Assembly (NCBI GenBank): GCA_025361935.1
Contig: JANYJB010000094.1
Span: 1 to 64,000 of the forward strand
Direction: 5' to 3'
DNA length: 64,000 nucleotides
DNA from: Verrucomicrobiota bacterium
Lineage (GTDB): Bacteria; Verrucomicrobiota; Verrucomicrobiia; Opitutales; Opitutaceae
The notes beneath the pieces were generated by a model. That model was not told where the DNA came from, did no database searches, and was given only the letters and a program-made list of their open reading frames with translations. A program made the position numbers and the translations under genes. Shown here piece by piece: positions 1 to 64,000 of the stretch. Each line of letters starts with the position of its first letter. Positions within the stretch are counted from its first letter, which is position 1.

Positions 1-134
1 TCGTTGATGAGGCGCCCGGTGTCCCAGTAGGTGCGCACCCAGGCCTGGTCGATGCGGAGGCGGCCGGTGAGGAGCGTCGCCTCGACGTCGCGGCGCAACG
101 CGGCGTAGGTGGCGGGTGCGGAGAGGGGCGGCAT
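1..134 (-). CDS. N-terminal fragment of DUF1016/YhcG-like protein (runs off window edge)
   Basis: Reverse complement reads MPPLSAPATYAALRRDVEATLLTGRLRIDQAWVRTYWDTGRLIN, resembling the DUF1016 N-terminal pattern (..YW.iGr.I); truncated by window. Confidence 0.5.
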   Translation of the reverse strand, partial: MPPLSAPATYAALRRDVEATLLTGRLRIDQAWVRTYWDTGRLIN

Positions 135-145
135 GGTCTGCTTAA

Positions 146-559
146 TCAGCAGGCGGTTTGCCAATCTTCGCAGGCGAGGCCGGGGACGCGGGCGAACTCG
201 GCGAGGTTGTGGGTGACGAAGATGGCGCCGTTTGCCAGCGCCTGACCGGCGAGCAGGGCGTCGTAGGGGCCGATAGGCTGGGTGAGGTTGGCGAGCTGGG
301 CACGAACGTAGCCTGCCTGATAGGCGGCGGCTGCATCGAAGGTCAGGACCTCCGGAAACAGCGCTTGCAGGCGGAGAATGCGGGTGCGGAAGGCCGGGAC
401 ATCGGGGCGCTTGGCGGCACCGTATTCGAGTTCCACCAAGGCGATGGCGGAGAGGCGGCACGCGGGAAGCAATGCCTCCAATCGATCGCACAACGCCGCG
501 TCTTCCCGGTGGCCCCGCAGGTAACGCGACCAGACATTGGTGTCGGGCAGGTAGATCAC
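146..559 (-). CDS. vapC: PIN-domain ribonuclease toxin, VapC family
   Basis: 137 aa, PIN motifs (YLPDTNVWSRYL, ELEYGA, PYDALLAGQALANGAIFVTHNLAEFARV); GTG start overlaps antitoxin stop. Confidence 0.88.
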   Translation of the reverse strand: MIYLPDTNVWSRYLRGHREDAALCDRLEALLPACRLSAIALVELEYGAAKRPDVPAFRTRILRLQALFPEVLTFDAAAAYQAGYVRAQLANLTQPIGPYDALLAGQALANGAIFVTHNLAEFARVPGLACEDWQTAC

Positions 560-774
560 GTGGTGTGATCGGGGAAGTCGGGGGCGGAGCCGCGCAGGGC
601 CTTGAGCGCCTTCAAACGCTTCGTCTCGTAGGCCGGATCAACGAGGCGGAAGCTGCCGCCGTGCTGCTCGATGATGTAGGCCTTGGCCTTGAGTTTGAGG
701 GAGCGGGGCAGGCGGATGGCGGTCGAGTTGCCCGACTTGAAGACCTTGGCGGTGATGGGATGGGCAGTGCTCAT
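556..774 (-). CDS. vapB: AbrB/VapB-type antitoxin
   Basis: MSTAHPITAKVFKSGNSTAIRLPRSLKLKAKAYIIEQ... typical SpoVT/AbrB fold pattern; 4-bp overlap with vapC. The longer listed ORF (to 1080) is an over-extension into the helicase region. Confidence 0.85.
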   Translation of the reverse strand: MSTAHPITAKVFKSGNSTAIRLPRSLKLKAKAYIIEQHGGSFRLVDPAYETKRLKALKALRGSAPDFPDHTT

Positions 775-783
775 GTGCATACG

Positions 784-795
784 GTGTATATACAC
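784..795. promoter_or_regulatory. Perfect 12-bp palindrome GTGTATATACAC immediately upstream of vapB (candidate operator)
   Basis: Sequence is identical to its own reverse complement and sits a few bp upstream of the antitoxin start. Confidence 0.5.
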
Positions 796-833
796 GGAGC
801 GGGCGTCAAGGGCGGGGTGGAAGCAGGCCGGTC

Positions 834-3807
834 TTATTCCGGGGCGGTCGCGTTTGCGTGGAGGAAGCCGGACCAGGTGGTGAAGCCGTCTTTGGCGTAG
901 GTGGCGGCGGGGTTGGAGGGGAGGTCGGCGGGACGGTTGGACTGCCACCATTTGCGCCAGGCGTCGTTGCCGGCGAGGCCGAGGGTGCGTGCGAAGGCGC
1001 GGGCTTCGGCGAAGGGGCGGAACTGGCGGGCGACCGGCGCGATGTTGCCGGTGCCAAGCCAGTCGCCCCAGCCTTGCCACTCGGTTTTATAGACGTTGCG
1101 GGGGCTCGCGGGGATGTCGGCGGGCTTGGGAGGCTTGTCGGTGAACTCGCCGCGAACGTAGCGGGGCCAGTTGAGCGAGCCGCCGAGGTTGAGGGCTTGG
1201 ACTAAGGCGCGTGCGGATTCGAAATCGCGGTAGGCTTTGCCGCGTTTCTTGCGTGGTTTTTCGACGATGGGGCAACCGAGCCAGTCGCTCCAATCCACCC
1301 AGCCGGAGTCGGCGTAGGTTTGGTGAGGGCGGATGGGCAGGTTGGCGGGGAAACGGGTTTTGTCGTCGGCGAAGGCGTTCCACTCGCGGCGCGTGGTGAA
1401 GCCGAGGGCGTGGACGGCGGCGCGGGCTTCGGCGTAGGGCAGATAGGCGCGTTTGGTGGAGGCGATCTGGCCGTTGCCGAGCCAATCGCCCCAGCTGATC
1501 CAGCCGTGATCGACGTAAGCGGCGGCGGGGGATTTGGGGATGTCTTCGGGAATGGGCGAGAGGTCGGGGCGCTTGCCGGTGGCGTAGGCTTTCCAGTGCT
1601 GCTGGCCTTTGAGTTTGAGGGAGTGGGCGAAGGCGCAGGCTTCGGGGTAGGGGCGCCATGCGATGCCGAGAAAGTCCTCCCAGCTAACCCAGCCTTTGCC
1701 TTTGTAGCTTCGGTCAGGATGGCTTGGGACATCGTTTCGCATCGGACCGAGTTCCGGCATCAAGCCATAGCGAAATTTCTGCTGCCACTCTTGAGATGAT
1801 CTAACACCGAGAACTCTTGCCCATGTGCGAGCTTCTTCAAAGCAGATTAATTTGTAGCGGTTAAATCCCTTACTCCGCCGGACTGATTTTCGTCCCGTTC
1901 CGAAAAACTCGCCCCAATCAATCCATCCTCGGTTCGCATAAATACCTTGGACTGATTTGGGGATTCCCATCGGCCATTGGTTGAGCAAACGAAGCCGGTC
2001 GTAGGTTTGTCTCCATTGACTCTGAGATGTGATTCCAAGTTTTTGGGCCCATATTTGGGCTTCGGTGTAAGTCGCATATGAAAGCCTTGCTACGTTCTCC
2101 CAGCAGTGCACTTCGATCTGGTTCGCAAACTCCGTGGCGCTCACTCCGAGCGGAGTGACAACGTTTCCGAAGTCGAATTTCACCAAGCCGGTTTTAGGTG
2201 TTCGGCCTTCGGCGGTGGCGCGGAACCATTCGATGATACGTTCGTCGTGGGCGGCCAAGGCTCGCAGGACGAAGAGGACGAATTTGAAGGCGCTGCTTTC
2301 GGCGATGTCTTCCGGGGTCGCGCCATCCGGCACGACAAGCGGGAGCAGGATGTAGCCTAGTTTTTTTCCGGGGGCCAGACGCAGGGCGCGGCCGGAGGCT
2401 TGGACGATGTCGATGGTGCTGCCTTTGGGGTCGGCAAAGAAAACGCAGTCAATGCCGGGGACGTCCACGCCTTCGGTGAGGCAGCGGGCGTTGGTCACGA
2501 GCGAGGGCGTGGCGTTGAGGAACGCGTCGAGTTCTCTTTGGCGGGCGGCGCTGCCCATTTTTCCCGACACGTGGTAGGCGGCGACGGGCGTTTCGGTGGC
2601 GAGGTGGTCGTTGAGGCGGTTGCAGAGATCGCGGAAGCGGGAGGCGCGGAGAATACTGCTGTGAAACGAGACGGTGTGGCGCACGCCGTGGAGCGCGGTG
2701 GCGCGGCGGAGGGCTATGAGGCTGGCGAGGGCGAGCGAGGTGACTTCGTCGAGGCCGTCGGGGCCGAGGTCGAGCCAGCGGTTGTCGGCGACGAGGGTTT
2801 TTATCTCGGACTCGCGGACGCCGATGGTGAGCAAGCGGTAGTCGCAGAGGATGGGGTCGGCGGCGGAGATGGCGGCTTTGAAGGTGAGGAGGTCGATGGT
2901 CTCTCCGTAGAGCGCGGGGTCGTCCATCGAGACGATGTCGTCGGAGCGGTTGGAGGCGAAGCGGCGTTCCGTGGCCGTCATGAAGAGACGGCGGGGGAGC
3001 GGGAGGTTTTCGTCGTGGAGGAGGTGGGCGTAGTAGCTGGAGGTTTTGCCGGTGGTCTTGTGGGCTTCGTCGAGGACGGCGAAGTCGAAGGCGGTGTTGG
3101 CGTCGCGGGCGGCGGCGGCGAGGACAGGCGAGCTTTGGTAGGTGGTGAGGACGACGAGGAGGCCGGGGCGGGCTTGGGCGGCGCGGAGGTGGTCGGCGAG
3201 TTTGGCGGGGTCGGTGTCGCAGGGGATGCCGAGTTCGTGGACGTGGGCGACGAGGGCTTCGTTGTCCATGTCGGCGACCTCGTCGTCGCTGCACACGCAG
3301 AGCCAGTCCACGGGGCGGGCGTCGGCGACGGCCTCGGTCATCCACGTCTCCAGCGTCTGGCGGACGAGGGCGAGGCTGGGGACGGCGATGAGGACGCGGC
3401 GGGCGTCGAGTGTTTGGGCGATCCAGTAGGCGGTGAGGCTTTTGCCGGAGCCGCAGGGGTGGATCACCTTGCCGCGTGTTTGGGCGGGGTCGGCGTAGTA
3501 GGCGACGGCGGCGGCGACGGCTTTGGACTGGTGTTCGCGGGGCGGGCGAGGTTGCGGACGGGCGGGTGCGGTGTTGGCGGCGGAGCGGAGAGAGTCAAAA
3601 AAAGCGGGGCCGAGTGTGGTCCAGGTTTCCGAGGTGATGTCGCCGATGTTGGCGAGGCCTTGGAGGATGCCGGGGATGCGCGAGGTAGTGGCGGACGACG
3701 TGGGCGAAGGCGGTGCCTTGTTGCGTGGTGTCGGGCAGCGCGGCCACGGCGGCGGTGAAGTCCGACCAAGAGCAGACGGAGGCGAACAGGGAGTTTAGCT
3801 CACGCAC
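834..3807 (-). CDS. DEAD/DEAH superfamily 2 helicase with six C-terminal integrase-type repeats; N-terminus split by an apparent frameshift near 3675-3690
   Basis: HPCGSGKSLTAYW (Walker A), LDEAHKT (Walker B), MTATERR, SGRALRLAPGKK; N-terminal part MRELNSLF...HVVRHYLAHP is in another frame (ORF 3595..3807); main ORF 834..3467. Confidence 0.8.
837..2085 (-). repeat. Six imperfect ~55-60 aa coding repeats (integrase-repeat-like, ending W.sW.dwLG)
   Basis: Repeat ends IYANRGWIDWGEFFG / SYKGKGWVSWEDFLG / AYVDHGWISWGDWLG / TYADSGWVDWSDWLG / VYKTEWQGWGDWLG / TYAKDGFTTWSGFLH in the translation. Confidence 0.8.
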
Positions 3808-3864
3808 GGGATTGGATTTAAGGGCGTGGGCGGGCGGGGCAATCTTCTATGGGGCGGCGAAGGG

Positions 3865-3889
3865 CAAAGTAACCTATTAGGTTACTTTG
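3865..3889. repeat. 25-bp perfect inverted repeat, 12-bp arms with 1-nt centre (CAAAGTAACCTA T TAGGTTACTTTG)
   Basis: Read directly; overlaps the stop codon of the J-domain gene, upstream of the helicase start. Confidence 0.8.
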
Positions 3890-4841
3890 TGCGGGAGCGA
3901 CGACGGGAGGGGGGAGGGGATTCCCAGGCGGCGATGGTGGACTGGAGGTAGGCGTGCTGGCGTTGGAGGGCGACGAGGTCTTCGTTGAGTTCAACTTCGA
4001 GGCGGCGGTGGAGCTGGGGAAGTTTTTTCTCGGACAACGTGAAGCGCCAGGCGGGGGATTGGCGGTAGGCGCGGAGCTTGCGCTCGGTGTCGCGGCGGGC
4101 GGCGTGGAGCTCGGCGATGGCGCGTTGCAGCCGACTGAGGGAGGAGTCGGGGCTGAGGGTGTTGTTGGCGGTTTCCCAATCGATTTCGAGGCGGGCCAGC
4201 CAGTCGCCGTCGCGAGCGGCCCAGGCTTGCTGGACTTCGTGCCAGAGACGTTCGCGGGCGGGCGTCCACTCGCCGCCGCGATCAGGATGGAGGTGCTGCA
4301 CGAGGCGGCGGTAGAGGTCGCGGGCTTCGGCGGTGGCGGAGGGTGGGTTTTTCGCTGAGGGGAAGTTGTCGGAAGGACGGCTGTCGTTGTCTTCGCCGAA
4401 GAGGCGGTTGAAGAGGTCGTCGGTGTCGGTTTTGAAATCGTCGGGCGGTGCGTCGGGTTCGGGCGGGTGGGCGCGTTCGTAGGCTTCGGGGTCGGCGAGA
4501 TACTCTTTGTGTTCTTTCCAGAGTTTTTTGAGGGAGCGGCCGGTCATGGCGGCCATATACTGGACGGACTCGATTTCGCGGGAGAGGGAGAGGACTTTGG
4601 AGTGGAGATCCCGGAGGGTGGTGACGAGCTGGGGGAAGGTGCCGTGCAGCCAGGCTTGATAGGCGGTGGTGTCGGTTTGCTCGTGGCGGCGGAGGTCGGT
4701 GGCGGCTTTGTCGAGGCGTTTGCGGGCGGCGTGGAATTCGGACCAGGCGGCGTGGCGGAGCGGACGGGCGTCAATGAGGATGAGGGCGCGGCTGCGGGCG
4801 GGTGATGACGGAACGGGACCGATGGGAGCCATAGGACGCAT
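3882..4841 (-). CDS. J-domain (DnaJ-like) protein
   Basis: 319 aa; internal ARDLYRRLVQHLHPDRGGEWTPARERLWHEVQQAWAAR with HPD motif; rest lacks recognisable DnaJ Zn-finger/C-terminal domains. Confidence 0.65.
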   Translation of the reverse strand: MRPMAPIGPVPSSPARSRALILIDARPLRHAAWSEFHAARKRLDKAATDLRRHEQTDTTAYQAWLHGTFPQLVTTLRDLHSKVLSLSREIESVQYMAAMTGRSLKKLWKEHKEYLADPEAYERAHPPEPDAPPDDFKTDTDDLFNRLFGEDNDSRPSDNFPSAKNPPSATAEARDLYRRLVQHLHPDRGGEWTPARERLWHEVQQAWAARDGDWLARLEIDWETANNTLSPDSSLSRLQRAIAELHAARRDTERKLRAYRQSPAWRFTLSEKKLPQLHRRLEVELNEDLVALQRQHAYLQSTIAAWESPPPSRRRSRTK

Positions 4842-4849
4842 GGGGCCTA

Positions 4850-7800
4850 TTACCGAGAGGCGGCGAGTTTTTCGCGGAGGTGGGTCGTGCGGGTTTTGGC
4901 GTCGCTCGCACGGACGGCCATGGCGTAGGCGGCGGGTTCGCCGACGATGAAGACCTTTTTCTTTCCTCGGGTGATCGCCGTATAGAGCAGGTTGCGCTGG
5001 AGCATCATGAAATGCGCCTTGAGGAGCGGCACGATGACGACGGGGTATTCGCTGCCCTGGCTTTTGTGGATGCTGATGGCGTAGGCGGGGGCGAGGTCGC
5101 CGAAGGCCCCTCGGTCGAAGGTGTGCTCGGCGCCGTCGAACTTGGCGGTGAGCGTGCCGGCTTCGGTGTCCACGGAGGCGATGACGCCAATGTCACCATT
5201 GAAGAGGGCCTTGTCGTAGTTGTTGCGGAGCTGGATGACTTTGTCGCCGGGGCGGTATTCGCCGTGGGGGCCGCGGAGGGCTTTGGCGTGCGGGTTGAGG
5301 GCGGCTTGGAGCTGGAGGTTGAGGTTGCCCACGCCGGCGGTGCCTTTGTGCATGGGAGCGAGGATCTGCACGTCGTTGATCGGGTGAAACCACGGGTAGT
5401 GCGCGGGGACGAACTCGGTGCAGAGCTGGATGACTTTGCGGACGGTGTCTTCGGCGGATTCGGCGACGATGAACGTGAGGTCGGACCACGCCTGCGCGGC
5501 GGAGACTTCGTTGACGGAGGGAGGAAGAACTGGTTCGCCGGCGTTGATGGCGTGGGCGGTGACGACGATCTGGCTCTGGCCTTTCTGGCGGTAGATGACG
5601 TTGAGGCGGGTGACGGGGATTTGTTGCGCGGCGATGAGGTCTTTTAACACGTTGCCGGCGCCGACGGAGGGGAGTTGGTCGATGTCGCCAACGAGGAGAA
5701 GATGGGCGCGCGACGGGACGGCCTGCATGACGGCGGCGGCGAGGCGTGTGTCGAGCATCGAGGCTTCGTCCACGATGAGGAAATCGGTGGCGAGGGGCTG
5801 GTGTTCGTTGGCGACGAAGCCGCCTTTGGACGGGTCATATTTGAGGAGGCGGTGGAGGGTGGAGGCGAAGCCGCCGGTGGTTTCGGAGAGGCGCTGGGCG
5901 GCGCGTCCGGTGGGGGCGGCGAGGTGGACGCGGACCTTCTTGGCCTTGAGGATTTCGACGAGGGCGCGGAGGATGGTGGTGTTGTGGGTGACGATGTAAT
6001 CGTCGGTCACGTAGAGGCCGGAGGGGCTGTCAACGGAGATGCAGACGCAGGGGGCGCGGTCGGCGGGTTCGATGCTGGCGATGCGCAGACGGTGGCCGAG
6101 GCGCTTGCGGGCGTTGGGGCGCTGGAGGCGGCCGAGTTTGCGCGGGAGGCTGAGCAGGGTGGCGGGCTCGGGGTGCTGGAGAGTGACGATGTAGGACGGG
6201 AGGCCGGCGCGTTTTTCGCCGCGATGCGTGTAGGTGGGATGTTTGACGGCACCGATGGTCGCGATGCAGCCGAGGGACCAGGCGAGGCTTTGGAAGTCGC
6301 GAGCGAGGCGATGACTGCTGGAGCTGAAGGAAACGACGCCGTGTTTATCCACGGTGCCGTCGGTATCGAGGAGGCCGCGAAGGAGCTGAAGGCGTTGTTC
6401 GCGGGAGCCGGAGAAGAAGATTTCGGGGATGAATTTTTCGGAGGCACCGACGTTGAGTCCGAGGCTGCGGAGGTGGGCGCCGAGGGTGTTGGGCAGGCCG
6501 CGTTTGGCGTGGGTGAGCCGGTAGCTGATCGTGTCGGTGCCGTGGAGCGTGACGGGCTTGAGCGTGAGGCCGAGCGGGGCGACAAGGCCTTGGATTTTTT
6601 CGCGAATGAAGGCGTCGGTCGTGGTGAGCTGGGTGGACGTTGAGATCGTGCCGTCGCCGATGAGCGCGCCAATCAAGTAGGGGTCGCAGAAGAACTCCTG
6701 CGGGGGGAGATCGGGGCAGGCGGAGAGGAGCGGGACGGCGAGCCGGTTGCTTTCGGCGCGGTCCTCGGCGAGGCGCTTGCGGAGGTAGCTGAGCGGGACG
6801 ACGCGCCAGTCACGGGCGCGGATTTTTTTCTTTTTGGACGGACTCCAGACGGAGACGCGCGTCCATGCTCGCCACAGGTGGTCGTCGCAGCAGAGCGTGG
6901 AGCGTCCGTCGGCGAAGGTGACGCGGAAGATGTCTTTCTCGCCTTGCGGGTGGACGCTTTTGATTTTGGCGATGGTGCCTTCGGCGGTGATGATGCGCGA
7001 GCCCGAGCGGAGGCTACCGATGGGGCGGAAGCCGGAGGGCGTGAGCACTTGGGCGGTGAGCGGCTGGGCTTTGCCCGTGCCGGGGCCGCCGGTGAGGATG
7101 GAGACTTTGGAAAGGAGGGCGTTTTTGAGGCCGGCGCGTTGTTGTTCGGCGAATTCGAAGCCGGCTTTTTGCTCGGCCCACTGGACGGCGGCGTCGGCTT
7201 TGATGGGCGGGAGGCCGCTGCCGACTTTCGTGAGGCGGGCGATGGTGGCGGCGATTTTTTGTTCGGCGCGGTCGTTGACGGGGAGTTGGACAAGGCCGGA
7301 GCCGGGGAGTGGGTTGTCCACGCCGGCGGGGGTGTGGCGGACGAGGGCTTTCGTTGCGACGAGGGCGGCGATGCGGGCTTCGACGAACTTGGCCTCGGTT
7401 TCGAGAAGCGGGGCGGCGTAGTCAATGAGGTCAACTTCGCGGATGGCGGTGTGGCCTTCCTCCTGGAGCGTCTCCATCGCGTAGAGGAGGCCGGCGTCGA
7501 GGCGGGGCGGGGCGTCGTTGGCGTAGCCGAGGTTGATGGCGATGCGGTCGGCGGTCTTGAAGCCGATGCCGTCGATCTCGCGGGCGACGCGGTAGGGCTC
7601 GGTGGTGAGGATGCGTTTGGCCTCGCCGCCGTATTGGTTGATCACCTTCACGCACTGGCCGGTGGTGACGCCGTAGGTCTGGAGGAAGATGTAGAGCTCG
7701 CGGAAGGCGCGTTGGTCGTCCCAGGCTTTCTTGATGGCGGTGGCGCGTTTTTTGCCGATGCCGGGGACGTCGCGGAGTTTGCCGGACTCTTCGCTGAGGA

Positions 7801-8242
7801 CGCGGAAGGTGTCGGTGCCGAAGGCGTCCACGATCTTGTTGGCGTAAACCTTGCCGATGCCTTCGACGAGGCCGGAGCCGAGGTATTTGCGGATGCCGTA
7901 AACGCTGGAGGGAAGCTCGGAGCGGAAGGTGGCGATCTTGAACTGGTCGCCGTGCTGGGCGTGCTTGGTCCAGGTGCCGCGGAGGTGGAGGGTTTCGCCG
8001 CATTGGACGCCGGGGAGGGCGCCGACGATGCTCACGCGGGCGTCCCGGCCCTCGGCGGAGTCGGGGCGGAACTCCGCGATGGTGTAGTGGTTCTCCTCGT
8101 TGAAGAAGATGATGCGTTCGAGAACGCCGGTGAGGGTGTCGGAATTGGCGGAGGAGGCGGCCACGTGGGGCGAAGATGAACACCGCTTCGCGGAAAAAAT
8201 CAAATGCAGGGAATTGCCATGCGTCGGCCGGGATGATGGCAT
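4850..8242 (-). CDS. recD2: RecD2-like SF1 DNA helicase precursor containing an intein
   Basis: N-terminal OB/HhH region (VPGIGKKRATAIKKAW, EIDGIGFKTADRIA), GGPGTGK|intein|TTILRALVEIL, DEASMLDTRL, VGDIDQLPSVGAGNVL, IHKSQGSEYPVVIVPL, YTAITRGKKKVFIVG; exact start uncertain. Confidence 0.93.
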   Translation of the reverse strand: MPSSRPTHGNSLHLIFSAKRCSSSPHVAASSANSDTLTGVLERIIFFNEENHYTIAEFRPDSAEGRDARVSIVGALPGVQCGETLHLRGTWTKHAQHGDQFKIATFRSELPSSVYGIRKYLGSGLVEGIGKVYANKIVDAFGTDTFRVLSEESGKLRDVPGIGKKRATAIKKAWDDQRAFRELYIFLQTYGVTTGQCVKVINQYGGEAKRILTTEPYRVAREIDGIGFKTADRIAINLGYANDAPPRLDAGLLYAMETLQEEGHTAIREVDLIDYAAPLLETEAKFVEARIAALVATKALVRHTPAGVDNPLPGSGLVQLPVNDRAEQKIAATIARLTKVGSGLPPIKADAAVQWAEQKAGFEFAEQQRAGLKNALLSKVSILTGGPGTGKAQPLTAQVLTPSGFRPIGSLRSGSRIITAEGTIAKIKSVHPQGEKDIFRVTFADGRSTLCCDDHLWRAWTRVSVWSPSKKKKIRARDWRVVPLSYLRKRLAEDRAESNRLAVPLLSACPDLPPQEFFCDPYLIGALIGDGTISTSTQLTTTDAFIREKIQGLVAPLGLTLKPVTLHGTDTISYRLTHAKRGLPNTLGAHLRSLGLNVGASEKFIPEIFFSGSREQRLQLLRGLLDTDGTVDKHGVVSFSSSSHRLARDFQSLAWSLGCIATIGAVKHPTYTHRGEKRAGLPSYIVTLQHPEPATLLSLPRKLGRLQRPNARKRLGHRLRIASIEPADRAPCVCISVDSPSGLYVTDDYIVTHNTTILRALVEILKAKKVRVHLAAPTGRAAQRLSETTGGFASTLHRLLKYDPSKGGFVANEHQPLATDFLIVDEASMLDTRLAAAVMQAVPSRAHLLLVGDIDQLPSVGAGNVLKDLIAAQQIPVTRLNVIYRQKGQSQIVVTAHAINAGEPVLPPSVNEVSAAQAWSDLTFIVAESAEDTVRKVIQLCTEFVPAHYPWFHPINDVQILAPMHKGTAGVGNLNLQLQAALNPHAKALRGPHGEYRPGDKVIQLRNNYDKALFNGDIGVIASVDTEAGTLTAKFDGAEHTFDRGAFGDLAPAYAISIHKSQGSEYPVVIVPLLKAHFMMLQRNLLYTAITRGKKKVFIVGEPAAYAMAVRASDAKTRTTHLREKLAASR
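5981..7069 (-). mobile_element. Intein (about 363 aa) with LAGLIDADG-type homing endonuclease, inserted in RecD2 Walker A
   Basis: Begins AQPLTAQVLTPSGFRPIGSL, ends YIVTHN before +1 Thr; DOD motifs LIGALIGDGTIS and LLRGLLDTDGTV; block B DGRSTLCCDDHLW, block F APCVCISVDS. Confidence 0.93.
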
Positions 8243-8247
8243 GAGGC

Positions 8248-8712
8248 ATGGTCACGCCGGCTTCCGATTCACTGCTTTCCACCATCCAGCTATCGATCAC
8301 GCCGGTGATTCTGATCACGGGCCTGGGTTCATTGCTGCTGACGATGACGAACCGCATGGGGCGGATCGTGGATCGCACGCGCATCCTGGCCGGGCAGGTG
8401 CGGGCGGCGACGGGGGACGAACGTCTCCACTTGGAGAATCAGCTGCGAATCATGTATCGCCGGGCGAAAATCATCCGGCTCGCGGTGACGCTGGGCGCGT
8501 CGAGCATGTTTTCGTCGGGCCTGCTGGTGATCGCGATTTTCGAGAACGCCATTCTGGGGGCGCAGCTCGCGGCGGTTATCCTCGGCATATTCATCACCGG
8601 AATCGTGCTGTTGCTGGGTGCGCTGGGTGCGTTTCTGCGCGATATTTTTCTGTCGCTGAACGCGCTCGGGCTTGAGGTTGACCGGGCGCTCGATCACCCG
8701 CCGATCAAGTGA
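8248..8712 (+). CDS. DUF2721 family membrane protein
   Basis: 154 aa, STIQLSITPVILITGLGSLLLTMTNRMGRIVDRTR...; matches the DUF2721 family pattern. Confidence 0.8.
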   Translation: MVTPASDSLLSTIQLSITPVILITGLGSLLLTMTNRMGRIVDRTRILAGQVRAATGDERLHLENQLRIMYRRAKIIRLAVTLGASSMFSSGLLVIAIFENAILGAQLAAVILGIFITGIVLLLGALGAFLRDIFLSLNALGLEVDRALDHPPIK

Positions 8713-9352
8713 GGGCGAATTCGGCGGCGCCGACGGCGAGCAGGCTGTCGTAAACGGCGTCGGCCCCGGCGGCGTGCAACTCGTCGGCGGAGTGCGTGCC
8801 GGTGGTGACGGCGAAGCACGGGAAGCCGGCGGCGTGGGCGGCCTGCACGTCCCACGGCGAATCGCCGACGAGGCAGGTGGTGGCGGCGACGGCCTTGAGG
8901 GCGGCGAGGGCGTGGGCGGCGAACTCGGGCCGGGGTTTCAGCCACGCGGTGTCGGTCGCGCCGAGGATGAGGTCGAGGTAGGGCGAGAGGCCGAGGTGGT
9001 CGCAGACGGCGCGGGCGGAGGGGCCGTGTTTGTTGGTGAAGACGCCGCAGGCGACGCCGCGTGCGTGGAGGCTTTTTAAGAGCGCGTGCGCGCCGGGCAT
9101 GGGGTCGGCGCCGTCAAGCATGGTGGTTGCCCAGAAGGCGCGGTAGATGCGGAGGCACTCGGGCATTTTTTCCTCGGGGACGAAGTTGCGCATGGCGTTT
9201 TCCAAGCCGCCGCCGATGGCGTTTTTGACCTGTTCGCGGGTGGGCGCGGGCAGGCCGACTTGCGGCAGGGCGTGCGCGTAGCTGCGATGGATGGCGGGCA
9301 GGTGGTCGATCAAGGTGCCGTCGAGATCGAAGAGAACGGTGCGGAAACGCAT
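8705..9352 (-). CDS. HAD-family phosphatase, phosphoglycolate phosphatase-like
   Basis: VLFDLDGTLIDHL, GVFTNKHG, CLVGDSPWDVQAAHAAG. Confidence 0.88.
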   Translation of the reverse strand: MRFRTVLFDLDGTLIDHLPAIHRSYAHALPQVGLPAPTREQVKNAIGGGLENAMRNFVPEEKMPECLRIYRAFWATTMLDGADPMPGAHALLKSLHARGVACGVFTNKHGPSARAVCDHLGLSPYLDLILGATDTAWLKPRPEFAAHALAALKAVAATTCLVGDSPWDVQAAHAAGFPCFAVTTGTHSADELHAAGADAVYDSLLAVGAAEFALT

Positions 9353-9436
9353 GGCGGGAAGTTGGCGGCGGGAAGTCGCGTGAACGACACAAAATTTTAA
9401 TTCCTTCCCGCCGCCGGAACGTTAAACCTTCCCGCA

Positions 9437-10567
9437 ATGCCAGAGCCAACCGCCACCATTCCCGAAACCCGCGTGCTCCTGCACCCGAAGGCCGAGGAGC
9501 TGCTGGTCGAGTTGCAGGGCGACTGGCGCATCACGGAGACGCGGCCCTCGTGGGTGGCGTTGCTCGCCGGGACCGCGCCGAAGCGCGTGAAGTTCGTCTG
9601 GGGCGCGCTCGGCGAATGGGACAGCGCGTTGCTGCTGTTTGTCTTCGAGGTGAGGCAGTGGTGCCGCGTGCAGGGCGTTTACTGCGACCTTTCGTGCCTG
9701 CCGGAGGCCATGCAAAAACTCCTCGGCCAGCTCGTCGTAGTGAACGAGACGCGGATGAGTTTCGACCGCTCGAAGGATTTTGTTACGATGGTAGGACTGG
9801 CGGCGCAGGACGTGTGGGCGAAGACGCAGGAGATCGCGACTTTCGTGGGCGAATGCGTTATCAGCGCGGGCAACCTCCTGAAACTCCCGCGCAAATTCCG
9901 CTGGCGCGACTGTCTGGAGGAGATGCAGCGTTGCGGCGCGATGGCGCTGCCCATCGTGAGCCTGATCAGCCTGCTCACGGGCCTCATCATGGCCTACCAA
10001 TCGGCGATTCTTATGCGGCAGTTTGGCGCCGACATTTATGTGGCCGACGCGGTCGGGCTGGTGATGGTCCGCGAGATGGGAGCGATGATGACGGCGATCA
10101 TCCTCGCGGGCCGCACGGGCGCGGCGTTTGCGGCGACGCTGGGCAACATGAAGGCGGGCGAAGAGATCGATGCGCTCACCACGCTCGGCATCCGCCCGGT
10201 GGATTTTCTCGTGATGCCGCGCATCGTCGCGCTGGCCGTGATGATGCCGCTGCTCGCGCTCTATGCGAACGGCCTCGGCATCCTCGGCGGCATGATCGTG
10301 TCGCTCGGCGTGCTCAACATCCCGCCCACCGCCTACTGGATCGAAACGCAGACGGCCATCGACCTGTCGGACGTGGCCACGGGCCTCATCAAGGCCTCCG
10401 CGTTCGGCGTGCTGGTGGGGCTGGCGGGCTGCCACAGCGGCCTTCGCGCCGAGCGCAGCGCGGCGGGCGTGGGCAACGCGGCCACCTCGGCGGTCGTGAT
10501 GGGCCTGCTGCTCATCATCGTGTTCGACGCGTTGTTCGCCGTCGTCTTCAACGTCGTCGGCCTGTGA
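9437..10567 (+). CDS. MlaE-family lipid ABC transporter permease with N-terminal STAS-like region
   Basis: MlaE core RTGAAFAATLGNMKAGEEIDALTTLGIRPVDFLVMPR; about 120 aa N-terminal extension. Confidence 0.88.
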   Translation: MPEPTATIPETRVLLHPKAEELLVELQGDWRITETRPSWVALLAGTAPKRVKFVWGALGEWDSALLLFVFEVRQWCRVQGVYCDLSCLPEAMQKLLGQLVVVNETRMSFDRSKDFVTMVGLAAQDVWAKTQEIATFVGECVISAGNLLKLPRKFRWRDCLEEMQRCGAMALPIVSLISLLTGLIMAYQSAILMRQFGADIYVADAVGLVMVREMGAMMTAIILAGRTGAAFAATLGNMKAGEEIDALTTLGIRPVDFLVMPRIVALAVMMPLLALYANGLGILGGMIVSLGVLNIPPTAYWIETQTAIDLSDVATGLIKASAFGVLVGLAGCHSGLRAERSAAGVGNAATSAVVMGLLLIIVFDALFAVVFNVVGL

Positions 10568-10577
10568 ACCTCCGCGC

Positions 10578-11375
10578 ATGAACACCGATCCAAACCTTCC
10601 CGCCCTCGACGTCGCCGGCCTGGAGTGCGGCTACGACGACAAGGTGCTGCTGAAGGACATCAACTTTCAGGTGAGGCGCGGGGAGATTTTCTTCATCATC
10701 GGCGGCTCCGGCTGCGGCAAAAGCACGCTGCTGCGCCACCTCGTGGGCCTGCGCGCACCGACGGCGGGGACGGTGAAATTTTTCGGCGAATGCTTCAACT
10801 CCGCCACGCCCGACCGCCAGCGCGAGATGCTCAAGCGCATCGGCGTGCTCTACCAGGGCGGTGCTCTGTGGAGTTCGCTCAGCCTCCTCGAAAACGTCAT
10901 GCTGCCGCTCGAGGAATACACGCCGCTCGACGCATCCGAGCGCGCCGAGCTGGCCTGCATGAAACTGGCGCAGGTCGGGCTCTCCGGCTACGACAGCTAC
11001 TTCCCTTCGGAGATCAGCGGCGGCATGAAAAAACGCGCCGGTCTGGCCCGCGCCCTCGCGCTCGACCCGAGCATCGTGTTTTTCGACGAGCCCTCCGCCG
11101 GCCTCGACCCGCTGACCTCGCGCAAGCTCGACGAGTTGATCGTCAACCTCCGCGACCTGCTCGGCATGACCTGCGTGGTCGTCTCGCACGAGCTGGCTTC
11201 TATCTTCGCGATCGCCGACCGCGTCGTCATGCTCGACAAGCAGGCCCAGGGCATCATCGCCGACGGCGACCCCCGCGTGCTCGTCAAGGCCAGCGCCGAC
11301 GTGCGCGTGCGCGAGTTCCTCGGCCGGGGCGACGACGCCCGGGTCGCCGCGCTCCAAAACCAGCCTTCCCCTTGA
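10578..11375 (+). CDS. MlaF-family ABC transporter ATP-binding protein
   Basis: GGSGCGKSTLLRHLVGL, ISGGMKKRAGLARALALDPSIVFFDEPSAGLDPLTS. Confidence 0.92.
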   Translation: MNTDPNLPALDVAGLECGYDDKVLLKDINFQVRRGEIFFIIGGSGCGKSTLLRHLVGLRAPTAGTVKFFGECFNSATPDRQREMLKRIGVLYQGGALWSSLSLLENVMLPLEEYTPLDASERAELACMKLAQVGLSGYDSYFPSEISGGMKKRAGLARALALDPSIVFFDEPSAGLDPLTSRKLDELIVNLRDLLGMTCVVVSHELASIFAIADRVVMLDKQAQGIIADGDPRVLVKASADVRVREFLGRGDDARVAALQNQPSP

Positions 11376-11403
11376 ACCCGCTCCCGCTTAAACCCGTCAT
11401 CTC

Positions 11404-12420
11404 GTGAAGACCAAAGTCAGTCCGGCCGTCGTCGGTTTGTTCGTCCTGGGTGCGTTTGTGCTCGGGCTCATCGCGTTGTTTTCGTTCGGCGGCGTCAGCT
11501 TTTTCTCCAAGCCGGAGCGCTTCATCGTCTATTTCGACGAGTCGATCCACGGCCTCGACCTCGGCTCGCCGGTGAAGCTCCGCGGCGTGCGGGTGGGCCG
11601 GGTGGTGGACTTCAACCTGCGCTACGTGCCGGGCCAGAACAAGTCGGTCGTAGCAGTGGTGTGCGAGCTCAGCCGCAACGTCATCACCGATCCGCAGGGC
11701 AAGCCCCTCGACGTGTCCGACCGCGACCAGCTCCAAGCCCTCGTCGATCACGGACTGCGGGCGCAGCTCGGCGTCATCGGCCTCGCCACCGGCCTGCTGT
11801 TTGTGGAGCTCGATTTCCTCGATCCGCACGCCTACCCGCTGACGATCACGGCGGGTTTTGAATCCAAATACGTCGAGATGCCCGCCGTGCCCTCGGCCAT
11901 CTCGCAGTTCCAGTCCAATCTCACCGGAATCTTGGAAAACGTGAAGCGCGTGGATTTCGCCGCGCTCGCCGCCCAGGCGCAGGGCCTCATCGCCGACGCC
12001 CGCAAGAAGCTCGACGCCATGGACACCGCCGCGCTCGTCGCCCAGTGGACCAAGGCCGGCGAATCCGTCCACCAGCTCGCCTCCTCCGCCGAGCTGAAGG
12101 ACACCTTTGCCAACATGAACGCGGCCTCCGTGAAGTTGAACACCATCCTCGGGAAGTTCGACCGCGAAGGCCCGTCGCCCGCGCAGTTCGCCGACACGCT
12201 CAAGGACGCGCGCGAGGCCATCTCCTCCTTCAACGGCACGGTCTCCACGCTCCACAACTTCATCAGCGCGCAGCAGCACCTCGGTGACGACGCCTCGCAG
12301 GCGTTCGTCCGCCTCGGCGAAGCCGCCGCCGCTGTGCGCGCGCTGGCCGACTACCTCGAACGCAATCCCAACGCCCTCATCACCGGCCGCAAGGCACCAA
12401 CCCCGGAGACCACGCGATGA
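11404..12420 (+). CDS. MlaD/MCE-domain protein
   Basis: Single N-terminal TM then FDESIHGLDLGSPVKLRGVRVGRVVDFNLRY MCE pattern. Confidence 0.88.
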   Translation: MKTKVSPAVVGLFVLGAFVLGLIALFSFGGVSFFSKPERFIVYFDESIHGLDLGSPVKLRGVRVGRVVDFNLRYVPGQNKSVVAVVCELSRNVITDPQGKPLDVSDRDQLQALVDHGLRAQLGVIGLATGLLFVELDFLDPHAYPLTITAGFESKYVEMPAVPSAISQFQSNLTGILENVKRVDFAALAAQAQGLIADARKKLDAMDTAALVAQWTKAGESVHQLASSAELKDTFANMNAASVKLNTILGKFDREGPSPAQFADTLKDAREAISSFNGTVSTLHNFISAQQHLGDDASQAFVRLGEAAAAVRALADYLERNPNALITGRKAPTPETTR

Positions 12421-13064
12421 AACCTTCCTTCTTCAAAAACCCACGCCTTCTCGCCGCGCTGCTTTTCGCCGGCCTCGCGCTGCTCGGCCAGACGGGTTGC
12501 TCTCTCTTGCCCGCGCCGCAGGCCGATCCCACACACTACTACGTGCTCGCCGGCCCCGCGTTTGCCGACCCCGGCCCGGCGCGGGCGGAAGGTGCGCTGC
12601 GCGTCGGCCTGCGCCGCATCGAAGTCGTGCCCTACCTCGGCGGCAAGGCCATGATCGTGCGCAACTCGGCCAACGAAATCACCTACCAGGACTACGCCCG
12701 CTGGGCCGAGCCTCCCGCCTCGGGCATCGAGCGCATCGTGACGGCGCGCCTCCAGAGCTCGCCGAAGATCGGGCGCGTTTATTTGCAGCCGTTCCCCTTT
12801 GACGAGAAACGCGACTACGACGTGGCCGTGAGCGTGCTCCGCTGCGAAGGCGAGCGGACGCCCGACGGCAAGCTGGCGGCGGGTTTCGCGTGCACCGTCG
12901 AGTTGACCGAGGCGAAGCCGGGCGGCGCGGTGGTGATGCGAAAGACGTTCACCGCCCCGGCGGCCGCGTGGGACGGCAAGGATTTCGGCAAACTCGCGCA
13001 GTTGCTCGGCGACGCCGTGGCGGCGCTGGGCGAGGAAATCATCGGCGCATTGCCGGCGAAGTGA
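12417..13064 (+). CDS. PqiC-like (DUF330) ABC transport auxiliary lipoprotein
   Basis: Lipobox LLGQTGCSLLPAP, THYYVLAGP; ATGA overlap with the MCE gene. Confidence 0.75.
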   Translation: MKPSFFKNPRLLAALLFAGLALLGQTGCSLLPAPQADPTHYYVLAGPAFADPGPARAEGALRVGLRRIEVVPYLGGKAMIVRNSANEITYQDYARWAEPPASGIERIVTARLQSSPKIGRVYLQPFPFDEKRDYDVAVSVLRCEGERTPDGKLAAGFACTVELTEAKPGGAVVMRKTFTAPAAAWDGKDFGKLAQLLGDAVAALGEEIIGALPAK

Positions 13065-13165
13065 GGCGGCAAGTGCTGCGGCCATCGTTCCGATCCAGCC
13101 TTATCGTGTCATTTTTGGCGGTATGGGAAAAGAGGCGTCAGGGCATTCGCTAGGCCTGCTCATCA

Positions 13166-13597
13166 CTAGTGGTTCGGATCCTTTATTTTCATTATTTCGT
13201 AGTCTGAATATACATCGGCAACGCATGTGGCTTCATCTTCGGTCAATCGAACCCGAACCTGTAAGCGCAGATGCCAAATTTCATATACTTCTGTGACCTT
13301 ATTTTTTCTTGGTCCTTTTAGTATTATCACTTTGTCGCCGACTTTGAAGGGAGCTCCTTGAATTCTTCGAAATGGTTCGTGAAGAATAATGCCAAGTAAA
13401 ATTGTGCCTATTAATGAACCTGCTGCGTAAGCCGCGGCAATGGATGAAATGATAGCGATGCTAAGTTCCCATCCCATATCGAAATTACCTATGCGACCAT
13501 ATAGGAATGAAAGTGTCGCAACGCTGATAACACCGCCTGTCTGGGCGATGATCTGCATAAAATACGCAGCAGCTCTATTGATTACGGGGACTTTCAT
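13166..13597 (-). CDS. Small membrane protein, two TM segments followed by a short basic soluble domain; unknown function
   Basis: 143 aa MKVPVINRAAAYFMQIIAQTGGVISVATL...GAPFKVGDKVIILKGPRKNKVTEVYEIWHLRLQVRVRL; AT-rich relative to neighbours. Confidence 0.6.
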   Translation of the reverse strand: MKVPVINRAAAYFMQIIAQTGGVISVATLSFLYGRIGNFDMGWELSIAIISSIAAAYAAGSLIGTILLGIILHEPFRRIQGAPFKVGDKVIILKGPRKNKVTEVYEIWHLRLQVRVRLTEDEATCVADVYSDYEIMKIKDPNH

Positions 13598-13942
13598 TTT
13601 ACCGAACAGCGTTAATCCCTCGCACTGCGTTTTGAGGAAGGAAACTTCGGTTTGTTGCCGAGTGATATTCCAGTCATTCCGAGAGATGATTTTTCGGGAT
13701 GCGGCATGGCGATGAGCAGGACCGGCGAGGCGGCGGAAGTCGAGGCGATTGCCCGCGAAGTGAGCGTGTGTCCGTTGAGGCGTGCGCAAAAAAAGCCACG
13801 TCGTGAAGACCGGCTGGGAGTCTGCGGAGTGGTTGACGCCCGGCGGACCGGATGGTTGGCTCCGCGCATCGTGAAAGCGCCGAGGATAACCCCATCTGGC
13901 TCGGCGAAAAAGTCGGCGGGCGGTGTGCATGGACGGAAGGCG

Positions 13943-14605
13943 ATGTTCCTCTTGGGGGCGTTGCTGGGTGCGTCCATGACGACCGTGGCGCAGGCGCAGT
14001 TTGCCCGGCTGGAGCCCGAATCCACCCGGGCCGGCTATTTGGGCGCCCTGCTCGTCAACGAGACGCCGTTTCCCGGCGAGCGCGGCTACGTCAGCGAGGA
14101 GGACACGAAGGCGGCGATGCTGGCGATCCTGTGGGTTGTGCATGGCCGGCTTTGCGCGGTGCCGACGCCCTACACGCAGTGGCAGGTGGCGGGGGTGAAA
14201 ACCACCAGCCTTACGGGCATCATCGCCGGCGAGGGGGACCGTCGCCAGTGCGAGGGGTTTTCCCGAGACGGCGCGGGCCGTCCGGTCGTCGCGCCGCGCG
14301 TCATGGAGAGGCTGCACAATCTTCTCGGTATCGCCAACCGGGGCGGGCAGCCGGGGAGGTTTGCACGCCTGCTTAACTTCGGCCAAGGCCTGGCGACCGC
14401 CTACGTCGCCGCCGGGATCGGGGGGGCGGACCGTTTTGCCGCCCTGCGCCGCATCGGCTCGGTCGAGGTCACCGGCCGGGCTTTTTCCTGGATGACGGAC
14501 AAGGATTACTACAAGCCCGGCGGCAATTTCGTCCGCATTCCCGACAGCGACAGCGGTTCCCTCGGGGGCAACCGTTTTTTCACGCTTCGCAAATTTCCCC
14601 AATGA
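13943..14605 (+). CDS. Secreted hypothetical protein
   Basis: MFLLGALLGASMTTVAQAQFARLEPE signal-peptide-like start; ORF continues to an ATGA overlap with the next gene. Confidence 0.55.
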   Translation: MFLLGALLGASMTTVAQAQFARLEPESTRAGYLGALLVNETPFPGERGYVSEEDTKAAMLAILWVVHGRLCAVPTPYTQWQVAGVKTTSLTGIIAGEGDRRQCEGFSRDGAGRPVVAPRVMERLHNLLGIANRGGQPGRFARLLNFGQGLATAYVAAGIGGADRFAALRRIGSVEVTGRAFSWMTDKDYYKPGGNFVRIPDSDSGSLGGNRFFTLRKFPQ

Positions 14606-15513
14606 AATCCACCGCCCTTGTTTTCCTTGTTCTCCTCGGGCTTTCGCCCGCGCCCGCGCTGTTCGCGGACGCCGCCAGCGTCCCGTCCGTTGCCGCCCAG
14701 CCGCCGCCGCTGCGGGAGCTGGTGGAGCCGCGCATGCTCCAGGAGGTGGCGCGGTATCTTTACCGCTGGTATGTGGACGAGGGCGACATCGAGCGGGCCG
14801 CCGCCTCGCCCGACTTGGTGCTGTGGGCCGGCCTCTCGACCCCCGCGCTGGACGAGGGCGACCGGAGCGTTTTCGCCCGGATCATCCTGCCCGCCCTCGG
14901 CATCACGGTGAACCTCAAACGGGCCGACTACTTCATCGAGGAAACCAAGACGGCGGTGAAAAGCTCCGGGTTCAAGATCACCTCCGTGTCGCGGGGTCAG
15001 GCGCCGGCAACCCTGCCCGCCGGATACGAGGAAATCAAAATGAACATGGAGAAGCTCAAGGAGCATCTCTTCGCCACGCGCCATCAGTTGGAGTTCCCGC
15101 AGGAGCCGCTGATCGTGCGCCTGAAAACGGCCCTTGTGGAGGAGCTGCAAAAGGAGAACGTCCCCGTCGTGGACGATCCCGCCGTGGATCAGACGGTGTA
15201 TGTCGCGTCGATTTCGCCGGTGGCGAACGATCTTTGGGCCTACTGGGAAAACAAGAAACAGCTCGTCCACTGCACCTCGGACATCGACCTGGCGAACCCC
15301 GCCGTCTGGACGCAGGAAACGCTCGGCATCCGCGTTTACGACACGCTCACGCAGGTGGTGGTGTCCCACGAGGAGGCCGCCGGCAGCAACCGGTTCATGA
15401 CGAGGGATCAGATCGGTCGCGCGCTCTACAACTGCCTCGTCCTGGGCAAACGCATCCAGATCACCCCGTCGAAAAAAGCGGCGGCGGCCCCTCCGGCGCA
15501 GGCGGGGCAATAA
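14602..15513 (+). CDS. Secreted hypothetical protein
   Basis: 303 aa, MKSTALVFLVLLGLSPAPALFADAAS signal peptide; coupled to the upstream gene. Confidence 0.6.
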   Translation: MKSTALVFLVLLGLSPAPALFADAASVPSVAAQPPPLRELVEPRMLQEVARYLYRWYVDEGDIERAAASPDLVLWAGLSTPALDEGDRSVFARIILPALGITVNLKRADYFIEETKTAVKSSGFKITSVSRGQAPATLPAGYEEIKMNMEKLKEHLFATRHQLEFPQEPLIVRLKTALVEELQKENVPVVDDPAVDQTVYVASISPVANDLWAYWENKKQLVHCTSDIDLANPAVWTQETLGIRVYDTLTQVVVSHEEAAGSNRFMTRDQIGRALYNCLVLGKRIQITPSKKAAAAPPAQAGQ

Positions 15514-15550
15514 AAGCCCCGCGACGGAGCAATGTTCCCCGTCGCGGCTT
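15514..15550. terminator. Hairpin between convergent genes
   Basis: CCGCGACGG...CCGTCGCGG arms in the intergenic gap. Confidence 0.5.
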
Positions 15551-16778
15551 ACTTGCCCAGCGCGACGGCGATGCGGGCGAGGGCTTTCTCGACGTTTTCA
15601 CGCGAGTTGAAGGCGCTGATGCGCACGTGGCCTTCGCCGCACTTGCCGAAGCCGGCGCCGGGGGTGCAGACGACCTGCGCCTCATTGAGGAGCTTGTCGA
15701 AGAACGCCCACGAATCGGTGCCGGTGTTGACCCAAATGTAGGGGGCGTTGTCGCCGCCGATGCAGGAGAAGCCGAGCTTCGTCATGGCGGTGCGGATGAG
15801 CGCGGCGTTGGCGAGGTAGAAGTCGGTCATGGCCTTCACCTCGGCCTTGCCCTCGGGCGTGTAGATGGCGGCGGCGGCCTTCTGCACGGGATAGGAGACG
15901 CCGTTGAACTTGGTCGTGTGGCGGCGGTTCCAGAGCGCGTGGACGGGGTGGGCGTTGCCCGCGACGTCGTAGGCGACGAGTTTCTTTGGAACGACGGTGT
16001 AGGCGCAGCGCGTGCCGGTGAAGCCGGCTGTCTTCGAGAAGCTGCGGAACTCGATGGCGACTTCGTCGGCACCGGGGATTTCGTAGATGGAGTGGGGGAT
16101 CTGCGGATCGCGGATGTAGGCCTCGTAGGCGCTGTCGAAGAGGATGAGGGCCTTGTTGGCTTTGGCGTAGGCAACCCAGGCTTCGAGCTGGGCGCGGGTG
16201 GCGACGGCGCCGGTGGGGTTGTTGGGGAAGCAGAGGTAGATGAGGTCGGTGGCGACCGACGGGATGGCGGGCACGTAGCCGTTGGCGGGCGTGGAATCGA
16301 GGTAGGTGATGCCGGCGTAGCGGCCGTCGAGGTTGGCACCGGTGCGGCCCGCCATGACGTTGGTGTCCACGTAAACGGGGTAAACGGGATCGGGGATGGC
16401 GAGCTTCAGGCCCTCGGTGGCGAAGATTTCCTGGATGTTGCCGCAGTCGCATTTGGAGCCGTCGGACACGAAAATCTCGTCGGCGGAAATGGGGCAGTCG
16501 CGGGCAACGTAGTCGTGGGTGGCGATGGCTTCGCGGAGGAACGCGTAGCCCTGCTCGGGACCGTAGCCCTTGAAGGTGGCGCGGGCGGCCATTTCGTCCA
16601 CCCCGGCGTGGAAGGCCTTGAGCACGGAGGGCGTGAGCGGCTCGGTGACGTCGCCGATGCCGAGGCGGATGACGGGCTTGTCGGGGTTGGCGGTGGTGTA
16701 GGCCGTCACGCGTTTGGCGATGTCGGAAAACAGGTAGGAGGCCTTCAGTTTCAGGTAGTTTTCGTTGATGCGGATCAT
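15549..16778 (-). CDS. dapL: LL-diaminopimelate aminotransferase
   Basis: 409 aa, [81 protein letters not shown]. Confidence 0.95.
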
Positions 16779-16891
16779 GGGTGGACGAATGAAAGAAGCG
16801 TAAGTGTGGTCTTTGACGGGCGAAAAACTTGAATAAGCGGCGCGGCGGGGCTTAGTTCAAGCCTCGCGTTTCCCCGCGACCCCCACGCTTC

Positions 16892-17737
16892 ATGCAAACC
16901 ATCACTTCGGTTTTTGAGATGCAGACGCTGGCCGAGGACCTCCGGTCCAAGGGCCAGATCATCGGCCTCGTGCCCACCATGGGCGCGCTGCACGAGGGGC
17001 ACGTGAGCCTCATCAAGCTCGCCGCCGAACAGGCCGACACGGTGGTGGTGTCGATTTTCGTGAACCCGACGCAGTTCGGGCCGAGCGAGGATTTCACGAA
17101 ATATCCGCGCGCGCTGGAGGCCGACGTCGCCGCTTGCGAGGCCGCCGGGGCGGACATCGTTTTCGCGCCCACGGCAGAGGAGATTTATCCGAAGGGCTAC
17201 TCGACCTACGTCATCGAGGAGCACATCGCGAAGCCGCTCGAAGGCGTGTCGCGTCCGTCGCATTTTCGCGGCGTGACCACGGTGGTGGCGAAGTTGTTTA
17301 ACATCGTGCGCCCCGACCTCGCCGTGTTCGGCCAGAAGGACGCGCAGCAGGTCGCGGTGATCAAGAAGATGGTCGCCGACCTGCATTTCACGGTGGACGT
17401 GGTCGTCGCGCCGACGCTGCGCGAGCAGGACGGGCTGGCGATGAGTTCCCGCAATCGCTACCTCACCGCGACGCAGCGCATCGAGGCGCTCGTCATCCAT
17501 CGTGCGTTACGCAAGGCCGCCGGCATGGTCGCCGCCGGCGAGTGCCGTGTGGACCGGTTGATCGCCGAGGCCACCCACCTGATCGCGCAGCACCGTCGCG
17601 TGCGGATGATTTACACGTCGATCGTTGACCGCACGACGATGGAGGCCGTCAAAGGCGAGATCGTTCCAGGCAAAGTCGTCATGACCATCGCCGTCTGGGT
17701 TGATGAAATCCGCCTGATCGACAACGAGCTCCTTTAA
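16892..17737 (+). CDS. panC: Pantothenate synthetase
   Basis: GLVPTMGALHEGHVSLIKLA, FVNPTQFGPSEDF, FGQKDAQQVAVIKKMV. Confidence 0.96.
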   Translation: MQTITSVFEMQTLAEDLRSKGQIIGLVPTMGALHEGHVSLIKLAAEQADTVVVSIFVNPTQFGPSEDFTKYPRALEADVAACEAAGADIVFAPTAEEIYPKGYSTYVIEEHIAKPLEGVSRPSHFRGVTTVVAKLFNIVRPDLAVFGQKDAQQVAVIKKMVADLHFTVDVVVAPTLREQDGLAMSSRNRYLTATQRIEALVIHRALRKAAGMVAAGECRVDRLIAEATHLIAQHRRVRMIYTSIVDRTTMEAVKGEIVPGKVVMTIAVWVDEIRLIDNELL

Positions 17738-17743
17738 TTTTTC

Positions 17744-19339
17744 GTGAGCAATTCCTTCGACGTTCTCGTCATCGGCAGCGGTATCGCCGGGCTCAGCTTT
17801 GCGCTCAAGGTCGCGCAAAAAGGCCACTCAGTCGCCATCCTCACCAAGAAGGCCAAGGCTGATTCCAGCACCAACTGGGCGCAGGGCGGCATCGCGGTCG
17901 TCACGGGCCAGACCGACGACTTCGACAAACACGTCAACGACACCCTCGTGGCCGGCGACGGCCTGTGCGACAAAAAGGTCGTGCGCGAAATCGTGCGCGA
18001 CGGCCCGGCGCGCGTGAAGGAGTTGGTCGAGCTCGGCCTGAAATTTTCCCGCGACGCGGAGGGCGGCTACGACCTCGGACGCGAGGGCGGCCACAGCGAA
18101 CGCCGCGTGCTGCACGTGAAGGACATGACCGGCAAGGCCATCGAGGCCGCGCTCATCAAGGCGCTCTCCCGCGAGCCGCGCATCGCGATGTTCGAGCACA
18201 TGTTCGCCATCGACGTGATCACGAGCCGCAAGCTTTCCGGCGCCCGTTCGCGCATGCCGGACCGCGTGCTCGGCGTTCACGCGCTCGATGTCCGCGACGG
18301 ACGCGTGGTGACGTTTCGCGCGCCGGTCGTGATGTTGTCCACCGGCGGGGCGGGGCAGGCGTATCTCTACACGACGAATCCCGACATCGCCACCGGCGAC
18401 GGCATCGCGATGGCCTACCGCGCGGGCGTCGAGGTGCGGAACATGGAGTTCATCCAGTTCCACCCGACCGCGCTCTACTCGACGACCGCCGCGCGTTTTC
18501 TTATCAGCGAGGCCGTGCGCGGTGAGGGTGCGGTTCTTCGCAACCTCGCGGGCGAGGCCTTCATGAAGGGCTACCACAAGATGGCCGACCTCGCGCCGCG
18601 CGACATCGTGGCCCGCGCCATCGACACCGAGATGAAAAAATCCGGCGCGCCCCATGTGTGGCTCGACATCACCCATCGCAACGAGGCCTTCCTGCGCACG
18701 CGCTTTCCCCAGATTTACCAGACCTGCAAAAATCTCGGGATCAATCTCGCCAAGGACATGATCCCCGTCGTGCCCGCCGCGCATTACACCTGCGGAGGCG
18801 TCGCCACGAATCTCTCCGCCGAAACCTCGCTCGACGGCCTCTATGCTTGCGGCGAAGTTGCCTGCACCGGGCTGCACGGCGCGAACCGCCTCGCGAGCAA
18901 CTCTCTCCTCGAGGCCGTCGTCATGGCGACTCGCGGCTCCGAATCCGTCGATCGCTACCTGAAGGCAGCCCGCAAACTTCCAAAGCCTGTCATCCCTGAT
19001 TGGGTTGATCTTGGCGGTGGCGACATCGACGAGCGCGTCGTCATCGCGCACAACTGGGACGAGCTTCGCCGCACGATGTGGGACTACGTCAGCATCATGC
19101 GCACGACCAAGCGCCTTGATCGCGCCCGCACGCGCATCGCCAATCTCTCCCGCGAGATTCACGACTACTACTGGAACTTCTCGGTCGATTCGCGCCTGCT
19201 CGAACTGCGCAATCTCATCCAGGTCGCCGAACTGATCGTCGCCTGCGCGCTCCAGCGCAAGGAGAGCCGGGGCCTGCACGCCATCGCGGACTACAAGCGC
19301 AAGCTCAAGACCGCCCGCGACACGCACGTGCGGCTCTGA
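17744..19339 (+). CDS. nadB: L-aspartate oxidase
   Basis: DVLVIGSGIAGLSFALKVA, NWAQGGIAVV, EFIQFHPTALY, HYTCGGVATNLSAETSLDGLYACGEVACTGLHGANRLASNSLLEAVV. Confidence 0.96.
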   Translation: MSNSFDVLVIGSGIAGLSFALKVAQKGHSVAILTKKAKADSSTNWAQGGIAVVTGQTDDFDKHVNDTLVAGDGLCDKKVVREIVRDGPARVKELVELGLKFSRDAEGGYDLGREGGHSERRVLHVKDMTGKAIEAALIKALSREPRIAMFEHMFAIDVITSRKLSGARSRMPDRVLGVHALDVRDGRVVTFRAPVVMLSTGGAGQAYLYTTNPDIATGDGIAMAYRAGVEVRNMEFIQFHPTALYSTTAARFLISEAVRGEGAVLRNLAGEAFMKGYHKMADLAPRDIVARAIDTEMKKSGAPHVWLDITHRNEAFLRTRFPQIYQTCKNLGINLAKDMIPVVPAAHYTCGGVATNLSAETSLDGLYACGEVACTGLHGANRLASNSLLEAVVMATRGSESVDRYLKAARKLPKPVIPDWVDLGGGDIDERVVIAHNWDELRRTMWDYVSIMRTTKRLDRARTRIANLSREIHDYYWNFSVDSRLLELRNLIQVAELIVACALQRKESRGLHAIADYKRKLKTARDTHVRL

Positions 19340-19368
19340 GCCGCATGGTGCGGGCAGCCATGAATCGC

Positions 19369-20310
19369 CTACAGTTTTTGGGCGATGAGTTGTTCGAGTT
19401 TCACGATGTCGGCCGAGAAGAGGCGGATGCCTTCGGCGGTCTTTTCGGTGGCCATGGCGTCTTCGTTGAGGGCGAAGCGGAAGGCGGCTTCGTTGAAGGT
19501 GACCTGAGTGAGGTCGGCGGAGGCGGCCGCGGCGGGGTCGAGCTTGCGCACGAGCGGGGCGGTGGAGGCCTTGAGCTCGGCGAGGAGAGGGGGGGCGATG
19601 GTGAGGAGGTCGCAGCCGGCGAGTTCGGTGATTTCACCGGTGTTGCGGAAGGAGGCGCCCATGACCTCGGTCTTGTAGCCGAATTTTTTGTAGTAGGTGT
19701 AGATTTGGGTGACGGAGATCACGCCGGGATCGGCGGCGCCGACAAAATCTTTGCCCGAGGTCTTCTTGTGCCAGTCGAGGATGCGGCCGACGAAGGGCGA
19801 GATGAGGGTGATGCCGGCTTCGGCGCAGGCGACGGCCTGGGCGAAGGAGAAGAGGAGGGTGAGGTTGCAGTGGATGCCGTCTTTTTCGAGCTGTTCGGCG
19901 GCTTTGATGCCTTCCCAGGTGGAGGCGATTTTGATGAGGACGCGGTTGCGGCCGATGCCGGCCTTCTCGTAGAGGACGATGATCTCGCGGGCCTTGGCGA
20001 CGGTGGCGGCGGTGTCGAAGGAGAGGCGGGCGTCCACCTCGGAGGAGACGCGGCCGGGGACGATTTTGAGGATTTCGAGGCCGAAGACCACTAGGAGGCG
20101 GTCTATGACTTGCGGGAGGGTGGCGGCGGGGCCGGCGGCTTTGATGGCTTCGTCCACGAGCGGGGCGTAGGCGGGCATGGCGGCGGCCTTGAGGATGAGG
20201 GAAGGATTGGTGGTCGCGTCGCGGGGCGCGAATTCCTTCATGGAGGCGAAGTCGCCGGTATCGGCGACGACGACGGTGAACTGCTTCAGTTGGTCGAGTT
20301 GGTTGGACAT
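19369..20310 (-). CDS. tal: Transaldolase
   Basis: [66 protein letters not shown]. Confidence 0.96.
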
Positions 20311-20359
20311 GAGTGGGTGGGGATTGTGGGGCGATGCTGACAGCGGGGCGGGAGTGTTG

Positions 20360-21772
20360 TCACGGCTTTGTCGGGCCGTTTTTCTGCAAATAATTTCTCA
20401 ACCAGATGAGCGCGGTTGCTTCATCGTGAAACGCGCCGTCGAGCTGGGCTTCGAAGGCGGTGTCGAGGACGGGTTTGAAAGACGGGCCGGCGGGCAGGCC
20501 GTCGGCGAGCAGGTGGCGGCCGAGCAGAATGGGGCGGGGGGAGGTGTTTTGAAGGGCGAGGGCGTGGGAGCGGGCGCGGAGTTTTTCGATGAGGGCGTGG
20601 GTTTCCGGCGAGTGGAGGGGCGGGCGGCCGAGACTGTCGGCCATCATGACGGCGCAGAGGTCGTCGATGGTGGCGGGGTAGAGTTTGCGGGCGAGGCGGC
20701 GGACCATGGAGTCGCTGAATTCGCCTTGGCCGCTGTGGTGGACCATGTGGAGGACGACGAGCGGGCGGACGGTGTCGGCGAGGGCGCGGGGCGCGCCGAT
20801 GCGGTTGAGGAAGGTTTCGGCGAGCGGTCCGCCGGCGGACTCGTGGCCGGGGCTGACCCAGCGGAGGCGTCCGTGTTTCTCGGCTTGGTGGGTTGTGGCG
20901 GGTTTGCCGAAGTCATGCGCGAGCACGGCGAGGAGGAGCGTGCGGCGTCGGGAGGCGTCGGCGTCGCGCCAGGCGGGGAGGTTGACCAGTGCGTCGCAGC
21001 AGTGGCCGGTGTGGGTGAACGCGTCGCCTTCGGGATGCCATTCGGGGTCTTGGGGCGTGCCGCGCAGCGCGGCGAGTTCGGGGAAATGCGCGAGCCAGCC
21101 GGTTTCCTCGAGCACGGCGAGGCCGCGGGAGGGTTTGACGGACTGCGTGGCCCATTTGTCCCACTCGCCCCAGATGCGTTCGACGGGGAGTTCGCGGAAC
21201 GTGCCGACGATGCTCCGGCAGAGTGCGGCGGTCTCGGGCGCGAGGGTGAAGTCGAAGCGGGCGGCGAATTGAAAGGCGCGCAGCACGCGCAGCGGGTCCT
21301 CGACGAAGGCCGGGCTGGTGTGGCGGAGGATGCGCGCCTGCAAGTCGCGTTGTCCGCCATGCGGATCGAACAGCTCGCCGGTAAACGGGTCGCAGGTAAT
21401 GGCGTTTATGGTGAAGTCGCGCCGCGCGGCTGCGTCGGCGTCGCTTAGGTCGGGATTGGCGGAGACGGCGAATCCGCGATGGCCTTGGCCGGTCTTGGAC
21501 TCGCGGCGGGGGAGGCTGAAATCGTATTCGCTGGCGTCGAGCCGGAGCTTAATGACGCCAAAACTTTGCCCTACCACGTCGGTCGCTCCAAAGGGAGCGA
21601 GGATGGTGCGGAGCTTTTCAAAGGAAATCCCCTGCACCTCGATGTCGAAGTCCTTGGGTTTGAGTCCGAGAAGGGTGTCGCGCACACAACCGCCCGCCAA
21701 TCGAGGGCGTGCGGATGCCTTCTTTATGGCGGTTAAAACAGTCAGTAAGTCGCTCGGAATATCCACGGCCAT
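20360..21772 (-). CDS. CCA-adding/polyA polymerase family nucleotidyltransferase with HD-like domain
   Basis: [62 protein letters not shown]. Confidence 0.9.
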
Positions 21773-22171
21773 TTATTCGGATGTTGTTTTATGGGGTTTC
21801 GTTGCGTCCATGATCACCCCAATCCATCCCGCCAGTAACAAGATTCCACCCAAAGGCGTAACCGGTCCGAGCCAACGGGGGCCGCCCAAAGCGAGCCAGT
21901 AGAGTGAGCCCGAGAAGAAAACGATGCCGAACAGCCAGCATTTGCAGGCCCTTGATAACCACTTTCTATCTGCGGCGGCCGGACCGTTTTTAATACTCAG
22001 TCCAATCGCAAGCATGGCGATTGCGTGGCTAACTTGATAAAATACAGCTGTTTGCCATGTCGAAACCGAGCCTTCTGTGATGAGCGTTTCCTTCAAGGCA
22101 TGCGCTCCGAAAGCCCCGAGGGTCACGGCGCTGAGGCCCAATAATCCCGCAGATAAAACCCAATTTTTCAT
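21773..22171 (-). CDS. DUF423 family membrane protein
   Basis: GLLGLSAVTLGAFGAHALKE..., LYWLALGGPRWLGPVTPLGGILLLAGW. Confidence 0.88.
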   Translation of the reverse strand: MKNWVLSAGLLGLSAVTLGAFGAHALKETLITEGSVSTWQTAVFYQVSHAIAMLAIGLSIKNGPAAADRKWLSRACKCWLFGIVFFSGSLYWLALGGPRWLGPVTPLGGILLLAGWIGVIMDATKPHKTTSE

Positions 22172-22368
22172 CTTTATGCTTAAAATAAGGGCAGTTTTTT
22201 GACGGAAACCCCATACTTTATATTAGAATCAAGGACTGTAGATTGAAGGGGTGCTCGCGGTGCAGTGTCCGAGTAAAGACTTGAACTTAACCTATTAACT
22301 CTTTGCATACTTCTTCTCCGTTTTTTAAAAGGTAAACGGGAACTACGTAACTACAAAACTACTACACC

Positions 22369-23115
22369 ATGAAAAAGATCGCCACCATTCTCGTCGTTCT
22401 CACGGCGGGTTACTCGGCTCAGGCTGCTGACGCTTCTGTCGCCGCTTCCAAGCCTGCCTACACCGTCACGACTGACTTCACGTATGCCAGCGAATACGTG
22501 TTCCGCGGCCAGAAACAGAGCAACGCCGCCTTCCAAGCTTCGGCTGAAGTCGGTTACAAAGCAGTCTACGCCGGTGTCTGGACCAACCAGCCTATCCGCA
22601 GCGGTGAAGGCGATGAAATCGACCTCTACCTCGGCTATAGTTTCCCTCTCCAGAATGACTGGAAGATCGATACCGGCATCACCTCCTACAGCTTTCCTGA
22701 GTTTGTAAACGGAAGCGGCAGCACTGGTTTTGCGACCTACGAGGGTTACGTTGGCCTGACTGGGGGCAACTGCGCTGGCCTGACTCCCTCGCTCTACGCC
22801 TACTACGACTTCAAATACGACGACGTCACCGTGCAGGGTTCCATTGGTTACAGTCTTCCTATCAAGCAAATCGGCACCTCGCTCGATTTCGCCGTCACCT
22901 ACGGCTACACGCCCAATACGGGCCGTTTCAACACTGGTCTCGCCGGTAACTCCTACTGGGGTGCGGGCGTGACGGTTCCCTTCAAGCTGGCTCCCAACGC
23001 CACCCTCACCGGTGGTCTGCAGTATGCCGATGCCGACGGTGCCAACGCCACCCAAGCTGGTTTTGCCGTGAAGAGCACCCTCTACTACACGATCGGCCTG
23101 ACCTTCGGTTTCTAA
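22369..23115 (+). CDS. TorF-family (TIGR02001-like) putative outer-membrane porin
   Basis: Signal peptide then TTDFTYASEYVFRGQKQSNAAFQASAEVGY, beta-rich, ends IGLTFGF. Confidence 0.82.
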   Translation: MKKIATILVVLTAGYSAQAADASVAASKPAYTVTTDFTYASEYVFRGQKQSNAAFQASAEVGYKAVYAGVWTNQPIRSGEGDEIDLYLGYSFPLQNDWKIDTGITSYSFPEFVNGSGSTGFATYEGYVGLTGGNCAGLTPSLYAYYDFKYDDVTVQGSIGYSLPIKQIGTSLDFAVTYGYTPNTGRFNTGLAGNSYWGAGVTVPFKLAPNATLTGGLQYADADGANATQAGFAVKSTLYYTIGLTFGF

Positions 23116-23148
23116 AGGTTCGTTCGGATATTTAGGTTCAAAAACTTC

Positions 23149-23186
23149 AAACCCACCTTCGCTTTCACGGCGAGGGTGGGTTTTTT
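23149..23186 (+). terminator. Rho-independent terminator
   Basis: AAACCCACCTTCGC-TTTCACG-GCGAGGGTGGGTTTTTT. Confidence 0.85.
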
Positions 23187-23252
23187 ATTCACAAAGCCAA
23201 AACAGGGGTTGACAGCCACAGGGCAAACCCTAGCAATTCGACCCCTTTTCCC

Positions 23253-23681
23253 ATGAAAACGTTCCTCGCCAAAAAAGAGACCGTGCAAGCCAAATGGCAT
23301 CTTATCGATGCCGAAGGCGTGGTCCTTGGCCGTCTCGCCGTCAAAGCTGCCAACCTTATCCGCGGTCGCCATAAAGCCACCTACACCCCGAGCGTCGACA
23401 CCGGCGACTTCGTTGTCGTCATCAATGCCGAGAAGGTCGTCCTGACCGGTAAAAAAGAAGAACAAAACAAGTTTATGTTCTTCTCCGGCTTCGTCGGTGG
23501 CGAGAGCTACAAGACGATGGAGCAGATGCGCGCCAAAAACCCCGCCTTCATCATTGAGCACGCCGTCAAGGGCATGTTGCCCAAGAACCGCATCGCCCGC
23601 GACATGCTGACCAAGCTCCGCGTGTTTGCCGGCCCGACCCACACCCACGAGGCCCAAAGCCCCGTCAAGACCACCGTCTGA
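23253..23681 (+). CDS. rplM: 50S ribosomal protein L13
   Basis: WHLIDAEGVVLGRLAVKAANLIRGRHKATYTPSVDTGDFVVVINAEKV. Confidence 0.97.
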   Translation: MKTFLAKKETVQAKWHLIDAEGVVLGRLAVKAANLIRGRHKATYTPSVDTGDFVVVINAEKVVLTGKKEEQNKFMFFSGFVGGESYKTMEQMRAKNPAFIIEHAVKGMLPKNRIARDMLTKLRVFAGPTHTHEAQSPVKTTV

Positions 23682-23686
23682 TCAAC

Positions 23687-24085
23687 ATGAGCGTCGAAAA
23701 AGTCATTTTCCTCGGCACCGGCCGCCGCAAGTCCTCCACCGCCCGCGTTCGCCTCTCCGAAGGCACGGGCAAGCTCGTTGCCAACGGCAGCGACTTCGAG
23801 GAATACTTCTCCCACGAGAATTTTGCCAAGCAGGCCTTCCGCCCGCTGCTCACCGTTGAACTCCGCGACAAGGTTGACGTTGACGTCAACGTTTCCGGCG
23901 GTGGCGTCTCCGGCCAGGCCGGTGCAACCGCCCACGGCATCGCCCGCGCCCTCCAGAAGCTCAACCCTGAGCTTCGCGCCGCCCTCAAAAAGGCCGGCCA
24001 CCTGATGCGTGATCCTCGCGAAAAAGAGCGCAAGAAGCCCGGCCAGCCCGGCGCCCGCAAGCGTTTCCAGTTCTCGAAGCGCTAA
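23687..24085 (+). CDS. rpsI: 30S ribosomal protein S9
   Basis: GTGRRKSSTARVRL...GGGVSGQAGATAHGIARAL...KRFQFSKR. Confidence 0.97.
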   Translation: MSVEKVIFLGTGRRKSSTARVRLSEGTGKLVANGSDFEEYFSHENFAKQAFRPLLTVELRDKVDVDVNVSGGGVSGQAGATAHGIARALQKLNPELRAALKKAGHLMRDPREKERKKPGQPGARKRFQFSKR

Positions 24086-24107
24086 GCCGTTCCGAACGTT
24101 TTTATCC

Positions 24108-24138
24108 AAAAGCCGCCCTCGAAAAGGGCGGCTTTTTT
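24108..24138 (+). terminator. Rho-independent terminator
   Basis: AAAAGCCGCCCTCGAAAAGGGCGGCTTTTTT. Confidence 0.88.
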
Positions 24139-24162
24139 GCGTCTTGGGAAAATGGATTTCTG

Positions 24163-24249
24163 GTAGGAGCCTGTTTACGGGCGATAAGGGGCGTGCGGAA
24201 GTTCGATGGACATCCGCTACCGCTCATCCGCCCGTAAACGGGCTCCTAC
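24163..24249. repeat. REPIN-like element: two REP-like hairpins in inverted orientation
   Basis: GTAGGAGCCTGTTTACGGGCGA ... TCCGCCCGTAAACGGGCTCCTAC; each arm has its own GCCYG-tetraloop-CGGGC hairpin. Confidence 0.72.
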
Positions 24250-24258
24250 ACTTCCGAC

Positions 24259-25575
24259 TCAGCTCCGGTAATCCGCGTTTTCGCTCACGTACTCGTGGGT
24301 GAGATCGCCGCCGAACACGGTCGCCGCCGCGTGACCCGAACCGAGATCGACTTCGATTTCCACACAGCGTTCGTGCGGCGGATAATCCACCGGAGGTGCA
24401 AACACGCCGTCGGCGCTAGGCTTGCTCGTGTAGAGCTCGGCTCCTTTGAGGTGGGCGACCAGTGCGTTTTCCTTTTCGGGATTCAGGCGGAACGCACCAT
24501 TGGCGAAAATCTCGATGCCGCCGATGCTCGCGCGGAGTTTTGAAAGATCGGTTTCGGGCGCGTGCGCACCGACGTGCTTTCCGATGGCTTGGACAAGGCG
24601 GCCCACGTTCGGATCGTTGCCCGCGACGGCGCATTTGAAGAGTGGTGCGTTGACGATCGCCTTGCCGAGCGCGCAGGCGAGGGGAAGTGTCGCCGCATTC
24701 TTAACCTGCACGCGGATGACATGGCGCACGCCTTCGCCGTTACGCACGACGTCCTCGGCGAGGTCGCGACAGACCAGCGCGAGCGCGTTTTCAAACGCAG
24801 TGAGATCGTCGCATGGCACCAAACCCGAAGAGACGAGCGCGACCGTGTCGGAGGTGCTCGTGTCACTGTCGATACTGATGCGGTTGAAGGTTGTGTTGAC
24901 CGTCTTCGTCAAAAGCGCACGCAGGGTGTCGCGGGGCACGGCAAGATCAGTGAGAATGTAAACCAGCATGGTCGCCATGTTAGGCTCGATCATACCGGCG
25001 CCCTTGGCGATGCCCACGATGCGGCCCGCGCCGACGTTGGCGCCCCGCACTTTGGGATAAAGATCGGTGGTCACGATGCCATCGGCGGCGGGCATGATGG
25101 AGCCGGACGCCAGCGAGGCCACGGCCTGTGGCAGGCCGGCGATGATGGAGTCAACGGGCAGGCCCCAGCCGATCACGCCGGTGGAGCTGGGCAATACGGC
25201 GGTGGCGGGCAGGCCGAGCAGTCGGGCGGTTTCGGCGCAGATTTTTTCGGAGGCCTCCACGCCGCCGGGAGCGCACACGTTGGAAATCTTGTTGTTGACG
25301 ATGATGGCCCCGAGTGCGGGTTCGCCGAGGCGCTGGCGGCCAACGATGACGGGCGCGCCCGGAAACGCGTTTTTCGTGAACATCGCGGCGAAGTCCGCCG
25401 TCGGCTTGTCGAAGGCGATGAGCGTGAGCGTCATCTTCGCGGGTTTGGGCGCCTCCTTCGGCATGAAGTCGAAGCGCGTCGTGCCGACGCGGAAGCCGCG
25501 CGGTAGCGCGGCCTGGGAGGCGAGCCATGCGCGGTGTTCCGCGCGGGAAGAAAACGTAAGGGCGGTGCTGGGCAC
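24259..25575 (-). CDS. argJ: Bifunctional glutamate N-acetyltransferase/N-acetylglutamate synthase
   Basis: PSSTGVIGWGLPVDSI, MATMLVYILTD, FNRISIDSDTSTSDTVALVSSG, DPNVGRLVQAIGK. Confidence 0.96.
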   Translation of the reverse strand: MPSTALTFSSRAEHRAWLASQAALPRGFRVGTTRFDFMPKEAPKPAKMTLTLIAFDKPTADFAAMFTKNAFPGAPVIVGRQRLGEPALGAIIVNNKISNVCAPGGVEASEKICAETARLLGLPATAVLPSSTGVIGWGLPVDSIIAGLPQAVASLASGSIMPAADGIVTTDLYPKVRGANVGAGRIVGIAKGAGMIEPNMATMLVYILTDLAVPRDTLRALLTKTVNTTFNRISIDSDTSTSDTVALVSSGLVPCDDLTAFENALALVCRDLAEDVVRNGEGVRHVIRVQVKNAATLPLACALGKAIVNAPLFKCAVAGNDPNVGRLVQAIGKHVGAHAPETDLSKLRASIGGIEIFANGAFRLNPEKENALVAHLKGAELYTSKPSADGVFAPPVDYPPHERCVEIEVDLGSGHAAATVFGGDLTHEYVSENADYRS

Positions 25576-25721
25576 GGGTTCACAAGTGAAGAAGCGCCGC
25601 GCGGAGTGAAGCCGATTCTTTGTCCGCCGCGTGACGGTTGGGCGAATTCTCGGCCGCGCCGCGAAATAAGATGGAAATGCGGGCGCGGCGTGATTTACCC
25701 CTTGTTACCAAACATCGCCCA

Positions 25722-26606
25722 GTGAACGTCACAGAAATCACCATCAAGGCCAAGGTGCTGCTCGAGGCCCTGCCTTACATCCAAGATTTTCGCGGTTCTA
25801 CTTTCGTCGTGAAATACGGCGGAAGTTTTATGGACGATCCCAACCCGGAAGTGCGCAACCGCGTCGCCTACGATATCGCGTTCCTCGCGGCCGTTGGCAT
25901 CAACGTCGTCGTGGTCCACGGCGGCGGCAAAGCCATCACCAAGGCGATGGAGTTGTCCGGCCTGAAGTCGCAGTTCGCGCCGAACGGCATGCGCATCACC
26001 GACGAGGCCACCGTCGCCATCGTCAAGAAGACGCTCGACGAGATCGTGAACAAGGACGTGTGCGACGCCATTTCCCTCGCTAACGCCAAGCCCAAGGGCC
26101 TCGCCGGCGACAGCGTGCTCGTCTGCGAAAAACTGCTCGTTGACGACAACGGCGACGCCGTCGATCTCGGCTACGTGGGCGAAGTCACCGAGGTAAAGGT
26201 GAAGCTCATCAAAAAGGAAATCGCCGACGGCTACGTGCCCGTGATCTCGCCCGTCGCCGAAGGTCTCGACGGAAAGCCTTACAACGTGAATGCCGACCTC
26301 GTCGCCGGCCGCGTTGCTTCCGCTCTGCGCGCCCGCCGCCTCGTTTACATGAGCGACGTGCCCGGCCTGCTTTCCAATCCGGCCGACCAGAACTCCCTCA
26401 TCTCCACGCTCAAGATTTCGCAGGTGGACGACCTCAAGAAAAAGGGCGTCATCGACAAGGGCATGCGTCCGAAAGTCATGAGCGCCGTCCGCGCCCTCCA
26501 GGAAGGCGTGCAGCGCGTTCACTTCATTGACGGCCGCCTGTCGCATTCGCTGCTGATGGAGATTTTCACCGACACCGGCATCGGCACGGAAATCGTGCAC
26601 GGTTGA
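25722..26606 (+). CDS. argB: Acetylglutamate kinase
   Basis: [63 protein letters not shown] start inferred. Confidence 0.95.
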
Positions 26607-26612
26607 TTTGTC

Positions 26613-27836
<1,224 letters not shown>

Positions 27837-27903
27837 CGTTCAGGCGTGGATTTTGCTCTCGTAGGAGGGCGGCCGATTGCCTATACATGACCGCTTCTTT
27901 TCC

Positions 27904-28851
27904 ATGAAGCACTTCCTCAAAGAGACAGACTTTAAGCCCCATGAAGTGGCCGAAGTCTTTGCGCTGGCCCGAGACCTTAAGCAAAAGCGCGGACAACAGA
28001 TGCTCTCCGTGCTTCAGCTCCAGACGTGGGCGCTGATCTTTTCCAAATCCAGCACGCGCACGCGTGTCTCGTTCGAGGTCGGCATTCACGAGCTCGGCGG
28101 AAATCCGCTGTTTCTCAACAAGAACGACATCCAGCTAGGTCGCGGCGAGTCCGTTGAGGATACCGCCAAGGTGCTCTCGCGTTTCGTGCACGGTCTCATC
28201 GTGCGCACCTACGATCATGCGGAGGTCGAGCGGTTGGCCGCGGCCGGCACGATCCCGGTGATCAACGCGCTCACGGATTTCCTGCATCCCTGCCAGATTT
28301 ACACCGACGCCTTCACGCTTGCCGAACGCTGGGCGCCCAAGGGCGGCGACCTGTTCGCCTCGCTCAAGGGCCGCAAGATCGCGTTCCTTGGTGACACCGC
28401 GTGCAACATGGCCAACTCCTGGATCCTCGGCGCCGCGCTCTTCGGCATGAAGATTTCCCTATCCGGCCCGAAAGGCTTCGAGCCAGGTCCCGAGATCGAC
28501 GCGCTTCTCAAACAGGAAGGTTTCGCCAAGAACTACCACTTCACCACCGATCCGCTCGAGGCGGCGAAGGACGCCGACGTGGTTTACACCGACGTGTGGG
28601 TCAGTATGGGCAAGGAGGAGGAGACCAAGCAGCGCATCATTCAGATGTCGCCCTACGCGGTCACCGGCAAGGTCTTCGCCGCTGCCAAGCCCGATGCCTG
28701 GTTCATGCATTGCCTGCCGGCGCACCCCGGCGAGGAGGTCAGCCAGGAGGTTTTGGACAACCCGCGTGCGATCATTTTCGACCAAGCGGAAAACCGCCTC
28801 CACGTCCAGAAGGCCATCATGGCCACGCTGGTCCGGCAGTCCCGCGCCTGA
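27904..28851 (+). CDS. argF: Ornithine carbamoyltransferase
   Basis: FSKSSTRTRVSFEVGIHELGGNPLFL, NALTDFLHPCQI, FMHCLPAHPGEEVSQEVLD. Confidence 0.96.
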   Translation: MKHFLKETDFKPHEVAEVFALARDLKQKRGQQMLSVLQLQTWALIFSKSSTRTRVSFEVGIHELGGNPLFLNKNDIQLGRGESVEDTAKVLSRFVHGLIVRTYDHAEVERLAAAGTIPVINALTDFLHPCQIYTDAFTLAERWAPKGGDLFASLKGRKIAFLGDTACNMANSWILGAALFGMKISLSGPKGFEPGPEIDALLKQEGFAKNYHFTTDPLEAAKDADVVYTDVWVSMGKEEETKQRIIQMSPYAVTGKVFAAAKPDAWFMHCLPAHPGEEVSQEVLDNPRAIIFDQAENRLHVQKAIMATLVRQSRA

Positions 28852-28884
28852 TCTTTCACGTTAATCCTTTCCCCTTATTCACCT

Positions 28885-30111
<1,227 letters not shown>

Positions 30112-30133
30112 GTTGATATTGGTTTTTTCTTTC

Positions 30134-30166
30134 AAGGCGCGTCCTATGGCGGACGCGCCTTTTTTG
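30134..30166 (+). terminator. Rho-independent terminator
   Basis: AAGGCGCGTCC-TATGGC-GGACGCGCCTTTTTT. Confidence 0.85.
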
Positions 30167-30340
30167 TGCAGACCCAAAGTCCTTTGTATTCCAGTGCTCG
30201 CGGACCCGCATAGCCCTTGATTACAAAATAGTTGTTGGATAGCTCTTTCACGCCAATAAACGGGGAGGTTCCGTTGGTGAAAGTCCCCAAAACCAGCTCG
30301 TGGTCATTCACGTCCGATTTTATTTCACGCTTCTTTCCTT

Positions 30341-31771
30341 ATGCCGACTAACGCCGCCTTTCTTCACGACGATTTCATGCTCAATGGCGAATGGGCGAGG
30401 TTGTTGTATCAGAAATACGCAAAGGCGCAGCCGATCTACGATTATCACTGCCACCTGCCGCCCGAGCAGATCGCGGCCAACCGTCAGTTTGAAAACCTCA
30501 CTCAAATCTGGCTCGCCGGCGACCACTACAAGTGGCGCGCCCTGCGCTCCGCCGGCGTGAACGAAGATCTCATCACGGGCGCAAGCACGAGCGACTACGA
30601 CAAGTTTCTCGCCTACTGCCGCATCGTCCCGCAGCTCGTGCGCAACCCGCTTCATCATTGGTCGCACCTAGAACTCCGTCGCTACTTCGGCATTGATCTT
30701 CTGATCAATGAGACCAACGCGCCGAAAATCTGGGAACTTGCCAACGCCAAGCTTGCGACTGCCGCCCTCACCACCCACGGCATTCTTACCTCCAACAAGG
30801 TCGCTGTCGTCTGCACGACCGATGATCCCGTCGATTCGCTTCAACACCACGTCGCCATTGCCAAGAGTGGTCTGGCCACGCGCGTCTATCCTACTTTTCG
30901 CGCCGACAAGCTCATGGCTGTCGCCGCGCCCGCCGTCTTCAACGGTTGGTGCGACCAACTCGCCGTCCGTGCTGACGTGGCAGTTGATTCGTTGCCGGCC
31001 CTCCTTGAAGCTCTCGACCAGCGCCACGCGTTTTTTCACTCGCTGGGCGGCCGTCTTTCCGACCACGGCCTTGAGAATCTCCCCGATGCCGACTGCACCG
31101 AGGCCGAAGCCATCGCCATTTTCACGCAGACTCGCGGAGGCCGCGCCGCCACTCCCGAACAAACGGTCAAGTGGGTCTGGTTCATCATGCTTTTTCTCGG
31201 CCGCCTTGACGCCAAACGTGGTTGGACGAAGCAGCTCCACCTCGGGGCCTTGCGCAACAACAACAGCCGCCTGCTCAAGCGCCTTGGGGCCGATGCCGGC
31301 GTCGATTCCATCGGGGATTTTCCGCAGGGCCGCGCGCTCTCGCGCTACCTCGACACGCTCGACCAGGACAATCAGTTGCCCAAGGTTGTAATCTACAATC
31401 TCAACCCTGCCGACAACTACGTCTTCGCGACGATGATCGGCAATTTCCAGGACGGCTCTATTCCGGGAAAAATCCAGTTCGGCAGCGGCTGGTGGTTCCT
31501 CGACCAGAAAGAAGGCATGGAGATGCAACTCAACGCGCTCTCACAGCTCGGCCTGCTCTCTAAGTTTGTCGGCATGCTTACCGACTCGCGCAGCTTCCTG
31601 AGTTACCCTCGGCATGAGTATTTCCGCCGCATCCTGTGCAACCTGATCGGAGGCGATGTCGAAGCGGGGCTTATTCCCGCCGACGAGGCCGCCTTGGGCG
31701 CATTGATCGAGGATATTTGTTATCGGAACGCCGAGCACTATTTCGGACTTCAGGCGGGTCGGTTTGTTTAA
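30341..31771 (+). CDS. uxaC: Glucuronate/uronate isomerase
   Basis: FLHDDFMLNGEWARLLYQKYAKAQPIYDYHCHLPPEQIA, QLHLGALRNNNSRLLKRLGADAGVDSIGDF, GSGWWFLDQKEGMEMQLNALSQLGLLSKFVGMLTDSRSFLSYPRHEYFRRILCNLIG. Confidence 0.96.
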   Translation: MPTNAAFLHDDFMLNGEWARLLYQKYAKAQPIYDYHCHLPPEQIAANRQFENLTQIWLAGDHYKWRALRSAGVNEDLITGASTSDYDKFLAYCRIVPQLVRNPLHHWSHLELRRYFGIDLLINETNAPKIWELANAKLATAALTTHGILTSNKVAVVCTTDDPVDSLQHHVAIAKSGLATRVYPTFRADKLMAVAAPAVFNGWCDQLAVRADVAVDSLPALLEALDQRHAFFHSLGGRLSDHGLENLPDADCTEAEAIAIFTQTRGGRAATPEQTVKWVWFIMLFLGRLDAKRGWTKQLHLGALRNNNSRLLKRLGADAGVDSIGDFPQGRALSRYLDTLDQDNQLPKVVIYNLNPADNYVFATMIGNFQDGSIPGKIQFGSGWWFLDQKEGMEMQLNALSQLGLLSKFVGMLTDSRSFLSYPRHEYFRRILCNLIGGDVEAGLIPADEAALGALIEDICYRNAEHYFGLQAGRFV

Positions 31772-31864
31772 AGGTTCGATTTGATAACGTATAGCTTTGA
31801 AGCAAAATGACTTGGTGAGCATCCTTGCCTGACCAGCGTGAATGTATAAGCATCTCCCTCTCGC

Positions 31865-32641
31865 ATGACGCGCGCTCTTGGCCATTACACTCTTCGCATT
31901 GTCCGTGAACTCGGCGACTTTGGCCTGTTCACAAGCCGTTCGCTGGGTGCGGCGGTGGGTTCGCGCAAGCTGGGGCGTCGCGTGGTCCGCTCGATTTATG
32001 AACAAGGCGTGCGATGCGTGCCGGTGATCATGATCGTGGGGCTTTTTACCGGTCTCGTGCTCGGATTGCAGGGCTATTACGTGCTCAATAAGTTCGGATC
32101 TTCCGGACTGCTCGGGACCTTGGTGTCGCTTACTCTCGTGCGTGAACTCGCGCCGGTTCTCGCCGCCTTGATGCTCGTCGGCCAGGCGGGGTCGGCGCTC
32201 GCGGCCGAGCTCGGCATCCAGCGCAACAGCGAGCAGATCGATGCGCTGGAGACGATGGGGGCGGACGCCCACGCCTACTTGATTTCGCCGCGGCTGATCG
32301 CCGCCGTGCTGGTGTTCCCCATCCAGACGGCGTTTTTCTGTCTCATCGGTCTTTTTGGGGGCTACCTTTCCGGCTCCGTCGTGCTGGCGCTTCAGCCCGG
32401 AGTTTATTGGTCGGCGGTTTTCCGCGCGGTGCATCCGGTGGATGTGCGCGAGTGCATGATCAAGGCCGCGATCTTCGGCGTGCTGACAATCGCGATTTGT
32501 GCTTACAACGGATTCAACGCCCACCGGCGCACGTCCTCGTCGGGCGCGCGTGCGGTCAGCGCCTCGACGACGCGTGCAGTCGTCATTTCGAGCATCACGG
32601 TGCTGGCGGCCGACTACGTCATCACCTCTTTTCTCGTCTGA
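31865..32641 (+). CDS. mlaE: MlaE-family ABC transporter permease
   Basis: VGQAGSALAAELGIQRNSEQIDALETMGADAHAYLISPRLIA. Confidence 0.9.
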   Translation: MTRALGHYTLRIVRELGDFGLFTSRSLGAAVGSRKLGRRVVRSIYEQGVRCVPVIMIVGLFTGLVLGLQGYYVLNKFGSSGLLGTLVSLTLVRELAPVLAALMLVGQAGSALAAELGIQRNSEQIDALETMGADAHAYLISPRLIAAVLVFPIQTAFFCLIGLFGGYLSGSVVLALQPGVYWSAVFRAVHPVDVRECMIKAAIFGVLTIAICAYNGFNAHRRTSSSGARAVSASTTRAVVISSITVLAADYVITSFLV

Positions 32642-32644
32642 TCC

Positions 32645-33460
32645 ATGAGCATCGCGATCGAAGCCGACCTTTTCCTCGACGTCCGTGGTGTCGCCAAGCG
32701 CTTCGGTGAAAACGCCGTGCTTGCGGGCGTGGATTTGGCCGTGCCCCGCGGCAGCGTCGTCACGGTGCTCGGCAAGAGCGGCACGGGCAAATCCGTTTTC
32801 CTCAAATGCCTCGCCGGCATCGTGACGCCGGACGCGGGCGAGATTCGTTTCGACGGCAAGCCTCTCAACGCCGGCGACGCGGGTTGCCGCGCCGAATTTC
32901 GCCGCCGCTGCAGTTATCTTTTTCAGAGCAATGCGCTGCTGGATTCGCTCACCGTGCTGGAAAACGTCGCGCTCCCGCTGGAGTCCACCACGCAGGTGCC
33001 CAACCGCGAGATTCGCGAGCGTGCCTTGGAGGCGCTTCGCCAGCTTGATCTTGAAAAGCACAGTGATCGCCACCCCGGGCAATTGTCCGGCGGCATGCAG
33101 AAACGGCTCGCCTTGGCGCGGGCGATTGTGACCCGCCCCGAGCTTGTTTTGTTTGATGAGCCCACCGCCGGTCTCGATCCGCTGCGGCGCAACGCCGTGT
33201 TCGAGATGATTGTGAAATACCAGCGCCAGTTCGGTTTCACTGCGGTGCTGGTCACGCATGACTTGCCCGAAGCGCTCGTCTCGAGCGACCAGGTCGCGCT
33301 CCTGGACGGCGGGCGCATGCGTTTCCAGGGAACGCCCGCTGAATTCAACGCGTCGGACGATCCGACAGTGCGTTCCTTCCGCGACAGCGCCGGCGAATTG
33401 CGCGACACCATCGCGGCCCTCCGCCGAGGAGAAACCGTTCAAAACCGAAACGATTTATGA
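32645..33460 (+). CDS. mlaF: MlaF-family ATP-binding protein
   Basis: LGKSGTGKSVFLKCLAGI, LSGGMQKRLALARAIVTRPELVLFDEPTAGLDPLRR. Confidence 0.92.
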   Translation: MSIAIEADLFLDVRGVAKRFGENAVLAGVDLAVPRGSVVTVLGKSGTGKSVFLKCLAGIVTPDAGEIRFDGKPLNAGDAGCRAEFRRRCSYLFQSNALLDSLTVLENVALPLESTTQVPNREIRERALEALRQLDLEKHSDRHPGQLSGGMQKRLALARAIVTRPELVLFDEPTAGLDPLRRNAVFEMIVKYQRQFGFTAVLVTHDLPEALVSSDQVALLDGGRMRFQGTPAEFNASDDPTVRSFRDSAGELRDTIAALRRGETVQNRNDL

Positions 33461-33921
33461 AACAGTCCAAACTTGAACTGGTGGTCGGCGTCTTTGTCCT
33501 CGCCGGCCTGATCGCGGTGGCCTACCTCGCGCTGAAGATCGGCGCGGGCTCCCTCATGGGCTCCGAAACATACTCGCTGCGCGCCCGCTTCACCAACAGC
33601 GGCGGGCTCACCAGCGGGAGCAACGTCCTCGTCGCCGGCGTGCCGATCGGCCGGGTGGGTGCCATCACGCTAAACCCCGCCGATTTCAGCGCGTTGGTCG
33701 AGCTGAAGCTCGAAAAGGCCGTCAAGCTCCCCACCGATACCATCGCTTCCATCAAGACCTCCGGTCTGATCGGCGACAAATACGTGGGCCTCTCGCCTGG
33801 TTCCGATGCGGAGTTTCTTGCCCCGGGCGCCACTATTACCGACACCGAGGCGGCGCTGGATATCGAGTCGCTCATCAGTCGTTTTGCGTTTGGCAACGTG
33901 GAGAAAAAAGACAGTAAGTAG
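33457..33921 (+). CDS. mlaD: MlaD-family MCE protein
   Basis: MKQSKLELVVGVFVLAGLIAVAYLALKIG, FTNSGGLTSGSNVLVAGVPIGRV. Confidence 0.92.
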   Translation: MKQSKLELVVGVFVLAGLIAVAYLALKIGAGSLMGSETYSLRARFTNSGGLTSGSNVLVAGVPIGRVGAITLNPADFSALVELKLEKAVKLPTDTIASIKTSGLIGDKYVGLSPGSDAEFLAPGATITDTEAALDIESLISRFAFGNVEKKDSK

Positions 33922-33933
33922 CTTATCACCACC

Positions 33934-34536
33934 ATGCGTTTCGCTCGTCTCGTTCTCATGTTTATCGCAAGTCTGCCGGCTTTTGCCGCAGTTGCGGCCA
34001 CTCCGCCCGCTGATCCTTCGCAGGTGCTTCGTGGTGCGGTGGACGAGGTGCTCGGCATCGTTTACAGCGGCAAGACGCAGACCCAGCCCTTTTCCATTTT
34101 GGTGCGTCCGGTGTTGGAGAAAAATTTCAGCTTCGATTTGATTACGCGTCGTGCGGTGGGGCCCGGCTGGCGCCAATTCACCCCTGAGCAACAGGCCAAA
34201 ACCATTGCGCTTTTCGCCGAGCTCGTGATCCGCACCTACGCCGACCGCTTCGAGGCCGGCGCGCAGCCCGGCATCACCTACGCGGCCCCTGTCGAACTCT
34301 CCCCGAGCAAGCGCGAGCTGCCGACCACCATCGACTACGCGGGCAAAAAATACTCCGTCACCTACCGCATGGAGTTGGTCGCGGACCAATGGCGCGTCGC
34401 CGACGTCATCATAGAGGGCGTGAGCATGATCAAAAATTACCGCGACCAGTTCGACCCGATGTTCCAGCGCGGTGGGGCCGCCGAGATCATCCGCTTGCTT
34501 CAGGAAAAACTTGCGCAAGTTCCCGTGGTCAAATGA
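33934..34536 (+). CDS. mlaC: MlaC/Ttg2D-family phospholipid-binding protein
   Basis: FSFDLITRRAVGPGWRQFTPEQQAKTIALFAELVIRTYADRF, WRVADVIIEGVSMIKNYRDQF. Confidence 0.92.
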   Translation: MRFARLVLMFIASLPAFAAVAATPPADPSQVLRGAVDEVLGIVYSGKTQTQPFSILVRPVLEKNFSFDLITRRAVGPGWRQFTPEQQAKTIALFAELVIRTYADRFEAGAQPGITYAAPVELSPSKRELPTTIDYAGKKYSVTYRMELVADQWRVADVIIEGVSMIKNYRDQFDPMFQRGGAAEIIRLLQEKLAQVPVVK

Positions 34537-35297
34537 AAGCCGTCCCCTTTAAATTCGGTTTCTGGCTTAGCTTGGTCTTGTTGGCGGCCCCTTTCGTGCA
34601 CGCGCAGCAAAACCTGCCGCTGGATTCCACGACCAAGGATGCGATCGATGAAGACGAATACGCGGTTGCGAAAGTTTACGATCCGCTTGAGCCGTTCAAC
34701 CGGGCGATGTTCAAGTTCAACAACGGCGTTTATGACTACGTTTTCCGTCCGGTTTCCTGGAGTTACGTCAAGGTGACGCCGTCGAAGGTTCGCGAGGGAT
34801 TGGGTAATTTTTTCGCAAACCTGCGTTTCCCTATCCGGTTTGTGAGTTCTGCGCTTCAGGGTAAATTCAATCGTGCTGGTCTTGAGGCGGAAAAATTCGT
34901 CGTGAACACTCTGGCCGGGCTGGGCGGCTTTATTCGGGCTTCCGACGGCGTTCCCTCCCTGGCTGATGTTCCGAGTGAAGATCTCGGGCAGACGTTCGGA
35001 GTGTGGGGCATTCACAAGGGGCCGTATCTGGTTTTGCCGGTCTTGGGGCCGGGTTCGGCGCGGGATACGGCGGGTCTCGTGGGCGACTATTTCATGAACC
35101 CGACGCATTGGAACCAACTGCAGCATGTGGATGGCTACCACTGGTGGTGGGACACCGCTTTGCAGACGACGGACACGGTTAACTCACTGCCCGGGCTGCT
35201 CAAGCTTTACGACGATGAGAAGAAGGCTGCCCTCGATCCGTATGTCTCCGTGCGCAGCGCCTACATCCAGTATAGGGATGCCGCGGTGCAACGATAA
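34533..35297 (+). CDS. mlaA: MlaA/VacJ-family lipoprotein-like protein
   Basis: YDPLEPFNRAMFKFNNGVYDYVFRP, DLGQTFGVWGIHKGPYLVLPVLGPGSARDTAGLVGDYFMNP; ATGA overlap with mlaC. Confidence 0.92.
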   Translation: MKAVPFKFGFWLSLVLLAAPFVHAQQNLPLDSTTKDAIDEDEYAVAKVYDPLEPFNRAMFKFNNGVYDYVFRPVSWSYVKVTPSKVREGLGNFFANLRFPIRFVSSALQGKFNRAGLEAEKFVVNTLAGLGGFIRASDGVPSLADVPSEDLGQTFGVWGIHKGPYLVLPVLGPGSARDTAGLVGDYFMNPTHWNQLQHVDGYHWWWDTALQTTDTVNSLPGLLKLYDDEKKAALDPYVSVRSAYIQYRDAAVQR

Positions 35298-35306
35298 GAG
35301 CGCGGG

Positions 35307-36347
35307 TCATGCGCTCCGGGCGCTTTCGCCCGGAGCGAGGACTCGAAAGGTGTCTGCCGGCGTATTTGAAAGGGCGAGCGCGGCGGCCAGCGCCTGTGGC
35401 GGCGCCTCGCGGGCTTCGTCGGTGAGTTGAAAAGTGCCCCAGTGCATCGCGAGGCTCAGCCGTGCGCCGAGATCGTGATGGATGCGCACCGCTTCCTCCG
35501 GGTTGCAGTGGTGGGCGGCCATGAACCAGCGCGGCTCGTAGGCCCCGATGGGAATCATCGCGAGATCGGGCGCGCCAAGCCGTGCGCGGATTGAAGTGAA
35601 CATCGTGTCGTCGTAGCCGGTGTCGCCGATGAACTGGGCCGTGGAGCCGCCTGCTTCCACGAAAAATCCGCCCCACAGTCGGCCGTTGCGCGGGCTGTGA
35701 AGGCGGTTGCTCCAGTGGATCGCGGGCGTGGCGGTGGCGCGCAGTCCTGAAGGCGCGAGCCGGGACTCCCACCAGTCGAGCTCGGTGATTTTTCCGGACG
35801 GCCAGCCGGCGGCTTTCAAGAGGGCGCCGTTGCCCAGCGAAGTGATGGCGAAGGGCGCGTGGGTTTTGCAGATGCGCGATAGGGTCGGCAGGTCGCAGTG
35901 GTCGTAGTGATCGTGGCTGAGCAGCACGAGGTCGATGCGGGGCAGATCGGCGAACGCGATGCCCGGCGCGTGCGCGCGCCTGGGGCCGGCCCATGAGACC
36001 GGACTGGTGCGTGCGCTGTAAACCGGATCGGTGAGGATGTTGCCGTGCGTGGTTTGCAGCAGAAACGTCGAGTGATTGATCCATGTCGCCGTGATGCCGC
36101 TGGTGTGGGCGGGCGGCTTTGCGGGAAGCACGGGCACGTTGCCCGGCCAGCGGGCGGGACGTGAGGTGAGCTTCCAGCGGAGAATGGCGTGACGCCCGAG
36201 ATCGGGTTGCGGGCGCGGATTAAAGAAGCGCGCGCCGTCGCAGTGGTCGGAAACGGGATAAATCGCGGGTGCGGCCATGGTGATGCAGAATGGTGCGCGA
36301 AGGTTTCGCGTTTGCCAACCGGCGCGGGGGATTTTGTGTCGGTCCAT
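35307..36347 (-). CDS. MBL-fold metallohydrolase (UlaG/NAPE-PLD-like)
   Basis: TWINHSTFLLQTTHGNILTDPVYSARTSPVSWAGPRR, LLSHDHYDHCD, FIGDTGYDDTMF. Confidence 0.9.
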   Translation of the reverse strand: MDRHKIPRAGWQTRNLRAPFCITMAAPAIYPVSDHCDGARFFNPRPQPDLGRHAILRWKLTSRPARWPGNVPVLPAKPPAHTSGITATWINHSTFLLQTTHGNILTDPVYSARTSPVSWAGPRRAHAPGIAFADLPRIDLVLLSHDHYDHCDLPTLSRICKTHAPFAITSLGNGALLKAAGWPSGKITELDWWESRLAPSGLRATATPAIHWSNRLHSPRNGRLWGGFFVEAGGSTAQFIGDTGYDDTMFTSIRARLGAPDLAMIPIGAYEPRWFMAAHHCNPEEAVRIHHDLGARLSLAMHWGTFQLTDEAREAPPQALAAALALSNTPADTFRVLAPGESARSA

Positions 36348-36912
36348 GCGAATCAGCGGCGGAGCAGCGCGGGGCGTCCCGCTTCAAGTGCCCAAGGGCG
36401 ATGCGGTGCGGCCGGCGACGGACGGCATGCGGCAGGCCGTTTTCTCGAGCCTGGCCTCGCGGCTGGCCGGGGCGCGTTTCGCCGATTTGTTCGCCGGCAG
36501 CGGCGGTTATGGGCTGGAGGCTTTTAGCCGGGGCGCGGACAGTGGAGTCTTTGTTGAAAAAAACGCCAAGGCCGCCGCGTGTATCCGTCAAAACATCGCG
36601 AGCGTGTGCAAAAGCACGGGCCGGCCGGAGGAGGGGTTAAAGCTTTTGCCGTTTGATGTGTTGACGTGGGCGCCGGTGGTCGGAGAGGAGCCGGATCTGG
36701 TTTTTATCGATCCTCCCTATGAGATTATCGCCGATGCGGGGCCGGGGCTTTTGAAGCGATTGGCCGGTGCGCTCGCCGCCAAAGTCGATCCGGTGATCGT
36801 TTTCGAGATGCCGGGTGAGCTCACGCTGGAGCCGCCTGCGGGATGGACCTGCGTGAAGCGTCTTGGTAAAGGCGTGCGCCAGCCGACGGTGGCTTTTTTT
36901 CGGAAAGGGTAG
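36346..36912 (+). CDS. rsmD: 16S rRNA (guanine966-N2)-methyltransferase
   Basis: MRISGGAARGVPLQVPKGDAVRPATDGMRQAVFSSL, DLFAGSGGYGLEAFSRGA, VFIDPPYE. Confidence 0.92.
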   Translation: MRISGGAARGVPLQVPKGDAVRPATDGMRQAVFSSLASRLAGARFADLFAGSGGYGLEAFSRGADSGVFVEKNAKAAACIRQNIASVCKSTGRPEEGLKLLPFDVLTWAPVVGEEPDLVFIDPPYEIIADAGPGLLKRLAGALAAKVDPVIVFEMPGELTLEPPAGWTCVKRLGKGVRQPTVAFFRKG

Positions 36913-36919
36913 GAAGGGG

Positions 36920-37645
36920 TTATCCGAGCCGGACGATGGCGAGTGCGGCGGCGAGGGCAGTCTCGACGCGCAAAATGCGCGGTCCGAGGTGTGAGAGAAC
37001 AAAGCCCGCATTGCGTAGTGCCTCACGGTCGAAGGCCCCCCAACCGCGCTCTGGTCCAATTCCCATTATCACTTCAGCAACATTTTCAGAAAGTTTGTCA
37101 CGTATTACATGACAAATTTTCAGGGGTTGGGTCGCTTCGTAGTTGTCGAGGGCGAAGCGGTTGGCGGAGGCGGGCAGTGATTTGAGCGCTTCGACCAAGG
37201 TGTGTGTCCACGTGATCTCGGGGATGCGGGTGTCGAAGGCTTGGGCGGCGCCGGTCAGGCAGTGGCGGCGCCATTCGCCGGTTGTCCAGAGCGTGCTGGT
37301 TGCGTAGTTGGGGTCGCTTCGTTCCGTGGCGATGAAGTGGATGGTGGTCGCGCCGAGCGTGGTGGCGTCGCGCAGGATGTCGCGTGCGGTCTGCGGGCGC
37401 GGCAAGCCGATGAGCAGGGTCGTTGCGGGGAGCGGAGAGGGTGACGCACCCCGGACGAAGGTCAGGGTGAGCGCTTCGGGAGTGATGGAGGCGACAGTGG
37501 CTTTGCCAAGAGGGCCGTTGACCAAACCGGCGTCGAAGGTGTCGCCTTCGGCCCGGCGCAGAATGTTGAGAATATGCAGCGCGCGCGGATCGGTGCGCGG
37601 GAGCGGAGTGGTCAGCTCTGAGGGTTCGAAGAGAACCAGGTTCAC
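36920..37645 (-). CDS. rsmE: 16S rRNA (uracil1498-N3)-methyltransferase
   Basis: HILNILRRAEGDTFDAGLVNG, IMGIGPERGWGAFDREALRNAGFVLSHLGPRILRVETALAAAL. Confidence 0.92.
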   Translation of the reverse strand: MNLVLFEPSELTTPLPRTDPRALHILNILRRAEGDTFDAGLVNGPLGKATVASITPEALTLTFVRGASPSPLPATTLLIGLPRPQTARDILRDATTLGATTIHFIATERSDPNYATSTLWTTGEWRRHCLTGAAQAFDTRIPEITWTHTLVEALKSLPASANRFALDNYEATQPLKICHVIRDKLSENVAEVIMGIGPERGWGAFDREALRNAGFVLSHLGPRILRVETALAAALAIVRLG

Positions 37646-38634
37646 GAGAGAATGGCGTCGATTTGCGCCAGTTCGTCTGAGGTGAAATCGAGGGTTGTGA
37701 GGGCGGCGAAGTTGTCTTCGAGCTGGGAAACTTTGCTGGCGCCGATGAGTGCTGAGGTGACGCGTGGATCGCGCACGGTCCAGGCGAGCGCCATCTGTGC
37801 GAGGGACTGTCCGCGGGATTTGGCGAGGGTGTTGAGCCGGGTGATCTTGGCGATCAACTCGGGGGTGATGCGGTCGGTTTTGAGGAAGCCGTTTTTGGCG
37901 GCGCGGGCGTCTTTGGGAATGCCGGCAAGATAGCGGTTGGTGAGCAGGCCTTGCGCGAGGGGGGAGAAGGGAATGCAGCCCATGCCTTCAGCGGCCAGGA
38001 CGTCGAGGAGCGCGGGTTCGATCCAGCGGTCGAACATGTTGTAGCGGGGCTGGTGGATGAGGGCGGGCGTGCCTAGGTCGCGGAGGATTTTGGCGGCGCG
38101 GGCGGTTTCCTCGGGTTTGTAGTTGGAGAGGCCGACGTAGAGAACCTTGCCGCTGCGCACGGCGTGGGCGAGCGCGCCCATCGATTCTTCGAGCGGGGTG
38201 TTGGGGTCGGGGCGGTGGTGGTAGAAGATGTCGACGTAGTCGAGCTGGAGGCGCTTGAGCGACTGGTCGATAGAGGCGAGGAGGTGTTTGCGGGAGCCCC
38301 ATTCGCCGTAGGGGCCGGGCCACATGTGATAGCCGGCCTTGGTCGAGATGATGAGTTCGTCGCGGTGTGCGCCGAAATCGGCGACGAGGATTTTACCGAA
38401 ATTCTTTTCCGCAGAACCGGGCGGCGGGCCGTAGTTGTTGGCCAGATCGAAGTGGGTGATGCCGAGATCGAAGGCGCGTCGCACAATGGCGCGGCTATTC
38501 TCGTAAGTATCGACGTCCCCGAAGTTATGCCAAAGACCAAGCGAGATGAGCGGAAGTTGGACGCCCGAGCGACCGCAGCGGCGGTAGATCGAGGGCTTGT
38601 CGTAACGAGTGGGCGAGGGGGAATGCATGCACAA
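37642..38634 (-). CDS. Aldo/keto reductase (YghZ/L-glyceraldehyde 3-phosphate reductase type)
   Basis: RCGRSGVQLPLISLGLWHNFGD, FDLANNYGPPPGSAEKNFGKIL, STKAGYHMWPGPYGEWGSRKHLLASIDQSLKRLQLDYVDIFYHHRPDPNTPLEE. Confidence 0.93.
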   Translation of the reverse strand: MCMHSPSPTRYDKPSIYRRCGRSGVQLPLISLGLWHNFGDVDTYENSRAIVRRAFDLGITHFDLANNYGPPPGSAEKNFGKILVADFGAHRDELIISTKAGYHMWPGPYGEWGSRKHLLASIDQSLKRLQLDYVDIFYHHRPDPNTPLEESMGALAHAVRSGKVLYVGLSNYKPEETARAAKILRDLGTPALIHQPRYNMFDRWIEPALLDVLAAEGMGCIPFSPLAQGLLTNRYLAGIPKDARAAKNGFLKTDRITPELIAKITRLNTLAKSRGQSLAQMALAWTVRDPRVTSALIGASKVSQLEDNFAALTTLDFTSDELAQIDAILS

Positions 38635-38692
38635 GGAGGCGGCTCCACAAAGAGATGAGAGGCCCGACTCCGCTTTATGGGGGACCGAGGAT

Positions 38693-38766
38693 TGGTGCGG
38701 TCGCCGGGAATCGAACCCGGGACACCTACTTGGAAGGAAGGAGTTTTGCCTCTAAACTACGACCGC
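38693..38766 (-). tRNA. tRNA-Gly, anticodon TCC, CCA encoded
   Basis: GCGGTCGTAGTTTAGAGGCAAAACTCCTTCCTTCCAAGTAGGTGTCCCGGGTTCGATTCCCGGCGACCGCACCA folds as cloverleaf with loop CTTCCAA. Confidence 0.93.
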
Positions 38767-38912
38767 AAACATTGCGGCCCAAAGCTTCATCAGCCTTCGG
38801 GTCGGGTCAAGCTTCGGCTGGGGGCGCATCAGGCTTATTCTCAATCGTTTTTTACGGTGTTGCCGGGGAAATGGGGTTGCGACCGGTGTATCGGTGCTTT
38901 TGATTGGGTTTC

Positions 38913-40094
38913 ATGGCTTTCATCACATCGGCACCTTCTGGGCAGACGGGGACGCTCAAGCAGGCAGCAGCAGCTAAAAAACGCCCGAATCTTCAAGCGG
39001 CGCAAGCCCTCGCGAAGCAAAAGTCCCTCGAAAAAAAAGCCGGCAAATACAAGCTCCCTCTGGGTGAGCTCGCCATCTTCACTCAGCAACTGGCCTCTTT
39101 GCTCAATGCGGGTTTGCCCTTGGTCCAGTGCCTGGAGGCTTTGCAGGATCAGACCGAGGATCCCGTGTTTCGAATCATCATCCGCGATGTGCGCGTTGAT
39201 ATTTCCGCGGGTAATTCATTCTCGTCTGCCGTTAAAAAATTCCCGCGGTCATTTAATTCGTTGTTCATTTCCATGATCGAGGCCGGCGAGGCGTCCGGCG
39301 CCTTGGCGGAGATTCTCTCGAAGGTGGCGGCCTACTTTGAATCGAGCGTAAAGCTCACCAAGAAGGTAAAGTCTGCCATGACCTATCCGATCGCGGTCAT
39401 CGGCTTGGCCGTTGCCTTGGTGAACGTGCTGCTGATTTTCGTCATCCCGGTGTTTGCGGCGATGTTCGCCGATTTCGGAGCCAAGCTGCCCGCGCCCACC
39501 CAGATGCTTATCGATCTTAGTAACTTCATGAAGGCGTGGTGGTGGGCGATCGGGCTTGGCTGCTACGGGGTTTATTATTTCGGCGGTCAATTTATCGCTA
39601 CTCCCCGTGGCCGCCGGTTAAAAGACCTCAGTCTGGTGAAGGCGCCTATTTTTGGTAACTTGATTCACAAGATAGCGCTGTCCCGTTTTTGCCGCACGTA
39701 TGCCACCTTGATGCGTTCTGGCGTGCCGATCCTTCGCACGCTCGAGATCGTCGCTTCGGCGAGCAACAAGGTGCAGGTCGAGGATGCCTGCGTCGAGATC
39801 GCCAAGCACGTGAGTCAAGGCGGTCAAGTTTCCGATGTGCTTGCGACGAATCCGTTCTTTCCTCCGATGATGAAGCACATGGTAAAGGCGGGCGAATCCA
39901 CGGGCAATGTTGACGGCATGATGAACAAGATCGCCGATTTCTACGACACCGAGAGCGAGGCGACGGTCGCTTCGCTCACATCTCTCATCGAACCGTTGCT
40001 GATCGTTTTCCTGGGCGTGATCGTCGGCGGCATTGTCATGGCGATGTTCCTTCCGATCTTCCAACTGGGCGCGGTTGCAGGCGGCTTGAAATAA
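38913..40094 (+). CDS. pilC: Type IV pilus/type II secretion inner-membrane platform protein (PilC/GspF family)
   Basis: ELAIFTQQLASLLNAGLPLVQCLEAL, MIEAGEASGALAEILSKVAAYFES, KSAMTYPIAVI, MVKAGESTGNVDGMMNKIADFYDTE. Confidence 0.93.
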   Translation: MAFITSAPSGQTGTLKQAAAAKKRPNLQAAQALAKQKSLEKKAGKYKLPLGELAIFTQQLASLLNAGLPLVQCLEALQDQTEDPVFRIIIRDVRVDISAGNSFSSAVKKFPRSFNSLFISMIEAGEASGALAEILSKVAAYFESSVKLTKKVKSAMTYPIAVIGLAVALVNVLLIFVIPVFAAMFADFGAKLPAPTQMLIDLSNFMKAWWWAIGLGCYGVYYFGGQFIATPRGRRLKDLSLVKAPIFGNLIHKIALSRFCRTYATLMRSGVPILRTLEIVASASNKVQVEDACVEIAKHVSQGGQVSDVLATNPFFPPMMKHMVKAGESTGNVDGMMNKIADFYDTESEATVASLTSLIEPLLIVFLGVIVGGIVMAMFLPIFQLGAVAGGLK

Positions 40095-40151
40095 TCAGAG
40101 CCCTTGCCTTCGCCTGCGCTTTAAGCTCATTGAGCGAACCCTCACCGATAC

Positions 40152-41411
40152 ATGCCCTCCGTTCTCATCGTCGACGACCTCCTTTCCATCCACGAGATGT
40201 TGGATGCGGTCATTCAGCCAACCGGGTTCACCACCGCTTTTGCAACCGATGGGGAGAAGGCGCTTGTTCGCTACAAGGCCGACAAGTTTGATCTGGTGCT
40301 GGCCGACATCGACATGAAGCCGATGGACGGCATCACTCTTCTCAGACAGCTCAAAGCGTATGATCCGAATGCCATCGTCGTGATCATGACCGCCTACGCC
40401 AGCACCGAGAGTGCGGTGCAGGCGCTCAAGTTCGGGGCCTTCGACTACCTACAGAAACCGTTCCGCGTCGATGAACTGATCGCCACGCTCAGGCGGGGGA
40501 TGGAGTTCAAGCATTTCAACACCGAGCGGGCCAGCTCGACTTCCGCGCCTGCGGTCAAAGCCGCCGATGTTGAAGGCCGCCTCGTCGGTGAAAGCTCCCA
40601 CAATAAGAAGCTCGTTCAGCAGGTGAAAAAACTCATCACCGTGCGCACCCCCGTCCTCTTGCAGGGTGAAAACGGCACCGGCAAGACTACCGTGGCCGAG
40701 ATTCTTCACGCCGGCAGCGCTCCGGCGGAAGCGCCGTTGGTCCGCATCGACTGCGAGCAAAGTTCTGCGGCGGATTTTCATGACGGGCTTCTCGGGCACA
40801 ATGGCGCGGGCGGCTCTTGGATTCAGCAGGCACGCGGCGGCACGCTTCTCCTCCAGAACTTGCACTGCTTGGCGCTGCCCATGCAGCAGGAATTGGTGGG
40901 TGTGTTGAGGAATACCGCGCATAGTTTCCGCCTCATCTGCACGACGACCGTGGATCTTGAGAAGCTCACCGACGAAGGCCGTTTCAACGACGAACTTTTC
41001 TACCGCGTGGCCTCCTTGCCGGTGGCGCTTTCCGCTCTCCGTGAACGCGTTGATGACATTCCCGCGTTGGTTAAGCATTTTCTGGCGAAGGCCACCAATC
41101 CCAATTTTGACGCAAACCTGATAGATTTCACGGCGGATGCCGTTGATACGCTGCGCGCCTACCATTGGCCTGGAAATCTTTCCGAACTCGGCCAAGTTAT
41201 CACAAAGATTGCCGCGACATCTGATACCCGGGTGGTCACCTCCGCGCAACTTCCCCTGCGGCTGAAAGAGATCAAGGATTGGCCCAAGCTGGCCGATTAT
41301 CTTGCGGGGCAGGAGCGCCAATATATCGAGATGGTCCTCAATGCCTGTCGCGGGGACAAGATTGCCGCCGCCAAGGTCCTTGGCGTGGACATGGCCAAGG
41401 TGTTCCAGTAA
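40152..41411 (+). CDS. NtrC-like response regulator with degenerate AAA+ domain
   Basis: Receiver VLIVDDLLSIHEM...VLADIDMKPMDGITLLRQL...VVIMTAYAS...YLQKPF; Walker A GENGTGKTTVAE; Fis-like C-terminus. Confidence 0.85.
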   Translation: MPSVLIVDDLLSIHEMLDAVIQPTGFTTAFATDGEKALVRYKADKFDLVLADIDMKPMDGITLLRQLKAYDPNAIVVIMTAYASTESAVQALKFGAFDYLQKPFRVDELIATLRRGMEFKHFNTERASSTSAPAVKAADVEGRLVGESSHNKKLVQQVKKLITVRTPVLLQGENGTGKTTVAEILHAGSAPAEAPLVRIDCEQSSAADFHDGLLGHNGAGGSWIQQARGGTLLLQNLHCLALPMQQELVGVLRNTAHSFRLICTTTVDLEKLTDEGRFNDELFYRVASLPVALSALRERVDDIPALVKHFLAKATNPNFDANLIDFTADAVDTLRAYHWPGNLSELGQVITKIAATSDTRVVTSAQLPLRLKEIKDWPKLADYLAGQERQYIEMVLNACRGDKIAAAKVLGVDMAKVFQ

Positions 41412-41519
41412 AAGGTTTCGGTCGGGTCGTTGCTCGCACAGTCGGAATACCCCTTTTTCGACTGCCTTTCCGCTTGCCCCGCCGCAGGTGCGCCGCAACC
41501 GTCTCGGACACTCACGTCC

Positions 41520-44762
<3,243 letters not shown>

Positions 44763-44920
44763 CGGCTGGTTGCGGGCATCCGCGGGATGATTCTTCTGCA
44801 CTCGGAAACCGCCGAGTGCGGTGCCTGTGTGGTTGGCTTAAATCCGTGAAGAGATGAATTTCCGTCATCGTCACACAAACGATACGAAACCGTAACACTG
44901 ATGGTATTAGATGAAGATGC

Positions 44921-47206
44921 ATGCAGCATCTTAAAATCGCCATCGTCACCGAAACGTTCCCGCCGGAAATCAACGGGGTTTCGATGACCTTCGGCGTTAT
45001 CGCCGCAGAACTCGGGCGCCGCGGACACACCGTGACGGTGTATCGTCCGCATCGTTCTGATCTCCCGGGTGATGGTGCGCATCGCGAATTCAGGGAAGTA
45101 TCCATGCCCGGCTTTCCGATTCCCGGTTACGGATTACTCCGGCTTGGTCTCCCGGCTCGTCGCCGCCTCAAAAAACTCTGGCGGGCGGATCCGCCGGACC
45201 TTGTCCATGTGGTCACCGAGGGACCGCTCGGCGCCACCGCCGTCTCCGCCGCCCGCGCCCTTAAAATTCCGGTAACCTCCAGTTTTCACACCAACTTTCA
45301 CCAATACGCCTCCAGCTATGGCTTTGCGCTCTTCCATCATGCCACGCTCGCGTGGTTGCGACGGGTGCATAACCGCACCTGCCGGACATTCGTGCCCACC
45401 AAGGAACTCACCGACGAACTGGCCTCGCTTGGCTTCAAAAATCTGCGTCCGCTCTCGCGTGGCATTGATCTTCGCCAGTTTTCCCCTTCGCTGCGGGATC
45501 ATTCCTTACGCGCCGAATGGGGCGCCGGTCCCGACGACCCCGTTGTCCTTCATGTGGGGCGCATGGCCACGGAAAAAAACTATCCGCATCTTTTCAAGTG
45601 CTACGCCGCCATGCGCGCCGCCAATCCTCGCACCCGATTTGTGCTGGTCGGCGACGGCCCCTTGCGAGCGCGCCTTCAGGCCGATCATCCCGACTGCATT
45701 TTCACGGGCTTCATGTCGCGCGACAATCTCGCGCGTCACTATGCCTCCGCCGACATCTACATCCACGCCAGTCTTTCCGAAACGTTCGGCAACGTGCTGA
45801 CCGAGGCGATGGGCAGCGGCCTTGCGGTCGCCGGCTTCGACTACGCGGCCGCGCGCCTGTTTGTGCGCCCCGAGGAAAACGGCCTCGTCGCTCCCTGCGC
45901 CCAACCTGCGGCGCTAGAAGCGGCTGCCGTCCGGCTCGTGAACGACGCCGTCTTTCGGCAAAAAATCAGAACAGCCGCCCCTGTTTCCGTTGCACATCAA
46001 TCTTGGGAAAACGTCGTCGCCCGTTTCGAGTCGGATCTCGTCGCCACGGTTGCCGAATCCCGCCCGCCCGCTCCCGCGCGTTTCCTCGTCCTCTCCGCCA
46101 GCTACGGCGAAGGGCACAACGCCGCCGCCCGCAATCTCGCCCTCGCTGTCAACGCCGACCAAGGGCCGGGCATCGCGCGCGTGGTCGATATTTTCGCACT
46201 CACGGCGCCTCGTCTGGACGCCTTTAGCCGCAGCGCCTATCTTTCCGTCATCAATCGCGTGCCCAAAGTCTGGAGTGCGCTCTACGGCTGGCTTGACCGT
46301 TCGCATCGCTTTCAGGTTCTGCTTCCAAAACTCCTGAAGCCACAGATTCGCCGTCTGGCCGAACTCATCGCCCGCGAACGTCCGGCTGTCATTTGCAGCA
46401 CCTATCCGGTTTACGCTTTCATGATCGAGCAGATGAAACGTGACGGCCTGATCCTGCCGCCGCATTACAATGTCGTGACCGATTCCATCAGCATCAATTC
46501 GCTGTGGTGGGGAGCGCCTTGCGCCGGTTGGTTTGTGCCGAATGCCGAGTCGGCCGCCGTGCTTCACGCCGCCTGGGTTTCGCCGCAGCGCGTGCATGAC
46601 TGCGGGTTTCCCACGCCCGTGTTTTTTGCGGACAACGAAGGCGAACTCACGCCGCCGCCGCTTGCTGAGGGGGCGCGGCCACGGGTTTTGTTTATCGCGC
46701 ATTCCGGTGTGCGCGGGGTGGCCGGCATGGCGAAACGCCTGATCGCTGACTCCGACTGGGAGCTTACATTTGCCGTCGGTCGTGATGAGGCCATGCGCCA
46801 CCATCTGGAGCGTGCGGCTGCCGGTCGAGTTGCGCCGGTCACAATCCTCGGTTGGACGGACCAGATTCCATGCTTGATGATGACGCACCACGTGGTCGTG
46901 AGCAAAGCCGGTGGCGCCACGACGCAGGAAGCGATCGCCGCCCTTTGTCCCATGATTGTGAGTCAGATCGTGCCGGGACAGGAGGAGGGCAACTACGAGT
47001 TGCTTCGGCGTCACGGTGTCGGTGCGTTTGCGGATACTCCTGATGCATTGATGGAAGTCTGCCGTCGCGCCTTTGCCGACAAAGGAGCGGTGTGGTCCGC
47101 ATGGCACGCGGCGCTCAAGCCGCTCGCCCGCCCTCATGCGGCCGCGGTCATCGCGGGTCAGGTTTTACAAGAAGCGGGCCTCGCCGTTCCAGAACTCACC
47201 CAATGA
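44921..47206 (+). CDS. Two-domain glycosyltransferase: N-terminal GT4-like, C-terminal MGDG-synthase/MurG-like (GT28)
   Basis: N: IAIVTETFPPEINGVSMTFGVIAAELGRRGHTVTVYRP...ASLSETFGNVLTEAMGSGLAVAGFDYAA; C: FLVLSASYGEGHNAAARNLALAVN...KAGGATTQEAIAALCPMIVSQIVPGQEEGN. Confidence 0.87.
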   Translation: MQHLKIAIVTETFPPEINGVSMTFGVIAAELGRRGHTVTVYRPHRSDLPGDGAHREFREVSMPGFPIPGYGLLRLGLPARRRLKKLWRADPPDLVHVVTEGPLGATAVSAARALKIPVTSSFHTNFHQYASSYGFALFHHATLAWLRRVHNRTCRTFVPTKELTDELASLGFKNLRPLSRGIDLRQFSPSLRDHSLRAEWGAGPDDPVVLHVGRMATEKNYPHLFKCYAAMRAANPRTRFVLVGDGPLRARLQADHPDCIFTGFMSRDNLARHYASADIYIHASLSETFGNVLTEAMGSGLAVAGFDYAAARLFVRPEENGLVAPCAQPAALEAAAVRLVNDAVFRQKIRTAAPVSVAHQSWENVVARFESDLVATVAESRPPAPARFLVLSASYGEGHNAAARNLALAVNADQGPGIARVVDIFALTAPRLDAFSRSAYLSVINRVPKVWSALYGWLDRSHRFQVLLPKLLKPQIRRLAELIARERPAVICSTYPVYAFMIEQMKRDGLILPPHYNVVTDSISINSLWWGAPCAGWFVPNAESAAVLHAAWVSPQRVHDCGFPTPVFFADNEGELTPPPLAEGARPRVLFIAHSGVRGVAGMAKRLIADSDWELTFAVGRDEAMRHHLERAAAGRVAPVTILGWTDQIPCLMMTHHVVVSKAGGATTQEAIAALCPMIVSQIVPGQEEGNYELLRRHGVGAFADTPDALMEVCRRAFADKGAVWSAWHAALKPLARPHAAAVIAGQVLQEAGLAVPELTQ

Positions 47207-48159
47207 AGACGTGTTTTATCTTTAATCCGTGCTCAGGGAAAAATCGGCGCGATCCCTGGCTGGCCACCGCCATTCCCGCGTTTATCGAGAGGCATCGTCT
47301 TGATGCGACGCTCGTCTTCACGGAAGCGCCTGGTCACGCCACGGCCCTTGCCCGTTTAGCCATCGCGGAAGGCTGCGAGCGGATTGTTGCCGTCGGTGGC
47401 GATGGCACCTTGAACGAGGTCGCCCAAGCCGTGGCAGGCACCTCCGCTGTTTTCGCCCTTGTGCCGTGCGGTTCGGGCAACGGTCTCGCGCTCCATCTCG
47501 GCATTCCGGTGAATCCTTCGCGCGCACTCGAGCTGCTGGTTGCCGGTCGCAGTCATGTCCGCACCATCGATACCGGTGAAGTGGCGGGGAAATCATTTTT
47601 CAACGCCATGGGGCTGGGTTTTGATGCCGAGATCAGCCGGCGTTTCAATCAGCTCACGCGCCGAGGGCTCCCGGCATATTTTCGCACCGGCATCGCTGCG
47701 TTTCGCGATCACAAGCCGGAACAGGTGACGATTATCAGCGAGACACGACGCGTTGAGATGGAAACCTTTCTCTTGGCCGTCACCAACTCCGACCAATACG
47801 GAAACAACGCCCGCATTGCGCCGGGCGCGCGCGTTGACGACGGCCAGTTGGATCTTATCGCGGTGCGTCCGACGGGATTGCTTGGCGCGGTTGCTCTCGC
47901 GGCCCGTCTCTTTTCCGGCGGTTTTGATCTCAGCAAAAACGTGGTGCGACTGGGCGGGAAACGTTTTGTCATTCAGCGCAACGCGCCCGGTATTTTTCAT
48001 ACTGATGGGGAAACCCACGAAGGCCCCGCGCGCCTCGAAGTGGTGGTTCGTCCCGCCAACCTGCGCGTAAGCGTGCCGGCTCAGGCTCCTGGCTGGAAAA
48101 ACCGTTCATCAGGCTCTATAAACCACGAACATCCGCACCACCAAATGGAGACCGTATGA
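47203..48159 (+). CDS. Diacylglycerol kinase/sphingosine kinase-like lipid kinase
   Basis: FIFNPCSGKNRRD, VAVGGDGTLNEVAQAV, VPCGSGNGLALHLGIP, ATGA overlap with the GT gene. Confidence 0.88.
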   Translation: MKTCFIFNPCSGKNRRDPWLATAIPAFIERHRLDATLVFTEAPGHATALARLAIAEGCERIVAVGGDGTLNEVAQAVAGTSAVFALVPCGSGNGLALHLGIPVNPSRALELLVAGRSHVRTIDTGEVAGKSFFNAMGLGFDAEISRRFNQLTRRGLPAYFRTGIAAFRDHKPEQVTIISETRRVEMETFLLAVTNSDQYGNNARIAPGARVDDGQLDLIAVRPTGLLGAVALAARLFSGGFDLSKNVVRLGGKRFVIQRNAPGIFHTDGETHEGPARLEVVVRPANLRVSVPAQAPGWKNRSSGSINHEHPHHQMETV

Positions 48160-49001
48160 GCAAACTCGATGTCCGAACCGTAATCATCTCAGACGTCCAC
48201 CTCGGCACGGCGGACTGCAAAATTCATGAGGTGAATCATTTCCTCCAGCACACGCGTTGCGAGAAACTCATTCTTAACGGAGATATTATTGATGGCTGGC
48301 AGCTCCGCAGGGCGGGACGCTGGACCAAAGCGCATACCCGATTCATCCGTCTCGTCCTCAAGAAAATCGAGAAACGCGACACCGAGGTGATTTATTTGCG
48401 CGGAAATCACGACGACGTGCTCGCGTCGTTTCTTCCTCTCCAGTTTGAGAACCTCCACATCGTTGAAGATTACATCCACGAGACGCCCCGCGGTCTCTAC
48501 CTCGTGCTTCACGGGGACGTGTTTGACACGATCACCCGCAATTTTGTGTTTCTCGCCCATCTTGGCGATTGGGGTTATCGCACGCTTCTCACCGTGAACC
48601 GCGGCTACAACGCCTGGCGCGCATGGCGCGGACTCGAATACTGGTCTTTAAGCAAAGCGATCAAGGCACGCGTGAAATCTGCGGTTAACCATATTTCCAA
48701 GTTCGAAGACCATCTCGCAAAACTGGCCGAAGACCGTGGCTGCACGGGCATCATCTGCGGGCATATCCATACTGCCAGTGACAAAATGCTCGGGAATGTG
48801 CATTATCTAAATTCCGGTGACTGGGTGGAATCGCTCACGGCGATAGTCGAGCACCACGACGGCTGCTTCGAGGTGATGGATTTCGCGCAATTTACCCAAC
48901 GCTTCCCAATGCCTGAGATCGTGCCGGCGGGTGATGATAACCAGCCGGACGCGGCATCGCCCATGGATGCAGGCGTCAAGTCGACGAAAACCGAAAACTA
49001 A
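48156..49001 (+). CDS. UDP-2,3-diacylglucosamine diphosphatase-like metallophosphoesterase (LpxH family)
   Basis: IISDVHLGTADCK, LNGDIIDGW, YLRGNHDD, LHGDVFD, ICGHIHTA. Confidence 0.85.
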   Translation: MSKLDVRTVIISDVHLGTADCKIHEVNHFLQHTRCEKLILNGDIIDGWQLRRAGRWTKAHTRFIRLVLKKIEKRDTEVIYLRGNHDDVLASFLPLQFENLHIVEDYIHETPRGLYLVLHGDVFDTITRNFVFLAHLGDWGYRTLLTVNRGYNAWRAWRGLEYWSLSKAIKARVKSAVNHISKFEDHLAKLAEDRGCTGIICGHIHTASDKMLGNVHYLNSGDWVESLTAIVEHHDGCFEVMDFAQFTQRFPMPEIVPAGDDNQPDAASPMDAGVKSTKTEN

Positions 49002-49083
49002 AGAGCCCCGCTGGATTTCCGGCGAAATGCGGGTGGTTTGATTTCTGTTTGTGGGCGCACGGGTGTTTTGTCTGAGTAAAGCG

Positions 49084-49935
49084 ATGCCTACCTCAACGCT
49101 TGTCGCCCTTTTGCACGGCCCCGATCAGCCCGGGATCGTAGCCCGCGTGGCGGGATGGATCTTCGAGCGTGGCGGTAACATCCTGCATGCCGATCAACAT
49201 CGCGACATGGAGGCCGGCATTTTCTTCCAACGCATCGAATGGCAGCCGGCCAATGGCAACACCTCTGCCGACACGCGGGCGTTCCACGATTTTGCCGCTG
49301 CGCTCGGCATGAAGTCACGGGTCACGTCGTCCGCGCATCGCCCGCGCATGGCCGTCTTCGTTTCCAAGTTTGATCACTGTTTCCATGACCTCGCGCTTCG
49401 CTGGAAGTCTGGCGAATACGCCTGCGATCTCGTTGCCGTCGTCTCCAACCATTCCGATCTCGAGGCTTCCGCGAGCGGCTACGGGCTGCCGTATCACGTT
49501 ATCCCCGTGACCGCGGCGACCAAGGCCGAGGGCGAGGCCCGCCAGCTCGCACTGCTCCGCGAGCTCGATGTCGAGCTGGTTGTTCTTGCCCGCTACATGC
49601 AGGTGCTATCCGACGACTTCCTGAAAAAATTTGCCCGCCCGGTGATCAATATTCATCATTCCTTTTTACCCGCGTTCGCCGGCGGCAGGCCCTATCATCA
49701 GGCGGCCGAGCGCGGCGTGAAGCTCATCGGTGCGACCGCCCACTACGCCACCGCCGTGCTCGATGACGGCCCCATCATCCAACAGGATGTGACGCGCGTG
49801 ACGCACCGCCACGGGGTCGAGGATCTCGTCCGCAAAGGCCGCGACCTCGAAAAGATCGTCCTCGCCCAGGCCGTTCGCTGGCACTTGGAAAACCGCGTGC
49901 TCGTCTACGGTAACAAGACGGTTGTTTTCGACTGA
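49084..49935 (+). CDS. purU: Formyltetrahydrofolate deformylase
   Basis: ACT domain HGPDQPGIVARVAGWIFERGGNILHADQHRD; LARYMQVLSDDFLKKFARPVINIHHSFLPAFAGGRPYHQAAERGVKLIGATAHY. Confidence 0.95.
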   Translation: MPTSTLVALLHGPDQPGIVARVAGWIFERGGNILHADQHRDMEAGIFFQRIEWQPANGNTSADTRAFHDFAAALGMKSRVTSSAHRPRMAVFVSKFDHCFHDLALRWKSGEYACDLVAVVSNHSDLEASASGYGLPYHVIPVTAATKAEGEARQLALLRELDVELVVLARYMQVLSDDFLKKFARPVINIHHSFLPAFAGGRPYHQAAERGVKLIGATAHYATAVLDDGPIIQQDVTRVTHRHGVEDLVRKGRDLEKIVLAQAVRWHLENRVLVYGNKTVVFD

Positions 49936-50005
49936 AGACCTCCGAATCCCTCCTTTACGCCATCCAACCGATCTGTTTCGTTCACGCCTTACACAATTTC
50001 CAGCC

Positions 50006-50746
50006 ATGTCCACGACCCCGACTAACAGTTCCGTTCCTTCTACCGCCGCCGACGACCGCAATCTCGTGCCGGTCGATGAGACCTACATCGCGCCCAGTTT
50101 CGAGGATCGTCTCGCCATCTTTTGGGCGAAAAATTCCAAGACTGTTATCGCCTTGTTCGCGGTCGTGGTGCTGGTGGTTCTTACCAAGGGCGGCTACGAG
50201 CTCTGGGTTGCCCAGCGCGAGAAATCGATTGCCGCCGACTACGCCGCCGCCACGACCGACGCCCAGCTCAAGGGATTCATTGCCGCGCACTCCGACCATC
50301 CTCTTGCCGGTATCGCCCAGCTTCGTCTGGCCGACGATGCATACGTCGCCGGTAATTATGCCGCAGCCCAGTCCAGTTATGCCGGTGCCGCCGCCACCTT
50401 GGCCAACACGACTTTTGGTCAGCGCGCCCGCCTTGGTTCGGCGAACGCTCTCGTCCAGGCGGGCAAAACCGTCGAGGGCGCAGCCGCCTTGAAGCTCCTG
50501 GTTTCCGATTTGTCGGTGGCCAAGGGCATCCGCGCCGCCGCCGCCTATCAACTGGCTGCTCTTGCCGTTGATGCCGCGAAGACTGATGAGGCCAACAGCC
50601 TCATCACCCAGGTGGCGGCCATCGACCCGGCTGGTCAATGGACCCAGCGTGCGACCCTCTTGCGTGCCCGCCTGTCTGTTCCGGCTGCAACGGCCGCCGC
50701 CAAAAAAGACGCCGCTCCGGTGATCAACTTCAAGGCTGCGCCCTGA
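50006..50746 (+). CDS. YfgM-like membrane-anchored TPR protein
   Basis: Single TM (VIALFAVVVLVVLTKGGYELW) then Ala-rich helical repeats. Confidence 0.65.
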   Translation: MSTTPTNSSVPSTAADDRNLVPVDETYIAPSFEDRLAIFWAKNSKTVIALFAVVVLVVLTKGGYELWVAQREKSIAADYAAATTDAQLKGFIAAHSDHPLAGIAQLRLADDAYVAGNYAAAQSSYAGAAATLANTTFGQRARLGSANALVQAGKTVEGAAALKLLVSDLSVAKGIRAAAAYQLAALAVDAAKTDEANSLITQVAAIDPAGQWTQRATLLRARLSVPAATAAAKKDAAPVINFKAAP

Positions 50747-50801
50747 TTCGGCCTCGAGTCGTGCGATTTTCCAAGTCCGCCATTCCGGCGTGCTTTTCGG
50801 G

Positions 50802-51743
50802 TTAACGCGAGGCGGCCGTGATCGCGCGTCCCTGTTGCATCCCGAAGGCGCGCGGACTGCACCCGAAGTGGCGCGAGAAGAGTCGCGAGAAATGCAACGC
50901 GTCTTCGTAGCCAACCATCGCCGCCGCCTCTTTTACCATCGGTGCCGGGCGTGCGATGAGCAAATCGGCCGCGCGCGCCAGCTTGCGCCGGGTCAGCAGG
51001 GCATGCGGGGTGGTCTTGGCGAATCGCCGGTAGAGCCTGCACAGGTGACTGGGCGCCAGGCCGACTTTCTTGCTAAAGTCTTCCAAACCGCGCAAGCGTT
51101 GGAGATTATTTTCCATATAGGTCTCACACCGTTCATAGGTTTCCTGTGCACGCAGCGCGGTGCCTTGCGATGGGTGAAAGGACTCCCGTGATTTTGCCAG
51201 AACGAGGCGCAGCCCAGCCGCAGTGATCGCATGGCGGGTTTCGTGCGGCTTGCGGCTTTCGCGCAGAATTTCCTCGAAGAGCCGGTGCATGGGCTCGATT
51301 TCGACGACGCGCTTGATGTCGCCTGCGGCCAGACCGGCCAGTTTCAGTTCCGCGCCCGCCCCGCTGCCGAAAAAATCCACGAAATACTTCAGCATCGGTC
51401 GCTTCGCGTCCGATGTGATCCTATGTGGAGTCCATGGTCCGTATATAAAAAGATGGCCCGGGCCGAGGGTGTATTCGTTTCCGTCCAGCCAAAGCATGCC
51501 CGCTCCCTCCGCGACGAATTCGAGGCCGTGGCATGCGAAGCCGTCGCGTTCGACTGCATAGCCGGCTCGGCATCGTTCCCGGCCGACGCAGGCGATCACC
51601 AGCCCGGGAGCGACACGCACCTGAGGATCGAGATGCGCATAGCTTGAATCCGCCACCTCGGCGGCGGGCGGGGGCAGGATGGCGTCTTTGAGAGGCACGC
51701 TAGAAATATCAATATTCTCTATGTCAAAGTCAAATCCCCCCAT
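50802..51743 (-). CDS. AraC-family transcriptional regulator
   Basis: Cupin-like N-terminus and HTH LEDFSKKVGLAPSHLCRLYRRFAKTTPHALLTRRKL...VGYEDALHFSRLFSRHFGCSPRAF. Confidence 0.9.
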   Translation of the reverse strand: MGGFDFDIENIDISSVPLKDAILPPPAAEVADSSYAHLDPQVRVAPGLVIACVGRERCRAGYAVERDGFACHGLEFVAEGAGMLWLDGNEYTLGPGHLFIYGPWTPHRITSDAKRPMLKYFVDFFGSGAGAELKLAGLAAGDIKRVVEIEPMHRLFEEILRESRKPHETRHAITAAGLRLVLAKSRESFHPSQGTALRAQETYERCETYMENNLQRLRGLEDFSKKVGLAPSHLCRLYRRFAKTTPHALLTRRKLARAADLLIARPAPMVKEAAAMVGYEDALHFSRLFSRHFGCSPRAFGMQQGRAITAASR

Positions 51744-51785
51744 GCTCGGTTCGGCTTGTTTCTGCTAGCATCAAAGCCTTCACCC

Positions 51786-52175
51786 ATGATCAAGACCGGT
51801 ATCCTCAACCCTGCGGTTCTCGGCCTGCTTGCCCGCGTCCGCCACACCAACACCTTGGTCATTTCTGACCGCGGGTTTCCGTTTTGGCCTGAGATTGAGA
51901 CTGTGGATATCTCTGTCGTGGATGATTTGCCCACCGTCGCTCAGATTGTCGATGCCCTGCGCCCCAATTTTGTGATTGGTCACGTTTTTGCCGCCGAAGA
52001 AGTCAAGGCTGCCAACGCTCCCGAAAAACTCACCCGTCACTTGGCCGCGCTCAACGGCCTAAAACTTACCTACTTGTCTCACGCCGAGCTCAAGCAACGA
52101 GTCCCCCGTGCGATTGGTCTTATCCGCACGGGCGACACCACCCAATACGGTAACCTCATCCTAGAGTCAGCCTAA
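51786..52175 (+). CDS. RbsD/FucU-family sugar mutarotase
   Basis: MIKTGILNPAVLGLLARVRHTNTLVISDRGFPFWPEIETVDISVVDDLPTVAQIVDAL; ends TGDTTQYGNLILESA. Confidence 0.87.
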   Translation: MIKTGILNPAVLGLLARVRHTNTLVISDRGFPFWPEIETVDISVVDDLPTVAQIVDALRPNFVIGHVFAAEEVKAANAPEKLTRHLAALNGLKLTYLSHAELKQRVPRAIGLIRTGDTTQYGNLILESA

Positions 52176-52202
52176 TCCCATTAATTCCTCGCCCTACCTC
52201 CC

Positions 52203-53141
52203 ATGCAATTCCGCACTCTCGGCGCCACCGGCGTCAAAGTCTCCGCCCTTGCTTACGGCGGTTCCTCCCTCGGCTCCGAATTCCGCTCCATCGACGAGGC
52301 CGTCGGCATTCGCTCGGTCCATGTTGCGCTGGACCACGGTATAAACCTCATCGACACCGCGCCCTATTATGGCCGCACCACTGCCGAGATCGTGCTCGGC
52401 AAGGCGCTCAAGGGCGTCGCCCGCGACCGTTACATCCTCGCCACCAAAGTAGCCCGTTACGGCAAGACCGCCGCCGAGTTCGACTTCTCCGCCGCGCGCG
52501 TCACCCGCAGCGTTGACGAGAGCCTCGCCCGCCTCTGCGTGGACCACATCGACTTCATCCAGGTCCACGACATGGAATTCGGAGACCTCGACCAGATCGT
52601 CCATGAAACCATCCCCGCCCTCCGCAGGGTCCAAGCGACCGGCAAGGTCCGCTTCGTCGGCATCTCCTCCCTGCATATTCACGTTCTCAAGCATATCATG
52701 GATCGCGTGGCCGTGGACCAGATTCAAAACTACTGCCACTACTGCCTCAATGACATCGCGCTCGGCGATCTGTTGCCCTACCTGAAGGCGAAGAACGTCG
52801 GCATCTTCAACTCCGCGCCTCTTGCCATGCGCCTGCTCAGCAACGAGGGCCCGCCCGACTGGCATCCCGCTCCCGCCGCCCTCAAGGCAAAGTGCGCCGA
52901 GGCCGCCGCGCTCTGCAAGGCCGCCGGCACCGATCTCGGCAAGCTCGCCCTCCAATACTCGATGGCCAACCCCGACATCCACACCCACATTGTCGGCACC
53001 GCCAACCCCGACCGCGTGCTCGCCAATCTCGCCGACGCCGCCGAGCCGCTCGATCAGACCCTCCTTTCCAAGGTTCTTAAAATCCTTGAACCGGTTCACA
53101 ACCTCACGTGGCCGTCCGGCCGTCCTGAGAACAATCTCTGA
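52203..53141 (+). CDS. Aldo/keto reductase resembling L-galactose dehydrogenase / L-fucose (D-threo-aldose) 1-dehydrogenase
   Basis: [121 protein letters not shown]. Confidence 0.88.
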
Positions 53142-53151
53142 GTCTTCCGCC

Positions 53152-54171
53152 ATGAAAACCCTTCTGATCGACGCTCCCAGCAAATTTTCCTACGGCGAAA
53201 AACCCGCCCCCGTGCCCGCTCACGGCGAGGTTCTCCTTCGCGTCCGCCGCCTCGGCTTTTGCGGCTCCGATCTCTCTACCTTCCGCGGCGGCAATCCGCT
53301 CGTCACCTATCCGCGCATCCCCGGACACGAGATCGCCGCCGTAATCGAAGCCGTCACTGCTGGTGTGCCGGCCGCGTTTGTCCCCGGCCAAGAGGTCACC
53401 GTCATGCCCTACACGACCTGCGGAAAATGCAGCTCGTGCCGCCAAAAACGCTTCAACGCCTGCCGCCACAACCAGACTCTCGGCGTGCAGCAGGACGGTG
53501 CGTTTACCGATCTCATCACCGCCCGCTGGGAAAAACTCATTCCGTCGCAAGGCCTCGGCCTGCGGGAGCTCGCCTTGGTCGAACCGCTCGCCGTCGGCTT
53601 TCACGCCGTCTCCCGTGGACGCGTCACGAAGACCGACCGCGTGCTCGTCTTCGGCTGCGGCATGATCGGCCTCGGGGCCATCGCCGCCGCCGGCCTCCAT
53701 CGCGGCGCCACCGTGATCGCCGTGGACATTGAGGACGCCAAGCTCGCTGTCGCCCGCAAAGCTGGCGCCACCCACGTCATCAACTCGAAGACCGAAAACC
53801 TCCACGAACGCCTGCAAGCCCTCACCGACGGACACGGCTCCGATGTCGCCATCGAAGCCGTAGGTAATCCCGCCACGTTTACCGCCGCCGTGGACGAGGT
53901 CTGCTTCGCTGGCCGCGTCGTTTACATCGGCTACGCCAAGGCCCCCGTTTCCTACGAGACGAAGTATTTTGTCATGAAGGAACTCGACATCATGGGCTCT
54001 CGCAACTCCACCCCCGAGGACTTCCGCGACGTCGTCGCCATGCTCGCCTCCGGCCGCTACCCGATCGCCGACACTGTCACGCGCACCGTGCCTTTTTCCG
54101 AGGCCGGCCAGGCGCTCGCCGACTGGTCCGCCAATCCCAGTGCGATCACCAAGATCCACGTCGAACTTTAG
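53152..54171 (+). CDS. Zinc-dependent alcohol/polyol dehydrogenase (LgoD/YjjN-like candidate)
   Basis: [71 protein letters not shown]. Confidence 0.87.
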
Positions 54172-54184
54172 CCCGCCTTCGACG

Positions 54185-55015
54185 ATGCCCGTCATCGACT
54201 CCCATCACCACTTCTGGCGCTACACCGAGGCCGATTACGGTTGGATTCCGCCTGCGTGGTCCGCGATCCAACGCGACTTCCTGCCCGCCGATCTCGAACG
54301 CGAAATCGCCGCCGCCGGCGTCGATGGCGTCGTCTCCGTGCAAGCCCGCCAGTCGCTCGTCGAGACCGACTGGCTGCTCGATCTCGCCACCCAATACACC
54401 TTCATCCACGGCGTCGTCGGCTGGGTTCCGTTGGTCGATCCCGCCATCGAAGCGCACCTCGACCGCTACGCCGCGCAGCCGAAACTCCGCGCGCTCCGCC
54501 ACGTTCTTCAGGCCGAGGCCGACGATGCCTACATGTTGCGCGAAGATTTCAACTGTGGCGTCTCCGCGCTCACCCGACGTGGACTGGCCTACGACATTCT
54601 TATCCTCGAGCGGCACCTGCCGAATGCGCTCGCGTTCGTGGACCGCCATCCGAACCAAGTCTTCGTGCTCGACCACATCGCCAAGCCCGGAATCGCCGCC
54701 AACGAACTCGAGCCTTGGGCAAAAAACATCCGCCAGCTCGCCCGCCGCCCCAACGTGTCGTGCAAACTTTCTGGCATGGTGACCGAGGCCGACGTGACGA
54801 CGTGGACGCCCGCCCAGCTCCAGCCCTACTTTGACGTGGTTCTGGCGGCCTTCGGCCCGTCCCGCCTGCTCTTCTGCACCGACTGGCCAGTGTGTCTCGC
54901 GGGCGTTTCGTATGCGGGCTGGAAGCACACCGTTGAAACCGCTTTGTCTACGCTCTCGGCTTCCGAACGCGCCGCTGTCATGGGTGAAAACGCCATGCGC
55001 ATTTATCGGCTGTGA
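54185..55015 (+). CDS. Amidohydrolase-family sugar lactonase (COG3618-like)
   Basis: MPVIDSHHHFWRYTEADYGWI, GVDGVVSVQARQSLVETDWLLDLA, FVLDHIAKPGI, NVSCKLSGMVTEA, LLFCTDWPVC. Confidence 0.87.
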   Translation: MPVIDSHHHFWRYTEADYGWIPPAWSAIQRDFLPADLEREIAAAGVDGVVSVQARQSLVETDWLLDLATQYTFIHGVVGWVPLVDPAIEAHLDRYAAQPKLRALRHVLQAEADDAYMLREDFNCGVSALTRRGLAYDILILERHLPNALAFVDRHPNQVFVLDHIAKPGIAANELEPWAKNIRQLARRPNVSCKLSGMVTEADVTTWTPAQLQPYFDVVLAAFGPSRLLFCTDWPVCLAGVSYAGWKHTVETALSTLSASERAAVMGENAMRIYRL

Positions 55016-55813
55016 TCACTTGGCCAGTGCCCGGCTCAGGTCAGTCGCATGACGATATCCAAGGTGAAACGCCGCTGTTTTAACCGTCCATCCTTCGTTT
55101 TGGATCAGGCGCAGCGCTTCCTGCTTTTTCGCCTTCCGAAAATAAACACCCGGCGCAATTCCGGCCTGCTTGAGGAAAAAACGATTTAATGTGCTGGGTG
55201 ACATGCGCAGATAATCGCACAGCGCCGGGATCGGCGCGTGAATGGCGAGATTCGAGCTGATCCAAGCCCGCACCCGCTCCCACAGCAGTTCGTCCTCGGC
55301 CTGCGGAGGACGGCTCGCGCGGCCGAGTTCGACTTCAACCAAGGTGCGCAACGCAGCCAACGTAAGAATGATCGCCGTGTCGGTCCGGGCGACTTCGTCG
55401 CGGCAATATTGATGCAGCTCCAAGATACGCGGCATGGCATCCGGCCGCAGAGAGAGCAGCCGCACTCCGCCAGGCGCCGGTTTTACCAGCTCCTCCTGCG
55501 GTGAATCGAGCCACACCCATACCAAAATCTCGACGCTTGCGGAACGTCCGCTGGCGACGCTAAATAAGCACTCTTTGTCAATAATGCAGGCCGCCGGCGC
55601 GACAATTCTGTGCTCCACGCCTGCTGCGGTGAGCGTGATATCGCCCTTGGTCACGATGTAAAAGTTGACTCCGGGATCGTTGTGACGCGGGAGCGGAAAC
55701 CGTTTAAAATCCCGCGTGCCCCAGCCAAGATAAATGAGAGGCAAATCCCCGTGGCTGAGCCAGCAAGGGCGTCCTTGGGGTGGCTTGATGATCATGTCTG
55801 GCAATTTTGGCAT
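55016..55813 (-). CDS. AraC-family transcriptional regulator
   Basis: HTH: ALCDYLRMSPSTLNRFFLKQAGIAPGVYFRKAKKQEALRLI...LGYRHATDLSRALAK. Confidence 0.87.
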   Translation of the reverse strand: MPKLPDMIIKPPQGRPCWLSHGDLPLIYLGWGTRDFKRFPLPRHNDPGVNFYIVTKGDITLTAAGVEHRIVAPAACIIDKECLFSVASGRSASVEILVWVWLDSPQEELVKPAPGGVRLLSLRPDAMPRILELHQYCRDEVARTDTAIILTLAALRTLVEVELGRASRPPQAEDELLWERVRAWISSNLAIHAPIPALCDYLRMSPSTLNRFFLKQAGIAPGVYFRKAKKQEALRLIQNEGWTVKTAAFHLGYRHATDLSRALAK

Positions 55814-55902
55814 CCAAGCAGTTTATGTCAGAGCGGATGCTCCTGCTATCCCAATCTGCTTCGCATTGCGTAGGAGGTGTAGTAGGTTGGCCTAAATCGA
55901 TT

Positions 55903-57411
55903 ATGCCTACCCCGCTTTTTCTTCGCATCCATCCCTCAGACAATGTCGCCGTCGCTTTGCGCCTCGCTGAGATTGGCTCCGTTTTTGACGGAGTGGCCGT
56001 CGCCGAGACGATTCCCGCCGGCCATAAGCTTTCGCTTTCACCTATCGCCGTTGGCCAGCCCGTCATCAAATACGGCTATCCCATCGGCGTCGCCTCGGTC
56101 GCCATTCCCGCTGGCGCGCACGTTCACAGCCACAACGTTCGCGGCAACCTGCCCGAAAAACTTTCCGCCCTCCGTTTCGCCGATGTGGCCAAGCCCCGCG
56201 CCGCTGCCTCTTCGCGCGCGACCGATACGTTTCTTGGCTACCGTCGTCCCGACGGCCGCGCCGCCACTCGCAACGAAATCTGGATCGTCAACACCGTCGG
56301 CTGCGTGAACGTCGCATCCGAGAAAATCGCCGCCGCCGCCCACTCGGAGCTGGCGACACCCGGCTCAGGCATCGACGGCGTCCACGCGTTCCCGCACCCC
56401 TTCGGCTGTTCGCAACTTGGCGACGATCTCGGCTACACGCGCAAGGTCCTGGCCGGTCTCGCGCGCCACCCCAACGCCGCCGCGGTTCTCGTGCTCGGTC
56501 TCGGCTGCGAGAACAACCAGATGAAGGCCTTTCTCGAGTTCGTCGGTCCACAGGCCGCCGAGCGCATCCGCTGGTTCAACGCCCAGCAGGTCTCCGACGA
56601 GATCGAGTCCGGGGTTGAGGCCGTGCGCGAACTCGCCGCCTATGTGCGCCAATTTAAACGCGAGCCCATTCCCGCGTCCGAGCTTATCCTCGGCATGAAG
56701 TGCGGCGGTTCCGACGGCTTCTCCGGCATTACCGCCAACCCGCTCGTCGGCCGCATCGCCGACCGCCACACCGCCGCCGGCGGGACCGTGCTCCTCACCG
56801 AAGTCCCCGAAATGTTCGGCGCCGAGCGCATGCTTCTCGAGCGTGCCACGAACGAAACCACGTTCAACGGCGTCATTGATCTTGTGAACGACTTCCGCGC
56901 CTACTTTCAAAAGCACAACGAGCCTATCGACGAGAATCCGTCCCCCGGCAACAAGGACGGCGGCATCACCACGCTCGCCGACAAATCCCTCGGCTGCGTG
57001 CAAAAGGGCGGCCAGGCCCCCGTCGCCCAAGTGTTGCCCTACGGTGCCACCGCTCCGGCTGGCCTCGGCGGACTTGCTCTCGTGCAGGGCCCGGGCAACG
57101 ACGGCGTCTCCGGCACCGCCATGACGGTCGCCGGCGCGCACATGCTGTTGTTCACCACCGGCCGCGGCAACCCGATGGGCTTCCCCGTGCCCACGCTGAA
57201 AATCTCCAGCAACACCGATCTTGCCACGCGTAAACCGCAGTGGATCGATTTCAACGTCGGCCCCATCGCCGACGGCACGAACACCTTCGAGGCGCTCACC
57301 GACGATTTGTGGAAGCGCATTCTCGCCATCGCGTCCGGCGCCGAGTTTGCCCGCAACGAAACCCGCGGCCACCGCGAAATCGCCATCTGGAAAGACGGCG
57401 TCACGCTATGA
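55903..57411 (+). CDS. uxaA: UxaA-family altronate dehydratase (full length with SAF domain)
   Basis: MPTPLFLRIHPSDNVAVALRLAEIGS, FLGYRRPDGRAATRNEIWIVNTVGCVNVASEKIA, LILGMKCGGSDGFSGITANPLVG, ETPEM-like EVPEMFGAERMLLERA. Confidence 0.92.
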   Translation: MPTPLFLRIHPSDNVAVALRLAEIGSVFDGVAVAETIPAGHKLSLSPIAVGQPVIKYGYPIGVASVAIPAGAHVHSHNVRGNLPEKLSALRFADVAKPRAAASSRATDTFLGYRRPDGRAATRNEIWIVNTVGCVNVASEKIAAAAHSELATPGSGIDGVHAFPHPFGCSQLGDDLGYTRKVLAGLARHPNAAAVLVLGLGCENNQMKAFLEFVGPQAAERIRWFNAQQVSDEIESGVEAVRELAAYVRQFKREPIPASELILGMKCGGSDGFSGITANPLVGRIADRHTAAGGTVLLTEVPEMFGAERMLLERATNETTFNGVIDLVNDFRAYFQKHNEPIDENPSPGNKDGGITTLADKSLGCVQKGGQAPVAQVLPYGATAPAGLGGLALVQGPGNDGVSGTAMTVAGAHMLLFTTGRGNPMGFPVPTLKISSNTDLATRKPQWIDFNVGPIADGTNTFEALTDDLWKRILAIASGAEFARNETRGHREIAIWKDGVTL

Positions 57412-58517
57412 GCCTTCTGTCCGAAACTATCCTCCAGTTCGGCGCAGGCAATTTTCTCCGCGCGTTCGCCGACCTCATCATCGACCAGGCCAACCGCAAG
57501 CCCGCCACCGCGCTCGGCCGGATTGTCGTCGTCCAGTCCACCGGCGCCGAGCGCGCCGAGGCGCTCAACCGCGCGGGCGGACGCTACCACGTCGCGCTCC
57601 AAGGTTTCTCCGGCGGACGCGTCGTCGATGAAACCGAGGCGGTTTCATCCATCAGCCGCGCCCTTTACGCTGGCACGCAGTGGGACGAGGTGCACGCCGT
57701 CGCCGCCAGCCCCGCGCTCGCGTGGATTCTCTCGAACACCACCGAGGCTGGCTTTGCTCTCGACGCCGCTGACACCGTGCGCGGCGACACCGCGCCCCGT
57801 TCGTTTCCGGCCAAGTTGCTCGACGTGCTCCTCGCCCGTTTTGAGGCCGGTTTGCCCGGACTCAATATCGTCCCCTGCGAGCTCATCGAGGCCAATGGCC
57901 AAAAACTCCGCGACCTCGTCCTTCGCCAGGCCGATCTCTGGAAAGTTTCGCCCGCCGCCTGCGAGTGGATCGCCTCGTCTTGCGAGTGGCTCGACAACCT
58001 CGTGGACCGCATCGTCCCCGGCGCGCCCGCCGTGCATCCGCTCAAGGACGCAGACCCGCTTCTGCTCAGCGCAGAACCGTTTGCGCTATGGGCCGTGCAG
58101 AGCAAAGGTCCGTTTATCACCCATCCGGCGGTCATCCTCGCCGACGACATCCAGCCTTACTATTTGAGAAAAGTCCGCATCCTCAACGGTGCCCACAGCG
58201 CTCTCGTCGCCCACGGGATGCCGCTTGGTTTGCAGACCGTGCGCGAATGCCTTGAACACGCCGAGGTCGGCCCTTGGCTTCAACGCGTGTTGACCGAAGA
58301 GATCGTCCCCGTGCTTGCCGGTCGCGTGGCCGATCCCGAAGGCTTTGCGCGAGTGACGCTTGATCGCTTCCGCAATCCCTTTCTCCAACACCAGCTCTCG
58401 GCCATCGCGCTCAATCACGAGGCCAAGGTTAAAGTGCGCCTGCTACCCACTGTTGAGGACTACAAAAACAGGTTCGGCAAAGCGCCTCCGTTGCTCTCTG
58501 CTGCCCTTGGCCTTTAA
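57408..58517 (+). CDS. uxaB: Tagaturonate reductase (mannitol dehydrogenase family)
   Basis: ILQFGAGNFLRAFADLIIDQAN, IVPCELIEANGQKLRDLVLRQA, RKVRILNGAHSALVAHGMPLGLQTVREC; ATGA overlap with uxaA. Confidence 0.9.
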   Translation: MSLLSETILQFGAGNFLRAFADLIIDQANRKPATALGRIVVVQSTGAERAEALNRAGGRYHVALQGFSGGRVVDETEAVSSISRALYAGTQWDEVHAVAASPALAWILSNTTEAGFALDAADTVRGDTAPRSFPAKLLDVLLARFEAGLPGLNIVPCELIEANGQKLRDLVLRQADLWKVSPAACEWIASSCEWLDNLVDRIVPGAPAVHPLKDADPLLLSAEPFALWAVQSKGPFITHPAVILADDIQPYYLRKVRILNGAHSALVAHGMPLGLQTVRECLEHAEVGPWLQRVLTEEIVPVLAGRVADPEGFARVTLDRFRNPFLQHQLSAIALNHEAKVKVRLLPTVEDYKNRFGKAPPLLSAALGL

Positions 58518-58542
58518 GCGTTTCTCTTTTTCTATCCAACCC

Positions 58543-59637
58543 ATGAGCCTCAAGATCAAACCCGCCTCCGAATGCCAATATGACCAGCTTTCGTTGGGAG
58601 AAGTCATGCTCCGCCTCGATCCCGGCGAGGGCCGAGTCCGCACCGCTCGCTCCTTCACCGCCTGGGAAGGCGGCGGCGAATACAACACCTCCCGCGGCCT
58701 GCGGAAGTGTTTCAACCTGAAGACCGGCGTCTGCACCGCCTTCGTGGACAACGAGGTCGGCCGCCTTGTCGAGGACTTCATCATGCAGGGCGGCGTTGCC
58801 ACCGACTTCATCAAATGGCGCGAGGACGACGGCATCGGCCGCACCGTCCGCAACGGCCTCAATTTTACCGAGCGTGGCTTCGGCATCCGCGGCGCCGTCG
58901 GCGTGCCCGACCGCGGCAACACCGCCGCCTCGCAGCTCAAGCCCGGCGACTTCGATTGGGAGCATATCTTCGGCAAGCTCGGCGTGCGCTGGTTCCATAC
59001 CGGCGGCATCTTCGCCGCGCTCTCCGAGTCCACCGCCGCCATCACCATCGAGGCGGTCAAGGCCGCCAACAAATACGGCACCATCGTTTCCTACGACCTC
59101 AACTACCGCCCCTCGCTCTGGAAGACCATCGGCGGCCTCAAGAAGGCGCAGGAGGTCAACCGCGAGATCGCCAAGTATGTCGATGTCATGATCGGCAACG
59201 AAGAGGATTTCACCGCCTCGCTTGGCTTCGCTGTTAAGGGAGCCGAGGATCTCAAGCACATCGAGACGGACGCCTTCAAGGCGATGATCGAGACCGCCGT
59301 GAAAGAGTTCCCCAACTTCAAAGTCGCTGCGACCACGCTGCGCCACGTCCACACTGCCACGGTGAACGACTGGAGCGCGATCCTCTGGCACGACGGCAAG
59401 TTCTACGAGAGCCGCAAGTATCCCCGCCTTGAAATCCTCGACCGCGTGGGTGGCGGCGACTCGTTCGCTTCGGGCCTCCAGTTTGGCTTCCTCTCGAAGA
59501 ACGATGCGCAGCTTGCCGTCGATTACGGCGCGGCCCACGGCGCGTTCGCGAGCACGACCCCGGGCGACACGTCGATGGCGACTCAGAAGGAAATCGAGAA
59601 ACTCATGAAAGGCGGCGGCGCCCGCGTGGTGCGCTGA
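58543..59637 (+). CDS. kdgK: PfkB-family sugar kinase, 2-keto-3-deoxygluconate kinase-like
   Basis: LSLGEVMLRLDPGEGRVRTARSFTAWEGGGEYNTSRGL, VSYDLNYRPSLWKT, VGGGDSFASGLQFGFL. Confidence 0.85.
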   Translation: MSLKIKPASECQYDQLSLGEVMLRLDPGEGRVRTARSFTAWEGGGEYNTSRGLRKCFNLKTGVCTAFVDNEVGRLVEDFIMQGGVATDFIKWREDDGIGRTVRNGLNFTERGFGIRGAVGVPDRGNTAASQLKPGDFDWEHIFGKLGVRWFHTGGIFAALSESTAAITIEAVKAANKYGTIVSYDLNYRPSLWKTIGGLKKAQEVNREIAKYVDVMIGNEEDFTASLGFAVKGAEDLKHIETDAFKAMIETAVKEFPNFKVAATTLRHVHTATVNDWSAILWHDGKFYESRKYPRLEILDRVGGGDSFASGLQFGFLSKNDAQLAVDYGAAHGAFASTTPGDTSMATQKEIEKLMKGGGARVVR

Positions 59638-59658
59638 GAATCTGCGACCTCGTTCTTC

Positions 59659-59692
59659 AAGCCCCGGAGTTTCGGCGCTCCGGGGCTTTTTT
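59659..59692 (+). terminator. Rho-independent terminator after the kinase gene
   Basis: AAGCCCCGGAG-TTTCGGCG-CTCCGGGGCTTTTTT. Confidence 0.87.
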
Positions 59693-60628
59693 ACGGCTTC
59701 AGCTTAAGTATTTTTGCCCGCTTGCGGTTTAGCTGCTGGCGTTTGCGGTAATCGGCGGCGGAAAGGCCGGTCTCGGCAACGAATACCTGGCGCATATTTT
59801 CCAAGCTGCCGAAGCCGGCGAGCGTCACGATTGTCTTGATAGGCAGGTCGGTCTCGCTCAACAGGCGTTCGGCGCGGCGGAAGCGGCATTGGATAATCTC
59901 TTCAAGAACGGTGTGGCCGAGTTTTCGGGAAAAGCGTCGTTCCAGCGTGCGGCGTTCGATGCCTAAGGCTGCCACTACTTTACCCACGGACAAGATTGTA
60001 TGGCTGCGCGTCCATATATAGTCGCACGCAGTCGCGATTACGGAATCGGTATGGGTAGAGGCAACGGATATTTTTAATTCCGGCGAGGACTGGCCGGCAG
60101 GGCCGATAACGGCGGTGAGCACACTCATCGCCATAAGAGAAACGAGCAGTGAGTTTTCAGCGGGGGCGCGGTGCACGTGTTCCAGCAGCCTTTGAAACGC
60201 ACGTTCGGCGGGGCCGGAATCGGTGAGCGGAATCACCGGTTTTTCGGGCGAGATGACGCCTTGCTCCAACAGGCGGTGGGCGAGCTCGCCATTGAAGTGC
60301 ACCCATTTCTCGGACCAGCCGGTTTCCTTGGCGGGCGCGTAGCGGTGCCATACGTCGGGAAACAACAGAATGGCAGTGCTGCCTTTCACTTTGACCTGGC
60401 GCGTGGGCTTGGACTCGAACACGCCGCGACCGGAGCTCAGCAACATCAAGGAAAATTCGGGCAGCACGCGGCCTTGGTTCCAGTCGAAGTGATAAAGCGC
60501 GGGTGTTGGATGGGCGGATAGGATTCGCCCGGTGTGGCCACGACGCTGCCCACGCTGGTTACGTAGATGCCGCTGTGAAAAACCTCGTCGGGAATCGGCA
60601 GGTAGTGGTGGAAAACAGGCGACGGCAT
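59691..60628 (-). pseudogene. AraC-family regulator interrupted by an apparent 1-nt deletion near 60498-60507
   Basis: ORF 60446..60628 (MPSPVFHHYLPIPDEVFHSGIYVTSVGSVVATPGESYPPIQHP) continues in another frame as ALYHFDWNQGRVLPEFSLMLLSSGRG (ORF 59691..60467). Confidence 0.75.
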
Positions 60629-60653
60629 CTTGGCGCGGTGCGACGGCCTTTCG

Positions 60654-63392
60654 TCAGGGCAGGGTGGACGAGAAGAGATAATTTCCCGAGTCGATTTCGC
60701 AAACGGCCATATTTTTTTCCATGCGCAGGAAATTCACGCCCGAGGCATGATCGAGCGGTTTTCCACTTTCGGTGACGTCGGCTGCGGAGCGCGCTGGCAC
60801 ATAAACAGTGGCAGTTGAGTTGGGGGGGACCGTGACCTTCAGCACCACCTTCTCCCCAGTGCGATCCCAGCGGGTCCCGATTGGTCCGTAGAGCGATTCG
60901 GAGCTGGCTTCGGCAAAGGTCGTGTCGCTGGCGATCAACGGCTGGATGAGGACGGATTGGCCGCCGGGGTGCGCAGGGTCGGGGCGGATGCCGGCGAGGC
61001 TTTTCGTGAACCAGGAGGCGATGCCGGTGTAGCAGGTGTGCATCCGGCTGGGCACATCAACGTTCCAGTATTCCGGCCAAGTGGTTTCGCCGCGAGCGAG
61101 GAAGTAGCCGTAGCTCGGTTCGTTTGTCTTTGAAAGCGGGGCGAACAAAAGGTCGGCGCGGCCTGATTCTTCGATGAGATATTTCAGGAGAATCGGCAGG
61201 CCGGAACTGCCTGCGTCGATGTAGGGGTGCCTGAGGGTCATGTCTTTTTCGAGAACTGCGGCTACGGCAGGGCGGAGGGTCTCGGGCGTGATGCGGGCCA
61301 GCAGGGCGAAGGCTTGCTGCACCTGGCCGCCCTTTAAATAGGTGTTGGTTTCGGGATGAAAGAACGTCGCATGCACCTGCTGCTTCAGTGCCTCAAGCCG
61401 GTGTTGATAAAGGGCGATATCTTCGGGCGTGCCGACGATGCGGGCCATGCGGATGGCGGTTTCTAGATTCATCGCATAGGCGCAGTTGTTGAAATAAAGG
61501 GCTTCGGGGGAATCGCCGAATTCCTTGCGACCGCCGGGAGCGGCCCAGTCGCCGAGGAACATGCCGGGGACTTTTTTGTAGGATTGCAGGAGGTCGTTCG
61601 AGGTGTGCGCGTCGAGGAAATCGAGCCATCGTTTGGTGGATGGATAGTTTTCTGCGATGAGGCGGGTGTCGCCGTAGGTTTGATAAGCTTCCCAAGCGAT
61701 GTTGAGCCCGCCACTGCTCCAGAGAGTGCCGCCGTAGCACCAGTTGGTCTGGGGTGCGGTGTGGTGAATCCAGCCGTCGGCTTCCTGTACGTCCGACCAG
61801 TCTCGGGCTATCTTGGTGTAAAGCGCGCCGGCGCGGTAATTGGGCAAACCGATGCCCCAGGCGGTGGCGAAATTTTCCTCGCCGTAGCCGAGACGCTCAC
61901 GGTGGGGGCAATCCGAAGTGCAGGCCTCGACAGTGTTGACCCGATAGGTCCACAGATCGGTCTCGTAGATTTGGTTGAAGAGGGGGTTTGAACAGGTGAA
62001 TCGTCCGGTGCGCTCGAGGTCGGTGCCGAGCACCAGGCCGGTGACGTCAGTCGGTTGGGGTTTATTTTTCAGGCCGGTGAGGGTGATGTAGCGTCCGGCG
62101 GCGTAGTTGAAGCGGTTGCGGAAGGTTTCCTCTGCTCCGCCCTTGCAGATATACTCTTCGCGCTGTCCGAAGTCTTGCACGGTGCCGGCATCGTCCGCGA
62201 CTTGGATGACCACTAGATCGCCGGGGGCTTGTCCATGGAGCTTGAGCTCAAGCCAGCCGGAGAAGTTTTTCCCTAGGTCCACGCTGCAGGCACCGTCTTT
62301 TGTTAGACTGATGTTTTGGGCGGGTATGGTTTCGATGATGCGAGTCGGCTCGACCATCTGGGCGGAGAGAGTGACTTTGACAGGTGCTTCGGAGGCGAAG
62401 TCCCAGGCGCGGTCGTCGAAGCCGGGGATGTTCCATTCAGGAATATCTTTTCGGGCGTCGAGGCGTTCGCCGCCGTAGTCTTTGTAGGCATATCCGCCGA
62501 TGTTTTTGCTGGAGCTGACGGCGCAGCGCCAAGTGGAATCAGAGGCGAGGGCAAAGGGCTGGCCGTCGGTGGTGGTCGCGTTTAACTGGATGCGCAAAGA
62601 CGGGGAGACCTTGAAATCCTTGAAGCGGGTCCAGCCGGGGCCGGTCCAAAGGGCGATCGTGTTGGCGCCGGGGCGGAGCAGTCGTGCGATGTCGTAGGTG
62701 ACGTAGAGCACGCGTTTATCAAGCCGAGAAATGGCGGGTGCGAGCACACTGTCGTCGGCTTTTTGGCCGTTCACGTAGAGTTCGTGGTAGCCGAGTGAGG
62801 CGACGTGAATGAAGGCGGATGCGACAGGTTTCGTGAGGTCGAAATTCTTACGGAACCAAAGGTGGCTTTCCAGAGGGACTTGTTCGGTGGATGTTTTTAC
62901 CTGACGGGGATTTCTGATCCAGGGCCCGGTCCAGTCTTCGTTATGGAGCAGGCCCATCGAGAAGCGGGCCGGTGCGCTCCATGTCGAAGGTTGCCGGTCT
63001 TTATCCCAAATGCGGACTTTCCAGTAACAGGCTTGGTTGGAAACCAGAGCCTTGCCTGCGAACGATACCAATGCCGACTGCGATGAGGCGACCTGACCAC
63101 TGTCCCAAATATCTCCTCGTCCTTGTTCGAGCAGCGCGGGAGTGCTCGCGATCAAGACTTGATAGGCGGTTTGTTTTTGGCCGCGAGTATGAGCCGGCTC
63201 GGAGAGCTGCCAGGTGAAGCGTGGTGTCCCGGCATCGATGCCCACCGGATTTTTAAGGTATTCGCATCGAAGCGAGTCCACGGATATGGATCCCGCTAGG
63301 ATCACTGAGGCGAACGGGGCTGCTGAAAACAGTCCTGCGAACAACCAACGAAACAGGAGCGGGGGCGACATTGGGCGGGGTATTTTGATCAT
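60654..63392 (-). CDS. Secreted alpha-L-rhamnosidase (GH78 family)
   Basis: Signal peptide MSPPLLFRWLFAGLFSAAPFASV; LRCEYLKNPVGIDAGTPRFTWQL, FTCSNPLFNQIYETDLWTYRVNTVEACTSDCPHRERLGYGEE. Confidence 0.92.
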   Translation of the reverse strand: MIKIPRPMSPPLLFRWLFAGLFSAAPFASVILAGSISVDSLRCEYLKNPVGIDAGTPRFTWQLSEPAHTRGQKQTAYQVLIASTPALLEQGRGDIWDSGQVASSQSALVSFAGKALVSNQACYWKVRIWDKDRQPSTWSAPARFSMGLLHNEDWTGPWIRNPRQVKTSTEQVPLESHLWFRKNFDLTKPVASAFIHVASLGYHELYVNGQKADDSVLAPAISRLDKRVLYVTYDIARLLRPGANTIALWTGPGWTRFKDFKVSPSLRIQLNATTTDGQPFALASDSTWRCAVSSSKNIGGYAYKDYGGERLDARKDIPEWNIPGFDDRAWDFASEAPVKVTLSAQMVEPTRIIETIPAQNISLTKDGACSVDLGKNFSGWLELKLHGQAPGDLVVIQVADDAGTVQDFGQREEYICKGGAEETFRNRFNYAAGRYITLTGLKNKPQPTDVTGLVLGTDLERTGRFTCSNPLFNQIYETDLWTYRVNTVEACTSDCPHRERLGYGEENFATAWGIGLPNYRAGALYTKIARDWSDVQEADGWIHHTAPQTNWCYGGTLWSSGGLNIAWEAYQTYGDTRLIAENYPSTKRWLDFLDAHTSNDLLQSYKKVPGMFLGDWAAPGGRKEFGDSPEALYFNNCAYAMNLETAIRMARIVGTPEDIALYQHRLEALKQQVHATFFHPETNTYLKGGQVQQAFALLARITPETLRPAVAAVLEKDMTLRHPYIDAGSSGLPILLKYLIEESGRADLLFAPLSKTNEPSYGYFLARGETTWPEYWNVDVPSRMHTCYTGIASWFTKSLAGIRPDPAHPGGQSVLIQPLIASDTTFAEASSESLYGPIGTRWDRTGEKVVLKVTVPPNSTATVYVPARSAADVTESGKPLDHASGVNFLRMEKNMAVCEIDSGNYLFSSTLP

Positions 63393-63403
63393 AAATTGCC
63401 AGG

Positions 63404-64000
63404 CTAGCAGATCTGGGCGGTTTCGATGCCGAGGATGCGGCTCAGTTTTTCGATTTTGTGGGCTATGTGGCCGATGCCGACGGCGCAGTGGTGCGCGGGG
63501 CCGTGGGCGTTCCAGTCGTTGACGAAACGGCGCGCGCCGATGGAGAAGCTGTAGCGGCTGTTGGTGTTGCCGATTTCGAGGATGGGGCCGGGCACCGATT
63601 CGCCTTCGGCAACGAGCAGTTTGAGTTTTCCGCCGGCGGTTTCCACGACGGAGAGGAGGGTGACGGGGCCGTGCTTCACGGACATCTCGACGGAGAGGCC
63701 CCGTCCGACCTTGCCGTGATAAACGCCGAGCGGACGGACCTTGGTTTTGCCTTCGGCGATGCCGAGGTGGCCCGGGCCGTCGTGGCCCATAAGGACGACG
63801 TCGGCGTTCCAATCCATAGCGTAGTATTCGGTGAAGGAGCCGCCGGTGCCAAACGAGTCCATGATCTTCATGGCTTGGGCGTTTTTGACCTCGTATTCGC
63901 CGGCGACGGGGATGCCGCGCGCGGTGAGCAGGGATGTGCCTAGGATGATCGAGCTGATGGCGTCTTCGTTTTCGGTGTTGCCTGTGCCCATGTAGTAATA
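63404..64000 (-). CDS. L-fucose/L-arabinose isomerase-like sugar isomerase (partial, C-terminal part)
   Basis: YYYMGTGNTENEDAISSIILGTSLLTARGIPVAGEYEVKNAQAMKIMDSFGTGGSFTEYYAMDWNADVVLMGHDGPGHLGIAEGKTKVRPLGVYHGKVG; runs off window. Confidence 0.78.
   Translation of the reverse strand, partial: YYYMGTGNTENEDAISSIILGTSLLTARGIPVAGEYEVKNAQAMKIMDSFGTGGSFTEYYAMDWNADVVLMGHDGPGHLGIAEGKTKVRPLGVYHGKVGRGLSVEMSVKHGPVTLLSVVETAGGKLKLLVAEGESVPGPILEIGNTNSRYSFSIGARRFVNDWNAHGPAHHCAVGIGHIAHKIEKLSRILGIETAQIC

Follow-up and report, generated by a model that had tools for sequence, protein, structure and literature searches.

Insertion between the Lys and the Ser/Thr of a P-loop has been described as a "classic" intein site (PMC5050341), and Msm DnaBi1 is a class 3 intein at the P-loop of DnaB (PMC6195587). 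The element that we describe here, from the recD2 gene of a member of the Opitutaceae, resembles Msm DnaBi1 (6bs8) and MchDnaB-1 (6rix) in its WCT residues, in having Ala at position 1, in its P-loop site beside a Ser/Thr, and in a splicing domain that can be aligned with theirs. It differs from them in its host (DnaB for the other two), in its +1 residue (Thr rather than Ser), in having Cys rather than Asp at the TxxH position, and in carrying an endonuclease, which these two mini-inteins lack. Inteins of phage and cellular DnaB proteins, Snf2-like helicases, and terminases (e.g., loci L010-L020 and L085-L162, and mycobacteriophage TerL1-a) align with it over their full length, mostly at 30 to 42% identity. 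They share its A1, WCT, and THN residues and, in most cases, its GK/S-T position, but their hosts are unrelated to RecD2 beyond the P-loop, and the RecD2 inteins form a separate clade, which has full support in the intein tree. PI-SceI, the yeast VMA1 intein, likewise has a two-motif LAGLIDADG endonuclease inserted into its splicing domain, but it is a class 1 intein (Cys1) and has a different host.

The window, which is the whole stretch of 64,000 nucleotides that was analyzed, contains the features listed here.

4850-8242, minus strand: recD2 open reading frame, 1130 aa, open throughout
7070-8242, minus strand: RecD2 N-extein, ending in GGPGTGK, with OB_YrrC, HHH_5, and HHH_RecD2 and a TIGR01448 match; its length of 391 aa is counted from the given ATG, a provisional start codon
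5981-7069, minus strand: predicted class 3 intein of 363 aa (A1 to N363) that contains a LAGLIDADG endonuclease
4850-5980, minus strand: RecD2 C-extein, 376 aa plus stop, starting with TTILRAL, with AAA_30, SH3_13, and UvrD_C_2
7067-7069, minus strand: intein residue A1, a non-nucleophile at position 1, invariant in 29 aligned relatives
6872-6892, minus strand: block B, C60 C61 D D H64 L W66, in which W66 is the Trp of WCT
6041-6049, minus strand: block F, C341 V C343 (followed by I S), in which C343 is the WCT nucleophile
5981-5989, minus strand: block G, T361 H362 N363 (preceded by Val), in which T361 is the Thr of WCT

In a profile search, the product of the interrupted gene matches TIGR01448 in two stretches, with an E value of 1.1e-234, which passes the cutoff for RecD2. 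Its domain order is OB_YrrC, HHH_RecD2, AAA_30, SH3_13, and UvrD_C_2, with LAGLIDADG_3 in the middle of the protein, so that a RecD2-type N terminus and an SF1B core (TIGR01448, HHH_RecD2, OB_YrrC, and SH3_13) are both present. The inserted sequence, AQPLTAQ...DYIVTHN, is stop-free and in frame, and it lies between the Lys and the Thr of Walker A; without it the exteins join as GGPGTGK/TTILRAL. The first Thr of the C-extein completes Walker A and, judging by sequence, would also serve as the +1 splicing nucleophile. The nearest relatives of the same genus (L042 and L043) have identical flanks that are uninterrupted, SKVSILTGGPGTGK/TTILRALVEILKAKK, which shows that the intein boundaries are right to the codon. 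An assembly artifact is excluded because the same insertion is present in 16 further Opitutaceae genomes. The preliminary description of this DNA had placed an intein inside the RecD2 Walker A motif at 5981-7069, and the in-frame reading frame, the TIGR01448 match, and the rejoined flanks agree with that placement, as do the clean empty GK/T sites found when RecD2 homologues from the nearest relatives were checked.

Elsewhere in the window, a PIN-domain protein (146-559, minus strand) lies beside a short upstream open reading frame and is possibly the VapC toxin of a toxin-antitoxin pair. A DEAD/ResIII-type helicase (834-3467, minus strand) has C-terminal degenerate Trp-rich repeats (W..WG.WLG) with a weak integrase-repeat match, and a lipid transport operon of MlaE, ABC ATPase, and MlaD-type genes occupies 9437-13064 on the plus strand.

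With its boundary set by the empty sites, the intein has Ala at position 1 and no Cys, Ser, or Thr nucleophile there. It has Cys at position 4 of block F, Trp in block B, and Thr before the penultimate His of block G. A1, Q2, C60, C61, H64, W66, C343, T361, H362, and N363 do not vary among the 29 aligned sequences. The TxxH position, which is Thr in class 1 inteins, is occupied by C61. Both MchDnaB-1 (6rix) and Msm DnaBi1 (6bs8) can be aligned with the splicing domain along its whole length, and W66, C343, and T361 fall in the WCT columns of that alignment. The best splicing-domain alignment is with 6riz, which is gp41-1 with WCT engineered into it by C1A/F65W/D107C (PMC7664689). The C343 column holds Cys107 in gp41-1_WCT and Asp in wild-type gp41-1 (6qaz), and it is the second Cys of the "CVC" in block F that matches the class 3 nucleophile. 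The top PDB sequence matches include 6riz, 6rix, and 6bs8, and the intein tree places the RecD2 inteins inside the AQPL...THN family. The class 3 type with WCT had been proposed earlier, with the proviso that alignment of these residues at other positions would count against it; no such displacement is seen relative to 6rix and 6bs8. We therefore classify the 363-aa element, from its sequence, as a class 3 intein. A RecD2 pseudogene containing an intein that does not splice is extremely improbable for this organism; nothing in the sequence favors such a reading, as the reading frame is open throughout, every splicing residue is intact, and the exteins are ~95% identical to the intact RecD2 of sister species.

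It is almost certain, in our judgment, that recD2 on this chromosome carries a full-length class 3 intein that would both splice and home by means of its LAGLIDADG endonuclease. By the known chemistry of the class 3 family, C343 in block F would attack the peptide bond ahead of A1, which would place the N-extein on it as a first branched thioester. The N-extein chain would then move to Thr+1, and cyclization of N363 would free the intein and restore GGPGTGKT. Because the Walker A K and T are 363 residues apart until splicing, the precursor should not bind ATP. For the RadA P-loop intein, ATPase function is reported to be lost, as discussed in PMC6195587. Such a location makes splicing necessary, but it does not thereby make it regulated. 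A conditional switch, in which splicing of the precursor and active RecD2 await a redox or metal signal sensed by C60, C61, C341, and C343, strikes us as quite unlikely. C341 is invariant in 17 of 17 RecD2 inteins and C60/C61 in 29 of 29 aligned relatives, H2O2 inhibits Msm DnaBi1 at the DnaB P-loop via its nucleophilic Cys (PMC6195587), and zinc inhibits mycobacterial DnaB splicing (PMC7360933). However, the extra block F Cys is not a feature of RecD2 inteins alone, since 9 of the 64 distinct viral relatives and three cellular ones, all with other hosts, have it too. In DnaBi1 the partner Cys (Cys48) lies at a different position, and the patchy presence of the intein in close species speaks against a required regulatory role. 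Apart from the location, nothing speaks directly for a regulatory switch, and the conserved cysteines do not demonstrate one.

The CxC arrangement, in which an additional Cys stands two positions ahead of the class 3 nucleophile (6041-6049, minus strand, in the window), recurs here and there among class 3 inteins of phages and cells (loci L016, L018, L020, L090, L096, L099, L100, L101, L105, L119, L122, L155, L165, and L167). As a candidate peculiarity of RecD2 inteins it was rejected, since some phage inteins have CxC as well.

The endonuclease part of the intein has three mapped features.

6170-6697, minus strand: homing endonuclease domain, approximately residues 125-300; LAGLIDADG_3, E value 6e-13; PI-SceI/I-DmoI by fold
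6647-6679, minus strand: LAGLIDADG motif 1, YLIGALIGDGT, Asp present
6350-6388, minus strand: LAGLIDADG motif 2, QLLRGLLDTDGTV, Asp present

This is a two-motif LAGLIDADG endonuclease, and each motif of the window copy keeps its acidic residue, so the preliminary description was right that the motifs are intact. An AlphaFold2 model of the intein, built from a 29-row alignment, has a mean pLDDT of 87.9 and a pTM of 0.82. In Foldseek comparisons, PI-SceI matches the full length, I-DmoI matches the endonuclease, and 6riz, 6riy, and 6bs8 match the splicing domain. A domain search found no second LAGLIDADG_3 element in the genome of the window. Between the window copy (G000) and G009, the endonuclease part is under purifying selection, with a dN of 0.065 and a dS of 0.60 (dN/dS of ~0.11). 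The LAGLIDADG domain would cut intein-free recD2 at the P-loop codons, and repair would copy the intein in, as the sequence and the population pattern both suggest. Such cutting is supported indirectly by the movement of the intein from one lineage to another.

The RecD2 intein is distributed patchily and sporadically among related species, with carriers making up 17 of 252 Opitutaceae species genomes and falling in 10 of 49 genera. All 17 inteins are exactly 363 aa and occupy the same codon. A junction-spanning query found RecD2 in 232 genomes, and among the matches listed, the RecD2 of noncarriers is unbroken through the insertion site. A long upstream open frame in L002/L026 (1521 aa) was taken as a chance reading-frame extension. 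A RecD2 extein tree of the 17 carriers and 43 empty alleles requires at least 13 gains or losses. The extein of the window has its nearest matches in two empty alleles, at 95.5 and 94.5% identity, and is only 88.9% identical to that of the other carrier in its genus, whose extein is nearest to a different empty allele. No RecD2 inteins were found outside the Opitutaceae among genome contigs, viral contigs, and 390 genomes across the phylum; matches in the phylum-wide genomes sit instead in Sak4-like ATPases and other helicases.

Intein and extein histories also disagree. The inteins of seven carriers do not form the single group that their exteins would predict (AU test, P = 2.2e-5), and the inteins of four carriers from a single genus reject the extein grouping (AU test, P = 3.2e-8). 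The L038 and L041 inteins have a dS of 0.06, versus 0.26 for their exteins, which marks a recent transfer. Synonymous divergence is greater in the intein than in the extein for 131 of 136 pairs, consistent with inteins having been acquired independently from a diverse pool. GC3 is higher in the extein than in the intein in nearly all carriers, and stronger extein codon bias may account for part of the excess. Most of the pairs compared gave no clear, consistent signal of co-conversion tracts beside the insertion. L039 alone showed a diverged flank: the parts of recD2 lying up to ~60 codons from the insertion are far more diverged from the nearest relative than is the rest of the gene, which is possibly co-conversion; no donor for this flank was found. 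A dead or dying intein, with splicing kept since the host needs RecD2 and with an inactive endonuclease, is unlikely. Motif residues have been lost in the relatives L039 (DTGG) and L031 (LIRDG), but both acidic residues are intact in the window copy, the G000/G009 comparison indicates purifying selection, and the L038/L041 transfer was recent and within the family. Purifying selection together with damaged motifs in L039 and L031 are states expected of a homing cycle, and we interpret the RecD2 intein as most plausibly following an ordinary one, with horizontal spread.

Relatives of the RecD2 inteins occur in cells, phages, and plasmids, in hosts that flanking sequence and record annotation, rather than case-by-case tests, name as DnaB, Snf2-like helicases, terminases, and Sak4-like ATPases. 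Those in phage and plasmid records are all <60% identical to the RecD2 inteins. The exact GK/S-T position in Walker A is used by at least 44 of the 64 distinct viral relatives, a lower bound because some intein starts were set by alignment. In verrucomicrobial genomes outside the Opitutaceae, a Sak4-like ATPase of the RecA fold is host to class 3 inteins (L165, L166, L167, L169, and L170), at the site GVGK/S wherever the N-terminal side is visible. Intein-like elements in SF2 helicases (L168, L171, L173, and L174) have Cys first and a different P-loop position.

We found no report of an intein in RecD, RecD2, or exodeoxyribonuclease V in the open-license papers examined, consistent with the earlier suggestion that RecD2 is an unusual class 3 host. 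RecD2 thus appears to be new as a host of class 3 inteins. The type of element, the insertion site, and the mechanism are already known; since class 3 inteins at the P-loop Lys/Ser-Thr junction have been described (PMC6195587, PMC5050341), only the host gene appears to be new. Because the structurally solved class 3 models are mini-inteins, this element, which is full-length and retains an endonuclease, makes a candidate for assays of splicing and homing. RecD2 joins the list of class 3 intein hosts, and with 17 carriers and many sister species with empty sites, the Opitutaceae offer a well-sampled case of an intein lineage that appears to have colonized a new P-loop ATPase and then circulated within the family.
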